From Styela clava (taxonomy: Eukaryota > Chordata > Ascidiacea > Stolidobranchia > Styelidae), in NCBI RefSeq assembly GCF_964204865.1, contig NC_135263.1, positions 12,507,426-12,571,425 of the forward strand: a DNA stretch of 64,000 bases, in the 5' to 3' direction. A program made the translations under genes and the position numbers. The notes below the pieces were generated by a model, which saw nothing but the letters and a program-made list of their open reading frames with translations, ran no database searches and was not told the origin of the DNA. Within the stretch, counting starts at the first letter, position 1. Each line of letters starts with the position of its first letter. Of this stretch, positions 1-64,000 are shown piece after piece.

Positions 1-2454
1 CCTCGTTACCCATTTCTATATCAAATCAGTAGTCACCTCTAGCAGGTAGTGCGATGCATAAAAGACACAATTTAATCATATCGGTAAAATTCGCTCTAAT
101 CCAATTTCGTGAACAATAACTGGTATTTGAACAATTGTTACCGCTACGAATTGTTGTAACAGATGTTTAAAAAGATACTTACTCCACCGCTACGGGTCGA
201 GTATCGCTTTCAAAAATTAATACACAGGGTTACAAGACGATGTTTTTGGAGTGGTATTCAACGAGTGACAGCGACGCCTGTTCAGAGCAATTGATACAGA
301 GATCGCTCAGTCTCAATAGAATGCCCAAACCACGAGCGCACAGAAGTCAGGAATCTTTTGAGTCATATTGTATTTTATATGCAGACGGTTTTGGGGAGGC
401 AGTTTAGCCAACATTTTTTTATTTCATAATATTATAAAATTATAACTACAGATCAGTATAGCCTGTGCGTACATCAATCTAATTATCAGGATTATTCAGT
501 CTTAGAAAATAGGTTAAATAAAATCTACTGAAGCGTGGTCGTTTGTGGTAAAAAGTATTGATGTAAACTTTTTAATGCCCGAAATTGTGTTTGGTTACGG
601 CTTATTAAGTCATAACAAACTTAGTTCTCAAAATATATCTAAAGTTGAAGTAAATGGATATCATCTGTATATATATATATATAAGAGTCCAATTGAAAGA
701 TATTTGATTTGGGAAGATTTAAATCTCAGTTCGATTCCAGAAGGAATGGGTTCGTAATCTAGAAAACGTTTAGTAATACCAATACAAAATACAGTAACCC
801 AATATCTAATAGATTTGCTATATAATATCATCTAACAACTATTCCAGCCCGAAATATCAACATCTTTTATGTTCCGCGTTTTAAAGGGGACTGATTGATA
901 GTGCCAATTTCTACTATATATCTACTGTAATATATTTGTGAGTAAGTGTAGTAATAAATTCTGAATACGTATCCAATTATTTCCAAATTTATTCCAAAAT
1001 ATATACAAAGTTGTATACGATCTACATATGAGAGAGAATCCGATTTGGTGTTTTAAATAGTTCAATTCCAGAAAAAATGGGTCTAAAACTCAGGCTTCAT
1101 TGTAATATATTTGTAAGTGTAGATATATATAATTAATAATTCGCAAAGCAGGTGTATTATAGCTAGCCACTTATTGGAACCATTACTATCACGAATGAGT
1201 TACGACCGAAATGACAATAGGTTGTGCTCGCGTAACCTGGCAACGATTGTGTGGAACAAAGTAAATACATTCTCTGTGTACACACAGATCGAGGGATAAC
1301 GTCTAATTTTTTTCGTGAGCCACGCGGCATAAGTAATATATACAAATGTTTCTATGTGTATGCAATGATTGTTACTATTATATATAAATGATACAGTGAG
1401 ACCATAAAATCCCCAAAATTACCTCGCATATAAAAGCAGTTAACCGTTTGAGTTTTAGGTGCACACTGCAATGACAATGTCATTACGTCTCGACTTGTTT
1501 AATTGTATATAATATACCGTTTCGTATTACGTCAATTTGCAATACATCTGTCTATTGGTAAATCCTAAGAAAAAAATTAGGAATTTGATGTTGGTCGCTA
1601 TATATTATTTCGATCGAAGTGGCATAGTTGAAGCAGATTATATTGCGTATTTTGAACGCGCGCGCAACAGCCAGATTTGTCAGTAACAATTCTGTGCCAA
1701 TTCTGACTAACCTAATAGTTTTTTAGGGGCTAAGCCAACCTTACTTACATTTTTTATGACTTACAAAAAGCTGAGGTTGCCGGGAGAGCTCAGTTAAAAG
1801 TAACAGGCGCCGCAAGTTCCTAAGATGCATGTTGCAGACGTAGGCAAAACTCGAAACAATGGTCTCCATGAGAGAAAATATTATGACGAGAGATTGATGA
1901 TTTTCGTATATCTAACGCGATTTATATTTATTAAAGGAGAGACGCACAAAACACTACCATTATCAGAACATTGGCGATCTTTTGTATGATGTGATTACAA
2001 ATGCCACGCTCGACTCTATGCTCCAGCACGAAAACCTGACTACACTTTAATGATCTTCGCACGCATAGTGGACATGGATGTTATTTCAATAGTCCGACTT
2101 CGAGTGACTGTACATGAAATCTGAAATACTCGTCAAACTAATACTAATAGAACACCCACGTGAACTTACCACGTGAAGTGTCATTATACCTCCCTCAGCT
2201 ATAATGTAATTTCAAACGGGAATGTGAGAATATCTTATTTCCAACACAAAATGCCGTTCGTTGATCGGAATTAAACACAAGACCCCGCATAACTTTTCAT
2301 TTATTAAAAATAATCACATTAGGCTAGACATAATATATTGAGGTAGTTTTCGGTTATGCAGCACGATCATTTAATTATGATGAGGCGGTGTATGTATTGA
2401 AAATTCATTTATGAATATACAGCAAAATTAAAAAAAAACTTTACAACTGTACAC
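1..2454. other. Upstream region, no gene recognised
   Basis: AT-rich sequence with only short open frames, none resembling a known protein and none with convincing splice signals. A short (AT)n run lies near 669-683. The last few hundred bases are probably the promoter and 5' leader of the TEX26-like gene. An ATATACAG acceptor-like site lies about 30 bases before its ATG. I see nothing else to name here. Confidence 0.5.
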
Positions 2455-5400
2455 ATGCCTGGAGTACCTGAAACAGCTTGGGGCGTTTGGGGCGAGCCCG
2501 AACCCATAAAGGCATGGGAATATGGCGCCCCAAAGGTAAGTAACTTGTACTATCAATTGACATTGATGGCTTATTTACTTCAAAAAATGCGTTACTTGTA
2601 ACAACATATTCGAATTATGAATTGGCGTTTCTTGTAATTAAAAAAAATATTTCGGATGGGATTTGTCCATTGTTTATTCTACGACATTCAGTATCGAAGA
2701 TTATTTCGTTTTGCGTGGTTTAAAATTTGGAACAAATCCCACCAGTTTTATCTCTTTTTTTGTGGTTTTATTTTTTCAACTCGTATCGCTGAGATTATTC
2801 AGTTTGTTAAAACATGATTGACATTTAAGTCTGTGACGTCACAATGGGTGAACAATATCACAAATTTCAATTTCAGCTCCACGGAGAAACTGGAGGAAAC
2901 GTACAGCCTCAGTTTTCAGATACCCTCAAGTGGTTTTACAAACGTACAGTAAACCCGAAGGATAAAGAGCATTGTCTTCGACTTTTGGCTCAAATCGAAC
3001 TGAAGGGAGAAGAGGTCAATAAAGCCAAAGCGAGCTTTCAGCCAACCTGCGGATCTGCAACAGGCGGTGAGCGGGTGACTTCAAAAAGACCATCATCTGC
3101 AAAAGTGCCAGCAAATAGAGTAGGCTTTGCGACCCACGTTGGCCGACCCAAGTCAGCATTTCAAGAAAAGAAATCACTTAGGGAATTTTCTAAAACTGAT
3201 GAGGAACCAAATTTAAAAAACGACCTAAAGGAAAAATCAAGTTATCAGAAACAAAAGGAATCGATCCATAGATTATCACGACCAAAGACAACAAATTTAG
3301 CAAATAATCAGCAACATAGTGACCATAGACCAAAATCTGCCATGGCAGCTATCGGTGAGATACTTTCTACATGTATAAACCAAAATGTTAATTATGCCTA
3401 TTTCGAACGACTCCTATAATTTATATCACTGGAACAGATTTTGAAAAATATATTATAACTGTGGCTATGTTCAAAGACTTCTATATAAATGATTAAATTC
3501 TTTGTTTAATCCACCTGTCAGTTTTAGAATCGAAATGCTGAGTTTTTAATACTGACAGGTTGAAAATACTAGACAGTTACGAACTAAATATGTTAAACAT
3601 TTGAATTAATATACTAAATACTACTCGATATAATAAATTTACAGGTGGAAAAAGATATGACCATCCATATTTGACCACACACGAGAGAGAATTCCCCGGA
3701 TATTCCAGTGGCCTGTGCGCCGAGGCCAAACGTCCTATGTCCAGCAAGGGATTCACAGCACCATATGAGTTATCTGGTCCAATTGGTGGCACAACTTGCA
3801 CCCAAGAATTTGGATGGAAAAAAGCCACGAAAAATGAACCTATACGTTCTGGGACTTCCTCTGGCAATAGACGAAACAATCCGCATCCCCACGAGGTCAG
3901 TAATAAATTTTGTTACATACATTTAGAGCTGGATTCGCAAAACCTGCCTTCTTGTGTGTGCCAACAATATTGGATTGAAAGTGATTACTGATTGCAAAAT
4001 TTACTGTTCCTTATTTGATGATGAACCGACCAACCAAAAACAATCTCCGAGTAATCTGGTACGTTTATGTCAGTCATCATAAGTCAACTGCCATCTACGT
4101 GTCGTGATTTTCTGCTTGCTTTAATTGATTCGTCACTAACCATCAAGCATGGTGCCGAAATTCCGATTTCTTTGCTATCTTGGCCGCCATTTATAATTTA
4201 CTTAAAAATTATCACGATGACGTGGTGCGATCTGGTTTTTCAATTCTGAACTGCTATCGACCTCTCATACTTCAAGACATTATCGCCGTTCCGCGTCTAC
4301 TTGTCCTATCAGTCAGAGATTTGTGATGATTGAAACAGAATTTGAGTTGCTGAATATCATTGAATGAGATTTGTTTAGTCATTGTCTCTAATGAGCAGTT
4401 AAAATGAAATAAAAAAAAACATGCAACCAAACTTACTTTTCTGATGAATCTCAACACCATGTTCTCCATTGATTCTTTGTCTGCTTTATCGAGTTAACAT
4501 AGAATGACTACGCTAATACGCATAATGCCTGATCTGCACCCACAAGGGGTGTGGCGGAAAGGGTCACTGCAACAGTCCTACTACAAATACAACGAGTGAA
4601 CTCTGTGCAATAATCTTTCCTTTTATAAGGCACGCAAGATGCAGTTTTAATTACATTCTCGCACCAACGAGCGAAATAGAACGTTCTAATCCATTCAAAC
4701 AAAAGAAGAACGTCTGTGATGACGATTAACGCGCCGACGTCGAGTACAAATCCGGTACTTAAAACGAACGTATACTAATCGCTCTAAACCGCAGAGTGAC
4801 ACATATGCATAAACCTCGCCATGGTACCATATATCAATCAAACACCGCCATTACTAGTGCGATTTATTATGTGTGAATGTCACATATGCTGGCTTTTGCA
4901 CGAATAACTCAACGGGTACTTCAGGCCAACAAATCACAATGGGCGCATATGATGTTTTCTGCGACGCCGATGCCAGACGCATGGGTACTCCCGTAGTGTA
5001 CACCAGGTTAGGCCATAATATTATTCCGATTTTTCTTATTTTAGGCATATTACGCGTTCGGGGTCTGTCTGTGTTAGCCAAGTGGATATACCTTCTGTCC
5101 ATAGGCTTTCGTCCCTTTACACAACTTGATATAAAGTAGGTGAACAAAATTAGTTACCTCCATATTGGTACACACACTTCTGGAGCGCCGACACATGCAC
5201 GTACATAAGATCCGTGAAATAAGAATTGGTGTTAATATGGTTATATTAACATTTTGAAATGATCTGTGTGATTTAAATCTGGATTATCACAAATTGACCG
5301 CTCTGGGTGGGAAGGCATTACAAACAGAATAATTCGTATTTCCAAAAAAAGCTGGTGTATGCTAATACGCAACTTTTTAGCCTATAGGCTATTTTTTCAA

Positions 5401-8400
5401 GCTCAAAATAGCGGTAACTTATAGTAATGATGTACATTCAACAATGTACATTTAAGAGCAATTTCTCGAAATCATAATATTCTACATACCTTTAATTCGT
5501 TTCTGAATTCAGTTCGTTGTATGAATTAAACGTTGAATTCTCCTCAAATAAGGCTGCAGTTAGAACAAACATTGCAACATGAGCAGGCGCACCTGTGAAT
5601 AGTTGAGACTTGCATGCGACGGCAAGCTATGAAAGTTGGTGCAGTTCCCAACTTTCCCGCGTTTTCCATTTTGCATTGCAGAGCTCAAATGTGTCTTATA
5701 ATTATTACATGTACCTTGGTTGCCAGATTACGCAGCACTTAATCTCTCTAAGTTTCACTATATCTTCTTCTCTTATCTACAAAAGATTCTTAACTTAGGA
5801 GAAGGTGTCTAAAATGACTCAAGTGCTTATTATTCCATTCGAACCAAAACCGAGAAGACGATAACCCGGCTTCACCAATAAACATTCACTCTACTTAGAA
5901 TCATTCTACCACTAAGAGACGGTGCCGTGGTTATCGATCTGAGTAGTCATACCTATTTTAACCAAAAACGTATCATTGGATTTTATTTTACTACAAGCTT
6001 TGAATATAGCTCCTGAGATCGCATACCAAAGCAGAATCCCATCCAATCCAAACAAGGTTTGTGGTGCGGAACATCATAGAATAAGCTCAGTTTAAACGGA
6101 AATTGACATACGAGCGTAGAAATGATGGTGCTTGCCAAAATCATAATTTTCGCTCATATTAATTGATATATATATATCCCATAAATTTACAGGATGATTT
6201 TATTCTCTCACATTATATATATTATTATATTATACTGTATATATATATATATCAATTCTTATATTTTTTAGTCATTTATGGTATGGAAACTGCCGAACAA
6301 GCAATCTGCCAAAGGAATGATAACCGCTACGGCACCACATTTGCAATACCGAGAGCTGACTAATGAAGTTTTAGATCAGATTTTGAGAGACCAGCACAAA
6401 TCAACATATCAATGCGACTACTTAGGAATTCCACAAGGTACTTAATAATTTTTGAAAAGCTGTTCCTTAATGCCATAAAGTTTCATTGTAGCTTTGTAAT
6501 AATTTAAATATTCATTATCTCTCACTCCCGACATGTCGTATAAGTCACAGGTGTCGCTAGCAGGTTTTACGAGTTTTCGCAATTATTCCATCCGCACATT
6601 GTTGTTGAGCATGGCATGTAGGCTAATGACTTTTCTCATCATGGATGCTTGTATTCATGATTAACAAGAGTGCAATGCTAAAATATATGGATACGAAGAT
6701 CAAAAAGTTAATCGCATCTCGACAGTAGCGATATCCTATGCCCTATGCCCATGCGATCTAGACAGGTATATATCTGTTATTGTGTCCAATAATACAATAA
6801 TTACATGGTCAAAAAAGCTGACCGGGAAACAAAGCAAAAATTGATTTGGTAACGTTAGGTAACAAAATGCACGGGGTTAATTACGTGGTTCTGTATCGAT
6901 AAGTTCTTGCCTGCGCACTCCGATGTAAGTTGATATTAGTTCTGTGCTGGAGACGAAAAGCAACGGAATTTGGTTGAATTATGTTAAACAGCGAAGAGCT
7001 GGTAATACATGTTTTGAGTAATACGTGGTAAGCTGCTAAACGTTTCCAGGTAGCCCACGACGCAGACCTAACTTTTAGTGGCAAGGGATTGTTCAGTTCC
7101 CGCCTGGCAACGGCATTCGTGAAAAGTATGGCTTACTAAGCCCTGGGCCTAATATTTATAATGACCACAACTTGCAACAGCATCGCAACAACTCAGTTTG
7201 ATGCATCGGTGTCAACCAGAAACCCCTTTGGCTCTTCTTGGTTTGATTGTGTCTTTTGGAGACGACTATTTCCCGAATCTGCGAATTTCTCTACAAATTT
7301 TCTCAACAATACCAGTTTCAATTGCAAGCTGTGAACGGTCTTTCAACAAATTGAAACTCATTTTGTCGTATTCGCGTGCATCAATGGTACAGGATCGTCT
7401 CGGTGATGTTCTAATTCAGGCGTCGGCAAATTTTTGTCGTTCGTGGGCGAAAATTAAAGGTTGCAAGTCATTGGCGGGCCCCATATATTTTTAGAAAGTT
7501 AAAAACCGAGGGAATGGTCAATGAATCACATTTTTTCACACAGATTTCAGTTAAATTTCAAGCAGCGCGCGAAGACTGATCATTTTCTGCGCCATTAAAG
7601 CGTTTGCACTCAGCATCAACTTTTTTACGTTCTGTTGCCATTGGTCTATTTATAATCAATTTAAACAAGTGATTGTGAATTATATACTTGCCAGATTATA
7701 ATATAATTTAGTGTCTCAAAACAAATTCTGTTACGTAAAGAATATAAGCGTCGCGGGCCGGATTATATTGTTATTTTGATGACGTGTTTAACCAGTTTGC
7801 GACAGTGAAATCAAGAAAAATAAATTTATTGTAGACTATGTAAATCATCTTTGACAGTAACTGAGTGGGGCATTATGGACATATGCTATATTTTGTATAG
7901 CTTTGCTTCTTCTTTAAATACAATGTTCCATTAAAATTTGAATTGTTTTTACATATACAATTAAATGTAATAGAAAATATGATTAAACGTGGAGGTTGGG
8001 GCGCCAATTATATAGTTTGCCCCGTGCGCGAAATATTCTGGCTACGCCTCTGACTTGGCGGCCCAATTTAAATTTCGGGTAAGATATGGAGTCACATAGG
8101 GCTTAGGGGAAATTAGTACAATGAAAGTTATGGCATTCTAACGTTTTCTTGCATCTTTGAGTGCTGAAAACTAGGATCGATTGCGTAGAAAAGACCGAGA
8201 CCCCCACGCTTCTGATCATGTTTATAAATACATAATATTAAATCACCACTTATATTGCGCAAATACGATAGGCCTATATACATTTGTATGTATATGTTTA
8301 TTGTATGTCAGGATACCACGTCAAAACTGCCATAGATGCCCCAGCAGACTGGAGAGCAAAGGTACGGCGTCCTCTGGACACGACCGTACGATACTCTTAC

Positions 8401-9268
8401 ATGCGCCCGCAGCAGCATGTTGAACTTGTTGGAAACACAACAAGATACGGATGCAACAAGAAAAAGGGAGTGGCTGCATTGGGAGCAGGTAAGTGTTACA
8501 GATGCTTGACTTTCTGTGAGAATTTTTTTTTTCTTGTATTCGATATCCGACCCTTGATCGGCAAAAGTTCTGTCAACAATCTCAAGCCATGTGAATAAAT
8601 CACTTCTCATAACAATCGAATATTTTTGGTGCTAAAATCCACACTCGTCTACTGATTGACTTGAGTAGGTTCGTTGATAATTTATATGTATTCTAGTTCC
8701 AACTGTAACATCAAATCATGTCAAAAACCAAGAAGTGATTAAGGGAAAGACGACCTATGACACAGAATTTCGCAACAGATACAGTCAACCTGATCTAGAA
8801 AAACTTCTCAATAATCAGACTAACAAGAAAGTAATGGATCAGTTTCTACGTTACGCAAGGACCGGTAAGTGACAACAGTATAATCCTATCATTATATTCA
8901 ATCAAAAATTATCCGATGTATTAAGCTATAATTTATATTTCAAATTTTTATCACACTGGAGTAATTGTATAAATAAAATAAGTCGCCTTCACAATAAGAA
9001 TCGTGACAAGGTATCTCGTAGAATTTTGATATACTGTGCTCCTGATTTTATAATCAATTATCGTATTTTATCATCCTTCATGCTGATTATGTAGTCGAAA
9101 TAAAATTATGCTTATGAAACGTTAAAACTCTGACACCGTTGTTATATTTCCAAAGATGCTGCGAAAACAACCATGACTCGCGGAAGTAGACCGGGAAGTA
9201 CAAGTTCACAAACTGGACCAAAGTGGCTCCCCAAGTGGGAAGGACCTCACCATCATGAACACCAGTGA
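2455..9268 (+). CDS. TEX26: TEX26-like protein, seven coding exons, 477 aa
   Basis: Coding exons are 2455-2535, 2877-3354, 3645-3895, 6272-6437, 8312-8488, 8697-8864 and 9156-9268. All junctions are GT-AG and in phase, and the frame ends at TGA 9266-9268. Residues from about 240 on match vertebrate testis-expressed protein 26: a YELSGPI block, SFMVWKLP after exon 3, then RYGC, a VPTV block, VKNQE and TTYDTEFRNRY near residues 385-415. TEX26 is a poorly understood testis protein, so a role in sperm or cilia is inference. The vertebrate protein is about 290 residues; this one has an N-terminal extension with four basic RP(S/K)(S/T)(A/T) motifs near residues 98, 117, 162 and 178. Exon 1 (27 codons) is rich in Trp, Gly and Pro. 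Introns 3 and 4 carry transposon-derived repeats. The ATG is the first in frame; its only support is the phase match to exon 2. Exons 3-7 are secure, exon 1 less so. Confidence 0.8.
4986..5086 (+). repeat. Dispersed repeat, copy 1 (intron of TEX26-like gene)
   Basis: This segment begins near CTCCCGTAGTGTACACCAGG, runs through a block ATTCCGATTTTTCTT and ends near TTAGCCAAGTGG. A second diverged copy lies at 39011-39095 on the same strand. Both sit in noncoding DNA. The CTCCCG(T/A)AGTAT-like edge also recalls the ends of the small palindromic element at 29696-29805, so a MITE origin is likely. The boundaries are approximate. Confidence 0.5.
6800..8052 (+). mobile_element. hAT transposon relic, copy 1 (right end intact, left truncated)
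   Basis: The right end reads back as CAGAGGCGTAGCCAGAATAT, the same terminal sequence that opens the element at 61596. The internal part from about 6800 matches the reverse complement of that second copy, including the ATTACATGG and GTAACGTTAGGTAACAAAATG blocks. Copy 2 continues beyond the left end here, so this copy is truncated. A transposase remnant lies at 7198-7494. The whole element sits in intron 4 of the TEX26-like gene, in the same orientation. Confidence 0.75.
7198..7494 (+). pseudogene. hAT transposase C-terminal fragment
   Basis: The frame contains FPNLRISLQ and IPVSIASCERSFNKLKLILS, the conserved C-terminal dimerisation region of hAT transposases of the zinc-finger MYM/DUF4371-related type. 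The rest of the transposase is missing, so the fragment cannot be functional. After about residue 75 the frame leaves the family consensus. The same motif, more damaged, lies on the opposite strand at 62059-62307. Confidence 0.75.
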
Positions 9269-9288
9269 TTTCTATATTTATTTTCATC

Positions 9289-9294
9289 AATAAA
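9289..9294 (+). promoter_or_regulatory. Polyadenylation signal of TEX26-like gene
   Basis: An AATAAA hexamer starts 21 bases after the TGA stop, which implies a very short 3' UTR. It is the first such hexamer downstream of the stop. Confidence 0.6.
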
Positions 9295-10178
9295 TGTAAC
9301 GAATTAAATGTACGCACAAGTTCCACGTAATAATCATACTCGTACTTGGACGCTTTTGACCAAGTAGAAGTGTAGGCAATCTCACCCATTTTACTGACTT
9401 TATAAAATCCCAAAAAATCCACTTCCATTTGTCCAGCCTGCATTAGCCATTGTCTAAATATACAACTTGCTACTAGTCACCAGCTCTACGATACGCCCAT
9501 CCATCAAACAACACATTCGGTACATGGAGACGGCACGCAAACCAAAGACATCAGCTGTGACCGCCGAGCATATAGGACCCTGAACTTTACCAAGACCGAG
9601 AGGCTTCGCAGAACCGCACACGTCGAAACCGCCCAAGCTTGGTCTATCTACAGAAGGATGCTTTCCGCTTATGATAAAACAATCGCGAAATATTTTTGGC
9701 AACAAAACGGCTGCCCTCGGGATAGATCTATGTACTGGCTCACAAAAGAAGCACAAATGCAGCAAGCATTTACCGTAATTTATTTACTGCTTTATAACAT
9801 AATACTAACTCGTTTACCAGGTGGTTTAGAAAACTTTCTTTGTTGTAGAAAATTACTATTTATGCATGCTGCCACATGATATCTGTTGCAAATGCGCATA
9901 GACCACAATAGAATATACATGTATAGTGAACACATAAAATATATGCCTAAGAGATTATCTGAGTGTACGTAGTATTTCAATTCCATGAATGATCAAGTAG
10001 CTGCAGGTTCTAGTCTGGCTAGCAACAAATAGGTGATAGCTTCTTAACAGTCTCACAATTGAGAGTACATAATTCCAGAAATCGCACGATGAAACCCAAC
10101 AGACAAATCATTTCTTATAGCAACCCTGCAAACTGGGTAGGGCTGTCATATTGCTAGTGCCAGGTAAATATCTTGCTA
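9295..10178. other. Convergent intergenic spacer and MED7 3' UTR
   Basis: This lies between the 3' ends of two convergent genes. On the minus strand an AATAAA (9779-9784) sits about 395 bases past the MED7 stop and may be its polyadenylation signal. Open frames here are short and show no recognisable protein or splice context. Confidence 0.5.
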
Positions 10179-12400
10179 TCAGTCATTCATGTCATTGATA
10201 AAGCCGCTTAAAATTTTATCCTTTTTGAATATGTCCTTCACAATATCAGATGTTTCTGTGTCCATACTGTTTTTACCCTGGGCATTCTGAGATATTGATG
10301 TTGATAAATCAGTACTAGATAAATCAGTAAGCATGGAATCAACATTCATAGGTTCCTGAAAAAAAATTAAGGTAAATAAGGACGCGAACTGGGAGCTTGA
10401 GTATCTAGACAAGTTCAAAACTCAAATAGCATCATAATGTATGAAATCACAAAAGTTTGTATTTATTAAAATACAATTATTAAAAACTCAGAAACTTTGA
10501 AATACGATAATTATGGCAGAATAGTGAACTGAGAAATAGAATAGAAAATAATCAATATGAAATATTTCCTTACCTGGTTTCGCATTAGCTCAATGGCTTC
10601 AACTGCAGACTGATTCTGAATGAAATAAAAAACTGTTAACCGTATATGGGAAATTGTTGACCTTGAGCAAAATGCAACACTCCATTCATTGAAGTTTTTG
10701 AGAAATGGTCAAATGGGCGCATGAAAAAAAGACAAGTCGTGGCATGCGGCATTATATGAAACACCACATACCTCTGCTTGCATTGTCGCAAGTTGAGTAC
10801 TAGACTCTGACAATATATCACCAGCTTTTTCAATATGTTTCCATAACCTTTCGCCAACGTCTAGCATTTGTGCTTGTTGCATTTCCATCATAACTTTAAG
10901 AGTTTCGCGAGCTTGGTGAGGACTGTAATCAAAAAAGAAATAACTTAGTCATGTTACTGTAGTCAAATTTGTACAGTTTCTCATTACTAGTCTTATCACT
11001 ACTATGAATAACCAATAAGTTTGTGATGCAGATGCAATAACAAAAACAATATATGTAGTACCGAAATTCATTTATTAGGTGATGTATGTGTATAAAAAGC
11101 ATGTTCAAATCTTCTATCTTCTTATCGCGTGCTTCAGATTCTGTAGCACTAACAAGAACATCCAACAAATCTAAAAAATTGCAGAGTATAGAAACAGTGA
11201 GTTTCTTCAATTCCTTTCTTCTGTCATATACAGGTGGATGGAGCCGTTGAAGTCCCTGAAAACATAACTATAATGTTATTCCATATCTTGTTCAGATAGT
11301 CATTAAAATGTGTAGAGGCAAAGTTTGTGCAGAAATATCATTTAACCCTGAGAGTTGTAATATTGTAAGCCAGCAATATAACTTAAACAGGTGTTTCTCC
11401 AATACTGTGGACAACCAATGCACTTTCAAATTTCAAGAATAATGAGCAATTTTTCTAAATAATTTATCATATGAAATTATCAATTATTTTTTGTATGAAA
11501 ATGGCTCATATGGATTATCATTTTTTCCGTTGATGACACGCAAAAAAAAAGAAAATAAGTTACTAATGTGAAAATAAAATATAGGCTATATGATATAAAT
11601 ATAAGAACTACCTTTATTTCCAGGCAGTTTTTTGAGATGGAGCATCGAGATATTAGACCTGAAGAAAAAGCATGCCCCAACCATAAGAACTAGAGGTTTC
11701 AAATGTTGTCGCATGTTTAATATAGATAACACCATGATAATCGTATGAATATTAATTATGCTACTCCCGTATTCAGGTATTGAACTAGCTTTTCGAATAA
11801 TAAAAATTAGCACCTGCATTTCCAAAGGTCTGATGATCAGGTCATCTTGATGACATTGTTGTCCAAACATCATGTAAGAACCATCAGGCAGAGCTGGAGG
11901 CTTAGGAGCAATATCCCTCTGAACAGCCTCATCCGTATACTTGCTTATGAACTGAAATTTATGCATGAGGAATTATTTGCAATTTCAAAACTAAACAAGA
12001 TAGGAATAGGAGAATTCAAAAAATAAAATACATCCTCAGAGAGGAAAGTTGGCTCAATCATATGGTAAACCACAGCCTCTCGTCCGGTTACCGGTACCGC
12101 ACCAGTCCATGTCGGGTATATGTTTAGTTGGCCAGTTATTTGTTTGGGATGCATAGACTTATAGCTATATACAAAACAGGCTAAAATATTCTCAATGAGA
12201 ACTGGAGAACGGTCTATTTTGATGAAAAAAAACATAATAAAATTTTTATAATACAGTGTGAACTTTGCGCAATATAACATGATTTTATTTTACTTATTAA
12301 TGAAAACTTTACCGTATCTTACCATCTTGGGTGGCAAAGGAAATGAACTTTGGACTTGGACATCACTTGATCCACCGACAGTCTGCTGAGCCGCAGCCAT
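10179..12400 (-). CDS. MED7: Mediator complex subunit 7, six coding exons, 259 aa
   Basis: In transcription order the coding exons are 12400-12323, 11951-11814, 11255-11062, 10922-10772, 10615-10574 and 10355-10179. All junctions are GT-AG and the phases join without error. The protein carries the MED7 landmarks: FPLPPKM then [10 protein letters not shown](K)[74 protein letters not shown]7 pairs with MED21 in the Mediator middle module and links activators to RNA polymerase II. Human MED7 is 233 residues; the extra length is mostly the Ser/Thr- and Asp-rich tail after residue 190, which ends [10 protein letters not shown] where human MED7 ends in a similar IDEMNE block. A CTATTCAG acceptor-like site ends at 12408, seven bases before the ATG, which fits either a 5' UTR intron or spliced-leader addition. 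Confidence 0.95.
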
Positions 12401-13087
12401 TGTATTCCTGAATAGCAGGCGAATTATACCGGTACCAGGTTACAGTTCCGTTTTTATTGTACACCATGCGCATGAGAAAGACCGTAACGCTAGACCTGTA
12501 GGCCGTAAATATTTAGGTATAGAACAACATTCGAACGTCTTGAAGCCAAAATTCATTAGCATAGTTAGCATAGCATTTAAAGGCATGGCATTAGGTAATA
12601 CCTTATCGTGGCGTGGTAGTGAAGTCATGCCAGTGGCCGTGTCACATAATAGACAGTAGACACTAGTGGTTAATCCATAGTTTTTATAATGATAAGAATA
12701 AGATCATTTTGTAATTCCCAGAAAAACAAACACAAAATATAACAACTCACAGAAAATCGCTGGCGAAACCACTGATAAGATTCAAAACGCGCAGAAATAG
12801 GAATATGGTGAGCGCCAATAAATACTGAAATAAGTAAATGCCCATTCATATATTTTGATCCGTATTTCATTGCTGATGCTATGTCTTATTGATTCCTCAT
12901 GGACTTTCCCCGAGCATCGACTTTCTTGTTTACTTCGTGGCATTGGCCATTGGCCAATTAGCAAGATGCAAAAAGTGACGTGCAATGCTCCCGTTTCGCA
13001 TCCGCTCGGACACTTTTCTCACTCAGACAAGTTTTCAAGCGTGGTCGTAAACATTCCCTCATTTTCGCGTTTTCGAAATTTATTCTT

Positions 13088-13543
13088 ATGTGGGAAATTT
13101 TACCTTTAAAAACCCATGCAAGAATAAAGTGGATTTCTGGAAATGATTTGTGTGCCCTCTGTGGCAAAGAACCAGAATTTATATCACATTTATTTTTGAG
13201 ATGTGAATTCACTCAACATATATATGATTATATTTTTTCTGTTATTAGGAAAATTAGTAATTTAAGAGAAGACTATTTGACCTGCATTTTATTAGATTTT
13301 TCCCAAATGAACAGTGTATTTTTTTCAGATTTTCATGAAAACATTATAGTATTACTTATATCAATAACAAGATATAAGATCTGGTTAGAAAGAAATGCTG
13401 TTATATTTCAAAAAAAGATACCTAACGTTCAAACAGTCATAAAACAGATACAAACTTCAATAACATGTCGGAGAAATATAGAAAAAGTTCGAAAATTACC
13501 AAATTTCATAAAGGAATTAGAATTTTTAACCAACTGTCTGTGA
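13088..13543 (+). pseudogene. LINE reverse transcriptase, C-terminal zinc-knuckle fragment
   Basis: The frame includes DLCALCGKEPEFISHLFLRC, the Cys-Cys-His-Cys knuckle found after the reverse transcriptase domain in many LINE ORF2 proteins, followed by a Lys-rich tail and a stop at 13541-13543. No reverse transcriptase or endonuclease motifs remain. The open frame continues upstream into flanking DNA only by chance. Confidence 0.85.
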
Positions 13544-13843
13544 TTATATTTTGAGTAAATGTATAGTTGCTAATATTTTTTTTTCTATTTTTATGTATAA
13601 CAAATAATGCTTAACTAATGTATTATTAACTTGAAAACATCTTGATATCACTGAATTGATATTACGGATTATACATGGATTATTGAACATTGGAATACTG
13701 AAAAATGGAAACTACGTCGGATAATATGGATTACAATTTGAGATAATAATGATTGTAAAAATTTTATTTCCCATTATTTCTATGATTATTACTGTATCAC
13801 ATTTAACACATTTGTGAGCGTTTAAAAAAAAAAAAAAAAAAAA
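13088..13843 (+). mobile_element. 5'-truncated LINE (non-LTR retrotransposon)
   Basis: The insert is flanked by a perfect 13-bp direct repeat, GAAATTTATTCTT, at 13075-13087 and 13844-13856. It ends in about 20 A residues directly before the right-hand repeat. Together these are the hallmarks of target-primed reverse transcription. It carries the C-terminal end of a LINE reverse transcriptase frame and a roughly 280-base 3' UTR. The rest of the element was lost at insertion by 5' truncation. Confidence 0.92.
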
Positions 13844-14710
13844 GAAATTTATTCTTTAGTTTTCAGTAGTGTTTCAGAAACTTAAATATAAATCAGATAA
13901 TTCAATGATCATTCTGTCTTTCTAGGAGTTTTAGTTTAATTGCAGTAATAAAAAATTAGTGTAGAAATAGCAGTGGATAGACTAGGCTAAAATTCTTTAC
14001 CGGTACTTTTAAAAAACAGATTGTTGTATGCGTTGAATCAAAATGATGGTTTGAAACACATACCCCATTTTACAGGCGCCAACTCGCAAAAGCACTCTTA
14101 AAATAACCCCGAAAATTATTGCAATGGTGAAGTTTAGATAGAATTTCTCGGGGGTCAAAGATCGGGGAAAGGTCCGTATACATTATACAGCAAGGGCCAG
14201 CCCCCAGGAGCCTTGGTGACCTAACTGGTCTTGCATATTGACCCTCACAAATAATGATCAACCAGTTGTTTATTGTTAAATTTTATTTTGTGTTGCTTCA
14301 AATGTATTATAGTGTTGATATTGTTTGTGATAACAAATCTCTCTCCCACATATAACCTATATAACACGCGCATAAATAACGAAAAAAAAAACTAAAAAAC
14401 GGGAACATTTATCGGCTGAGGGCGCATAACGTTGTGTACAGGGTACTACTTTCGAGTGTACATATGAAAAAATTGGAACGATACAGAGAAGATTAGCAAA
14501 AAAAAAAAAAAAGGTTGCCATATTCGCTTTTTTAACGCCAAATTTGCCATTTTTGGCTTTTTTGAAACCCGTATAGCGTCAGAATATCCGTTTGGCTTTT
14601 TGGCGTTTTTTAAGTCTATTCTAGTGTCTATTATTAGAATCATATGAAATACAATATTTAGTGTGTAACAACTGAACAATAGCCTATTACTTGTACTTAG
14701 CTACTTAACA

Positions 14711-14989
14711 TTAGGATTTCCTGGAGCATCGATTTCCTTGTTTGTTACATTAACTCTTAACCATACCCAATAAGAAATAATTGCAGTTTCTGCAGCTGCT
14801 CAGACAGATGTTCAAGCAGGGTTGTAAACATTGCCTCGTTTTTATAGTTTTCGTTCTGTTTCCAAAAAATAGTTATATAACTTAATTTTCATTATGCCTG
14901 ATATGGTTTATGTGAGCTTTAGTTTAATTCTGCAATTGCAATAACGATGTGATTAACTACGCTAAAATTACTGAATAAGATATCAGTGG
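14711..14989 (+). repeat. Uncharacterised dispersed repeat, copy B
   Basis: It shares blocks with copy A: GAGCATCGATTTCCTTGTTT, CTCAGACAGATGTTCAAGC, GTTGTAAACATTGCCTCGTT, TTTAGTTTAATT and GCTAAAATTACT. It is interrupted at its right side by the hAT element at 14990-16205. It seems more decayed than the copy at 32290-32700. Confidence 0.55.
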
Positions 14990-16205
14990 TAGAGATGTAC
15001 CGTTACCACTTTTGTCGCCGATACCAGCTAAAAACGCCGATACGCCGATACTATAAGAAGGCCGATATTCCGATACTATGTAATTATTACTTAATTAGGG
15101 GTGCTGTGTAGGGCAGACGGGTTAAAACAATGGTCTTTGAGCGTTGTTCATAGTACACATTATTTCAGATCGAAAAAAAAAGATATATCACATAATATGA
15201 AATTAATGTTTGGAGTTTGCTTTAACTGATTAAGATACATTGTACAGTAACGCTAGTAATCTCGGTGTTCAATTAGAAAACTCATAAGCCGGGATGTCAA
15301 ATTTGAATTTAATGTTAATATCGCGACCTTCGAATATCGTTTTTCGTGTTTAAAAGAATATCGAATATCACCCACATATTCTAGTGCCGCCGTCCTACGC
15401 TCAAATTAAAAGCATTTTACAAATATTGTATTTCATGGCTAATCATAATCGTCGACGCAACAAGTCAAAGCCAACATGAATAAAGAATATCAATCAGCAC
15501 CAACAAAAAGAAGGCCTACCTATAACCGTCGAGGAGGTTTTTTTAGTAAAAATAACATGATCTCTTTCAACGAAATAGATTTTATAATATTTTACAATTG
15601 CAATCATATATTTTGAGACAGTCTAGGGATAGGCGGTCATGTCAATATATCTATAAAATAGTTGTGTAATTAAACAAAATTCAAATTAATACTTGCGTAG
15701 AGAGATAATTGTGTCGGAATTTAGTTTATCGATGTCGACGGACTAAATGACACTCGTACTTGACGACAAACAGTCAGAATTTATACCTGTGCCAAGGGTC
15801 TATGTGCCGTTAATAAGGACCCCAATTCCACTGTATGATTTAAAACCGGGCGCCTGATTGCTTTTTGTTATGTGCGGTGTTGATATATTTCTTCATAATT
15901 ACTATGTATTATTAAAAATGTCAATATAAAAATTTGACAGCGAAAATATCTAAATTAGTTGAGCTAGTTTGGCTGATAAATAGCTAAAAACACGTGAATA
16001 TTCTCTCACGGTGGTGGGGACATGTATGGCTCATAGCTCACAATCTCTCCAGACAAAAAATAAATTGAAAAGTAGTATTCCAACTAATCTATTTTGGACC
16101 ATATCAAAAAGTTAAATATATCGGAAATATCGGCCTTAATCTAACCGATACCGATACATGGCCGATATTGCCGATACCGATATCCGATACATCGGTACAT
16201 CTCTA
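14990..16205. mobile_element. hAT element with TAGAGATGTACCG termini
   Basis: The element begins TAGAGATGTACCG and ends CGGTACATCTCTA, a perfect 13-bp inverted repeat. It is flanked by an exact 8-bp target duplication, ATCAGTGG, at 14982-14989 and 16206-16213. Subterminal arrays of CCGATA/GATACC motifs occur at both ends, typical of transposase-binding repeats. At 1216 bp with no transposase frame, it is a non-autonomous copy. Confidence 0.92.
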
Positions 16206-17021
16206 ATCAGTGGTCCACCTGTGAGCGGCAGGGGGTTAGATAATTTTTTAATAAAATTGATGGTTTATAAATTTTAAAAGTAAAAAATATTCAATAGTAA
16301 AGTACGATATAGGGAGAAATTTTTAAGGTATATCATAAGTTTAAGTAGAAACATGTAGGTATATCATATTCTGATGCGGCACCCTGTATTGTATTTATTG
16401 AATGGTAAAATAATGCTGTCCGCTCGATATTTAATTTCTACAGTGCTAGGCTATAGGAACTTTACTTTCTATTCGTGTGCCTCACTGAATGAACTAATGG
16501 CTCTATATCATCATCGGTACGTTGCCAAGGGCTTAAAATCTGACAAATCATGGGTAGCCTACGGTACTTAGTAAAATTGTTGGCTTTTTCTGGCTTTTTT
16601 TATGTCTTGATTTGGCTTTTTTTGATGGCTGGGGTCTGGCAACCCTGATTGTGTAACCAATCACCAAAACATAAATCATGGATCTGTTTACAACAGACAC
16701 ATTTAAAGCAAAACAATAATTTAATTGAGGTGAACAACTGCAAAGCAATGTGCTAGGTGTGAACCAAAGCATACCGTACCTATAACTTGTTGTACACAAT
16801 GTCACAAAAATGACTTTATTAGTTGCTGCATCCTCGTTGATCTGATTGTTATGCTTCTCAGTTCTCAATTCTGCAATGATTGGTCGTTTGACTAGTTGAC
16901 AGACAGGTCGCAGTGTGAATCGAAATAAACTTATACCGGTACTTATAATGGGTATAGCTAAATGTGTTTTACCAAATTTTGAATTTGTATATGGCAGTCA
17001 ATGTATTACAAAAATATTTGA

Positions 17022-18080
<1,059 letters not shown>

Positions 18081-18108
18081 AGGAATTTTTAAAATTTAGA
18101 TTTAAGTC

Positions 18109-18114
18109 AATAAA
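18109..18114 (+). promoter_or_regulatory. Polyadenylation signal of GALT
   Basis: AATAAA starts 29 bases after the GALT stop codon (TGA 18078-18080). Confidence 0.6.
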
Positions 18115-19748
18115 TTTCAGTGCAATATCATTTTGATTTGTTAGTTTATGATATTCATTACTAAAACTTAATTTTCAATTTTGAAGTGGTTCATGAACTA
18201 GTGTATTTATTCACTGTACTTTAAATGTATTTCTTCAATTCTTTGGTTTCATATGTCTTCAACAAGTAGAATAATGCTCCATTCTTGTCTGGGACAGATA
18301 CCCAACATAGTTTATTGCTTTTTTACTAATTTTTTTATTTGTCTGAGGCTTGAATCAAGACTTCAATAATTTATACAATTAATTACAAGTGCTACAGTAT
18401 TTTTGGCTGGTCATACCTAACTATTACCTGTTCACCCTCGCGGGTCTATTCATAGACTCACGTTTTAACCTGGAATCACTAAAATAAATGCCAACCCAAG
18501 TCCACAGGGCGAATGTTCACCCTACCCAATCAGATATACCTGGTAATATCCAGAAATAAATATCTCAGTGGATTATCTAATAGCTTCACCTGTGATTTGT
18601 GTGATTTTGATTTTGATAAATATTTCCAAGATATAGCCTATAAGGCTATCCAAACATGAATAGTGTTTTATAATTCATGTAAAATTCAAAATATTATAAA
18701 TTATTTTGGGGTTGCCTTTCTGATTATATATATAACTTTATCATATATCGTATATGCAATATTTTATCAACTCTGATAATAGAGAAATTTGTAAAGAATT
18801 TTGTGTATTCTGTGATTTAGCAAATATTGATTATAATTATATTAGACCCAATCATTCTCTTCCTGCATGTACTCTTATTTTATATTCAACTAATTAAATT
18901 GGAATGTTTCAAATAGGTTATTGCCTTGTAGAATTACAATAACCTTCATTTAAAAAATATTATTAGTAGTTAAATTTGTCTTTATTAATTATTTAAATTG
19001 CCAAGTTTACTGTTTCAATTTTTGGTGACATATCTGTATTAGTACCTCCTATATTACCACAATCTTCTATTATACCTTGATCAAATTTAAAAACTTGATA
19101 AAACCCAATAAATGATTTATTAAGGTATTCAGTTTATGTGTGAAAGTCTTTTCCATCGCAAACAGCTCTTAGGTACAACAGATACATGCTTGTTATTCTG
19201 TTTTAAAAGTTGTTCAATGCTATGAATGTCGAACTTTTGTATCGCAAATTGAAAGTATGTATGAGATGCTTGAATGAAGAATGAAATATATTGGTAACAC
19301 CAAATGCCGTTTTCATTCAACCAGGCTGGGAAACAGGAGAGATGAAAATTGAATCAAATATGAAAAGTTTTTTCTAAGTACTTCGTTCCCAAGCGCCTAG
19401 CGGTCGGGTTTGATGGCGGATATCTTTATTAAAAACACGGTGTTTATTGCATGCATTTTTTATTATAAATATTTGATTCGGCCATTAGTCGATTATCGGA
19501 GACAGTTGATATCACATCTTCTTAAATTAAATTTTCAAGATCTTTCATTTGCTTCGCCATCTCTTCACTAAAACACGTGCGCCACGGTTTGAAAAAAAAA
19601 ATTATAATAACGGAGATGGCAATAATGGCGATTTCACGCGCTGTGTGTGTTATTAAATAAAAATGAATTTCACAATTCGAAATATTACGGAACATCGCTA
19701 TCGAATTATGTGCACAGATTCATTGTCTGCATAAGCTTCCTGGACGCG
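18115..19748. other. Intergenic, no gene recognised
   Basis: AT-rich spacer between two plus-strand genes. The short minus-strand frame at 19129-19320 has no recognisable motif. The last hundred or so bases are the likely promoter and leader of the hotdog-like gene. Confidence 0.5.
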
Positions 19749-21305
19749 ATGGAGTATCGTATCGCAGGGGCTACAGGCTCTGTTTTGATAAAGAACTTGA
19801 CCGTTTGGAACCTTATTGGAGGAGGTAAGTCAATTTTCAAATTAAATTGAACGATTATTCTTTTCGAGAAGGGCGTTCGTTAAATTACTTGTAGAAGGCT
19901 TGTAAATATTTATCTGTAGTCGTATTGACAGGGAAAAATCGCATCGTTTAATGGTCGTATATGTCATAAATCTTCAAATATTTACGTTTGATATTTTTTC
20001 ACATAAAACAGTCATAACTACACTAAAACATTAACACCGTGTGGAGAATAATAGCGTGACTTGGGTTCTGATTCCCAGGATCGGGGGATTCATGTATATA
20101 TATTCCATTTTTTTGAAATTTGTGTATATATATTTGCGCTCTAATTTGACTATACTTTCAACTTTATATTGAGTGATATATACGCCTATTTATAAGCCTT
20201 TTTATTAATTCATGAAAGTTGTCGTGCCTAATTTTAATACGATACAGTGACTAGATTGCTGGCAAATTTTAAGTGGAATGAAAACCCATTTGATAAAAGT
20301 TCTGTCGTTTGAGGCTTTACAGCAATAGTGTGTTTTTTTATTATATCTATTGCAAAAAGATAAAATGTAGGTTGTCTTTCTTCAAAAAATCCACTACATA
20401 ACGATATCAATTGGTTTTCGGATGATAACTTTGAAATGATTGTCAATATAGTTGTTTTAAAATAGACTCAAATTTGAAAATCAACAGAAAACTAAACTAC
20501 ATTTATTATTGCAGCGTACATCAATCCATCTTCGTTTCTATTTATTCCCGGACTTGCTAGTCTCCTGATTAAAGAGTCTCTCGTGGAAAAAGCTCCGTCG
20601 TTTTCAAAAAATCACGTCTTAATGATAAAATGTCAAAGGATGCAGTTCAGTGATCACTTCCAGAATATTTCGAAAGAGTTCAAGTATGCATGTGATAAGA
20701 TGGATAGATTCCAATATTATTTGCGACTTAATAAAGCTATTGAAATGACTTATAAGCTATCATCAATGGGAAAGACATCTTTTGTGTCAGATTCACTTGT
20801 GACAGACCTCGAAGAAGATAAGATTTTGGCAACTCACCGTCTATTGGCTGTTTGCGTCAACAAAGCAACTGGAATACCCGCCAGTCTGCCGCAAGAACTT
20901 CGAGAACTCGCTGAAGAAAGGAGTAGCGTCACTAAAAACAGTGATATATTCACAAGAAATTTAATGGAAACTGCACCAGAGGGCAGCGTGGCTAAGCATG
21001 TCGAAATGGAAGACGTAACCTTTTTGGATTATGTACCCCACCATAAGTATTTAAACTTCTATCTGGACTGCCTTGCAAGAGATGCAACCATGAATGGCGT
21101 TACCAATTTGCCTGGAAACATGCCTATATGGGATTACCAGGTACGCTCGTGCTCGTTTTTGTATTTGAAGCAATCAAAGCTTGGTGATCGCATTCAAACT
21201 TTCTACTGGAAAGATCCTGCAGACATGTGGAGCTTCTACTTCAAGACAATGCGAAACAAAGAAACTATATGCGAGGCTCGAGTAAAAATGACTGCTGCAA
21301 AATGA
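19749..21305 (+). CDS. Putative tandem hotdog-fold (4HBT-like) protein, two exons, 288 aa
   Basis: Coding exons are 19749-19824 and 20515-21305, joined by a phase-1 GT-AG intron. The ATG is the first in frame. Residues 28-46 (a stretch around FLFIPGLASLL) are hydrophobic and may be a membrane anchor or targeting segment. Two similar halves follow. The first, about 85-155, ends LATHRLLAVCVNKATGIPASLP and resembles the strand-rich end of acyl-CoA thioesterases, where an ATG(R) strand precedes a 'VDR.TGRP.P.P' turn. The second, about 187-284, has a helix-like LDYVPHHKYLNFYLDCLARD followed by strands YQVRSCSFLY, DRIQTFYWKD and ETICEARVKM. I do not recognise an exact family member, and no catalytic Asp or Glu can be assigned with confidence. 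Acyl-thioester hydrolysis is therefore a hypothesis; a non-enzymatic lipid-binding role is possible. Confidence 0.6.
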
Positions 21306-21384
21306 ACACTAGACATTATATCGACTGTTTTTTTTTGGAACAAAATAGTGTATTATTACTTTATAGTTAATACAGTCACTTTTC

Positions 21385-21390
21385 AATAAA
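21385..21390 (+). promoter_or_regulatory. Polyadenylation signal of hotdog-like gene
   Basis: AATAAA lies 80 bases after the TGA stop and is the first such hexamer downstream. Confidence 0.6.
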
Positions 21391-21700
21391 ATACTTCCTC
21401 AAATTCTGCATATCGTGATATTTTCGTGTATTCTGCTGTTAATATATACCATTCGTGTAATAAAAATTTGAATATGTTCGATTATTCCAAAATCTGGACA
21501 CTTAGCGGAAATTGAAAAGATTTCATGACAAAATCCTAATGCCGATTACCTTGAGTAACCCCATAAGGAATCTAACCGTTGTTTCGCTTTGGCGGTGAAA
21601 GAAGCGCCACACGGAGCACCTAGGCTGCGATTTGTCATGACAAACCTGCGACCGTTTATGCCTGTTGCAGATGGATACTGTAAAGTAATATTTACTAGAC

Positions 21701-23240
21701 CAGTGGTTCCCAACCTTTTTTTTCGCGACCCCAATTTTCATAAATCAAACACACAGATACTCGCGACCCCACAACTAGAAACGTTGAGCAACATCCGAAA
21801 TCAGTACGGTGCATCATTTTAATTACCTCAATGGGAACTGGACGTTGCCGGTGAACATTGGCCCCAAAATATACAAACGAGTCCGGCAATGCGCCGGAAA
21901 ACGGAGGAACTTCGGAAGATTTGATAATACACGACATCGTAAGAAAACCACAATGTAAAAACCTCTTAAATCAGAACCATAACGGTTCTCTGGCGAAACA
22001 TAGACGGACTTGACAAAACGTGGTAGATTGTAAGGAAGCTTATGATACTTCGGAAATAGTAAGATTCGAAGATGGTAAGATGCTTCTCCCTACATAAATT
22101 TTAAATATTATTTAGTATATTCCAACAGTGTCTTTATTATTTTTAGTACAATGTTAACATATTACAGATTGCTCCATTATTGATTTTAAAGTAAAACAGA
22201 GCATGAGAGTAAAATAGGAAAACGTGTACGGAATCACATCTTTCTGGTGCCTTTTATTAGGCTGAAATTTGTTGTGGTTTTGTGTTTGAATACTCGGAAC
22301 ACGTCGAAATTATCTATGAAAAGTCTAAATACGTAATATTGCAATACGAAAATGTTCACTTTTTTGTGGGGTCGATGTGGACAAAACACGCAGCCGATTC
22401 GTGGATTTTGGACACGTGCGCAAATTAACAAAGTGCTTTCGAAACTGATCGAAACCTAAAGTGCCAATACTCCGCCAAATAAAGCAACTTTGCTTTGTAT
22501 ATTCCACAACCAAGCAGCTACACCAGTAGTTCTCGAACCCTTTTTGCTTACGGCGCACTTAGCGAATGAAAAATATTCCGCGGCACACTTGTAACAAAAT
22601 AAAGTTATCTTTAAACAAAATATTATGCAAATGTTAATGCGATGTGTGTGTGTCTGTTTTGAGAACCAATTGAAACGAGGTTTCGTCGTTCCCTTTTTTG
22701 CTTTTAATTTCAGCCATAGTAGAAAGTCACTCTTACTACAACGATAAGGCAAATATATTTATATTACATGTCTAATACTGAATACTCAAGTTTTACAAGC
22801 CTGCCCGTTGCATGCATGCCTATGTGTAATACAAACAGCTTATTTTCTAAAATTTCAAAAAGCTCCGCGGCGGCTCACCTGAGAAGCTCTTGCGGCACAC
22901 TAGCGTGCTGCGGCACACAGTGTGAGAAACGCTGGACGACACTGATAAAAAAAAACGTAACTTCTCGCAGACTTGGCAATAAATCCGATTCGCGTACCAG
23001 CGGGTCAACAACGTATTCGGATGTAACATGATCAAACAAGCTATAAAAAGAATCGACCAATTTTGGGGCCGTTTGGACAATAAATGGTCGAGTTATTGCT
23101 GAAAAATCCGAAGTTGGAAATTTTACCGTATTTGCCGACCAGCACAAATTTCAATTTTTAAATCCTATTCACTTGTGTGCGCATGTTCTACAGAAGTTAG
23201 GCGACCCCGGAAAATCTTCACGACCCCATCGGGGTCGCTG
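21701..23240. mobile_element. hAT element, 1.54 kb, with 8-bp target duplication
   Basis: The left end starts CAGTGGTTCCCAACC followed by TTTTTTTTCGCGACCCC; the right end reads back as CAGCGACCCCGATGGGGTCG. These are imperfect termini of the common hAT 'CAGTGGTTC' type. An exact TACTAGAC duplication flanks the element at 21693-21700 and 23241-23248. No transposase motif was recognised, so it is probably non-autonomous. A second hAT-like element sits inside at 22524-22934. Confidence 0.9.
22524..22934. mobile_element. hAT-like element nested in the 21701 element
   Basis: It opens CAGTAGTTCTCGAACCC followed by a GCGGCGCAC-like motif, and ends GAGAAACGCTG, which reads back as CAGCGTTTCTCACAC. 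Both ends carry GCGGCACAC repeats. The flanking octamers AGCTACAC and GACGACAC agree at only five of eight positions, so the target duplication is weak or decayed. Confidence 0.65.
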
Positions 23241-23248
23241 TACTAGAC

Positions 23249-23779
23249 CATAGCATGGAGCTTTTTACTCCTGATATCAGAATTGACGAAACTTTTTTAT
23301 TGTAAAAATGGCAAGTAGTTTACAAAAAATAACAAAATAATATCATAGATGTACACAACAAAACAGTGCATAGGGAAATTTGTTCCGTGCTCATAAATTT
23401 GGAGTAGTAAACAATTTGCAAATACACTTGTGTTTTTAATATTAAAGATCTGAGATTTGGCAATAATATTAAAAACTCAGTAGATTGAATATATTTACTA
23501 ACGTTGGATTATCCGACTACGCTTGATATCATAATCAGAATGAGGTTTTTATTGCCCGAATATGACCTTTTATAGTCAAATTACTGAGAGCTGGAATCAC
23601 AAAAGAGTTTTGATGAAATCTTTGGGACGTGAGCATGAAAGTGATTGCCGGAAAGTAGTTTTATTTCCTTTGGAAGAAAACTAATTTAAGCGTTATCAAT
23701 ATATCCTTAAGTATACCCACTCAATTGATCGGATAGTATCATGTTATTGCAAATATGTATTTTACATATTTATGTTGTG
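23249..23779. other. Probable 3' UTR of the Amt gene
   Basis: No open frame of interest. A minus-strand AATAAA (23660-23665) lies about 115 bases past the Amt stop at 23780 and is a reasonable polyadenylation signal. Confidence 0.5.
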
Positions 23780-26700
23780 TTATTCGACGTCAGACCTGCA
23801 TCCCGTTTCATGCACCGTAAAAGTTCTTTCATTGTCAGAGTAGACTTGAGATGCTGGTCTATTGTATGGACGTATAGGAGGTTTTGGAGACATATCGTTT
23901 TCATTTGTCAGTCTGTGGAATAGGTTGAGTTTTAGCTTATGCATGCATTTAAAAAAAATTGTATTAAGTTAGTACGACAAGATATTGCAATCTACTTGCG
24001 GTCGTGGTATTGTAAGACATGTAGAAAATTTAGATATTCTTCCTGTGATATATATTTAAGATTCGACCATTATATTCTTAGCATGAATGTAATCGCAATT
24101 CTCTTACGGAATTATTTTGTAATGTATTGCGATGAATATGGTATTTGCCGATAGACTTGAAATTTTGCTAGTCGAGGTTTCTGGAATAACTTATTGAATG
24201 ACGTGATCTAACTCTTGGCTTGGTTGGCTTTTCAACTTGCAAAACCACTGTTTCTGTCTGATCGAATAAAATTTAACATGACCTGACTCAAATCAATAGT
24301 TGTTTCAGAGGAGTATCGAATTATATTGAAGAACAGAGTATATATTATATGCATGGTTGACTGTTCAAACGGAAGGACGCAATCGTTCTGTTAATCACCA
24401 TTTCAAATCTGTGAAATGGGGAAATGTCATTGGATGTGATAAGACTTGGCCTGGGGCAATTTCATTCATTGCCCATTAAAGTTTACGCTATTTCAGAGAC
24501 ATGTGGTTTAGATCACTGAGCAACGGGCGTGTAGCACCATCTATGTATATTACATTATAGCTGATTAGAAAATAACTTACAGATGATACGTTTCGGGATA
24601 TGCTGGCTCTCCATGTTTCTTGATATCTAGTCCTAACAATTCTTCATTTTCGGTAACTCGTAATAATCCCATCATCTTTAATGCGGTAAACACAACCAAG
24701 CAGTTCATCCCTTAAAAACACAATAGTCTACATTCTTTATCAGTATAACGCTATGAAATTTTCTTTATCGTTGGCAGTAATTTTATTGCTTATTCCAAGA
24801 AAATTAAAAGTTTATTGAACTGCAAAGTAATGAACAGAAAATTTACATCTACAATACCCAACTTATGAGTCTGTTAAACGGCTATATCACGTAGAATTCT
24901 ATAGACTAGTCTTTTTCTAACCTGTCCAAAAAATAATGCAGAGTGTTCCAAAGATATTCCAGCCAAGAGAAGCAAAAGCCATTCCATGCCCACCCAGTAA
25001 AATCCCCCCTATATATGTACCGTCAACCTTCAAGCCCCGAATAACGAAAAAGGGCGCAAGCAGCACTCCGGTGAGTCCTAAACGTAAAGAAGGTGAAAAT
25101 TGACAATTCAGTCGTTCGACAACCAAGAGGAAGTAGATAATAAACTACCTCCCGAGGGAATGAGTAGATAAGAAATTACCTCCTGCTAAATGCACCGGAA
25201 TTGCTCCAATAGGATCATCAATTCTGTGTTTAATCAGCAAATGTTCCGTTACCACCATCATAACGCCAGAAACTGTTCCGATAACTACAGCTGCCCATGG
25301 GTGGGTATCGTTGCTGCTAGCGCACACTGATACCATGCCTGAACAGTAATAATAATAGACGGGTTGAAATGAGTAAAGAATTGGGGCATTTAAACAACTA
25401 CACTAGGCTAGGCCCCGATTTCATTTCAATTATCATTTCCACAACATCAGCGAAGGATACAGATGATCTTGAACTTCGCCACCGTTAACGATACCGCAAT
25501 TTCGCCTTCAACCCCTTATGGTAGTGTCGTTTCGATAACGGAAGTGTGATTTTGTTGTCAGGCTACCGACATAAATAATAACACAATCAATGCATACAAA
25601 TCTAGCCCTGCAATCTACTTTTATGTAGCTTTCTGACGGATGTCACCATGTACATGTTTTACTGCGACGATCCTTGCGATGCCATGGAGAATAGGTAACG
25701 TGCGCCTAAACTATTCTGGAAAGCATGAGTTTTATATTTTGGCATAACTGAAGTGCATGGTATTGCTGTAAAAAACGCCTTCCGCATAACTAATAAAAAA
25801 ACGAGTCTATAATTTGAGTATTTGTATAGGTGTCTGAATGCGCTAGGCCTAGAAGACTATTAGTTTCGGTTGTTTTTAAATAATTTTTATTGATGTAGCA
25901 TTTTGTCCAATTGAGATCGTTGTAACGTATAAAATTGGACGTCATCAGCCTACCTGCAAGTCCTCCGTTAATAGCGATAATCAGTGACCAATACGCTTCT
26001 CGTCCCTTGAAATGTGAGAAAATTATGTTGAAAACTAAAGCTGAAAGTCCGCCAGATGAGGCAGATATGATAGTGTTTACCACTGACATTGACATCGTTA
26101 CACCGTCTGTGCCGTCTAAAAGTAGAAGTGAAAAAGGTGTCGATGGAGGTGTCGAACTATAACTGAAATTACATTAATTTCGCTTAAAACGATAATATTG
26201 GCAGGTTAGTAGTAACTTGATTGCACAAAAATAAATTGTTGTTGCTTTTGTTGTTTTTCCCGACTAATTCAATTCAACTGTATACGTAAAGATGACTGAT
26301 TTTCTTTTCTCTGCTACTATGTACCTCGTTATTTAAGTCAATTTCCTCTTATTTTATATTACATCATAGAAACACTTTATTCCGTCACACTTGTTCGCCT
26401 CCGTCATGTCATGCACAATGGCGTATGATTTTCATTTCCCTGCTACTATGTACTATGGACCTCGTTAGTTAGGTCAATTTCCTCTTTTTTTATATTACAT
26501 CATAGGAACACTTTTTCCGTTCCACTTGTTCGCCTCCGTCATGTCATGCACAATGGTGTATCTAGGCGGGTATTAAAGCCATTACTCGTGCCATGGGCGC
26601 CGCTTGTGTAGGAGCGCGAAAGGGCTTTAACCGTGGAAAATACTTAAATATTAAATTACAAGTGTGTCAATTCAACAGCAGTCGTTAAAAACTGTCAGTT

Positions 26701-29323
26701 AACGATCAATGGGGAGCATTTTCAAATTTCATCATGGCTGTCATTTTACTCAGATACGCCACTGGTCAGGCATTGTACTGGAATTCCACTGGTCAAATTT
26801 TATAATTTAAATTCTAAAAAAAAATTTACTTACTAGAAATAGTACTCTGTGATCCACCGTTGAATGCGAGAAATCCAGCAAATAGAATGAATCCCCCCAT
26901 GCTGGCAAGGGGAACACTGTGACCTCTCAAGTTATTATCAAATTTATTTTTGGATTTTTCTGGGTCATCGTCATCATCCTTAGAAAACCTGGTATAGTTC
27001 AAAGATTGATTTTTCGACTAGTTTTAAGTTTACATTATACCAGTTTCTTATCGAGAATATAAAAATGTGGTTCATATTTAACGTGAGATTTGAATTTTGT
27101 ATTTTCGACAGCCCGAATATATATCTTGTGTTCGGGGGAATGCAAATGTTACCAAAAATTTTCATCACTTTCTGTCTAACTTTCACAAGAAATTTTTTAT
27201 AAAATTGGTTTTGCTGTATGAAAAAGATGAAACTGATCATAAATATTGAAGTGAATTCTCTAATTCCATGGTAGTTTTCAACACCACCTCCTTTTCCTCT
27301 TGGCGTTTTAATTGCAATTTGTATTTCATTGTAATCTGGCAATACAGTGTAGCAAATGTTACTAACCTTCCTATCCTTGGACCCAGAATTATAGCTCCTA
27401 CCAGAGCAGCTGTTCCACCAGTAACGTGTACAACACCACTTCCTGCAAAATCAATGAACCGAACTCCTAATCCCGCACCAGTGTAAAGAAAACCGTTATC
27501 TGACCAGCACCAGTGCGACATAACAGGATAAATATAACCTGTAAAGTTTAAAATTGCCAAGTCAATAAATAATCGCAATGAGATCATAATTAGTCCACAA
27601 AAAAATACTTATTCAAATTTGGCTGAAACCAATTCAAACTTTTTTATTTTAAATATGTTTGAATCGCAAAAAACGAAGGCCTACCTGTTATGACAAAACT
27701 GTAGATTAAATAAGCTACAAATTGAGTTCTTTCAGCCATTGCACCTGATACAATAGTTGAAGCTGTTGCTGCGAACGCAAAATGGAAAAACCACGAAGAA
27801 TAATATTCACTTGCTTCCATAACTTCGGGTGAATTTGTTCTGTATAGAGCAAAGACAATGAATTAATTTATTTTGTTTATTGACTTATAAGGACATAGTA
27901 TAACAAGCCAGTAAAAATCATACCGAACCTTCATTTAAAACCGATGCAAATACCGATTATATAATACCATTTTACACGAATTAAAATATATAGAACTCAC
28001 CCTCCTATGTCCAGCTCGTATGACATATTACCCAAAATCTGAAACAGTAAAAAAATCAATTAAATCTAAAATACTCTTCTTTCTAGCATCGTAACTAGCA
28101 TCGTAAACATAATAATTTCAAACTCTTTGTGACTTCGACGCAAATTTGTTATTTGTATAAAATATTTGTATTGGCCAGAGCGTTAAAGAATTGGTCCAAA
28201 CTACGAACAAATAAAACGAAAAAAAGACTGAATCTAAAATAATATGCTTGTATTTAATATAATACACTGATGTGCCATGTAGGCTATAGCCCATTTTATA
28301 AGTTGATGAAACAGGTTTATCGAACTTACAATGTGTAGGGTACGGATTGAGATTGAAATTGAGCAAAGCACAACAGTCTTATACACGAAAACATTCCACT
28401 CTACTGTGTTACTTTTGTAGGACAAATGTCCATACACAAAATAAAGACAAAAAACTTCATGAACATTCATTTCCTCAATTACTATTTTATACAACTTGCT
28501 ACCATTGCCATTGCTAATAAATATCACTGGGGTTTTAGATCTCAGCGCTCAAGATGTATAACGAGAGACGCTGTTATATTATATTTATATATCCTATATA
28601 TAAAATAATTCAAAAAGTTGGAACAAACCTCCCTGTGGGAAACTGATCTAGAGAAAAAGTAATTATGTCCAATGAATGCATTCCCGGGCACTCCATAAGC
28701 AAACGCAAATCCAAACACCCAGTATGATAAAGCACCGACAAAAACGTCCAAAAAATTCTTAAACAGTATGTTCGTTGTATTTTTGCTTCGCACCGATCCC
28801 GCTTCAAGCAGAGCGAATCCACATTGCATAAAAATGATCCAAATGGCTAAAAATCAAAATAAATGTATTTTTCCAAACGCTTCAATTACGGTATTGCTTT
28901 ATGTACAACTCTATTATTGTAAATTCAAATAATATTGATTATAATTTTTGACAATACTAATTTTAAATCACTATTGGCTGGTATGCGCCACACGATTCAT
29001 TCGCGGACGGTAAACTGTTATACCCAAATAGTCTATCTTTTACTGTTGTGAGTTGGAACTTCTAAAACGACTGTTTTAAATATTGACATCGACTCAATTA
29101 CTATATTGTGAGCTAATAACATATACATAGTTTTCAATTATAGTCTTTAAATATAAACTTGGCAAATAATATAAAAACAATTTGAAAAATAACACCTTTT
29201 TGAGAACATGTAAATAGAGTGATTTACGAATCACTTACAAATAAATATTTTGAATTGTTGATCGAGGTTCTTTTTTAAAGAGAAAATTTGTTCTTGAACT
29301 GATTCCGTCACAATGTCTGCCAT
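23780..29323 (-). CDS. Amt-type ammonium transporter, 11 coding exons, 520 aa
   Basis: In transcription order the exons are 29323-29239, 28846-28629, 28038-28001, 27839-27685, 27538-27367, 26988-26834, 26115-25954, 25338-25180, 25077-24922, 24710-24581 and 23912-23780. All junctions are GT-AG and in phase. Amt channels carry ammonium across the plasma membrane. Visible family blocks are [114 protein letters not shown] and [14 protein letters not shown]. The twin pore histidines are present as His203 (GVVHVTGG) and His378 (PVHLAGG). Exon 3 is only 38 bases. The loop encoded by exon 6 has five consecutive Asp. The last exon encodes a 43-residue cytosolic tail, [19 protein letters not shown] onward. 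If intron 10 is retained the frame stops at once (CTG TAA), giving a protein ending YHL. The donor after exon 2 (GAG|GTTTGT) is weak. Confidence 0.92.
26299..26561. repeat. Tandem duplication in an Amt intron (2 x about 130 bp)
   Basis: Units 26299-26427 and 26428-26561 match across CTGCTACTATGTAC, CAATTTCCTCTT, ATATTACATCATAG, CTTGTTCGCCTCCGTCATG and TCATGCACAATGG, with small insertions and substitutions. They lie in the intron between Amt exons 6 and 7. The right unit overlaps the left end of the small element at 26551. Confidence 0.75.
26551..26764. mobile_element. Short hAT-like MITE, 214 bp
   Basis: It begins CAATGGTGTATCTAGG and ends CTCAGATACGCCACTG, which reads back as CAGTGGCGTATCTGAG: 12 of 16 positions agree. 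The flanking octamers GTCATGCA (26543-26550) and GTCAGGCA (26765-26772) match at seven of eight. It lies within an Amt intron and has no coding capacity. Confidence 0.65.
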
Positions 29324-29695
29324 TTTCCACGATATTCAGATACCATACGTCGTTGTAATTTTCGCTTTTCGTTTATTTATCACTAGACTTTACGATCTAC
29401 AGGGAAATTTCAACAAGTTAGTAAAGTTGAACTAATATCCACTTTTCTACATTATTATATGTGTAAAGTCGGATTGAAATTGTGATTAAAAAGATAAGAC
29501 ATGCCACATGTCTATGCGAGCTGACTAACAATCAAAAAATTATAATCAGGGATGAAAAATGTATGTCGTCTGCCTTTTTCTGTCGAAGCCAGCATATTTT
29601 ATTATTTGTTAAAGTCATCTCAAGTAGTTGACTCCGTTGCACAGATAATAAACTGACTAGATAAATTATTTAGTGATTTATACATGATAATATTT

Positions 29696-29805
29696 GGACC
29701 TCCCGAAGTATACGCACCAAGGTGGTGCACAACCTGAACTCAGGTTGTGTACCAGGTTAGGGTTCAGGTTATGCGACATCTTGGTGCGCATACTTCAGGA
29801 GTACC
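29696..29805. mobile_element. Palindromic MITE, 110 bp, with 8-bp target duplication
   Basis: The ends CTCCCGAAGTATACGCACC and GGTGCGCATACTTCAGGAG are inverted repeats with few mismatches over about 22 bases. Inner arms with AACCTGAAC / GTTCAGGTT-like repeats extend the hairpin. The element is flanked by an exact TAATATTT duplication at 29688-29695 and 29806-29813. An 8-bp duplication and no coding capacity fit a hAT-type MITE. It lies upstream of the Amt start. Confidence 0.85.
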
Positions 29806-29813
29806 TAATATTT

Positions 29814-31221
29814 AAACTCACTTCAGAGCTAATCATGATTTCCTTTGAACTCAGTCAGTTTACAATATATAACCACAAACCGTCTGTAGATATTTTTCAA
29901 CTGTTTTCCCCACATTGTCACTTTCTTGGGCAGTTGAAAATTTTGGATAGCATTACAGTACGATAGAGTTTCTGACTTCAGTGAGATTAGTTAGTGTCAA
30001 ACATGATTTCGATATTATTGAAGCTACATAGGCTACATTAAATCAGATGTTTCTATACTGACATTTAGATCAAATTCCACTTGACTTTATCCCTCTTTTG
30101 AAAATACGTTTTAATTATTGTTGTGTATATTTCAAATAAATCCACACTATGCCCACTTACTACCTTGAAAAATTTAATCCATTAGAGAAGATTAAAAACA
30201 TTCGACGATAAGACCGATACCACGAGTTTATCAGACTTTGAATATCTAAACTCAAAGACGTAAGGATGCAGTAGCGAATTCGTTAGACTTAAGCTGCAAG
30301 TGCACTGCCGACAGCCTTTTAAACTCATAACGGACTCGTGAAGTTGTTGAATTGAAAGGTAATTTCTTTATCCCTCCGTGCCTAAAATCTTCGATAATAC
30401 ACAAATTGAGGGGCTGCAAAATTATATTGTCTAAAACTAAGTATCCTTTGAAATTTACTAAATTCAACTTGGCGAAAATGTCTGACGCGTTGAATAGGTT
30501 TATTCTGGAAATATTATTTTCCCCTTTTTCAAGCGGCTATAAACTCGAAGAATTTTTTGCCATTTTTGACAATTTTGCTGACAAAAATCAGATGTATAAT
30601 GTAAATACTGATTGTTCTCAATTAAGAATGTTACCCTATATTCTAGCTACATTAAGTCCAATCTTCTAACGTCTATTCAATATAGCCTAAATCCACCTGA
30701 GAATATTCCTCACTTCATTGCGCTGACAAGCTTTATTTTGCCTACGCGATAAGACAAAATTTAAACCTTCGAATAAATAAACAAATCAATTTATATATGT
30801 ATGCCAACATCGGTAATTTAGCATTTATCCTCGTCTTGCTCAGTCGGTTTAATATTACTCTATTTCAAATATATATGTTATCGTATAACGTCATCACAAC
30901 AGAACTTTCGCCTGATATATCTTAATGTATATCATTTCTAACCACAAATGATGGGCCAATTACTGGTTTGCAGGAGATAAAAGCACCGTATTATCAATTC
31001 CATGCGATGAATGCAAATTCTTAGAATAAAATACATTACCGATGTACAAGCGTTCAGTGAATCATCAGTTATTTTTCAAATTGATATACAGTGACGCTAT
31101 TTGAACCAGGAACTAACTTAATCAGAAAACTTTACAATTTGATTCTCATTGCAAATTTCGCTTACGGTACAAAGCAGTATATAGGCTTGGTAGAAAATCA
31201 ACTCCTTTTAATCAATCAGCT
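29814..31221. other. Intergenic, no gene recognised
   Basis: AT-rich spacer. The frame at 30352-30669 (105 codons, plus) has no recognisable motif, no clear splice context and a low-complexity composition, so I do not call it a gene. Confidence 0.45.
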
Positions 31222-31229
31222 ATCTAGGT

Positions 31230-31870
31230 CAGTGCTCTTCTACATGGGTTCCGCAACGCATGCAGTGGGGTTCCGTGAGTTTATAGGGTTCCTTGTTCCG
31301 CGTAAAGGAAAAAATGACTGCTGGGCCAGTAAAGTTGCAAAAAATGATTATTCTTCTTTTCCATTTTTGGATGAATTTCTAAGTGCGCAACAGCAAGAAG
31401 GACTCCTAGATATCCGTAATGATATTAATTCTGAGGAAACCTTCGAAAAAAATGGGAAGGAATATTTTTGGATTTCTCTTCACAAAGAGGGTACAGCAAT
31501 TGCAAAAATGCATTAAAACTTCTGTGTCAATTTCCCAATACCTATTTGTGTAAATCAGCATTTTCTGCTTTAACAACTATTAATAACAAAAAAGAAGTTG
31601 TTTGAAGAGTGTAGACACCAGTATGAGAATTGCTTTGAGCGCCGTGGAGCCACGATTCAAGAAGATTGCAAAGAAAATGCAAGAACAACCTAGTCTTTGA
31701 ATTTCACGCTTGTTACCTTCTTTCTGTTTCGTTGATGAGATGGAAATATTTGAATTACAAATATTCCGTGTTACGAGTATTTCGTGTTTTATTTTTGTTA
31801 TTTGGAGTTCCATAAAAAACGAAAAATGATATCAGGGGTTCCGCAATAACAAAAAGATTGAAGAGCACTG
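31230..31870 (+). mobile_element. hAT element, 641 bp, inserted in the end of another hAT
   Basis: Perfect 11-bp terminal inverted repeats, CAGTGCTCTTC and GAAGAGCACTG, are flanked by an exact ATCTAGGT duplication at 31222-31229 and 31871-31878. It carries a transposase C-terminal remnant: a KEYFWISLHKEG frame (stop near 31516), then in decayed frames the block corresponding to the hAT 'TTYLCE.GFSALT.IK.K' region. Removing it joins the left flank to GATTCCCAAAGTGGGCG, the end of the element that follows. Confidence 0.93.
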
Positions 31871-32289
31871 ATCTAGGTGATTCCCAAAGTGGGCGATATC
31901 GCCCCCGGTGGGCGATAACGCTACAGAGGGGGGCGAAAAAGTCGAAGGGGGCGATTTTTAGAAACCTGTTTTTGTTCGGCGCATCGTGCACTTGATTACT
32001 GTACTCTGCGTGCTTTCGTATGTTTGAATCACGTAGGCGATTATCACACGCGAAAGGAGTGCTGGACTCGACTTCGCAGTAAGATACGGTCGTTTCCGTA
32101 TCCCAGTGGTCGGCAAAATACGGCTGCCGAAGTAAAATAATCAGGCCCAGGACGCTCCACTGAATGGACCGTTCCCCGACCTTTGCCCCGGAAAATTTTT
32201 CCTATACTTTACCATTTTAAAATTTTCGGTGCGTATTTTAAGAGTGGTTTTGCGAGTTGTTGCCTGTAAAACGGGGTATTTGTTTCAAA

Positions 32290-32700
32290 CTATCATTCTA
32301 ATTCATATCACTCTAGAATCTGTTTTTTTATAAGTACCAGTAAAGAATTTAAGCCTAGTCCATCAAAGATATTTCTACACCAAATTTTTGCCTACTGTAA
32401 ATAAACTGAAACTTCTGGGGAGACAAAGTGATCATTGGCTTCCGATAAATTTCCGAAAAACAACTAAAAACTAACGAATATAATTCAAAAACGCCAAAAT
32501 GAGGTAATTTTCACGCCACGCCTGAAAATCTGTCTGAGTGAGAAATGTGTCTGATGCAAAAGGGAGCATTGTTATGTTTATTTTTGCATCTTGCTGAATG
32601 GCCAATGTCACGAAGTAAACAAGGAAGTCTATGCCCGTGGAAACATCCAAACGGCGGTTTTGGCGATGAATCAATTTTATTTACAATCTACGCTCGAGGA
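32290..32700 (-). repeat. Uncharacterised dispersed repeat, copy C
   Basis: Read on the minus strand, this segment aligns with both halves of copy A (12880-13087 and 13857-14040) without the LINE. It therefore gives the uninterrupted form of the repeat. It lies inside the hAT at 31871-33628; whether it is part of that family or an insertion is not clear. Confidence 0.6.
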
Positions 32701-32999
32701 GTAAATTACATTTTTTTATGAACAGAATTTATCGTGAGGCACGTTTAGACAAAATTTTATTATATCCTTAAAATTATATTAAACAGCTTCTCGTTTAACG
32801 AGCCTATAATTCAATTATAATTAGACAATAGGAAACACGCAGAAAAGTTGATGCTGAGTGCAGGGGTTCAATAGCGCAGTAAATATTAGAATATATTGCA
32901 ATGCAATAAGGAAATAAAATTCATATTCTATTCGAGGGATTCATCACTGCTTAATTTTTGTAAGAATGTATCTTCTTAAAAGAAAATCTTCATCAACAT

Positions 33000-33350
33000 T
33001 TGACAAACCATGCGTTCGATGTTTGGAAGTACATATGTGTGCGAACAATTATTTTCGAAAATGAACATTACAAAGAACAAGCTAGAACTAGGATTAGTGA
33101 TGCCCATTTAGAAAATCTTCCAATCTGGCGTCGTAAAGCTATCAAGCGTGATGCAGCAACAAGACAGTGTCACATTAAACGTCATTGTAATAATTTTTCA
33201 ATAAGACGATTATATGCGACCCGCAAAAGATTAGCAACCCTAAATGTAAAAAGGGGTGAATTTAGGGAGTTAAATGCTATAAGGCAAGAGTACACAGCGG
33301 TTTTTGAGGAGGTAGAACCCTGGATCTTTTATTTCCGACCGCTAATATGA
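33000..33350 (+). pseudogene. hAT transposase C-terminal fragment (frameshifted)
   Basis: Around 33015-33110 one frame reads MFGSTYVCEQLFSKMNITKN and a neighbouring frame continues RTRISDAHLENL. Together these make up the hAT dimerisation domain of the GTF2IRD2/ZBED-like type. The change of frame inside the motif shows that the gene is broken. Confidence 0.75.
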
Positions 33351-33628
33351 TGAGGGCTTTTCAGCTGTGCTACTATTGCTATCAAAACAACGAAATCGCC
33401 TTTCCATCAGTAAACAGGGTAATTTTAGATAATATAAAAAACTCGCTGAAGAACACCAAGCTCATCCATCTCATCAAAAAATACTATAAACTATGATTTG
33501 TCTCATTATTCGGTCTGTAATATATTCATTTCAGACTTTACATTTTTTTCGCAGTGCCGGGGGGGGGGCGATGAACTTGTATAAACTACTGTAGGGGGGC
33601 GATGGTAAAAAAAGTTTGAATACCACTG

Positions 33629-34124
33629 AATTTATTTTATTCTAGCCTACATAACGAACAAAAATATTTTTTCAATAACATTTAAAGGTGTCCATCACTC
33701 CAATTCCGATCTTAAAATTTTGATAGTTAGTTCTCTAAATTTATAGCTCTTATTTGACTTGCACAATCAGTGTTCTATACGAGCCGACATGTAGAAATAA
33801 ATGAATATTTTATAACTGAGATAAAGCTCAATATATCGGCTGATGATAGAATCATTCATAATACTTCAGTTAGCTTGTCTCGAGATTCTAATCAAGTATG
33901 CATTGGCATACTTTTCCGGAATATTATATCATGCAATAACTGATAATTATATTGATGAAACATTATTGCTCATATTGCAATTTCTATTACTAATATATAA
34001 CTATTGTTTCCGTTCGTACATAACCGAAAACATCCTCTGCGTGATATCCATAGTACTACTAGCTATAATGACTAATGTATATCAAACAGCTAAGATTTCT
34101 GGGCACAACAGTAAACCAGACAAA
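33629..34124. other. Spacer between two hAT elements, no gene recognised
   Basis: Contains a plus-strand frame (33843-34307) whose product is hydrophobic at first but runs into the next transposon. There is no family motif and no sign that it is a host gene. Confidence 0.4.
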
Positions 34125-34132
34125 CACAACGC

Positions 34133-34965
34133 CAGGGGTCGGCAAAACTGCGGATCAAATGCGGACCGTGAGCTAATTTGTTGCGGCTCTCGAACGACCC
34201 GACATTTAATACATAAAACCAAATATGATTCTAAATTTATTATTGCCTCTACACGGATTTATGTGGTAACAAGTGCTGATGTACGGTGCTTGTTTTGTAA
34301 TAAGTAGTGTTGGTTGTATATCGTTCGAGTTAATTTTGATTTTTAAAAATTAAAAATGTCTGGGAAACGGAGCGACGAGGGTCGAGCATTCCAAAGCGCT
34401 TGGACGGAAAAATGTTTTTATTTCTTGCACATTCCTAAACCGGTTTGCTCGATATGCCCAGTCAGCATTGCAGTTGTTAAGGGTTTTGATGTTAAACCGT
34501 AAATATATACTACTACGTTACGGAACGAGTGAGTCGTCGAAAATTCGACCCCAAGACCCGGGACTGCGCCATAGCTCATCTATGCGTTAGTGCAAAAGGT
34601 GTAATGTGCACGGTCGGAAGAATATATGGCATTGAGCAGCTTTATCTCAAATGCATTACACTTAGAATAAATTTCGTCGTACTCGCCTGTCAGATCATCA
34701 TTTGGACGACAGGTTGCCATAAAAACATCAGATAATAAGTAGATAAAAACAATGTATTGTTGGATAATATATTAAAAAACGCCACGTACACATCCCATTG
34801 TGGCAGGCTTTCAACACAGCAATAGAAGCGCAACAATGCGAATGCGTTATTGAAGTTCAATTAATGTAGCGATTGTTTGAAGGCGTAAATAGAAATATTG
34901 CGGCCCGCGCGCTACCGGAAATGTGTATATTTGGCCCGCAAGTACATGAAGTTTGCCGACCATTG
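34133..34965 (+). mobile_element. hAT element with CAGGGGTCGGCAAACT ends
   Basis: It begins CAGGGGTCGGCAAAACTGCGG and ends AGTTTGCCGACCATTG, inverted over about 16 bases. The flanking octamers CACAACGC (34125-34132) and CACAACAC (34966-34973) match at seven of eight. It carries the first part of a transposase frame at 34356-34502 only, so this 833-bp copy is a deletion derivative. Confidence 0.85.
34356..34502 (+). pseudogene. hAT transposase N-terminal zinc-finger fragment, 48 aa
   Basis: The frame starts MSGKRSDEGRAF and contains AWTEKCFYF and KPVCSICPVSIAVVKGFDVK. This matches the 'W.EKYFF....KPVCLIC...VAV.KEYN.KRHYETKH' zinc-binding start of GTF2IRD2-like hAT transposases. It stops (TAA 34500-34502) just before the expected His pair, so the finger is incomplete. 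Confidence 0.7.
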
Positions 34966-34973
34966 CACAACAC

Positions 34974-36351
34974 TATTGAGCAGCATGTCTGACTTCATAA
35001 ACAATTGCCATGTCAGTATGTCGCAATAATGCTGGGTCAATTGTTTTCTCTACGCCCATATAAGAATCCGAATAAGATCTTCCCAACAAAATGATACAGG
35101 CATTGTTAACTTTCCCGAAATCTTAATAATGTGAGGCCTGGTTTTCAATATTGATAACTACAAAAACGAAATATCGAAGTAGGGTGGATGTAAGAAACAC
35201 GTTACGTGTGTCAATGTCGACCATATCTCGAATATGGGAACAGTTAATGGCCATCAAACAAATACAGATATCGCGTTAAATAGCATCAATTTCATAATGC
35301 ATTTAATTTATTGCATAGGCTTAGTTCGTTTGTATAAAGGTGGTCCGCCAAGATTTTGGTCAGACTTTACCGGTCCGTCACTTGAAAAAGGTTGCCGACC
35401 ATTGAGTTAGACTATGCAAACGTTAATATATTATTTGGCCACAGCATGGCATGATTAAAATTTATATAGAAACAAGCATTGATATTTTCGGTAAGGTCAA
35501 ACGAAACCATACATCCGAGATTTTTATCAGCCTGAACACGATAACATACATTCTCTAAATACTATTAAACTATATATATATATATATATAACTTCTTTTA
35601 ATCAATCACACTTTATATCACATTATAACAAAACTTGGCAACCTTCCTGCCGCATATCGTTAACACGTCACTTGGCATTTGAATACTATATAGATTAGTA
35701 GCTGCCAATATTGTACACGATCGATTTCAACGCCATGTAGCAACGGTAATTATCAAAACTTTGCATGCTTGTCAATACAGTTCAGTATGGCTGACTAATA
35801 ATTCTCTGACACGAGCATATACCTATTATTTTAAAATGTCATAAACAGAAGTGCATATCACTCTAAAAGCCTATTGAACATAAATATCATTAATTTCCAT
35901 ACTTGGAGCGAATTGAACACGTACGTAATCAATTTCCATACTTCGAGGTTGCAACAGTCCGAATACCAGTCTCCATATTGTTTCGCTCTTCATTTTAAGT
36001 TATTTGTAGGCTCATGCTCATATCTTCACTTTATAAAATCGTTACAAATAATAACAATAAAATGTGACACCTAACTTCAAATCGTGTCACACAATCGGCG
36101 GAAAATTTTTCACGAAAAAATCTGCCCAGTTGTGATAAGATTTCATTTCTTTCACTCATTTCCCTAAGGAGTTCCCACGTGTTCTTCCAAGAGTTTAACA
36201 TTAGTTAACAATTGCTTTCAAAAGTTTCGGCATAATGAAATTTTTAACACTCTACCTGTACGTCCATGAATCAAAGTTTCAACCCTCCAATCCTTGTGTC
36301 AACTGCCACATGACGACGTTGCCATTATCACCTCAATATTTTATGATTTCC
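34974..36351. other. Intergenic with a decayed hAT end
   Basis: No gene is recognised. At about 35345-35406 a segment ending AAGGTTGCCGACCATTGAG resembles the right end of the element at 34133-34965, a likely solo remnant. A (TA)n run lies at about 35571-35591. Confidence 0.4.
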
Positions 36352-36359
36352 CTATAGAT

Positions 36360-36457
36360 CAGTGCTTCTCTAACTTTTTAAGACGCGCCCAATTTTTAGA
36401 ATTTGTCAAGTCTCGCGCCCCGTTTGTGGCGTGTACCCCACTGTTTGAAAACCACAG
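36360..36457. mobile_element. Short hAT MITE, 98 bp
   Basis: It starts CAGTGCTTCTCTAACTTTTT and ends GTTTGAAAACCACAG, which reads back as CTGTGGTTTTCAAAC. Internal CGCGCCC motifs occur near both ends. The flanking octamers CTATAGAT (36352-36359) and TTATAGAT (36458-36465) match at seven of eight. Confidence 0.7.
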
Positions 36458-39010
36458 TTATAGATACTGACATAACAGCCATATCGATATGATAGGAGTT
36501 TGCAAATGATTCTAATAATTATGAAGTTGTCATAGTTTCGAAACATATATATTCACACGTTGTAATTAATACGAGTGAGTGTGTCGAACACCGCGATGAA
36601 TTGTACAGTAACAGTTTGTTGATTGAAAATTTGAAATGATAAAATTTGGCGAGAATAATTCGATTTATTCCGTCTCTACTGTTGAGTGAGTGTAATCTTT
36701 CACTAATGAGTGAATAATCGTCATGGTCTCTTTTATGGCAACATTCCAAGTCGAGTTGGGCAAACTTTGAAAAACTATTTAGACTCTCTAAACTGAAAAG
36801 TGCATTTTGAATTTTACCTTACCGTGAATCTTGCCCGATTGCGAACGCTCTTATCCGCAAATATAGGAGCATTGCATAAGATAAATTCTGTCGTTTCTGC
36901 CTTTTTATGCGGTCGTATATAATTGCTGTATTTACATATGAATATTAATTGGATAATCGAATTGAATTATTCAAAAGGGTGTTCAGAAATTATTAGCAAT
37001 ACGGAAAATTAAACTCCTGCTCTACGTCAGAGATTATTACCCGTTCAGATCAAGCCGATATTGCTGCATGGTAAAGCATGTCGCTGCAGGACAGCTTAAC
37101 TATATTTAATGCTGAACAAAAAAAACTTCTTTAATGTATATATCATATAGATAAATAATTACGTGAACTAACAGCATTTTTGTATATTGATATTACTATG
37201 CTCATTACTTTCTGGTCAAATACAATAAATTTCAACAAATTATCATAAACTTCCGCGTGCAATATCTCAAGAGTCTTACTTCCTTGGATCCACATCCGGG
37301 AATTCAGCACAATATAAGTTAGATAAAATTCTCAAACTGACTAATTCAAGCACTTAAAAGTGGTATAGTAGGTGGCAAGTTTGTTTCCCCCGTTCATATT
37401 GAACTGGTACCTCACCCGAATAGCCTCATCTGGTTTACGTCACTGGACTGCTGTGACCTCAGCTTGGAACTGACCAAATATGTATGAACCGGTATACCAT
37501 TATACCTGTAAACCTATCTGAATACATGATAATTGAATAGTACATATATAAATTTGTTTTGTCTAGAGTCTAAAACTCATTGTCCCTTCTCACTTGCGAG
37601 TTTTACAAAGAATACGATTTGGGAGTACAACATCTGTCCATTGTGCTTATAGATACAATATATATATCCATTATCGAGACATCTCGTTATTTCTGAGTAT
37701 TGATCACGAACGTTCTGCCAAAATATTGAGAAAACTTGAAATCAATACATATCATTGGGACTGGCTTTGTATATCAATTTCAATTTTCGTTGCCAAAATA
37801 AGACGTGTTATTCTATATTTGACACATTGCCCTTATCACCTTGACTAATTCGACACAGGACAATAAATCAACCTGAACACCAAACGCTTCTATGGTATTT
37901 GGTATGGTTTAGGGACTGTTTCAATATTCTATTCCAAACCTTTTTTATATAGCTATGTATAGTAACAGACACAAGTAACGAAATAACTCATTTAACTTTG
38001 AAAGTATGATACGTTACGGTTACGACTTACGAGAATGTACCAGTTGTACCATATGAAAATTGCTATAGTTAACTTGGAAGATTAAATAGCTGAGTCTTTC
38101 AGTTATTTGTTGGCTACATATGATGGGAACTACTACCTGTTTCAAGAAAGATAACGTATGCTGTTAATGGTATAATGTCCAGTCTTGGCAACTAATATAT
38201 ATGCATTGTAACATTCATTATAAGATTCCTAAACCCTCAAATACTCCCGTTTGGATTTAATACAAGTAGATTACACAAATCTCATTCTTGATTAAGGGGA
38301 TTGATTTTACGAACTTGTAAGTGCTTTCAGATATAATACACGTATCTGGCGAATCATTTCAATATAAAATCTTTAATACGTGCTTTTTGTATATCATTTC
38401 CGCTATAAACCTTTATAAATAATAGTGAAAAAATTACAGATCGCACAAAGCAAAAAAGTATCGCAATTTTGAATTTTATTTCCAAAAATTGCTAGTTGGA
38501 AAATACTTGAGCAGTGTATCACTTTTAATATAATTATTTGTCGTTTTTACTTACAGACTTTTAAACGAGCGAAGGGTGCCAGAGCTTACAACACTTCTTA
38601 GTCTTTGTTTTCCTCGTAATAATCCTTCTATAATCCTAATAATGAAATTTCGCCGGGAAGTCAACGAGCCTGAAACACGTGAGTCAACATGAATAAATTA
38701 TATGATCTGGAATAACATGCGGCGCATTCGTGTGTAGTGTTTATTATTCATATCATTGTTGATTGTATTCAATAATATATATGTTATATAAGAATAAATT
38801 ATTCAAAAAGAAAGATTATAGTAGTATCAGGAAACTCTATTCCGGCTCTATTTATTCTTCCGTCAATTTCAGAAAAATTATATCGCATCGTAGGGTTATT
38901 TGGACGAAAGCTCGATTCGTGCCTTGCTCCAAAGCAATTGACTTGCGGTACAATCAAATTTTTATGGCGTTCCCGTATTATGTTAACCAAGATGGCGGAC
39001 ACCGGAATGT

Positions 39011-39095
39011 AATATGTGTACTAAGTTAGGACATAATTTTATTCCGATTTTTCTTGTTTTAGTTCTATTACGAGTTCGACGACTAGCCAAGTGAC
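39011..39095 (+). repeat. Dispersed repeat, copy 2
   Basis: It matches 4986-5086 over AAGTTAGGACATAATTTTAT, ATTCCGATTTTTCTTGTTTTAG and ATTACGAGTTCG...AGCCAAGTG. Just downstream (39095-39176) come CTCCCGTAGTAT and ATACTACG...GTCCGCCATCTTG, inverted relative to each other, which suggests a longer MITE-like unit. Confidence 0.5.
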
Positions 39096-41974
39096 TCCCG
39101 TAGTATTTGTATCTGAAATTATGACCTAATCCTAACCTGGTACGCATACTACGTTCCGGTGTCCGCCATCTTGCCATACTACATGAGTATCATTTTTATT
39201 TCAAAATTGCTTTTTGCATTACTGATTAAGTCATAGCAAATTTTACGGGGAAATGGTAGACGAAATCTGCAAGCAAGTTACTTCAGAAGTCAGGAATTGA
39301 AGAAATTCATCGTACATGAATACAATTGTGGTAACTTTATCGCATTTGGTTAATATATAAAATAGTAACATATATGTATTAAATCTATTGTTGTTTTATT
39401 TTTGACGTCGTTTTTTTACTCTCGTATTAAGCGCTTTTCTGCACATGCTCTTTTGTCTACATAAATAAGAATAGATATTGTTCCGCGCTATCACCAAACT
39501 TGTAAACGCGGCAAAATTCCTCCTTCTTCAAATGTTTTTGTTTTGTGAGTCAGATATTCCTTTCTAATCGTTTGTATAGAATGAAGTTGAGAAAAATCTC
39601 AGCGATTTAGTGTCGAATATCTTGTAACAAAATCGGCCCACTTTTGCCGAGGTGTTTTGGATAAAAGTAACCCAGATATCCGCCTTCGGAGAAATGCATA
39701 ATTTATGTTAATTTCGCGAACGTGCCGCTTTTATTCGTATCATATGATTTACATAGTGTAGATATCCGAACTAATGGACTGTTTTGTTAATTTTAGGTAA
39801 AATAAGTATCTAATATATAATTCTGTCATACACACCATTTTCAGTGTTAGGTGGGTCCGAGTGCGTCCCAAGTCGACCCCGAGCGTAGGCAGCTCAAAAT
39901 GGGGGGGGGGGCGGATTTTTTTCAATACGCTCACTCAAAACTTTCTCTCCAAGCAAAGCCGGCTGCCACTGATACATCTCTAACGATATCTTAAAGAATC
40001 TCTCCGCTGACTAACTTCCTTGTCGAAGTTGTCCGCTCGGTCGTTTCATTTGGAGGAAGAATTGATAGTACGTCGAAAATCGTCGGGTTATCAGCGAATT
40101 GCTCCCCAATAGAACGAAATCGCTTTTCAAAATTTTTTGGGGATTGGAGAGGGAGGAGATGCATTCCCCCCACCCCATGACTACACCCATGCGTACTACT
40201 AGATCTTCATCAATCTCCTCGAAAATACATGCCCAGTATGTCTAAGTCAATTGAAGTAAAAAGAGTATATTATAAACTCATTGTAAATACCGACTAGTTG
40301 TTAGTGCAAACTATTTTACACATGAAAAATGATATCTTACATACAGAAGACAACAATATAAATCAATCAAGCTTGGAGATGTGGTATTCTATAGAAAAAG
40401 ACCACATTCTCGACCATGATCAATGGATAATCCGATGATACAAAAACCATACTGCTGTAAAAAGAATTGTGTAGAAAAAGATTGAAGAAAATTTATGGCA
40501 CATACTGTGCTATTATTAAATTATGCTTGACCATAGATAGGCAATGCCTATGCCACCAAGTTCACCCTCAACTCTAGGACACTGCCTATACATGGCCATA
40601 AAAAATTCAATAATAAGGGGTAGCAAAAGACACAAGCCATAGAAAAAGGTGAGGCATTAGGAATACTGAAGAAGATGCAATATTATCAATAGTTTATCAT
40701 TGTATCAAGTATGAAAGTACGAAAAGGAATGGAACGTTTTTGGATCAAATAGTATTCACAAATTAAAAAATTTTCAAAATTAAGAAGTAAAAACATGAAA
40801 ACGTAGTATTGATTTTAGCTTATCTTAAAAATAGCAAAAGATGGGAGATGTATATCAGATAGAAACAGTCAATTGTAGAGGAGGCGAAATGTGCTAAAAT
40901 CAGTAAAAATTGATGCTATCATAATGTAGCAGACAGAGTAGTAGAATATTGTAGTGGATATCTTATCATTACACTGATAACCTACCCGATTATAAATTTT
41001 TAACCATGCCCAAGATAAGAAAGTTCAACCAACTACACACCTGTAAGTGGTCAAATTTTTGACACAAATAAAATTCCTAACAAAATATGGAAAACTTAAA
41101 AAAAGCTGATTTTTGTAATTGATACGAACCATGGCAAATCTTCATCGATAATAATATACACTTTGTACAATTGCAAAAATTGGTGTATTTAGGGAAAGGT
41201 CAGTTAGTTTTATGTGAATATACATTCTCAATATCCTAGTAACAAGAAAAGGGTGTTGGATTATCATACAGGCTGTAGTTTGTCATATGATTGAGCCGTC
41301 TTATCCGCATTGATAAATATGAAAATCCTTATCTGGAAAATTTGACTAGCTAAAGGATATACATTTTAAACCACCAAATGCGTATTTACTGATAATGGTG
41401 GTAGGTAAAACAGTTAAATTTTACACATATTGATCAGATTAGGATGACATTACACTTCTAGCCTGAGTATAGATATATAATAAACCCTGAAAAACAACTC
41501 ATTGTATCAAAGTATATAAAAAACAAACAATAGTACTAAATACATCATTCAATCAATATACATTGCATTAAGAAATTCTACACTATTTCATGTGTCCAGA
41601 TAAAAAATGATTACCGGTATTAATTACACTGAACTGATGCCAAAACTATTTGACTGAGCATAAACATGCAGAGTCTGTATAACCAAATAGTTTTAGGGAG
41701 AGCAAGTGTCAAGTCCAATTTTCGCCGAGTTGCTTCACTGTAAGATATTGACTGAAATATATGCTTTATATGTGCCATATCAATATATATGATAACAGAC
41801 TTATTATGATAAAAGTTCATTAGAAAAAAATTGCTATTCCTTCAAAGTAAAAAAAAGTCAGACACTGCAAATTATAGGTATATATATATATATATCCACC
41901 TATTTCATTATATTAAGAACTTATTTATTGGCGTTTGAATATTCAAAAACTACATTAATTTTCACCCATACTTT

Positions 41975-42090
41975 TGACCTGTAGTCGATAAACTGCGGCC
42001 CAAAAACAAATTTTTTGCGACTCTCAAACACCTCACTTTAGATGTATAAAACAAAAATTGTTCATACATTTATTATCATCACACAAATGT
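41975..42090 (+). repeat. Decayed copy of the 34133 hAT family
   Basis: CTGTAGTCGATAAACTGCGG followed by TTTTTTGCGACTCTCAAACACC parallels the left end of the element at 34133 (GGTCGGCAAACTGCGG, TTGTTGCGGCTCTCGAACGACC). No matching right end or target duplication was found. Confidence 0.5.
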
Positions 42091-44386
42091 ATGTTGTTTG
42101 TTTAGTAGTAATTAGCGTGAGTGAAAACATGTGTTGGTTCGTGCCACTAATTTAGACCCTTTTTCTTATGCATTTCTGTATTATTTACTATTGCTAAGCA
42201 GTAAGCATTAATATTATTAAACTGAGTTTACAGCATACCATATATACCATAACAAAATTAAACCTAAAAATGGTTTGAAATTCATATCTATTAAACTAAA
42301 CAATGTATTAAAAACAAGCTTTCTACCTAAAAAAATTTTTGATAAAAAAATATGAATTTTTTTCTAAAACAAGATATAGAAATGATCTAAAACCACATAT
42401 CATGGCAAGCTATAGCTAACTAGATTACTAATAACGAGTTTGATAAAATATTTTGAAATTTTTCTGAACAGCACTGATTAAGTCAATCACAATTGATAAT
42501 CGAGAAGTACTCTTATTAAGAACTATTGAATGCTATAAAATTATAGCTAATTTAAATAGGTAGTTATATTGAATAAATACGCAAATTTTGGCTCAGTCGA
42601 AAATCGAATAAAGAATTTGCTTAGCTTTATTGACCTTGGCATGAAAATGGTGACCAAGTAAACAAAAAGTTCCTTCATGTAAATGTTAATTATTTTTTAC
42701 ATTTAGACTTTTTCCAAATTTTAAAAAATTGTATAAATAAATCTATATTTTCAAGGTAGCGAAATTGGACAAAATTTCCATCTTAGGCGATTCAAGTTTA
42801 AGGATTCAGCTAAAATCTTTTTCAAATAATCTTACCAAATATCCATTTTACCTCTCATTCTTCCATGAATTTTAATCTATTTCTTACTTTACACATTTAC
42901 TCTAACAGCAAATTTTGTTCCATCATAAAAAAACGAGTCAAAAATGAATAAAAAAACTTTGTTTTGTAAAATCCCAAATTACTATATTTGCTTCATTTTA
43001 CCACACCTTGTGATTACAAACCTGCTTTTATAAAAAAAAATCAGCAGCAAAACCTTGAAAATATACAAAAATGTGAAAAAGGAAACAATTCTTGGAAAAC
43101 GAAATATTGGGAGTAAAAAAAAATTCAAGTCCTCTGAGATGAAAATCAAAAATTTGATCATATTCTTAAGCTTAATCACAGTGAGAAGTATAATGTCCGA
43201 GTCAGAAAATATTTACATATCCATGGCCGTGTATAATCCACAGATAAATCGTGCCATTTAAGCAAGATTAACCATAAATCAAGCTTGGAAATAATTTCTG
43301 ACAGGGAAGTTTAAAAAAAACAGCTATCACATTAGAAATACATTAAACCTTACATGTTTACTTTGTCCAGGTATTGTCGATCATGCATGGTCCCACAATG
43401 CCATATGGTATTTATCATCACCCCAAAATTGAAATGCGTAAAAAACTTGAAAAAAATGGATAACAAGTTTAGATTTCCATTCCACCAAAAAATATTGTAT
43501 CGCAATATAACTTGAAAAAAGTTCATTTTATAAGTTCATAGGAATTGAGATCAAAATTTGAAGAAAACATTTTCCTTCAAATGTGGACGAACAGATTGAT
43601 TATATTCTCAATTCCGGCAAATTTCACTTTATCAATGTGTTATTTTGCTTTAAAAAGTCACTTCCTTTCCAACTATGAGCAAAGTTATTGTCAGTGATAA
43701 AGTAATAGTTCCATCCAGTAGACTACATTGCTTCTACGCAATTCCCAAAATGGTAAACACAAATAGTATTTCATATCAAACAATGTACACCAGGAGAAAA
43801 TTGGAGTCATTCTTGCAATCTACAGCTCATATTTCTAATCCTACAATTTTATTTTGCATATAGCAAGATTTGGAAGAAAACTGAAGTCAGGTACAAGACT
43901 AGATATTACTACTTAACTACTAAATCAGAGGTATAAAATATATAAACGAGTATGGGGCTGCATTATGGTAATTTACGAGATACACCTTTTTCTATAGTAC
44001 ATAAAGCAGCTGCTAAATTAGTTAATTTATATAAGTTATAGAAGCCTATGAAGCAGACAATTGAGGTGCAGTTTTTCTTTTTTCGCGGGTTTTAGAATGA
44101 ATCAAATTTGAAATATAAATTTTGAGCTCTTGAAAATTGAAAATGAATTTTGACAGTAACTTAAAACACCTAGCGCAAGAATCAATTTTTGAGAAAATTA
44201 AGATATTTCACAGTCGCAACTCGCGAGTTTGGGTCAGAGTGAAACGTATGTTGGAAATGTTTGGTTTTGGATAGCTGGAATTTGGGAGTATGATAGTATA
44301 TCATCCTAAAATCGAAATATTACAGGAACTGATAGAGTCTATGTTCCAGATAAATAAAAATTCTTAGATACCGGACAGCGCAAACA

Positions 44387-47300
44387 CTACCCCAAATCTG
44401 GTTTCGCTTTGGAAGTTTTGTCACGATTTTTCCGCTTGCTTTGATCACGTTTATGTTGTTCAACAGCCGTTTCCAGTATTTCCGAAACCCCAGCCAGTTC
44501 TCTAGCTGTGTCATTAAGAGCTTCACCCACCTCATCATTAGTAGTATTGGATTCGGTGCTAATGCCTTCCTGTACCTGTTTGTAAGACAATATAGGTAAG
44601 ACAGTTTGGAAAGATGATAAGATGGTGCAATCATTTGTCGAACTACAGCTTTTTATCCGGTTACCAGTCCATGCATGGTATGAGAATAGTTAACACCTGT
44701 TACTTCTTTGAGTAGACTAATTTTGAGAAAGCTTATGTATTTTTATTAAAGTGATAGTAGGTGTGTCATTATTGACCAGGCATTGGATACAATGAAAAAG
44801 TGGAAATAAATTTTTTATTCAATTTTTAATATTTTAAAATAATAGATACTTTATTTCAGAGCAATGAGCAATAACTAAGAATTCGAATGATAACTTACCG
44901 GGTTTGGTATTGGCCAACCTCTAGGAAGGGGGATATTCTGTGAGTAAACTCTACAAAAAGAAAAAGGAAATTGTTAAAGCAAATCATATGTTTACATATT
45001 GTCAGCCTGATATGATGAGGAACATGCAGAATCCCATTCCCAACAATACAAAATTTGACTCGATTTGAGTGCATATCAATTCCCCTTTTCAAGACTACCT
45101 GTAATTGACAAAGAAATAATAAATGATAAATTGAAAAAAATCTGTAAAAATTGTCCTCACTTTTCAGCCTGTAAATTCCTGTTACTTCTTCTTTTTGTAT
45201 TTTTTGAAGAATTATGAGTTGGTCTACTGAAAGCACTTGGTCTATCTCGACTTTCAGAAGCATTCATCGCCGGTGGAAGAACAATATTTGAAGAATGTTC
45301 TGGAGTTCCAAAAGGAGAATGAAAATGTGGCATCAGAGGTTCAGGTGAATATGAATTTTTCAACTTATTCCAAGAATTTTCTCTTCTTAACAGCTTAGGG
45401 TTGACAGAACGAGGGTTCTGCTCAGAAACCCTGCCGTCTGATATGTGTCGTGAACGTCTTGGTGGTTCTGCGCTTTGCCGGGTTGGGGGAACTTGTGTCA
45501 CACTTGAAGACGGAACCGACATCACTCCGATTCGACGAGTTTCATCTAATGTATCTTCAGAGACTGTTGGACTTATGATATCATCAATATGTTTGGCTTC
45601 TCGTGAAGCATTGTATAATTCTCTCCTGCGTGCTTCGTTAGGTTTATATGCTGCAGTCATCAGTGTTTCTGAAGACTCAGATATGGTCTGTTGATTTTTA
45701 TTCTGCCCATTCAAAAGCAACTGATCAGCAATAGTTGTACCAATGCTACGAACCTGGAACGAACAATTTTAGGAAGAGATGAATATGAGTTGAACTCACG
45801 TTGAGTATATAATTTTAAATACCGACCATACAGACTGATGAAAAATGGAAGGGTAATGTTCCATTTACAACACACGTCCGACTCTACGACCAAGTCTCAA
45901 CCTGTATTTTGTCATCATATTCGTAAGAGCTGAAAATGCTGCCTTATTGACACTGACAGCAATGGATATTCGTCCACAACGCTCAACCAAAAAGATGCAA
46001 TGGCTTTTTGATTTAAATCAAACTTTAAATATAGATCACATAATCACATTCTTTTCATATCATTGCAAATCCCCTGTGCAGTCATCACACAGACCCCTTG
46101 GGGTGCACGAAAAAAAATCCTGCCATACGGGATAAGCAATGTCTTCCAAATGCAACTTATGCTCCAGCTCCAGATAATGTGAAATTTCAAATTTTTTGCT
46201 CGAATACATTTGTGAAAAAATAAAGTAGGAAAAGCGACTAAGATCTAATATGAAACAGTAGAAATGAGTAGCTGGACGAAGTATGGGCCCTTCATGATTT
46301 TTCTCTGTTATTCAGAAGGAAATTACGTCAGTAAAATTCACAGATAGAATACTCAAAAAGAGAAGTACGGTAAAACATAATATACTATGCATGTTCACCT
46401 TCAAGTAATCTGAAGATGGAGGTGCAGGTTCTTTGTTGAGAATAGCTGATCTAGAGCTCTGCCAACCTTTCATTCTGGAATCAACATAATTTCTGGATTC
46501 TGCCTGACAAGCTTCAGATACATATGAACTTAATTTATCATCAAAGTGAGACCTCTGTGTACCATTGCCTGATGATGAAACACTTTCTTCTCCAGATCGA
46601 AGATTCCTATCAAGAGAGAATGGCAAATAAACATATGTCTCCAGTGTAAATGTTGAATGAAATTGGTACATAGACGTGTTTTTGGCAGTCCAGGTTCTGT
46701 GTTGACTTGTAATGTTGTAAAAGAGGAAAGGTCAGGGGAACACAGATAGTTATAGCAAAATGCACCGGTGACTTTTTTTTCCAAAACACACTTTTAGTTT
46801 CGCCAATATCTCAGCCAAAAAGGTTGAACAAAATTTGTGCTTTAGACAGCAAAATCCAACTAATATTGCTATATTCTAGTTGACAAATCACCACCATGAA
46901 CTATGTTTAAAATATCTTTTTTCGACGCAAATATTTCACCTCAAATAAGGGATAGACACTGCTGTTCTCAAATCTTCTGGGCTCCTTGGGGATGCAGATT
47001 CCACTTCATGATGTCTGGATTTTCTATTCATATTCTTAGAACTTCTTCCACCACCTACTTTTGACATCTCATGATTCCTGAAACAAAAAAATCTCTTGTG
47101 AAATTTGGGATGGCTAATGGATTTTGAATAGAAATTTATAAAGATGGTGATTAAGGTTCAAAGAAACATATCATAAAGTAACTGTAGATTCGAATCCTAT
47201 GGGAAATGATCAGTTACTATATTGGCTATGGGAATTATTATTTATTGCATGGATCGAAGAAAAAATACCAAGCCTAATATGATTAACAGATCTTTCATTA

Positions 47301-50300
47301 AAAATCCCTTTAAAGGGACTTCCTATCTCCCAACCATAAGAACTATTGGAATTGTACATACTGCAAGGATGCTGTAGCAAGAAAAAAAGAGGACTCTTGA
47401 TCTTGTTGAATCAAATAAGACTTATCAAACGCATAAAATTATGATTCTGCATAGCCAGAAAATAAGATGGTCAGTTAGCCATCAGTAATGGCCCATACCC
47501 CTTTTTTTATGATTGCAGTCTGTAGCAATAATGCTTTACATGAGTTCATGTGACCCCACTTTGACACACACATTATTTTATAGAAAAACAGCTGTTTGTA
47601 CAAATTCTATCTTAGCACTAGACAATAAAAATTAGAAAAAAATAACGTTACTACATCACCACAATTTCCTGTTTACAAGCAGTTCCATGAAAGACAAAAA
47701 AGACACGATGCAATGCGGTAGCAAAATCGCAGTAAGTTACCATGAAAATTTATAAAATATGAATATACAAACCAGTGAACACAAAATATGTTTGATCGAA
47801 GAATTTAAATCTACTTCAATTTAAAATTACAAATGTATTATTACAAAATGTATTTACAGTTTAAATGGAAGCACAGATTTTTTTCCTCTCTCTCTCCCAA
47901 CTTTACTGGATATTTTTTGCTATAAAAATACTATGAGAGGTTTTGTACAATATAGTACAAAACATTTAATGGCTTTATGACCCTGGGTTTAGGGACCTCT
48001 ACCCAATTAAGTATAACCTCTATTATACTTATTAGACAATGTGTTATCAATCTATTTTATCATTCAAATGTAACTTCATCGAATTTGCTATTATCAAACA
48101 ATAATGATGAAAAAGAGCAATGGACTAATGAAAGGTCCTTGGCATACGCATTTACAATAACTTCTTTCACCATAGATTGTAGTGATTCGGGTAGCCCTAC
48201 AGAAGCATGAAGGAATGATAACCAACAAGCTGAAAGCAAGAGAATTCGATCCTGTCGGGGACAATCCGAAATAAAGATGACAATGTAATGAAGTTCAATT
48301 CATTTCTTTGGATTAGAATTGTAAACAAAATTGTAATTGATGGAAGCCATGAAAAACGATTAATTTGCTTCCCTTATGTATTGAATAGACATGAACATTA
48401 CCAATTAAAATACCGCTTTTCTAGCTAGTCTATTTAAATATGGTGTACAATTTCTTACATCCTCCAATTTACAGGATATATAGGATAGGATATATCTTAT
48501 AGGAAGTAAAATGTCACAGTCTTTTCCTGGTAATAATATTACCGTGCATTTGTATGGCACAAAGGTTGTATAAATCCATATTACTCTAAAGAAAAGCCAT
48601 TGTTAGAGCCCTTAGATTTTTAAATTTGATGCTATATATTGGTTTTAAAACTCAATGCCTAATTTTAAATGTGATTCGTTTTAGGGTGCATGGTTTTCTT
48701 GGTTGATGTGGCAAGTGCTGTAATAAAGAAACAAAGAATTAGACTATTCAAAGAGAAACACAATCACATAGTTCAAATCGTGTTTTCACGATATTTCTCA
48801 TAAATTTCCATATCTACAATGTAAAAAAACTTTATTATGGTTATAGATGGCATACAAAACCTCAATAACTCACTTCAAATAAGGATTAGAAGAAGAAACT
48901 CTTTTATCTTCCCTCTGAATATTTGGTGAAGTCTGTCCCATTCCGTCATGCGTTGTAAATCTTTTGTCTGGGTTTTTGTTACTTCTTCTAGATACAATTT
49001 TTGGTGTTTCCACTGTCAGGTTTTGGTCATGATATCTGAAATTTATAAAATGTAAAAACAATTTTTTTTTCCGCAAATGGTAGGATAGTTATTGCTGTAT
49101 CTCTGATGAAACCCGTTCCTGGAATGTCGTAATAATCTGGGAACCTTTTAAAAACCCATGCTTTCCAGCCTCCGGTCGGACCCGCTAGCTGTCACCGCCA
49201 CAACATAACTTGGCAATTAGAAATTTAAATATTTATGTGTAGTTGAATATTTTGAAATTCTTTAATATAATTTCAGAACTTCGCGAAAGTTTCATTTGGC
49301 AAGAATAAAAAACATTCTTATTCATGAAAAAAAGTAATTTCGTCAATTTGTGTGTAGAACATTTTTTATAAATTTAAATCAGAATCCTAATGCTTCCCCT
49401 TATTGAACAGAATGGTGTGAAAAGGCCGAGAAGAATAGTTATATGAAATTATGACTTTAAAGTGGGATTTGCATGCTCTCATCTATAGTAATGACGCTGT
49501 GAAGTACATTGATCCCAGCATTTAGTAGAACATATAAATTCATTAGAGGATTATCAATAGTTGTGTAAATTTTGTAGCTTCCATTCAAATGATAAAAGAA
49601 CAATGTCATTTGAATATGGAAATGAGAGATGAATTAATAAAGATTGAAATTTCAATTCAAGTAACATAACATGGACAAATATAAACTAGCACGATTCTGT
49701 CAATGTATGCACTTGCAGCTAAAATTTTAAAACCACAATTCATATATCATAAATCAAAGATATTATACTCGAAATATGCATTTTTTGTGCTGATAGGACA
49801 TTCAATTATAACTGTACGTGCAATAGTTAACAATAAATATAAAATAAGCAAGCATACACTACAAAATTTTATCAACTGATTTGCTTTTCAGTAGGGCTGG
49901 GAATAGATACCGGTAATCGTTTAATAGTTTCCGGATGGATAACGAGTACATAATTTTGAACGTTAACTTCCATTGGGTTATGTTTAACCAGTCAATTGGA
50001 TGGAATAATGAAATAATGGCATGAATAATGGAAGAGTGTTTTCACTGAAAATCCCTGCACTGCTACTCCGTAATGGAACTCATAGCTTACCTCATATCTC
50101 TGTCAGTCAATGGTTGTGGTACGTCAGCAAGTTTGATATTGTCAATAGAATTGTCTGTTTCTGAAGAACTTAAACTTCCTGAGAATAATATAAGATCTCT
50201 ATTGTTAGTATTTGATGAATATTTGAAATTTAGTTTTATTCAAATTTTGTTTCATATTGGTATATTTATACAATGCTTGATCCCTATTTGACTAAATAAG

Positions 50301-53300
50301 GATCTCCATACATTGCATGGAATTGTAACAGTACGGAAAGTTTTGGTCTACCAAATGGTTAATCTGTCTTGTCTTCTTTCCTCTCCCCGGAATAATTACC
50401 GGTATAAAAATTAAATCCTTTTTTTACACATTGAGCAACATTTCCCAATTGGGGTAGAATTCTTACCCAGGAAGGAATTTTGTTGTTTTTCGGAGCAATT
50501 TTACTTGAGTTTTGTGTTTGCTGTATTCTTACTAATATTTTTTAGTTCTTTATTATTACTATAATATTTCTATTTATATGCTCACATTATAAATTACTTG
50601 AACTGTACAAAAGGGGAGAGCAACTTGTGTTAACAGAAGCTAGGGATCCTTTATTAAAGATCGAATAAAGAACAAGCGAGGAATAAAACGTTTCAAAATA
50701 TGCGACGGGAGGGATTTAACGAAAAAGGTTGGGAATCTCTTGTCTTAAGCTATGCCAATGTACCCATTAATTTGATATTTTGGTTCAGCTTAACCAAACA
50801 TGATAAACAAATTTCATTATTTTTGGAATGATTACATGATGTATGCTTATAAATGCAAGAACTAATATCATCAATTCCGATAAATTATAAGCATAGAAAT
50901 TACTTTACAGTAAAAAAATAAGAAAAATAAATGTAAAATGAGCCAGACCTGTCTTAGGTCGTCTATGGTGACTTGATGCTTTTTTATGGTATATTTTACT
51001 GCGATCTTTTGAAAGTATCCCGTCGTAATCAATTGTGTTATGAATCGAAGTAGGATGACCATTTGACCTTGTGGGAGATCGAACTTCATGATGCATTGAC
51101 AGTTCTTGGTTGAGATTTCTTGCTGCTTTGTAGTGTGGATGAATGTCATCACCTGAAAAAGATTTGCCGTAAAATTTTTGATTTGTTTCATACCTGGATT
51201 GTGGATTGTTTTGGTAAAAAATTGTTGCTGTTCTTATAGGGTTGTTGTTATTGTGAAAAAAATCTTTTTTCAACACAGATAATGAGACCAATCAATTTCA
51301 AATTTTCAGTACTTGAAAACGATGTCGGAAGCCATCTTGATTTTTATTTTTTATTTTCAAATTTTGATATATATAATTCACCAGCACACAATCATATTGT
51401 AACAGTTAAACCAATGCAGCTTTTTAGATCTTCTGTTATTATAGACCGAGGCTCATCTTTTGGTCTGGGTTTAAAAGATGCACCTTTTAACGCTCTGATT
51501 TTGGGTGGTGCCATATGTCCAGTTTGGCTGTTGGAAACCAAACTACTACGAATATACAATTTTCTCAAAACTTCGAAATGGAAATTTAGTCCTACTGTGG
51601 TATGGCATTTGATATAATTCTTTCAACATCTGGAAATTTGATACGACTTTGGTGGCCATACTAGTCCTTTAACCTTCGTGTTCATATATCGAGCAATGGT
51701 TTCTTTAAAAAAAAACTCACCAAATGAGGTAACACGTCTAGAATCAGAATTGCCATTCCTGCTCGAACGATGATGATAATGCGTTATAACAGGACTTCCA
51801 TTGATCATGTTATATTTATAAGGAGATAATTGTAACGCGAGTGAGCGTCGATTTGAGTGAGTACTTTTTTGTTGAGGAGATACATGATGATGGTGAGGAA
51901 TTGAATCGGATCTTTTGAATCCTCTGAGGTAATCTGCGGATTCAGTTCTAAAACAAATTATTGATGAGATTTAATATAACTAGAGATATAGGGTTTTTCT
52001 TTTTTTTGAATTATACCATTAAAGTAGGGCAGCCAGACCTCATAGATCCGGAAGTCATAATTTTACCTTTTTTTTGGAGTCGAGTGCCAGAATTCAATAC
52101 TTTTAACGGTTATAATTGATCATCAAAATTTTAGCTGCAAAAACCCGAAAGCATCAAGTTGACAGAGGCACTTTTAATAGACAATTAAATAAGGCTTGCA
52201 GGGGCCAAACTTTTGTTATGAAAATATGGTTTTCAAGGAGTTACTAGAGTCAAATTTATTGTCAACCAGGATTTAGGTCGTCTAAATGCCTTTGAGTTTA
52301 GAGTTAGGTGTGGAACTCTATTGCCCCGATTACAATAGGTAGTTTACTATTTAAAATATTATAGTATTTTAAATTGAAAATAAAGTCCCGTGTAGAAATT
52401 TATTTTGCTAGTATGCCACCCAGAATTTATGTCAAATTTTGAGGAAAAAAATTGGCCTATTAAAATTAGTGATACAATACAATTTGGATATTTTATAGAT
52501 AAAATTTCTATAAAATGAACTATTTCAATATGCAAATAATGCAATCGCATCCTACACCATTAAGTTATTTGAATTTTTTTAGAAATAAGATTATACTTAT
52601 CAACAAAGAAAAATCTAGACTATTGTAAATAGCCCAAAGCAACCAGATATGAATAATTTAGACAAAAAAAACAAAAATACTGATATCCACAAATTTCACC
52701 TACCTATGAGGCTGCTTTGGTTTCGTCATATTATATCCCAGAGTCATCATATCACTTTCCAGTGCGAGTTCATCTGATAACCTTTTTCTTTCTTTGATAA
52801 AGTCAGGCTCTTGAATTTTTTGCGTGACCTCGTGTGATGCTATATGAGGGTATTGGACACCGCCTAAAAAACAAGGATTTAAGCATTAGCATTATATAAT
52901 ATATATTTTTTCACTCTGGTATGCTACATTGTGCGATGTTCAATAACTTATATGTCATGTCTCAATAAGAAATAAAAAATTCACACAAAAAAATTGTATT
53001 TAACAAATGAACTGGTTTTAATCATATTATGAAAACGAAAAAGATATATTAATTCAAGTAGCAATTCCTTATGATGAATAGACATACTTTTGCTATCTGA
53101 CTGCATAGAATTGGCCACTGGCTTTGATGCATTCTCTGAATCATCCCTCGGTGTAATAAGACCTCTTGTATCGGTTCTATTCAATTTCGAACGTTGAATC
53201 GCATCATCCCAATCTCGAGGTAGTGACATTGTTTCAAGTACAATGATCAATTCCTGGTAATAAAAAGAGGAAGAAAAGGGTTGTACTGTGTGCTGTCTCT

Positions 53301-56300
53301 CAATTAAAGCATACTTGACTGCGTTAAATTACAAAAAGATAGATGTGCAAATAGGGTACATTGGTATTCAACAGAGACCCTATGAATACAATGTTAATTT
53401 GATGCAGTAATCGGGGGTGGAGGTGAAAAATTAAATCTAAAATACTCAAAATTGGTGATATTCTATATTTATGAATATTTTACCTTAAAAATATTTTATT
53501 GTTACCATTTGACATCCATTGGTACGGCATAAAATAGACTTAAATTTACTTCTGAAAATTATAAACAACAAGGGCAAAATCAATATTTACATGTACCACT
53601 GAATTTAATCAACGGTACGTACGGTATACCAATTTTCAATGATTACTGCAAATTTATTTTCAGAATGCATTTGGTATTCCCTATTCATAAATATATTATT
53701 TCAGAATTCATTCTGAATAATGTGATTTCGGGCCTCCCTGACAGTAATCTTGATAACTTTGATAATCAGTGTAAACGTGATACGTTAATGATAAAAACGA
53801 GGATAAAGCAGTCGAAGAACCAAAAAAAAACAAATATACATACAGGTAGAGAAAGTTAAAATGGAAGAAGAATGTGTTATGAATCACAATAATGCAATCT
53901 ATAGTCATATACAGATAAAGGATTTTGAAACTTACTAACTTTATGGCAATGCTAAGGCTTAGCTTCCCAACTCTAGAATTCTGGCATTGCTTCAAATAAA
54001 AAGATACTAAATTTTCTTCATAGGGTTGTTTAATTATTAAAGTACTGTTGATGTATATCAAAAGGATATAATGAAGAATGATGAACCAAACCAAGAAAAT
54101 AGAGATAAGATGGCAAAATGACAAATCCCACATTCCCCAGAGACACGACCAAATTAAAATTCTTTTCTAAAATCAAATATTAATATTATTAAATAGTGCA
54201 AAGGTGAAAGCGACAATGATAAATTTTTATTTGGAATTTTACTATGTATATAAAAAGTTGGTTTAAAGTGAAATTTATTTTAGTCTTCAGAAATAATCCA
54301 ATTTTTTTTAATTTTGAAAAAATAAAAATATTTTTGCAAATTCATACCATTTTCACTTCCAGAATTATTTTCCCAAAAATTGATAAATTTTTTCTCTTAT
54401 TAATGATATTAGAAATAATATTATAGCATTTAATAAAAAATTTGGATTAGTAAAATGTTCTCCGTTTGTGCCAAATATATAAGAATAATATGAAGCTAAT
54501 CCACCTAACTGTCAATTCAATACCACAGGGAATTGCTCAACAAATTCCTGGGATTATTTGTACCATGTTTCCCAGAGCAATAATGCTCTCAGGATAGTAT
54601 GTATAGAAGGAACAAGTGATATCAGACTTTCAGACATAATTGAGGTGTTGATGTCTGTTGTATATACAGCATTAAAGAAGCTGGTTTGACCACCATTTCA
54701 GCGGCATTTGGATTTTCCTTTTTACTAAGCTAACATGGAACTGCCGGTGGGCAGCCTGCATTATCGAAAACAACGAGAGCAAATAAAGCTTGGAATTGAT
54801 TGAAAATTATGAACTATCATTATAATATATTACGATCGCCCCTGCCCTATCAAACTTGCAATGACATTTTTATGGGTGCAAAATATATGCATGGCAGAAA
54901 TTTACCATAACAAAAAAACACGAGAGCAATGCTTCAGTATATGGATACGGAGGTCACATTTTGGTAATGGCAGGGTAGGTTTGAGAGTTTTAAGATTGGT
55001 GGATAAAAAATATGTGGACTGTAGAGCAGATATGAGCAAACTATGACCAAACTAAAACCAAATTTTGATGTTGAGCTAAAAATAGCTCAAGAATTTTTTT
55101 TGAGATTGGGATTAAATTTAGTTTTGGCACAAGGCTCATTGTTTTCCACTTTTGCTTTTGTAACACTGTAAATATTGTTCGAGTCACACTTACATGGCCC
55201 GCCAGTCACCCCTGCTGTAGAGGGTCAAGAAGTGAGGAATAAAACGGATGCCCTTCAATTAAAATAATTGAGGCAAAATTTTTGGTGAAATATCTGGTCT
55301 CATAGAACTCAGCAGATTATTAAAAAAAATAGTCTTCTAGCGATTTCTTCTATTTAATAAGTACCTATTGAAAGTAACTGTTCTAATATTTGCAAAAAAG
55401 CAATTCTTTTTCGCAAAAACAACAACAAGAAGAATGTAGCAAAACAATCCACTTCATGTCCAATAGAGCTCAAAATATTAAATTTTCCAGCTAAAATAAT
55501 ATATTCTGACAAAGTTTTACAACAAAAATTACTACCAGTAGTAAAATGCACTTTATTTTAGTTATTTTAAAGCGACCTACTTTAAAAGATGGTCTCTGCA
55601 TTGGTGATTGGTCCCATGATCTTGATATTATTGCATGGAATCCACTGGGTAATTCACATGGGATGTTCAAACGTTTTCCACTGGATACCAAAGCCAGAAT
55701 CTAAATTTAATAAATTCAAAAAAGAATCAAAATTTAATATAAAAAAACAGTAAAATTGCATTTTGTGGACAATAGGTGACTTCAAAATTAATATTTGAAT
55801 GACTAAATGAACTGAAATTGGACAAGGTAATCACAAATAAAAAAATATAGAAAAGGCAAGTGTAAAATGTAAATTTTATCTTCTTATTACCACATGATAA
55901 CTCTTACATGATAAGGTGAAATTTTGTATAAAATTCAGTCGACTAGTTAAAATACAAATATATATCTCACATATTTTTCAAAGTTTACTTGATCCATCTC
56001 TATAAGCTAGTCAAAATGAGCCTTTGAACCAAAGCAAAAGGGTATCAAGAGTTCAGATGACTCATATTGGGAAATTGCCATAAAATTTCAATTAGCATTT
56101 TCGTGCTATAATTATCCATTGATATACCTCAGAGGTAGATGTATCTTTGTGTGGTTTTGTCATCGTAGCCATTTCCCACATAATCATTGCATAACTGAAC
56201 ACGTCAAGTTTCGTTGTTAAATGAACAGGAAATTGTAGAAGCTCCGGAGCTAAATAACTGAGATTGGCTCGATTTGACACACCCGCGTCCAACCTATAGT

Positions 56301-59300
56301 TACAACAAAACAGACATTTAAAATCTGAAAATAGTGTATAACATCAGTTCAAAAGGGTCAAATAGTACAGGGTGTTCCGAAAGTACTGTAACAGTTTCAA
56401 TTTTGTTATGACTTCAGTTCTCAATATATATTGATTAACTAAGTTTGTTTTATTTTAGCTAGTGTTTATTTAAGCTTTTACTTCATTTATATAAAGACCA
56501 ACAAACCATCATATGGTATTGATAAATTCCCTTTGCAATTTGAAATATTGAGATTTCATGAACACAGAGTGTATTGTGGCTTATTTGAAACAAGTTTTTC
56601 AATTGTTCTGCATTAAATTTTTTTTTTACTTCATTTGGTACACGTATATAGACCAACAAACTATCATATAGTATTGATACATTTCCTTTGCAATTTAAAA
56701 AATTGAGATTTCACGAACACCCTGAGTATTGTGGCTCATTTAAAACAAGTTTTCCAGTTGTTCTGTATTAGAAATTGAGGAAATATATTTTAAAACTTTG
56801 AGCCATTCTAGATTGCAGCACAAGCTTGGCTTTACTGATTGTAAAATTGTTATGAATTGCTTCAATTATGGCAAATCTAGACTTCTATGAGCCATTTGAC
56901 ATTTAAAGTGAGAAGGGTAACATAAAACCAAATAAAAAGGGTAAAATATAACAAGATTTAAAACAATCTCACATACATCAAGCTGATAATATGGCATAGA
57001 TCAGCTGTAACAGTGCTGGCTATCTAACATTAACAAACTGATATAATTAAATAAATGAATTTTGCCTTATTTTAGAAAATCCAAAGTCAGCAACTTTCGC
57101 CCGACCGGTTGAGTCTAGCAAAACGTTACAAGGTCTCAAGTTGAGATGAAGAACAGGTGGTTTTTGTCCATGAAGATATGCCATTCCAACAGTGATATCT
57201 CGAACTATAGAGTAATATTCGACTGGGCTAAGGGGCCATCCTAAAAAAAAAAGAAATAAAAGTTGAACATTACTTCCCATTTAATTAAGACAATAATCAA
57301 ATGTCTTTATGATATTAAATCATTTTTTTCCCATCAGCAACTGAGATAAAAGAAATGATATAGGTAGGTTATCAACAATATAAAACTTGTAAAACGGAAA
57401 GTGGCCAACAAGATAAGACTACTGTACAACTAAAATGACAAGGTTCTAATTCAACAAGAAACTGAGGTCACCAATCTGATATCACAGTCATAAATCATAT
57501 ACTTGATGGTATATCACCTAGCACAGAAAATATTTCATGTTCTCAGAAACTAGTCAATAAAAATATGAAGCCTAATGTAACAATGATGATGTGGACTATT
57601 GTCGATAGTCTACCATACTAGAATAGGCATGGGCGCCATATTGACCGCCAACAGAATGTCTGGCCTTATCAAAGTTTATTTTCACATTTGCACTGATAAC
57701 ATCAGTAAATGACTGAGAAATACAGTTAAAACCACATCAATAATTATAGATGTTATCAAATAATTTTTAACGTTTTTGATAAAGCTATAAATTAACATTT
57801 CATGTGACATTTCACCGACATACCATCAGAAGAATGTAATCTATCATGTAAGTTTCTTCCTTTCACAAGTTCTGTGATAATTAAAGGTTGTAAAGGTGCA
57901 GTTGACACACCAAATACTTCAACAATATTCTGATGATGTAGTGCCATCAAAAGTCCAGCTTCGGCTGCCAAGTAGCTCCTATAGAAAATTGGAGGTTTTA
58001 ATGATGATGGTACTATTTTAATTTCAATTAAATTGTACGAAACGAACTATATTTTTCTAAAAAGAAGTTTGTTTCAGTGATCACATACAGTTATTATTAA
58101 ACCAAAAAAAATATGTTTCATGTCATGCCGTCGCTTATATATATCAGGAAATTGGGCTCTACTAGGCCAAGAACAATCAAAAATTCCAGGCTCGGCATAG
58201 CATATCAATATTAGGTTGAAAGGAGCTTTGAACTGATTACTGGACCATCAAGGTCTTTGAGTTTAGAGCAATAACCTGTAATAATAATTGGACAAATCGC
58301 CACAGTAATACCAAAGTAGCTACCGTATGTCACAATAAGGTTTTGAGAAAATCACTTTTTTGTAAGTGTGGTTCTAACAGTCGAACCTGTAAATTTACAT
58401 GAGGCACTACCTGAAATCCAATCTAAAACAGTTTCAGAAATAAAACTCAGACCAAACAATATTAGTAAATTTGAACAATATTATATATATATATATATAA
58501 TATTATGGACCTATATGCCTTTTGCTGGTATATAATGTGAGATAACAGATTGTAATAAAGATGGGAATATTGTATAGACTGAAATGACTGGTGAAGAATA
58601 CCATATAAACAAGAGCTTGTTCATGTTAAAAACATTGTGTTGTTGATAATACTTACACAGATAAAGATATGATATCAAGCCACCCACCTGTCTGATGTTG
58701 ACATCATATCTGGACGAATTAACTTCTTGATCGCAGCTTTCTGATTCTTGTATATGGTTCCAGAGTACACATAACTCAAATAACCTTCGCCAATAAGGTC
58801 TGCATTAAAGTACACAATATCGTGAGCAGCAATATCAGGCGTTCTACCAAATGATTGATGAGAATGCTGTTTTTTGAGTTTATGAAGAGCTTGCTGTAAA
58901 TGCTTCACTTTTTTCTTGTATCTTTCTCTTTCAGACATCAAGCGTTTTATTACTTTTGTGGGTGGAACATCTTTGGGTAATCCTCTTGACCCAAGCCATT
59001 CCTCTTTGACTAGTAAATCATTGGCATCTGAAGTCATAGACCCGTGGAGGTTGAAACCATCGTCAGATGACAAAGAGGGTGATTGGCAATTGACTTTCTT
59101 AGTCGAAAAGGGTTTGTTAGATCGTGCTCCATTCACTAAAGCATTTCGACCAAAATTTTGCACTTTCTTTCGAACATCTTTAGCAGCATTATCATTGCCA
59201 TCTGACACCTCATCACAATTTTTACATGGAACCCCGGGATCTGCTAGAATTAAATCCATTTCAGTTTGTTTTTCGGGTTCGGTTTTTATATTGTCTATTT

Positions 59301-59838
59301 TTTCAAAATCCTCATATTCCCCACTCAACCGTGTCACAAACATTTGTTGCTGCTTTTTCAAATCTTCAATTTGTAATCGTAATTCATCACAAACTTTTCG
59401 TGCATCTCGAATTTTAGTATCATTATCATCGGGGGGTGCATGATCCAATATTAGAGAAGCTGATAGAGCTTGAGCAAGATTTTTTTCCACGGGTTTGTCA
59501 TTTTTTTCAACTTCATTATTTACATGAGCATGAAAAGATTTTGCTGAACCATTGGAATGGGATAAAGCATCAGTCGCTGAAGTTGAACTATGAAGAGGGC
59601 TTTCCTGCACTACAGTAGGAAGAACAATTGGTTCTTTGCCCGTTTCTTTTTGTTCACCAATATCATTTTGCTTTTGAAAATTTTGTTTTTTGATATCATT
59701 ATTATTCAATTCTTTCACAACAAAGTTTGCCAGTTTATTGTCATTTTTATCAACAGCTTTACTTAGTGAAGAAAAGGTAGGCTTCAAGAATCCTGCGCTA
59801 CCGGCGGCAATCGCATTAGATTTAATTTTAGATGGCAT
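44387..59838 (-). CDS. TKL-like kinase/pseudokinase with coiled coils and long Ser/Arg-rich tail, at least 16 exons, about 1317 aa
   Basis: Exons in order: 59838-58688, 57978-57824, 57240-57066, 56293-56128, 55700-55581, 53253-53088, 52863-52704, 51947-51721, 51152-50949, 50178-50091, 49035-48874, 47077-46940, 46606-46399, 45753-45161, 44950-44899, 44575-44387. All phases join. Two more exons (51629-51596, 51542-51412) would add 55 residues in phase. Residues 1-300 are polar, with coiled-coil-like helices at 142-172 and 296-325. The kinase domain spans about 345-600: glycine loop GEGYLSYV (350-357), Lys371 in AAIK, HLNLRPCNVLL (467-477), DFG 487-489, APE 509-511, RPSFKELI. The catalytic loop has Asn469 where kinases have Asp, so catalysis is doubtful although Lys, metal-binding Asn and DFG remain. 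Intron 3 appears to be GC-AG. The tail (from about 610) is Ser/Arg/His-rich and probably disordered. I do not recognise the orthologue; a TEX14-, TNNI3K- or MLK-like relation is possible but unproven. A start-proximal acceptor (59864) and a two-codon uORF (59862-59854) precede the ATG. Confidence 0.85.
56480..56770. repeat. Tandem duplication in a kinase-gene intron (2 x about 140 bp)
   Basis: Units 56480-56615 and 56628-56770 share GACCAACAAAC(C/T)ATCATAT, GTATTGATA, TTTCCTTTGCAATTT, TTGAGATTTCA(T/C)GAACAC, GTATTGTGGCT and AGTTGTTCTG. They are clearly diverged, so the duplication is not recent. A CAGGGTGTTCCGAAAGTACT motif at about 56369, typical of some transposon ends, lies just to the left and may mark the source element. 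Confidence 0.75.
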
Positions 59839-61440
59839 AATGTGTTTATCAAATCAAGACATTCTGAAAATAATATTATATTTATATGACACCACAAAAT
59901 ATACATCAATATAGACATGAAAAATAGCGTCTAAAGAAGTACATTTCTGTTTGGCTTTATTCAAGCAGTTTCGGCAGTAATTTCACATCACATTTTTGTT
60001 TGACGTTGTTAGTTAAAAATTTACCCTACAGCGTTTACTTCGTTACACCCAAAAAATATAAATAGATTATACTATCATCATATACTATTCATTGGCATAC
60101 GATTGGCGCATCATACCAAACATTAGGAAAACGCTAGGGATCCCACCATTGATTACCCTATACAAGTTTCATTTAATCTCATTCACATCTTAGTAGGCAA
60201 CTGTTAATAAGATAACTACAAAACTTGGAGCAATAAGCCTAACCTAACTTCAGTGGTGGGGCAAGTCTATAATCTCTATTGGGAAAATATAACCTTTTTT
60301 TAAAATTTCTTCACAAACAAAGGCAAAAAAATGAAGGGAAATAGATTATAAAATTCATGGCGTGGCAAAAATAGGATATTTACTAATTACAGGCGGAAAT
60401 TTCCATTGACAGAATTAATAACATACTTGCCATAACAGTATTATAACCTTATATTTTGCTTTCAGGGTATCCAGTTCCAGTATTAATCTTTTTGCCCCAT
60501 TGAAAATGATTGATATTAGATATTAAATATCTTTGTATTATTGCCTAAAATTTATTGGTTAAAAAAAATAAATTCAAACATTTGGGACATTAAGTTTATC
60601 AATAACAGCAGCAACAATTCACAATCACATGCTTAATACTGTAATGAAACCTTATGATTCCTCATTGTAAAACAGGTAAAAAAAATTTTTCTCATGGTTG
60701 AGTTCAGTATACTGGTATATGTATTATTCCAGATACCTGGATACGGTAAATAATAGAATCTCAATCTCTTTAATGGACAGCTTGAAGATGCCCTATAACT
60801 GTATTTTGGTATCATTACGTACTATGTCAGCTTGTGGTCCCCTATTATCACTATCATATAATGACATAGTGCGAAGCATAAGATAGATCACAAACGTTTG
60901 ATATACTATCAGACTGTCGTTACTGATTTAAACTTTATAAGAGCGAACTACAGAACTATGCAATCTTTGTTGCAACATTTCTGTATTTCTCGTACTGTCG
61001 TACGGTTCATATAAAAAATTATCAACCTACTAACTTCAACCCGTTTAAATCTAACCAAGCAGAAAATGTTGAATAAAATAATGTATAATATTATCGCTAG
61101 CCTACTCGCCTAATTTGCGGCACACGAACCTATAATTGCAAGACGTCACGATTCACGACCAGGAACTCAACAATTCTCCCGTGTTTTCATTCAACTGAAT
61201 CGGTTTGTTTACTACGACGAGCGGCCGTTTGTGCGGTTCAATGACATCACAAACCGGCGTGTTGGTCAAATTCAAATCCGGTCCCGGCACAATGTGGAAT
61301 CTGTTAGTATTTGTTCTGAAACTTTAAAATAAAATTTAAAATTTTCGATTATGAATAAATAAGCGACATATTTTTTTATAATACCTGATTCCCTTTCTAG
61401 CTTGTGTTAGGACAAGTTAGCTTTATAACAAGATAGCAAG
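59839..61440. other. 5' leader and upstream region of the kinase-like gene
   Basis: On the minus strand a TTTTCAG acceptor ends at 59864, followed by ATG TCT TGA (59862-59854), whose TGA is in frame with the main ATG. This fits a 5' UTR intron or a spliced-leader site. The remaining sequence has no recognisable gene. CG-containing sequence around 61140-61270 may be the promoter; that is a guess. Confidence 0.4.
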
Positions 61441-61448
61441 AGGGATAG

Positions 61449-61595
61449 ATAGCTCGGCGGTGTGGCGCATCGTGCTAAGCGTTCTCTGATTGCCCTGCGC
61501 GGGTTCGAATCCATGCGGGGATGATAATATGCGAGAAGATAGCTGGACTCCTTGCCGCCGTAGGGTAGTTCACGTAACCGCTGGTCGGTTACGAC
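61449..61595 (+). repeat. tRNA-derived SINE
   Basis: An A-box-like TAGCTCGGCGG (61450-61460) and a perfect B box GGTTCGAATCC (61502-61512) are spaced as in a tRNA-type RNA polymerase III promoter. An unrelated tail follows (GGACTCCTTGCCGCCGTAGG, then GTAACCGCTGGTCGGTTACG, a short hairpin). The arms do not form a clean tRNA cloverleaf, so it is a SINE and not a tRNA gene. Composite tRNA-SINEs of this kind (Cics-1) have been described in Ciona; identity with that family is a suggestion. It abuts a hAT element exactly. Confidence 0.7.
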
Positions 61596-62832
61596 CAGAG
61601 GCGTAGCCAGCATATTTTGCGCCCGGGGCAAACTATAAAATTGGCGCCCCGACCTCCACGTTTAATCAGATTTTCTATTACATTTACTTGTATATGTGAA
61701 AACGAATTATATATGTAAATTCAAATTTATATGTATTTATATATTTTATTATTTATTCAAAAATATATGTATATGTGTATTCAAATTTCAATGGAACATT
61801 ATATTTAAAAAAGAAGCAAAGCTATACAAAATATAGCATATATATGTCCATAATGTCCAACTCAGTTACTTTCAAAGATGATTTACATAGTCTACAATAA
61901 ATTTATTTTATTTTACTGTCGCAAACTGGTTAACACGTCATCAAAATCTGTTTTTTTTTAATGTTTCTCTTTCAACACTTAGAAGTGCAAGATCACTGAG
62001 ACGATCCTGTGCCATTGATGCACGCGAATACGACAAAACAAGTTTCAATTTGATGAATTTAGCTTGCAATTGAAACTGGTATTGCTAACAAAATTTGTAG
62101 AGAAATTCGCAGATTGGGTAAAACGTCGTCTCCAAAAAACACAATAAAACCAAGAGGAGCCAAAAGAGTTTCTGGTTGACCTTCAGTTCTGTTACTGAGC
62201 AGCATTCCGCAATCTCCAATTTCGGGAAGATTTTGTGGCCATTGATGTCCGTGTCGTAAAAAATTTGCAAAATCTGTGCAATCTCGACGAATTGTCGAAA
62301 AAGGCATTCGGGTCTTTTAGCACAGTATAATATGTTTTATGTAACTCTGCCGCAAAGTACGTTACTTTGACAACCACGAAATACAAAACCACGTATTACT
62401 CAAAACATGTATTAACATCATTCAACCAAATTCCGTTGCCATTTTTCTCCAGCACAGAACTAATATCAACATACATCGGAGTGCGCAGGCAAGAACTTAT
62501 CGATACAGAACCACGTAATTAACCCCGTGCATTTTGTTACCTAACGTTACCAAATCAAATTTTGCTTTGTTTCCCGGCCAGATTTTTTGGCCATGTAATT
62601 ACGATGGAAATCTGACCGTGCGCGAGCTATTTGCCTGATGACGTCGGCAGTCGACGTAAGTGGTCTGCCCAAGTGTGCAGTTTGCCATGTACTAAGACTA
62701 GATGTCTGCGCCGGTGCGATCTTGCTTGTGACCGTTCTTTACCCTTGTTGTGAAATTTTCGCAAGCCCCATTTTGGCGCCCCTGTACCTTGGCGCCCGTG
62801 GGCATATGTACCCCATTTTCTCTCCCCGGGAT
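61596..62832 (-). mobile_element. hAT transposon, copy 2 of the 6800 family
   Basis: It starts CAGAGGCGTAGCCAGCATAT followed by GCGCCCGGGGCAAACTAT. The right side carries GGCGCCCCTGTACC and GGCGCCC...TACCCC motifs and fades near CCCCGGGATA, where the expected end is lost. The transposase remnant is on the minus strand (62059-62307). Much of the interior matches copy 1 (6800-8052) in reverse orientation. The left end lies exactly against the SINE at 61449-61595. Confidence 0.75.
62059..62307 (-). pseudogene. hAT transposase C-terminal fragment, copy 2
   Basis: The frame contains FANFLRHGHQWP, then PNLRISLQILLAIPVSIAS and a stop. In copy 1 the same place continues CERSFNKLKLI. Here a short deletion and frame change remove the Cys-Glu-Arg-Ser motif, so the fragment is inactive. 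Confidence 0.75.
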
Positions 62833-64000
62833 AAATATGTAAATCATATCCTATCGACATAAATGAAGACGTAATAGATATCTTGTTTGCGACAGAAATT
62901 GTGACATTTATTATTCTCTCTAACCGCTGTTTATACAAAATTTACTTTCAAGGCTAGATATTAACCCATTATTTTAACTGAACTCTTTTCAAAAGTCAGA
63001 TTCTGTCATTCTGTCAGAAAATTTTATTGTCACTTGAACAATAAAAAATCGGAGATAAATTATCACAATAAATATTATACGGACGATAGTTGTGCAGGCC
63101 GAATAGCTCGTTCGTCGTGTTTACAACAACCGTCATGGTATGATGAAAAAAAAATTGAAAAGGGAAAAGCGACGGAGTAATTTGAAATACCTTAACTTCG
63201 GAAATTACACGTCTTATTCCTACACGAATTTTACATCTCGTTCCGTTTCTACACGGAGGTGGCCTAGATCTTGACCAATTTTCCCATGGTCATCACAGCG
63301 CAATCAGTGTTGGTTACATTCAACGTCTGCCTCTAGCATAGCAGTCGGAATCCCCTGCTCTAGTTGTTTTACGAGGGCAGCGACTTATAACCGATCGCGC
63401 AACGTTCGATGCACAATGCAGTACACTATGTAAAGTGTAGGACATGTGATAGCTCCCTGTAGCCATCAACTGCCCTTATAAGATTTGTTGGATATCCTTG
63501 ACTGGCGGTGTTTTGTCTTCGTCGGCCCACGTTTTAAATTTATCAAATGGAGGCTCATGCCTGATGCTGGCTACACTACACTATTTCCCATGTAAGATTT
63601 AACTATACATTCGAGGTCACAGCAAACATAATTTATGTTGTAACAAATAACCACTGTTCCCCTGCATTAAAGGAGGACATGTGGGCCCAGGTCTTTGCTT
63701 CAGAATTGCGTCCTTGTTGTACCATGAAGCGTTGTCGCGAGCGGTCACTTGCTAATCAATTGGCCTATGGCCAATACGTGTAGTATTCTTTCTCAGTTTA
63801 GTACGCTAGTAACTGTTGCGCATTTGTTTAATCCGGATCTGAATGACATGGTCTCTCCCTTCTAACATTACAATATGATAATAACCTTACGGAATGTATT
63901 TGCATAAGGAATTACATCTTGTTTCAACAGATGCCAATACGTGTTCTTCCTTAAACAACCATGTTTTTCATCTTCAGTTCAATTTTAATCTTGTCACTTA
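62833..64000. other. Right end of window, no gene recognised
   Basis: No open frame with a recognisable motif or splice structure. The region may belong to a gene outside the window, but nothing here supports that. Confidence 0.45.

Follow-up and report, generated by a model that had tools for sequence, protein, structure and literature searches.

An intact Styela clava gene for a probable tyrosine-kinase-like pseudokinase scaffold with asparagine at the catalytic aspartate position

We found an intact gene of the ascidian Styela clava, detected once in its genome, that probably encodes an ATP-binding pseudokinase scaffold of the tyrosine-kinase-like (TKL) group. The gene lies on the minus strand of a 64,000-nucleotide stretch of contig NC_135263.1 (positions 12,507,426 to 12,571,425 of assembly GCF_964204865.1), here called the window, and its kinase domain carries asparagine, Asn469, where kinases have the catalytic aspartate. 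Since Asn469 replaces an essential catalytic residue, ATP binding and the organisation of other proteins, not their phosphorylation, are probably what the protein contributes, as is the case for several known inactive kinases. Judged by its sequence, this is a pseudokinase of a known kind in an architecture without an assigned family.

The long kinase-like gene that a preliminary description had placed here held up as a model of 16 exons and 1317 residues, with hand-picked splice sites, running from 59838 to 44387 (Table 1). Splice phases are consistent and keep the frame at all 15 junctions, 14 of the 15 introns are GT-AG, the exception being the GC-AG intron that follows exon 3, and no exon interrupts the used frame (16 of 16 open), whose sole stop is the terminal one in exon 16. 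This frame has a higher codon-usage score than both other frames in every exon except exon 5 (15 of 16). The score was trained on codons 1-605 together with one neighbouring gene, so for exons 1-5 and part of exon 6 the comparison is not an independent one; among exons 7-16, which lie outside the training set, the used frame scores best in 10 of 10. Two further observations concern the surroundings of these exons. The GC-donor intron contains a 126-base direct repeat in two copies that are 87% alike (56490-56770), and some 25 bases ahead of the ATG an AG follows a T-rich stretch (59864-59873, minus strand), a possible acceptor for a spliced leader or an upstream exon.

Table 1. Exons and kinase landmarks of the gene, in window coordinates
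Feature	Position	Strand	Basis
Exon 1, residues 1-383: N-terminal region, predicted helices, glycine loop, Lys371	58688..59838	-	
Predicted long helix, residues 141-180, possible coiled coil	59299..59418	-	AlphaFold, low confidence
Predicted long helix just N-terminal to kinase domain, residues 293-325	58864..58962	-	AlphaFold, low confidence
Glycine loop GEGYLSYV, residues 350-357 (Ser355 for third glycine)	58768..58791	-	
Beta-3 lysine, Lys371	58726..58728	-	
Exon 2: alpha-C helix with Glu390	57824..57978	-	
Exon 3 (catalytic loop, DFG), preceding the sole GC-AG intron	57066..57240	-	
Catalytic loop HLNLRPCN, residues 467-474	57125..57148	-	
DFG, residues 487-489	57080..57088	-	
Exon 4: APE (Glu511) and F-helix Asp524	56128..56293	-	
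Exon 5: C-lobe with Arg585	55581..55700	-	
Exon 6: kinase domain end, tail start	53088..53253	-	
Exon 7, tail	52704..52863	-	
Exon 8, tail	51721..51947	-	
Exon 9, tail	50949..51152	-	
Exon 10, tail	50091..50178	-	
Exon 11, tail	48874..49035	-	
Exon 12, tail	46940..47077	-	
Exon 13, tail	46399..46606	-	
Exon 14, tail	45161..45753	-	
Exon 15, tail	44899..44950	-	
Exon 16, C-terminal stretch and stop	44387..44575	-	

A search of the 376.6-Mb genome of the same species found the gene once; the 20 other matches listed among the best candidates scored are kinases of 23-31% identity, and no second copy or haplotype of the gene appeared among those candidates. At the gene's place, 14 of the 16 exons were recovered as separate matches, the missing ones being the short exons 10 and 15. 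A Pfam kinase search of this genome, in which 139 of 682 candidates were scored, gave a list of 150 matches; the window gene is absent among them because its exons match too weakly singly. A search for COX1, as a carrier of the ascidian mitochondrial code, returned no match. Loss of a catalytic residue and the one GC-AG intron might point to a decaying pseudogene, but internal stops and frameshifts are absent over 1317 codons, coding bias is seen in all ten of exons 7-16 and the other kinase hallmarks are retained, which makes decay very improbable. Elsewhere in the window, a galactose-1-phosphate uridylyltransferase of 352 amino acids with both Pfam domains occupies a single open frame (17022-18080, plus strand), and a reverse-transcriptase-associated zinc-binding domain (PF13966, 27.8 bits against a cut-off of 27.5; 12962-13543, plus strand) probably belongs to a retroelement.

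The kinase domain matches PF07714 over residues 348-592 with 150.4 bits against a curated cut-off of 23.1, placing it in the protein kinase superfamily, and is the only domain of the protein above a Pfam cut-off. In an alignment against 16 reference kinases, the core retains Gly350, Gly352, Val357, Lys371, Glu390, Asn474, Asp487, Gly489, Glu511, Asp524 and Arg585. It is altered at Ser355 (third glycine), Asn469 (catalytic aspartate), Arg471 (usually lysine) and Ala529 (the glycine after the F-helix aspartate). Lys371 and the DFG aspartate thus stand as the preliminary description had numbered them, and the APE motif that it had noted is present, whereas the glycine loop, which it had counted as kept, has its first two glycines only. 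The loop HLNLRPCN with Asn469 at the proton-acceptor position was also correctly described, the codon being AAC (57142-57140, minus strand).

Three further residues have precedents in the reference rows: arginine at the 471 position in SRC and MLKL, alanine at the 529 position in RIPK2, RIPK4, TNNI3K and ILK, and, for Leu468 in place of the HRD arginine, the HLD of RIPK4; the SRC loop is HRDLR. Because Arg471, Ala529 and Leu468 occur in reference kinases, Asn469, the equivalent of Asp166, is the single clear catalytic lesion, with the residues for ATP and Mg retained. Under the definition of a pseudokinase as a kinase domain that has lost at least one of the equivalents of Lys72, Asp166 and Asp184, the domain qualifies through Asn469.

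The preliminary description had also considered that the exon with HLN might not be used. Within the span of the gene, the pattern H.[DN]....N has two minus-strand matches in any frame, and the one besides HLNLRPCN contains a stop. Exon 3 is 175 nt long, so that its skipping would shift the reading frame, and exon 4 contains four and two stops in its other two frames.

Retention of the remaining main hallmarks of catalysis is also compatible with a substitution that is recent or allelic. Under this reading the gene would encode an ordinary active kinase, and the AAC codon, in place of GAC, would come from a rare allele or from a mistake in the assembly. The loop is a single base away from HLD, the motif of RIPK4, and the genome offers no second copy or haplotype for comparison, but the surrounding exon is intact in frame and splice sites, and we regard an error or allele as quite improbable.

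Aspartate-to-asparagine substitution at this position is a standard kinase-dead mutation that also occurs naturally in HER3, JAK2 JH2 and PSKH2. According to PMC4718504, HER3 with asparagine here binds ATP with a Kd of ~1 uM, and JAK2 JH2 is nucleotide-bound in structures; for PSKH2 with its natural asparagine, nucleotide binding is predicted only (PMC9988210 and PMC7586955). The former terms primate PSKH2 a pseudokinase for a single Asp-to-Asn switch, with other ATP-coordinating residues retained. Of the two readings offered in the preliminary description, a pseudokinase scaffold and an active kinase, the scaffold fits: the catalytic base is the one clear loss and the ATP-binding residues are kept, a combination with which weak activity is still compatible. 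In a weakly active kinase, Asn469 would hold the substrate in a position good enough for phosphate to be transferred slowly, as is reported for HER3 and JAK2 JH2. The remaining main catalytic residues are retained, PMC9988210 notes that HER3 and JAK2 have very low activity, and PMC7586955 states that the substitution has been found to support catalysis in both; since domains with asparagine here are reported to be weakly active, the kinase may be less than fully "dead". Against this, PMC7586955 also states that the substitution usually abolishes catalysis, and PMC12119088 counts D-to-N versions of RIPK1-5 among kinase mutants. The HRN form of PSKH2 is inactive in assays, yet so are its HRD and N183D forms (PMC9988210). 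Taken together, we consider weak activity unlikely.

Under the preferred reading, a pseudokinase scaffold, the kinase domain would fold and bind ATP through the retained Lys371, Glu390, Asn474 and Asp487, and its phosphate transfer would be poor or absent. About 345 residues precede the domain, in which the preliminary description had noted coiled coils. A single-sequence AlphaFold model of exon 1, of low confidence (mean pLDDT 46.3), predicts four helices of at least 30 residues (25-54, 98-132, 141-180 and 293-325), and by a crude count the best heptad-like stretch of the protein is 294-324. The helices are thus predicted and the coiled coils plausible. The Ser/Arg/His-rich tail of roughly 700 residues is borne out by the composition of residues 606-1255 (Ser 14.9%, Arg 9.4%, His 4.9%). 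Raw counts over the whole protein, taken without a chance expectation, are 7 PxxP and 18 SP/TP matches. From the predicted helices and the tail, the protein may well bind partners and be regulated through phosphorylation: the helices may gather copies of the protein or its partners, and the tail, to judge from its composition, may serve as a docking or phosphorylation platform. Signalling would then proceed by conformation and assembly, because the helices would gather partners and the tail would dock them. Pfam matches below cut-off to FAM199X (16.1 bits), LAM_C (17.7 bits) and HR1 (11.1 bits) were set aside.

Among the best 60 of 611 solved structures, the highest scores are those of CTR1 (119 bits), ZAK (110), TNNI3K (104) and EGFR (104.3), followed by TAK1 (98) and by RIPK2 and EphA2 (95). 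The top seven structures are all CTR1, ZAK or TNNI3K, and the domain accordingly reads as TKL, by a margin that is small because EGFR reaches 104.3 bits and Eph/Src-type tyrosine kinases fall among TAK1 and RIPK2. Identity to the 16 reference kinases is 19-32%, highest for CTR1. In a tree of 17 rows the window kinase is sister to RIPK2/RIPK4 (support 88/76, unstarred), and it stands beside them in a tree of 12 rows (77/83, unstarred), with TAK1 nearer than the RIPKs by path length in both. When L035-L039, five further kinases from this genome, were added, it fell in a mixed RIPK-side set (89/91, unstarred), with a program warning that the long branches of the window kinase and L039 meet; the rows of PKA, IRAK4, LIMK1, ILK and MLKL were left out of this tree and of the 12-row tree. 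Topology tests on the 12-row tree, which lacks L037, disfavoured joining the window kinase to MLK1 (p-AU 0.019) or BRAF + KSR2 (0.025), and did not reject, at the 0.05 level, TNNI3K (0.22), TAK1 (0.17), CTR1 (0.084), ZAK (0.068) or DLK (0.062). The kinase thus leans, not decisively, to the RIPK side of TKL. The earlier statement that no named family can be given stands within the searches made, which returned one Pfam domain and the low identities above; we assign none, because the tree neighbours of the window row shifted with the rows used.

A ZAK orthologue is unlikely, since L037 of the same genome groups with ZAK (98/97, starred). This ZAK relative has the loop HRDLKSKN, and in the examined part of L037 the kinase domain is the only one that Pfam shows. 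In collections without animals, one stretch of the viral contigs matched the search pattern and proved no relative, and 34 stretches of bacterial and archaeal genomes included six weak kinase relatives (L029-L034, 23-39% identity), which were set aside, and no orthologue.

Of the other kinases on the RIPK side of the tree, L036, L038 and L039 keep the catalytic aspartate. L035 (G000:C2:20783715-20787527, ORF 1432-2955, plus strand) is a RIPK-like kinase of 507 amino acids in a single open frame, with a C-terminal Pfam death domain (9.5e-14), the catalytic loop HLLLKCTN and DIG in place of DFG; judged by its residues, it is the second kinase on the RIPK side in this genome to lack the catalytic aspartate. 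L036 (G000:C10:21451192-21454920, ORF 1-2322, minus strand, open at the locus end) has a kinase domain with the loop HCDLKAEN and, after it in one open frame, four stretches that match the Mind bomb SH3 repeat (PF18346), an unusual combination. For tunicates, PMC12119088 reports no homologue of RIPK1 that has both RHIM and death domain. A speculative extension, to which we give little weight, is that the window gene is a natural counterpart of the laboratory kinase-dead RIPKs: a RIPK-side, ATP-binding protein with a fixed HLN, helices and a docking tail that signals by scaffolding only. If so, then together with L035 it would suggest that non-catalytic proteins took over RIPK-type signalling on more than one occasion in this lineage. 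Should Asn469 be fixed across related species, the gene would offer a clean natural test of a TKL kinase without its catalytic base and, alongside L035, would bear on RIPK-type signalling without catalysis; should it be private to one individual, the gene is ordinary.

Comparison with named kinases places the protein among several partial parallels. MAP3K20 (ZAK) and plant CTR1 are TKL kinases and give the best-scoring solved structures among the best 60 of 611, but share only 30-32% identity and have HRD catalytic loops. The solved CTR1 chains 3p86 and 3ppz differ, N against D, at the Asn469-equivalent position; literature searches found nothing on CTR1 D676N, nor on an "HLN motif" in connection with pseudokinases. 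TNNI3K, likewise TKL (31% identity, 104 bits), retains HRD; it carries ankyrin repeats, which Pfam did not find in the window protein. HER3, JAK2 JH2 and PSKH2 share asparagine at the same position, according to the sources cited above, but belong to other kinase groups, and HER3 lacks the alpha-C glutamate (PMC4718504) that the window protein has.

RIPK4 and RIPK2 come closest in the loop itself. The loop and its flank read LHLNLRPCNVLLD in the window and LHLDLKPANILLD in RIPK4, and exon 3 is 47% identical across RIPK2-query residues 109-165; over the whole domain, identity to RIPK2/RIPK4 is only 29%. The RIPK family is defined by a kinase at the N-terminus combined with a death, CARD, ankyrin or RHIM module at the C-terminus. 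The window kinase instead lies mid-protein, Pfam found no death domain, CARD or ankyrin repeat above cut-off, and a scan of the protein for a RHIM-like motif found none, so that it falls outside this architecture. The solved RIPK4 chain 5wni has asparagine at chain position 143 and reads HLN as the window does; from this letter, the numbering and PMC12119088, we infer that it is the engineered D143N form. According to that paper, cat RIPK3 with a mutated catalytic residue gives NF-kB activation and not cell death. The nearest working parallel is offered by the RIPK proteins, in which a scaffold output can remain after catalysis is lost.
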